Source: T1SED10-198M sp003554345 [NCBI: Candidatus Sumerlaeota bacterium]
GTDB lineage: Bacteria > Sumerlaeota > T1SED10-198M
Length of the DNA stretch: 5,104 nucleotides
Assembly (NCBI GenBank): GCA_003554345.1
Contig: PWGE01000219.1
Coordinates: 1-5,104 of the forward strand
Direction: 5' to 3'
The position numbers were made by a program, and so were the translations under genes. Shown here piece by piece: positions 1 through 5,104 of this stretch; the first letter of the stretch is position 1; every line of letters starts with the position of its first letter. Under the pieces are notes generated by a model. It had not been told where the DNA came from. It saw nothing but the letters and a program-made list of their open reading frames with translations, and did no database searches.

Positions 1-237
1 ATGTTACATTTCAGCCAGGTGTTTCCCATACCTCCCGCTGCTATAAATTATCTGAAAAAGGCAGGTAAAACCATTATTGTTGAAAATAATTATGGCGGTC
101 AATTGAAAAAACTTCTCAAACTGTACGCCGATTTTGAAGTGGACCATGAGATATTGAAGTATAATGGACTGCCTTTTTCTGTTGAGGAGCTGTCTCTTCA
201 ACTGGATGAAATAATCGATGGAGGAAATGATTCATGA
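1..237 (+). CDS. korA: 2-oxoacid:ferredoxin oxidoreductase alpha subunit, C-terminal fragment (5' end outside window)
   Basis: This is the last 78 codons of the alpha (or fused gamma-alpha) subunit of a 2-oxoacid:ferredoxin oxidoreductase, which decarboxylates a 2-oxoacid to its acyl-CoA and passes the electrons to ferredoxin. The visible part matches the family's C-terminal domain. It opens with MLHFSQVFPIPP (usually 'LHFS.VWPLPP'), followed by the KTIIVENNYGGQLKKLL segment (residues 23-39; family 'VENN.tGQ...L') and the closing ILKYNGLPFSVEEL (residues 52-65; family 'ilKydGrPft.eEi'). The ATG at base 1 is almost certainly an internal Met, because this domain normally follows several hundred residues, so the gene is cut by the window edge. 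Its stop overlaps the next start as ATGA, which implies translational coupling. The substrate (2-oxoglutarate, 2-oxoisovalerate or another) cannot be told from this fragment. Confidence 0.88.
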   Translation: MLHFSQVFPIPPAAINYLKKAGKTIIVENNYGGQLKKLLKLYADFEVDHEILKYNGLPFSVEELSLQLDEIIDGGNDS

Positions 238-1094
238 GTCAAACAAAATACGATATGACAGGTATTGACATTGCATGGTGCCCAGGTTGTGGTAATTTTG
301 CTATCTTAAAGACTCTCAAGCAGACATTATATTCCCTGGAAATACCTTCGCAGGATCTGGTCATGGTTTCCGGAATAGGACAGGCGGCCAAGACCCCCCA
401 GTATATGAAGTGTCATTACTTTAATGGCCTGCATGGGAGGGCTTTGCCGGTGGCTACCGGTATTAAAGCAGCGAATCCGCAGTTGAAGGTGGTTGTGGAA
501 AGCGGTGATGGCTGTATGTATGGAGAAGGAGGAAATCATTTTCTTCATGCTGTGAGAAGAAATCCGGATATTACATGCCTGGTCCATAATAATATGATTT
601 ACGGCCTGACAAAAGGTCAGGCTTCACCGACCAGTGCCACAGGAATTCAGACTCCAGTGCAGGTACAGGGTAATCATCCTCGGCCCTTTAACCCTGTAAG
701 TGTGGCATTGTCACTGGGTGCGACTTTTGTCGCCCGGGCTTTTTCGGGAGATATAGAAAAAACTTCAAAGATTATGAGTGCTGCACTGCAGCATAGGGGT
801 TTTGCCCTGGTGGATATCTTCCAACCCTGTGTTACCTTTAATAAAGTTAATACCTATCAATGGTTTAAAAAGAATACCTATTACCTGCCTGATGATCACA
901 ACACAAAGGATCTTTCTGCTGCTTTTAAGGTGGCCATGGAAACGGACAGGTTCGGCCTGGGGATTCTCTACCAGGGGTCAGAAGAAGAAACTTTTGAGGA
1001 CGCTACCTGCGGCAGTAAGGATGACATTGCTCCCTGGCAGAGAAAAAGAGATATGAAAAAAGTAGAAAACCTGGTAGCATCTTACTCCTTATGA
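234..1094 (+). CDS. korB: 2-oxoacid:ferredoxin oxidoreductase beta subunit (thiamine diphosphate-binding)
   Basis: This 286-residue catalytic subunit binds thiamine diphosphate and an Fe-S cluster, and works with the upstream alpha subunit in the cytoplasm to oxidise a 2-oxoacid with CoA and ferredoxin. The visible marks are the N-terminal cluster motif WCPGCG (15-20, Cys16 and Cys19), the HGRALPVATG segment (68-77), the GDG of the ThDP/Mg site (91-93) with YGEGGNH after it (96-102), and NNMIYGLTKGQASPTS (119-134). A further conserved Cys199 lies in QPCVTFN. The length is normal for the family. The position usually occupied by a third cluster Cys (GIGC) is Gln50 here (GIGQ); Cys60 lies close by and may replace it. 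The start is supported by GGAGG at 220-224, nine bases upstream. The gene overlaps both neighbours by four bases. Substrate specificity is not resolved; 'kor' is used as the common name of the two-subunit type. Confidence 0.93.
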   Translation: MSQTKYDMTGIDIAWCPGCGNFAILKTLKQTLYSLEIPSQDLVMVSGIGQAAKTPQYMKCHYFNGLHGRALPVATGIKAANPQLKVVVESGDGCMYGEGGNHFLHAVRRNPDITCLVHNNMIYGLTKGQASPTSATGIQTPVQVQGNHPRPFNPVSVALSLGATFVARAFSGDIEKTSKIMSAALQHRGFALVDIFQPCVTFNKVNTYQWFKKNTYYLPDDHNTKDLSAAFKVAMETDRFGLGILYQGSEEETFEDATCGSKDDIAPWQRKRDMKKVENLVASYSL

Positions 1095-1528
1095 AGAAAT
1101 CATCCTGTTCACGGGAAGATATTCGCTTCCTTTTTATCAGGAAGGGCTATGAAAGAGATATTCTTCAGTTGTATTATCAGGAGAAATGGATAAAGCCTGA
1201 GGAACATGTATCTATACCGGATATCAGGAAGGTCATAGAGGGTTCATTTGCTTTTCTGGTAGCTGTAGATGGTTCCCGTGCGATTGGTATGGCGCGGGCT
1301 CTTTCTGATGGTTATAGTGATGCCTATATCCAGGACGTGGTGGTATGCAATGCCTATCAGGGATGCGGTATCGGAAAAAAACTGGTATCTCTTCTGGTGG
1401 AGTATTTAAAAAAAGAAGGTATTGACTGGATAGGTTTAGTGGCCAAACCGGGTACCCGGCAATTCTACAGGAAGCTGAATTTTGAGGTTTTGAAGGACCA
1501 TTATCCCATGCAGTTGAGAAAACAGTGA
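1091..1528 (+). CDS. GNAT-family N-acetyltransferase
   Basis: This 145-residue protein is the size of a single GNAT domain, a fold that transfers an acyl group from acyl-CoA to an amine. The acetyl-CoA pyrophosphate-binding motif A is clear at residues 89-99 (YQGCGIGKKLV, the Q-x-x-G-x-G pattern), preceded by strand beta4 (IQDVVVCNAY, 80-89). The C-terminal motif GTRQFYRKLNFE (121-132) is the usual alpha4-beta7 region with the Tyr often acting as general acid (Tyr126). The segment AIGMARALSDGYSDAY (64-79) is the typical beta2-beta3 hairpin. The gene starts inside the korB stop (ATGA) with no clear Shine-Dalgarno sequence, so translation probably depends on coupling. The acceptor is unknown. 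The position between an Fe-S oxidoreductase and an Fe-S assembly pair gives no firm hint; protein or small-molecule acetylation are both possible. Confidence 0.88.
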   Translation: MKKSSCSREDIRFLFIRKGYERDILQLYYQEKWIKPEEHVSIPDIRKVIEGSFAFLVAVDGSRAIGMARALSDGYSDAYIQDVVVCNAYQGCGIGKKLVSLLVEYLKKEGIDWIGLVAKPGTRQFYRKLNFEVLKDHYPMQLRKQ

Positions 1529-2424
1529 CAGATTTATTCAAACCCCTTACTTTAGAGGATCGACCTCTTTTTAATGATTATCTTTCCCGATATTCCGGTT
1601 ATCACAGTGAATACAATTTTGCCACTCTCTTTATCTGGAATAGCGTCTATCAATATAAATGGGCGATTATAGATAAGGCGCTGGTTATCTGGATATCCAC
1701 GCTGGATGTCCTTTTAATGCCTCTCGGGGTTTCTCTTACGGTTGAACGGTTAAAGGAGATTAGTGAACATTTCAGGGAAAAAGGCCATGATGTTCCCTTT
1801 ATCCTGGTTGAGCCTGCCGTGGTAGCTGAAATGCCGAAGATAAAAGAACATTTCAGTGTACGAAGAGAGAGGGAGTTAGCTGATTATATGTATAATACAG
1901 AGGACCTTGCTGAACTGAAGGGGCGCAAATACCAGAAAAAAAGGAATTTAATCAACCAGTTTGAGAGGAATTATCCTGAATATCACAGTAAAGAAATGGA
2001 TGAAAGCGTATTACATGAATACTGGCGCCTTGCAGAAAGATGGTGCCGGGAAACAGATTGTCATGAGGGTGACTTTGAAGAAGAGATGGCGGCATTGTCC
2101 AATGCCTTTAAGAATTTTCACGAACTTTCACTGGGTGGCGTCAATCTGTGTTCAGATGACCGGTTACTTGCTTTTTCTCTCTTCAGCAAGCAGAATCCCG
2201 AGATGTATACCGTTCACTTTGAAAAAACCGATCCACGAATAAAAGGAGTTGGCCAGGTTATTAACCGGGAAACTGCAAAGTACATTTTACATCATGATCC
2301 AGTCCCTTATATTAACAGGGAACAGGATCTGGGACGAGAAGGATTGCGTAAAGCAAAACGTTCTTATCATCCGGTCAGGATATATCAAACGGTACAATTG
2401 ATACCAAAACAAAAAATAGAATAA
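1525..2424 (+). CDS. DUF2156 protein, phosphatidylglycerol lysyltransferase C-terminal-like
   Basis: This 299-residue protein belongs to the DUF2156 family, whose double-GNAT fold is shared with the C-terminal catalytic domain of MprF (aminoacyl-tRNA to phosphatidylglycerol transfer). The family's N-terminal pattern is plain: FKPLTLEDRPLFNDYL (5-20) followed by EYNFATLFIWNSVY (29-42). The later hallmarks are DYMYNTEDLAELKGRKYQKK (120-139), FEKTDPRIKGVGQVINRE (232-249) and YINREQDLGREGLRKAKRSY (262-281). The membrane flippase domain of full MprF is absent and no transmembrane segment is evident, so this is a soluble stand-alone protein. It starts with GTG, overlapping the previous stop as GTGA. 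The family alignment begins right at this start, and the first in-frame Met is far inside the domain. No good ribosome binding site is seen, so coupling is likely. The substrate is unknown for this subfamily. Confidence 0.87.
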   Translation: MTDLFKPLTLEDRPLFNDYLSRYSGYHSEYNFATLFIWNSVYQYKWAIIDKALVIWISTLDVLLMPLGVSLTVERLKEISEHFREKGHDVPFILVEPAVVAEMPKIKEHFSVRRERELADYMYNTEDLAELKGRKYQKKRNLINQFERNYPEYHSKEMDESVLHEYWRLAERWCRETDCHEGDFEEEMAALSNAFKNFHELSLGGVNLCSDDRLLAFSLFSKQNPEMYTVHFEKTDPRIKGVGQVINRETAKYILHHDPVPYINREQDLGREGLRKAKRSYHPVRIYQTVQLIPKQKIE

Positions 2425-2428
2425 GGAG
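2423..2428 (+). promoter_or_regulatory. Shine-Dalgarno AAGGAG that sets the start of the SufC-like gene
   Basis: AAGGAG sits eight bases before the ATG at 2437. The alternative in-frame GTG at 2428 uses the last G of this site as its first base, so it cannot be served by it. The ATG is therefore the chosen start. The site also overlaps the stop codon of the preceding gene. Confidence 0.8.
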
Positions 2429-2436
2429 TGTCACGT

Positions 2437-3168
2437 ATGGGCATATTACAGGTGAAAGATGTCTCCCTGAAATTGGGGGACAAGAAGGTCCTGGAAAATC
2501 TTTCGATTGATTTCTGGGAGGGACATATCCATGCAGTCGTGGGACCAAATGGCGCCGGCAAATCTTCTCTTGCCTATGCCATGATGGGCTTACCTGAATA
2601 CCGCAACCATGAAGGAGATATTGTGATCGAAGGTTCTTCCATCAAATCCCTGCCTGTTGATGAAAGGGCCCGGCTGGGCATGTCGTTAGCCTGGCAGGAG
2701 CCAGCCCGCTATGAAGGCTTAAAGGTGGATACTTTTCTTAAAGCCGGTAGTCGGGGAAGTAGCCGGACCACTGATGAAGCTCTGGATATGGTGGGGCTGG
2801 AACCTGAAGTCTATAAATACCGGGCTGTGGATAAAACCCTGAGTGGGGGAGAAAGAAAACGTATTGAACTTGCTTCCATCCTGATGATGCAGCCTCGTAT
2901 TTTCCTCATGGATGAACCCGACTCCGGCATAGATATGTCGGCACTGCAGAAAATTTTTGAAGTTATTTCCATGCTGAAAAAACAGAACACGACCGTTATT
3001 CTTATCACCCACAGCCTTGAAGTGCTGCGCCATGCAGAGCATGCTTTTCTCATGTGTCATGGAAAGTTGATAGATAAGGGAACAGCCGATAAAATTATTT
3101 ATTACTTTGAAAATAACTGTCTGCCCTGTGATCACCAGAATCAACCACTGGAGGAAGAAATATCATGA
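2437..3168 (+). CDS. sufC: SufC-like ATPase of a minimal SufBC (SMS-type) Fe-S cluster assembly system
   Basis: This 243-residue ABC-class ATPase drives Fe-S cluster assembly on the SufB/SufD-like partner encoded next to it; it is soluble and not a transporter. It carries Walker A GPNGAGKS (36-43), Q-loop Gln87 in SLAWQEPARYEG, signature LSGGERKR (135-142), Walker B IFLMDE (155-160) followed by PDSGID, and H-loop His192 (ITHS). The EPDSGID D-loop is the SufC form, where transporter ATPases usually have EPTSGLD or EPTAGLD. The length is close to E. coli SufC (about 248). The ATG at 2437 is preferred over the in-frame GTG at 2428 because AAGGAG lies eight bases before it. A CLPC pair (Cys228, Cys231) near the C-terminus is not part of the SufC core as I know it. 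The stop overlaps the next start (ATGA), as expected for subunits of one complex. Confidence 0.92.
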   Translation: MGILQVKDVSLKLGDKKVLENLSIDFWEGHIHAVVGPNGAGKSSLAYAMMGLPEYRNHEGDIVIEGSSIKSLPVDERARLGMSLAWQEPARYEGLKVDTFLKAGSRGSSRTTDEALDMVGLEPEVYKYRAVDKTLSGGERKRIELASILMMQPRIFLMDEPDSGIDMSALQKIFEVISMLKKQNTTVILITHSLEVLRHAEHAFLMCHGKLIDKGTADKIIYYFENNCLPCDHQNQPLEEEIS

Positions 3169-4100
3169 GTACGAATAACTTTTTACAGGAAATTATAGAA
3201 TCACTGCCGGCGTCTCATCGTAATGTTATGGATAAGGATACCGCTCATCTGGTCATCCATCATAACGAAGTACTGGGTGCCCATCTTGTGCCGGGCCTGG
3301 ATGTTCAAGCAGAACCCATTGAAGATGGTGTCAATATTAAAATTCGGGTTGACAAGGGAACGGTTATTGAAAAGCCTGTACACATGTGTTTTGGTATGGT
3401 GCCTGAAGAAGGACTGCAAAAAATAATTATCAATGCTGTGATAGAAGAAGATGCTGCTATAGAGGTCCTTGCTCATTGTACCTTTCCTAATGCCATTGAT
3501 ATTACTCACCTCATGGATGCCACCATACATCTTGAAAGAAATGCCCGGTATTCTTACTTTGAGCGACATATTCACGGTATGAAGGGAGGCGTGAAGGTAG
3601 TACCCAAAGCAAAGGTGTATGTGGATGAGTATGCCCGTTTTAAAACGGAATTTGAGCTTATCAAGGGACTGGTGGGTGATATTGATATTTTTTATGAAGG
3701 ATTTGTCAAGCGCGAAGGTGTGATGGATATGATGGCTCGTATTTACGGCAGGGAAAATGATCGTATAAAAATCAATGAAACATGCCACCTGGAAGGAGAA
3801 TCGTCCCGGGGTGTTTTAACCTCGCATATTGCCTGCCGCGACCGGACAAATGCCAGTGTCTATAATACACTGACAGCCACCGCTCCTTTTGCCAGGGGGC
3901 ACGTGGACTGCAAAGAAATCGTACAGGAAAATGCCAGGGCAAAAGCTGTACCCATTGTAGAGGTGGCTCATCCTCAAGCCCATGTTACACACGAAGCAGC
4001 CCTGGGAAGTGTTGATTCCAAGCAGTTGCAGACTCTTATGAGCAGAGGGCTCACGGAAGATGAAGCAACTGAACTGATTATCCAGGGGTTATTGAATTAA
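3165..4100 (+). CDS. sufB: Short SufB/SufD-family Fe-S assembly scaffold (SMS-type)
   Basis: This 311-residue member of the SufBD family would form the beta-helix scaffold on which a nascent Fe-S cluster is built, powered by the adjacent SufC-like ATPase. The C-terminal core is diagnostic: GHVDCKEIVQENARAKAVP (245-263), VAHPQAHVTHEAALGSVD (267-284) and LMSRGLTEDEATELIIQGLL (291-310). Cys249 followed 27-28 residues later by His276-Glu277 matches the catalytic Cys405 and His433-Glu434 of E. coli SufB, with one residue less between them; SufD lacks that Cys. The protein is much shorter than classical SufB (about 470-495 residues), missing most of the N-terminal region. Other cysteines are 75, 105, 207 and 224. 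GGAGG at 3150-3154 supports the start. No sufS, sufU, sufE or sufD follows, so the pair fits the two-gene SMS type; the sufB symbol is used by analogy. Confidence 0.9.
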   Translation: MSTNNFLQEIIESLPASHRNVMDKDTAHLVIHHNEVLGAHLVPGLDVQAEPIEDGVNIKIRVDKGTVIEKPVHMCFGMVPEEGLQKIIINAVIEEDAAIEVLAHCTFPNAIDITHLMDATIHLERNARYSYFERHIHGMKGGVKVVPKAKVYVDEYARFKTEFELIKGLVGDIDIFYEGFVKREGVMDMMARIYGRENDRIKINETCHLEGESSRGVLTSHIACRDRTNASVYNTLTATAPFARGHVDCKEIVQENARAKAVPIVEVAHPQAHVTHEAALGSVDSKQLQTLMSRGLTEDEATELIIQGLLN

Positions 4101-4103
4101 ATT

Positions 4104-4688
4104 ATGACTGTTTTAAAAAAAATGCGGACCCCGGTTTTCTATGCCGAAGGATTGCCGGGCTCCATGAAGAGAGAGGATTATACTTTACGGATAAAGTGGG
4201 ACGATGGTACACAAACGGTCTCTTTTTCAGAAATTGAAGCAATGCCTCTGGTGACTGTGAATGCCCGTCTCACGTCGGTCAGTGGTTTTAGTGTACGAGC
4301 TGACTGGCAGGGTGTACGCTGGCCGGATTTTGCACGCCTCTGTAATATTCCCCGCTTTCCCTTTGTGGAATTTAAAAGCTGGTCTTTTTATACTTCTTGC
4401 CTGTCGTGGGAGGAACTGGAATATGAAAAAGTGCTTCTCTGCTATAAAGTGGGTGGCGAGTACCTGGAGAAAGAATATGGAGCACCGCTCCGCTTATTTG
4501 TTCCTCATCGCTGGGGGTACAAAAGCGTGAAGGGCCTGGCGGAAATACAACTCCTGGAAAAGTATCGTTCTGGCTACTGGGAAGAACGAGGATACAGTGA
4601 TAGCGCTTACATCGAACCAGGTACCACTTATGATGTGAATTCGGGTTCTTATAAGCCAATGAATGGGGGAGAGGTCACTGAATTTTAA
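4104..4688 (+). CDS. Small sulfite-oxidase-fold molybdopterin-binding protein with Cys-to-Ser change at the metal ligand
   Basis: This 194-residue protein consists of one oxidoreductase molybdopterin-binding domain (sulfite oxidase / MsrP / YuiH fold). It has no signal peptide or membrane segment, so it should be cytoplasmic. The pterin-binding C-terminal block is well kept: YGAPLRLFVPHRWGYKSVKG (125-144), with His135, Arg136, Lys140 and Lys143, then GYWEERGYS (157-165). The N-terminal block NARLTSVSGFSV (53-64) and WQGVRWPDFARL (68-79) aligns with the family pattern 'R.hCVtgWS ... W.GV.w.dll', but the Cys that binds molybdenum through sulfur is Ser58. Cys80, Cys99 and Cys113 lie elsewhere. 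The gene begins three bases after the previous stop with only a distant AGGGG (4084-4088), so it is probably coupled. The reaction is unknown. It may be an enzyme with altered metal ligation, or a protein that binds the pterin cofactor without classical sulfite-oxidase chemistry. Confidence 0.85.
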   Translation: MTVLKKMRTPVFYAEGLPGSMKREDYTLRIKWDDGTQTVSFSEIEAMPLVTVNARLTSVSGFSVRADWQGVRWPDFARLCNIPRFPFVEFKSWSFYTSCLSWEELEYEKVLLCYKVGGEYLEKEYGAPLRLFVPHRWGYKSVKGLAEIQLLEKYRSGYWEERGYSDSAYIEPGTTYDVNSGSYKPMNGGEVTEF

Positions 4689-4794
4689 GCATCTTTTCGG
4701 GACAGTTGGGAAATTTTAGCCAGTTTAACAGAAGAAAAATTTTATTCGCTTGTGCGCTGGCGTGCGGAAGTCCTCTGAAAATAGTACTATCCTC

Positions 4795-4829
4795 AGGAGT
4801 CAAAATGCAGGAGACAGGAGACAGAATGG
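4795..4829 (+). repeat. Heptameric periodic repeat, AGGAGAC type
   Basis: Five 7-base units run in phase. Units 1, 3 and 4 are AGGAGTC (4795-4801), AGGAGAC (4809-4815) and AGGAGAC (4816-4822). Units 2 (4802-4808) and 5 (4823-4829) are diverged, of AAAATGC/AGAATGG form. A weaker A-rich 7-base phase continues to about 4850. I recall similar 'caggagacaggagtcagaat' tracts between genes of anaerobic Bacillota, but that memory has not been checked. Confidence 0.7.
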
Positions 4830-4854
4830 GAAAGAACAAAGAATAAGAATGTAT

Positions 4855-4881
4855 CACGCGAAGCTCGCCAAGCCCGCAAAG
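4855..4881 (+). repeat. Three tandem 9-base units, consensus CNCGCNAAG
   Basis: Three 9-base units follow one another without a gap at 4855-4863, 4864-4872 and 4873-4881, all fitting CNCGCNAAG. They form a GC-rich island in AT-rich surroundings. Read on the - strand the unit is CTTNGCGNG, which resembles the 'ctttgcg..cttggcg..' intergenic repeat that I recall from many environmental genomes. Six of nine positions are invariant. Confidence 0.72.
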
Positions 4882-4980
4882 TAATACCTTATAAGAAAAA
4901 ATAAAGAATATTGCAAATACGCCAGCGTGAACTTTCAGGAAGACAGAAAATCAGCCCCGAAAAATATGATATTATCTTTA

Positions 4981-5008
4981 TTTCGTGTTCTTTTGTGCTT
5001 TTCGTAGT
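4981..5008 (+). repeat. Three tandem 9-10-base units, consensus TTTCGTGNT
   Basis: Units at 4981-4990, 4991-4999 and 5000-5008 fit TTTCGTGNT with one or two changes each; the first carries one extra base. On the - strand the unit reads roughly ANCACGAAA, resembling the 'cacgaaa' triplets known to me from intergenic regions of unrelated bacteria. It differs from the array at 4855-4881, although both have the same unit length and copy number. Confidence 0.6.
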
Positions 5009-5043
5009 TTATTCTTATCTGAAAATTGACTCTTCAAAGTATG

Positions 5044-5069
5044 GTACAGGTTCCTAAAAAAACTTGTAC
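5044..5069. other. Hairpin (inverted repeat) near right edge
   Basis: GTACAGGTT (5044-5052) pairs with AACTTGTAC (5061-5069) over nine positions with one G-U wobble on the + strand, leaving an 8-base A-rich loop. ATG/CAT could add three pairs beyond a two-base bulge. No T-run follows on either strand, so it is not a standard Rho-independent terminator; its role is unknown. Confidence 0.5.
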
Positions 5070-5104
5070 TCCATGAGTGTATTTCTGCCTACCCGGGAGC
5101 GCCG

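What the first reader, a model, noticed from the sequence alone, without database searches (positions are those of the whole stretch)
4275..4277. Ser in place of the molybdenum-binding Cys in a sulfite-oxidase-fold protein
The pterin-binding C-terminal block (PHRWGYKSVK, residues 134-143) is intact. The codon for the residue that normally supplies the thiolate ligand to molybdenum is TCG (Ser58, in LTSVSGFS, against the usual hCVtgWS). The surrounding residues align well, so this does not look like a misalignment. The protein may use Ser ligation, bind a metal-free or different cofactor, or have a non-redox role. Its place directly after an Fe-S scaffold gene raises the idea of a sulfur- or cluster-related function.
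Basis: partly seen in the sequence, partly recalled or inferred. Interest (0 to 1): 0.6.

Follow-up and report, generated by a model that had tools for sequence, protein, structure and literature searches.

The report
Sulfite-oxidase-fold clade with fixed serine
A small bacterial protein shaped like sulfite oxidase carries serine where its relatives use cysteine to hold molybdenum, and this swap is fixed in a whole family, so it may hold its cofactor in a new way or have stopped using the metal.

Summary
ORF 4104-4688 encodes a 194-residue protein of the sulfite oxidase (SUOX) fold (PF00174), and codon 4275-4277 (TCG) puts Ser58 where relatives have the Mo-ligating Cys. It is not a sequencing error. 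Twenty-two intact proteins from 22 genomes form one clade (support 100/99); all 22 have Ser there, written TCN in 14 and AGY in 8. All 25 Cys-type relatives in the same tree have Cys. Two more active-site positions differ: Tyr125 in 22/22 (His in 23/25 Cys-type rows) and Ser/Thr60 in 22/22 (Glu in 18/25). Arg130, Lys140 and Lys143 are kept. None of the window's three Cys is conserved. The suf neighbourhood is not conserved: no SufB relative found in 22 other loci. MoaA is found in 16 of 18 carrier genomes tested, but the window's own draft genome shows none of five Moco-related families tested. Most likely this is a cytosolic protein that binds a molybdopterin-type cofactor with Ser58 in the ligand place. 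A metal-free pterin-binding role, as in PruR, is the main rival. New variant of a known kind.

The parts
4104..4688 (+). Ser-type SUOX-fold protein, 194 aa, 22.5 kDa, no obvious signal peptide or membrane helix
   Evidence: PF00174 E 2e-21; AlphaFold2 pLDDT 95.8, pTM 0.91; YedY/MsrP 188 residues aligned, rmsd 2.4, Z 21.8; hydropathy
4275..4277 (+). TCG, Ser58, in the place of the Mo-ligating Cys
   Evidence: 22/22 Ser in clade, 25/25 Cys in relatives
4281..4283 (+). AGT, Ser60: Ser/Thr in the clade, most often Glu in Cys-type relatives
   Evidence: S 14, T 8 of 22; Glu 18 of 25; in the wider set Glu 28, Thr 11, Ser 1 of 47
4476..4478 (+). TAT, Tyr125, in the place of the His of the xHG motif (position 283 of the chicken sulfite oxidase chain)
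   Evidence: Tyr 22/22; His 23/25; mapping from the equal-length match 109-166 to 267-324 of 1sox
4491..4493 (+). CGC, Arg130, conserved cofactor-site residue
   Evidence: Arg 22/22 and 24/25
4521..4532 (+). Lys140-Ser141-Val142-Lys143; Lys143 maps to Lys301 of chicken sulfite oxidase
   Evidence: Lys140 and Lys143 in 47/47 rows of A3; mapping; Lys301 H-bonding role in PMC10673323 (passages)
3165..4100 (+). SufB/SmsB-like Fe-S scaffold (neighbour, not conserved with the gene)
   Evidence: PF01458 E 3.5e-16; best NCBIfam SUF_like_SmsB, below its cut-off
2428..3168 (+). SufC-like ABC ATPase (neighbour)
   Evidence: TIGR01978 E 2.4e-50, below its cut-off
234..1094 (+). 2-oxoacid:ferredoxin oxidoreductase beta subunit (first identified gene of the tightly packed run)
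   Evidence: TIGR02177 343.9 bits, cut-off 261.9

Best explanation
This is a member of a distinct, monophyletic Ser-type clade of small, apparently cytosolic SUOX-fold proteins. The clade keeps the full-length fold (by a predicted model) and the cofactor-site Arg and Lys residues, but the metal's protein ligand has changed from Cys to Ser, together with Tyr for His at the pterin side and Ser/Thr for the usual Glu two residues after the ligand. Shown: the substitutions, their fixation, one clade, purifying selection, no common linked gene. Inferred: it binds a molybdopterin-type cofactor (Mo or W), with Ser58 as an alkoxide ligand or as a hydrogen-bonding residue beside a metal without protein ligand, and does redox chemistry on an unknown small substrate with a diffusible electron partner.
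For: Ser58 22/22, in TCN (14) and AGY (8) codons, so Ser itself seems selected; dN/dS 0.055-0.33 in the 13 of 25 close pairs where dS could be estimated. Clade support 100/99. Tyr125 22/22 and Ser/Thr60 22/22; Arg130, Lys140, Lys143 and Tyr96 kept. Confident model aligning over residues 3-193 with YedY, while PruR pterin-binding structures align only within about 21-153. MoaA in 16 of 18 carrier genomes. PruR, which does not bind Mo, has Trp rather than Ser there (PMC13259868, passages).
Against: The window's own draft genome (88% complete) has no match for MoaA, MoaC, MoeA, the PF00384 molybdopterin oxidoreductases or AFOR. The engineered human C207S variant loses the Mo-S(Cys) Raman bands (PMC9370002, passages); that engineered Cys-to-Ser sulfite oxidases are essentially inactive is recalled, not from a call. 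The pterin-side His is also lost. No metal was seen; the model has no cofactor and no coordinates were available to me.
Confidence: 0.48

Rival explanations
1. A metal-free pterin-binding protein that works like PruR: it binds a reduced pterin or molybdopterin as a signal, carrier or structural ligand and is not a redox enzyme.
For: PruR is a characterised SUOX-fold protein that lacks the Cys (Trp instead) and binds small pterins (PMC13259868, passages). The window genome shows none of five Moco-related families, and the contig's composition fits that genome (0.926; best of 42 foreign stretches 0.863). Tyr for His at the pterin side.
Against: No signal peptide by hydropathy. The model spans the whole SUOX fold, PruR only part of it. 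Lys140, Lys143 and Arg130 are fully kept and Ser58 is strictly invariant, where a lost ligand position might be expected to drift. 16 of 18 carrier genomes tested have MoaA. No diguanylate cyclase or sensor kinase among the seven same-strand genes of the window.
Confidence: 0.35
2. A decayed or non-functional sulfite oxidase relative: the Cys was lost and nothing replaced its function.
For: One carrier (L039/L048, G087) has a broken copy, with an in-frame stop and an extra residue next to the Ser site.
Against: 22 intact genes with 31 invariant columns, low dN/dS in the 13 pairs that could be estimated, and a Ser codon-class change under invariance.
Confidence: 0.04
3. A factor of Fe-S cluster assembly or sulfur transfer tied to SufCB.
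For: The gene lies 3 bp after sufB at the end of a tightly packed same-strand run in the window.
Against: No SufB relative found in any of 22 other loci.
Confidence: 0.06
4. Sequencing or binning artefact: a Cys misread as Ser, or a foreign contig.
For: The contig is only 5,104 bases and the bin is 4.3% contaminated.
Against: The same Ser in 21 other genomes; Cys TGY to TCG needs two base changes; composition fits the bin.
Confidence: 0.02

Closest known systems
Sulfite oxidase (SUOX) family enzymes of PF00174: YedY/MsrP (1xdq, 1xdy), chicken sulfite oxidase (1sox), plant sulfite oxidase (1ogp)
   Same: Fold over residues 3-193/194 (Z 18.3-21.8), PF00174 above cut-off, Arg and Lys of the cofactor site, motif R-x-x-[C/S]-V-x-x-[W/F]-S.
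   Different: Ser for the Mo-ligating Cys, Tyr for the pterin-side His (Asn in some YedY-like rows), Ser/Thr for the usual Glu two residues on, no obvious export signal, no heme or dimer domain in 194 residues.
PruR pterin-binding proteins (7KOS, 7KP2, 7KOM, 7RKB)
   Same: SUOX-type fold without the Mo-ligating Cys (structural match Z 13.5-14.0).
   Different: PruR has Trp in place of the Cys, a secretion signal, a truncated pterin site and a linked DcpA/DTB-type gene; here Ser, no signal, full-length fold and no such gene in the window.
DMSO reductase family (Ser-ligated Mo)
   Same: Only in the idea of a Ser ligand to Mo (PMC9370002, passages).
   Different: Different fold and bis-pterin guanine dinucleotide cofactor (recalled).
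Chicken sulfite oxidase C185S (3HBG, 3HBP)
   Same: The same Cys-to-Ser change, made by hand, and a structural match to our model.
   Different: Laboratory variant of one enzyme. Here the change is natural, fixed in a clade and accompanied by others.

Membership tests
PF00174 / SUOX-fold superfamily | Profile match above the curated cut-off | tested here: met
   76.8 bits against 24
PF00174 / SUOX-fold superfamily | SUOX fold | tested here: met
   Predicted model, pLDDT 95.8; 188 residues on 1xdy_G at 2.4 A, Z 21.8
Cys-ligated sulfite oxidase family enzyme | Conserved Cys ligand to Mo | tested here: not met
   Ser58 in 22 of 22 clade members
Cys-ligated sulfite oxidase family enzyme | Bound Mo-molybdopterin | not testable with these tools
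   Arg130, Lys140, Lys143 kept; no cofactor can be seen by sequence
MsrP/YedY | NCBIfam PRK05363 equivalog score | tested here: not met
   43 bits against a cut-off of 207
PruR pterin-binding protein | Loss of the Mo-ligating Cys | tested here: met
   Ser58; PruR definition from PMC13259868 (passages)
PruR pterin-binding protein | Trp in place of the Cys | tested here: not met
   Ser in 22 of 22
PruR pterin-binding protein | N-terminal secretion signal | tested here: not met
   Highest 19-residue hydropathy 0.99, at residue 46, not at the N terminus; a simple hydropathy test on the window protein only
PruR pterin-binding protein | Operon with a DcpA or DTB-type gene | tested here: inconclusive
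   None among the same-strand genes of the 5,104-base contig; not searched for systematically in the other loci
SUF-linked accessory protein | Recurrent neighbourhood with sufB/sufC | tested here: not met
   No SufB relative at E 1e-3 in 22 of 22 other loci of 3.6-16.6 kb

The most novel reading that the evidence does not exclude
A natural branch of the sulfite oxidase family holds a mono-pterin Mo or W centre through Ser instead of Cys, retuned by Tyr for His at the pterin and Ser/Thr for Glu next to the metal: an alkoxide-ligated SUOX enzyme with chemistry closer to oxo-transfer reductases. In the window's lineage it may even persist without endogenous Moco synthesis.
Probability: 0.28. Interest if true: 0.8.

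Novelty: new variant of a known kind. Interest (0 to 1): 0.56.

Why it matters
The Cys thiolate is the hallmark of sulfite oxidase family molybdoenzymes. A natural clade with a fixed Ser gives a ready-made set of proteins for asking what that thiolate does, and whether a single-pterin centre can work with an oxygen ligand. If the clade is metal-free, it is another case, besides PruR, of the fold turned into a pterin binder, this time apparently cytosolic and found in deltaproteobacterial lineages, Negativicutes and Candidatus Sumerlaeota. Automatic annotation would probably call these proteins molybdopterin-dependent oxidoreductases, which may be wrong.

Tried and rejected
Sequencing error: rejected, same Ser in 21 other genomes. 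Misalignment or another Cys as ligand: rejected on sequence, C80, C99 and C113 are not conserved. Suf link: rejected. Selenocysteine in the Cys-type paralogues flagged with an inner TGA (L049, L052): rejected, the stop is the gene's own end and the Cys is present upstream. Viral copies: one IMG/VR scan, 15 pattern matches, none confirmed. Ten paper searches were run; judged by the listings (titles and starts of abstracts) none describes a natural Ser-type SUOX clade; searches returned no paper. The 2008 review of the SUOX fold is not held and the DOI I recalled for the original PruR paper was not held, so prior description elsewhere is not excluded.

Working errors: one search read minus-strand loci in the wrong direction, redone. 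Most was uninformative and was replaced. In one search two of the 20 own contigs (L104, L105) read as N and gave no value; one search left them out. In one search the Ser-type ORFs of L039 (broken), L040 and L108 were not picked as centre by my ORF filter, so their neighbourhoods were judged (L039, L040; all three).

Rows dropped before counts: A3 (47 rows) is a selection. One search read 71 rows, recounted: 24 Ser (L056-L058 repeat L033, L034 and L037) and 47 others, of which 44 have Cys at this column and 3 (L021, L022, L024) align with Val because of an insertion, with a Cys nearby. Of the 47 others 25 went into A3 and 22 were left out, long YedY-like and shorter ones alike. In the full set the contrasts are weaker at position 60 (others: Glu 28, Thr 11, Ser 1, rest 7 of 47) and at 125 (His 35, Asn 5, Arg 5, Gln 1, Gly 1 of 47), but Tyr125 occurs in none of the 47; Lys140 is Lys in 43 of 47. 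L120 was added to the Ser rows later. The broken L039/L048 was left out of A2-A4. In one search only 30 loci were fetched; weaker matches without a locus were not read.

Full report
Observation. ORF 4104-4688 (+) encodes 194 residues; codon 4275-4277 is TCG, Ser58. The protein matches PF00174 with 76.8 bits (cut-off 24) and reaches no NCBIfam cut-off (4 weak matches). In one search the segment R55-L-T-S58-V-S-G-F-S63 stands column for column over R-x-x-C-V-x-x-W-S of Cys-type relatives. It is the only PF00174 match in the window's own draft genome G000 (2.55 Mb, 454 contigs, 88% complete, 4.3% contaminated), of which the window is the whole contig C117.

The Ser is fixed in a clade. A first search of 81 genomes gave matches in 23, the own genome included; one other genome of the same phylum, G005, has a 42.7% identical protein that also has Ser. 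A scan of the genome collection (one genome for each of 84,980 species), with patterns that do not include the Ser position itself, gave 8 loci, all with Ser at this site; one of them (L039) is broken. A profile from the window protein and seven of these found, in 297 genomes of the phylum of G082, 16 matches at 195 bits or more, and then a gap down to 143.5 bits. All 16 loci above the gap read Ser and all 14 fetched loci below it read Cys. In 299 genomes of the phylum of G086 there were 2 carriers at E 1e-40, and in 297 of the phylum of G083, largely the same genomes as, 16 carriers and one further genome with a Cys-type match. Alignment A4 holds 22 intact proteins from 22 genomes, with 31 invariant columns. 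A maximum-likelihood tree of these with 25 Cys-type rows puts the 22 on one side of a branch with support 100/99. Named members come from deltaproteobacterial lineages including a Syntrophaceae bacterium, from Negativicutes and from Candidatus Sumerlaeota; one record is only called uncultured bacterium.

Selection. Ser58 is written TCN in 14 members and AGY in 8. These classes are not one base change apart, so Ser was regained through another residue, reached twice, or changed by a double step; each reading argues that Ser as such is wanted. Of 25 close pairs (over 72% identity), dN/dS is 0.055 to 0.33 in the 13 where dS could be estimated; in 12 the program gave no dS.

Other active-site changes. 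Position 125 is Tyr in 22 of 22, against His in 23 of 25 Cys-type rows of A3. In the wider set of 47 non-clade rows it is Tyr in none, His in 35, and Asn, Arg, Gln or Gly in 12. The match to chicken sulfite oxidase (query 109-166 to chain 267-324, equal lengths) maps Tyr125 to 283, Arg130 to 288 and Lys143 to 301; in plant sulfite oxidase the aligned residue is seen to be His. [quoted passage not shown] that the His is residue 283 is recalled. Position 60 is Ser or Thr in 22 of 22, against Glu in 18 of 25, but Thr also occurs in 11 of the 47 non-clade rows, so this change is less telling; by recall it is Glu104 of YedY. Kept in all 47 rows of A3: Tyr96, Lys140, Lys143, Trp159, Tyr164; Arg130 in 46. 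Thus the clade altered the metal side and one pterin contact but kept the rest of the pocket. The window's Cys residues 80, 99 and 113 are Cys in 2, 1 and 4 of 22.

Structure. AlphaFold2 with A3 gave pLDDT 95.8 and pTM 0.91. Best matches are YedY/MsrP (188 residues, 2.4 A, Z 21.8) and sulfite oxidases, including the C185S variant; PruR structures match with Z 13.5-14.0 within residues 21-153 only. So the model has the whole SUOX fold and not the shorter PruR form. No coordinates were available, so distances around Ser58 were not measured.

Genome context. In the window the gene ends a tightly packed same-strand run: an unassigned 78-aa ORF, 2-oxoacid:ferredoxin oxidoreductase beta subunit, GNAT acetyltransferase, PF09924 protein, SufC-like, SufB/SmsB-like, SUOX. 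In 22 other loci of 3.6 to 16.6 kb no SufB relative was found; 7 of them gave only ABC-ATPase matches to SufC at 23-29% identity. Some of these stretches hold the gene near a contig end, so one side is short. Small groups of relatives share other neighbours, none common to the clade. I therefore drop the Fe-S link.

Cofactor supply. MoaA (PF06463) is in 16 of 18 carrier genomes tested (one of the 18, G087, carries the broken copy); missing in G000 and G084. MoaC is in 6 of 9 and MoeA in 8 of 9. G000 has no match to MoaA, MoaC, MoeA, PF00384 (present in the 5 other genomes) or AFOR (present in 8 of 10, also absent from G005). Lack of MoaC is common in this phylum: 20 of 40 genomes have it. But single absences in drafts are weak evidence. 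G084 has no MoaA or MoaC match yet 11 PF00384 matches, G086 has no MoaC match yet 5, and two genomes of the window's phylum with Cys-type YedY-like proteins (G023, G024) also lack MoaC. G000 differs in lacking all five. The contig's tetranucleotide profile correlates 0.926 with 18 other G000 contigs (leave-one-out median 0.896, lowest 0.457), against at most 0.863 for 42 stretches of similar G+C from other genomes, so binning looks right. If so, this lineage keeps the Ser-type protein without visible Moco synthesis, which favours a metal-free pterin role there, or scavenging.

Mechanism. I favour a molybdopterin-type cofactor with Ser58 at the ligand position (0.48) over a metal-free PruR-like role (0.35). 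For the former: strict Ser, full pocket, MoaA in 16 of 18 carriers. For the latter: the G000 result, the lost pterin-side His, and the precedent of PruR, where the Cys is Trp (PMC13259868, passages). The C207S variant of human sulfite oxidase loses its Mo-S(Cys) Raman bands while the dithiolene bands stay (PMC9370002, passages), so a protein with Ser at this site can still hold the pterin dithiolene.

Novelty. The listings of ten paper searches showed no natural Ser-type SUOX clade. The 2008 review of the fold is not held, so earlier mention is possible. I call it a new variant of a known kind.

Noticed in passing
L039 8001-8564 / L048: The Ser-type gene of a Selenomonadales genome is broken by an in-frame TAA and carries an extra residue beside the Ser site; either a pseudogene or an assembly error.
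   Followed up: partly
window 1-4688: Seven same-strand ORFs with overlaps or gaps of a few bases join a 2-oxoacid:ferredoxin oxidoreductase, a GNAT protein, a PF09924 protein and a short SufCB-like pair: a possible Fe-S-enzyme and cluster-assembly operon.
   Followed up: partly
L112, L114, L116: A small protein cluster (cl 13, by its sequence perhaps a flavin-binding pyridoxamine-oxidase-like protein, not tested) lies next to or within one gene of the Ser-type gene in three genomes of the AGY sub-clade.
   Followed up: no
L033, L034, L036: Relatives share a neighbourhood with a UbiA-like membrane protein and two proteins of unknown kind; L033 and L034 also a ketoacyl-synthase-like gene (L036 ends before that point) (names by eye).
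   Followed up: no
L087 (G000 contig C2): This contig's tetranucleotide profile correlates only 0.457 with the rest of the bin; it may be foreign or a mobile element.
   Followed up: no
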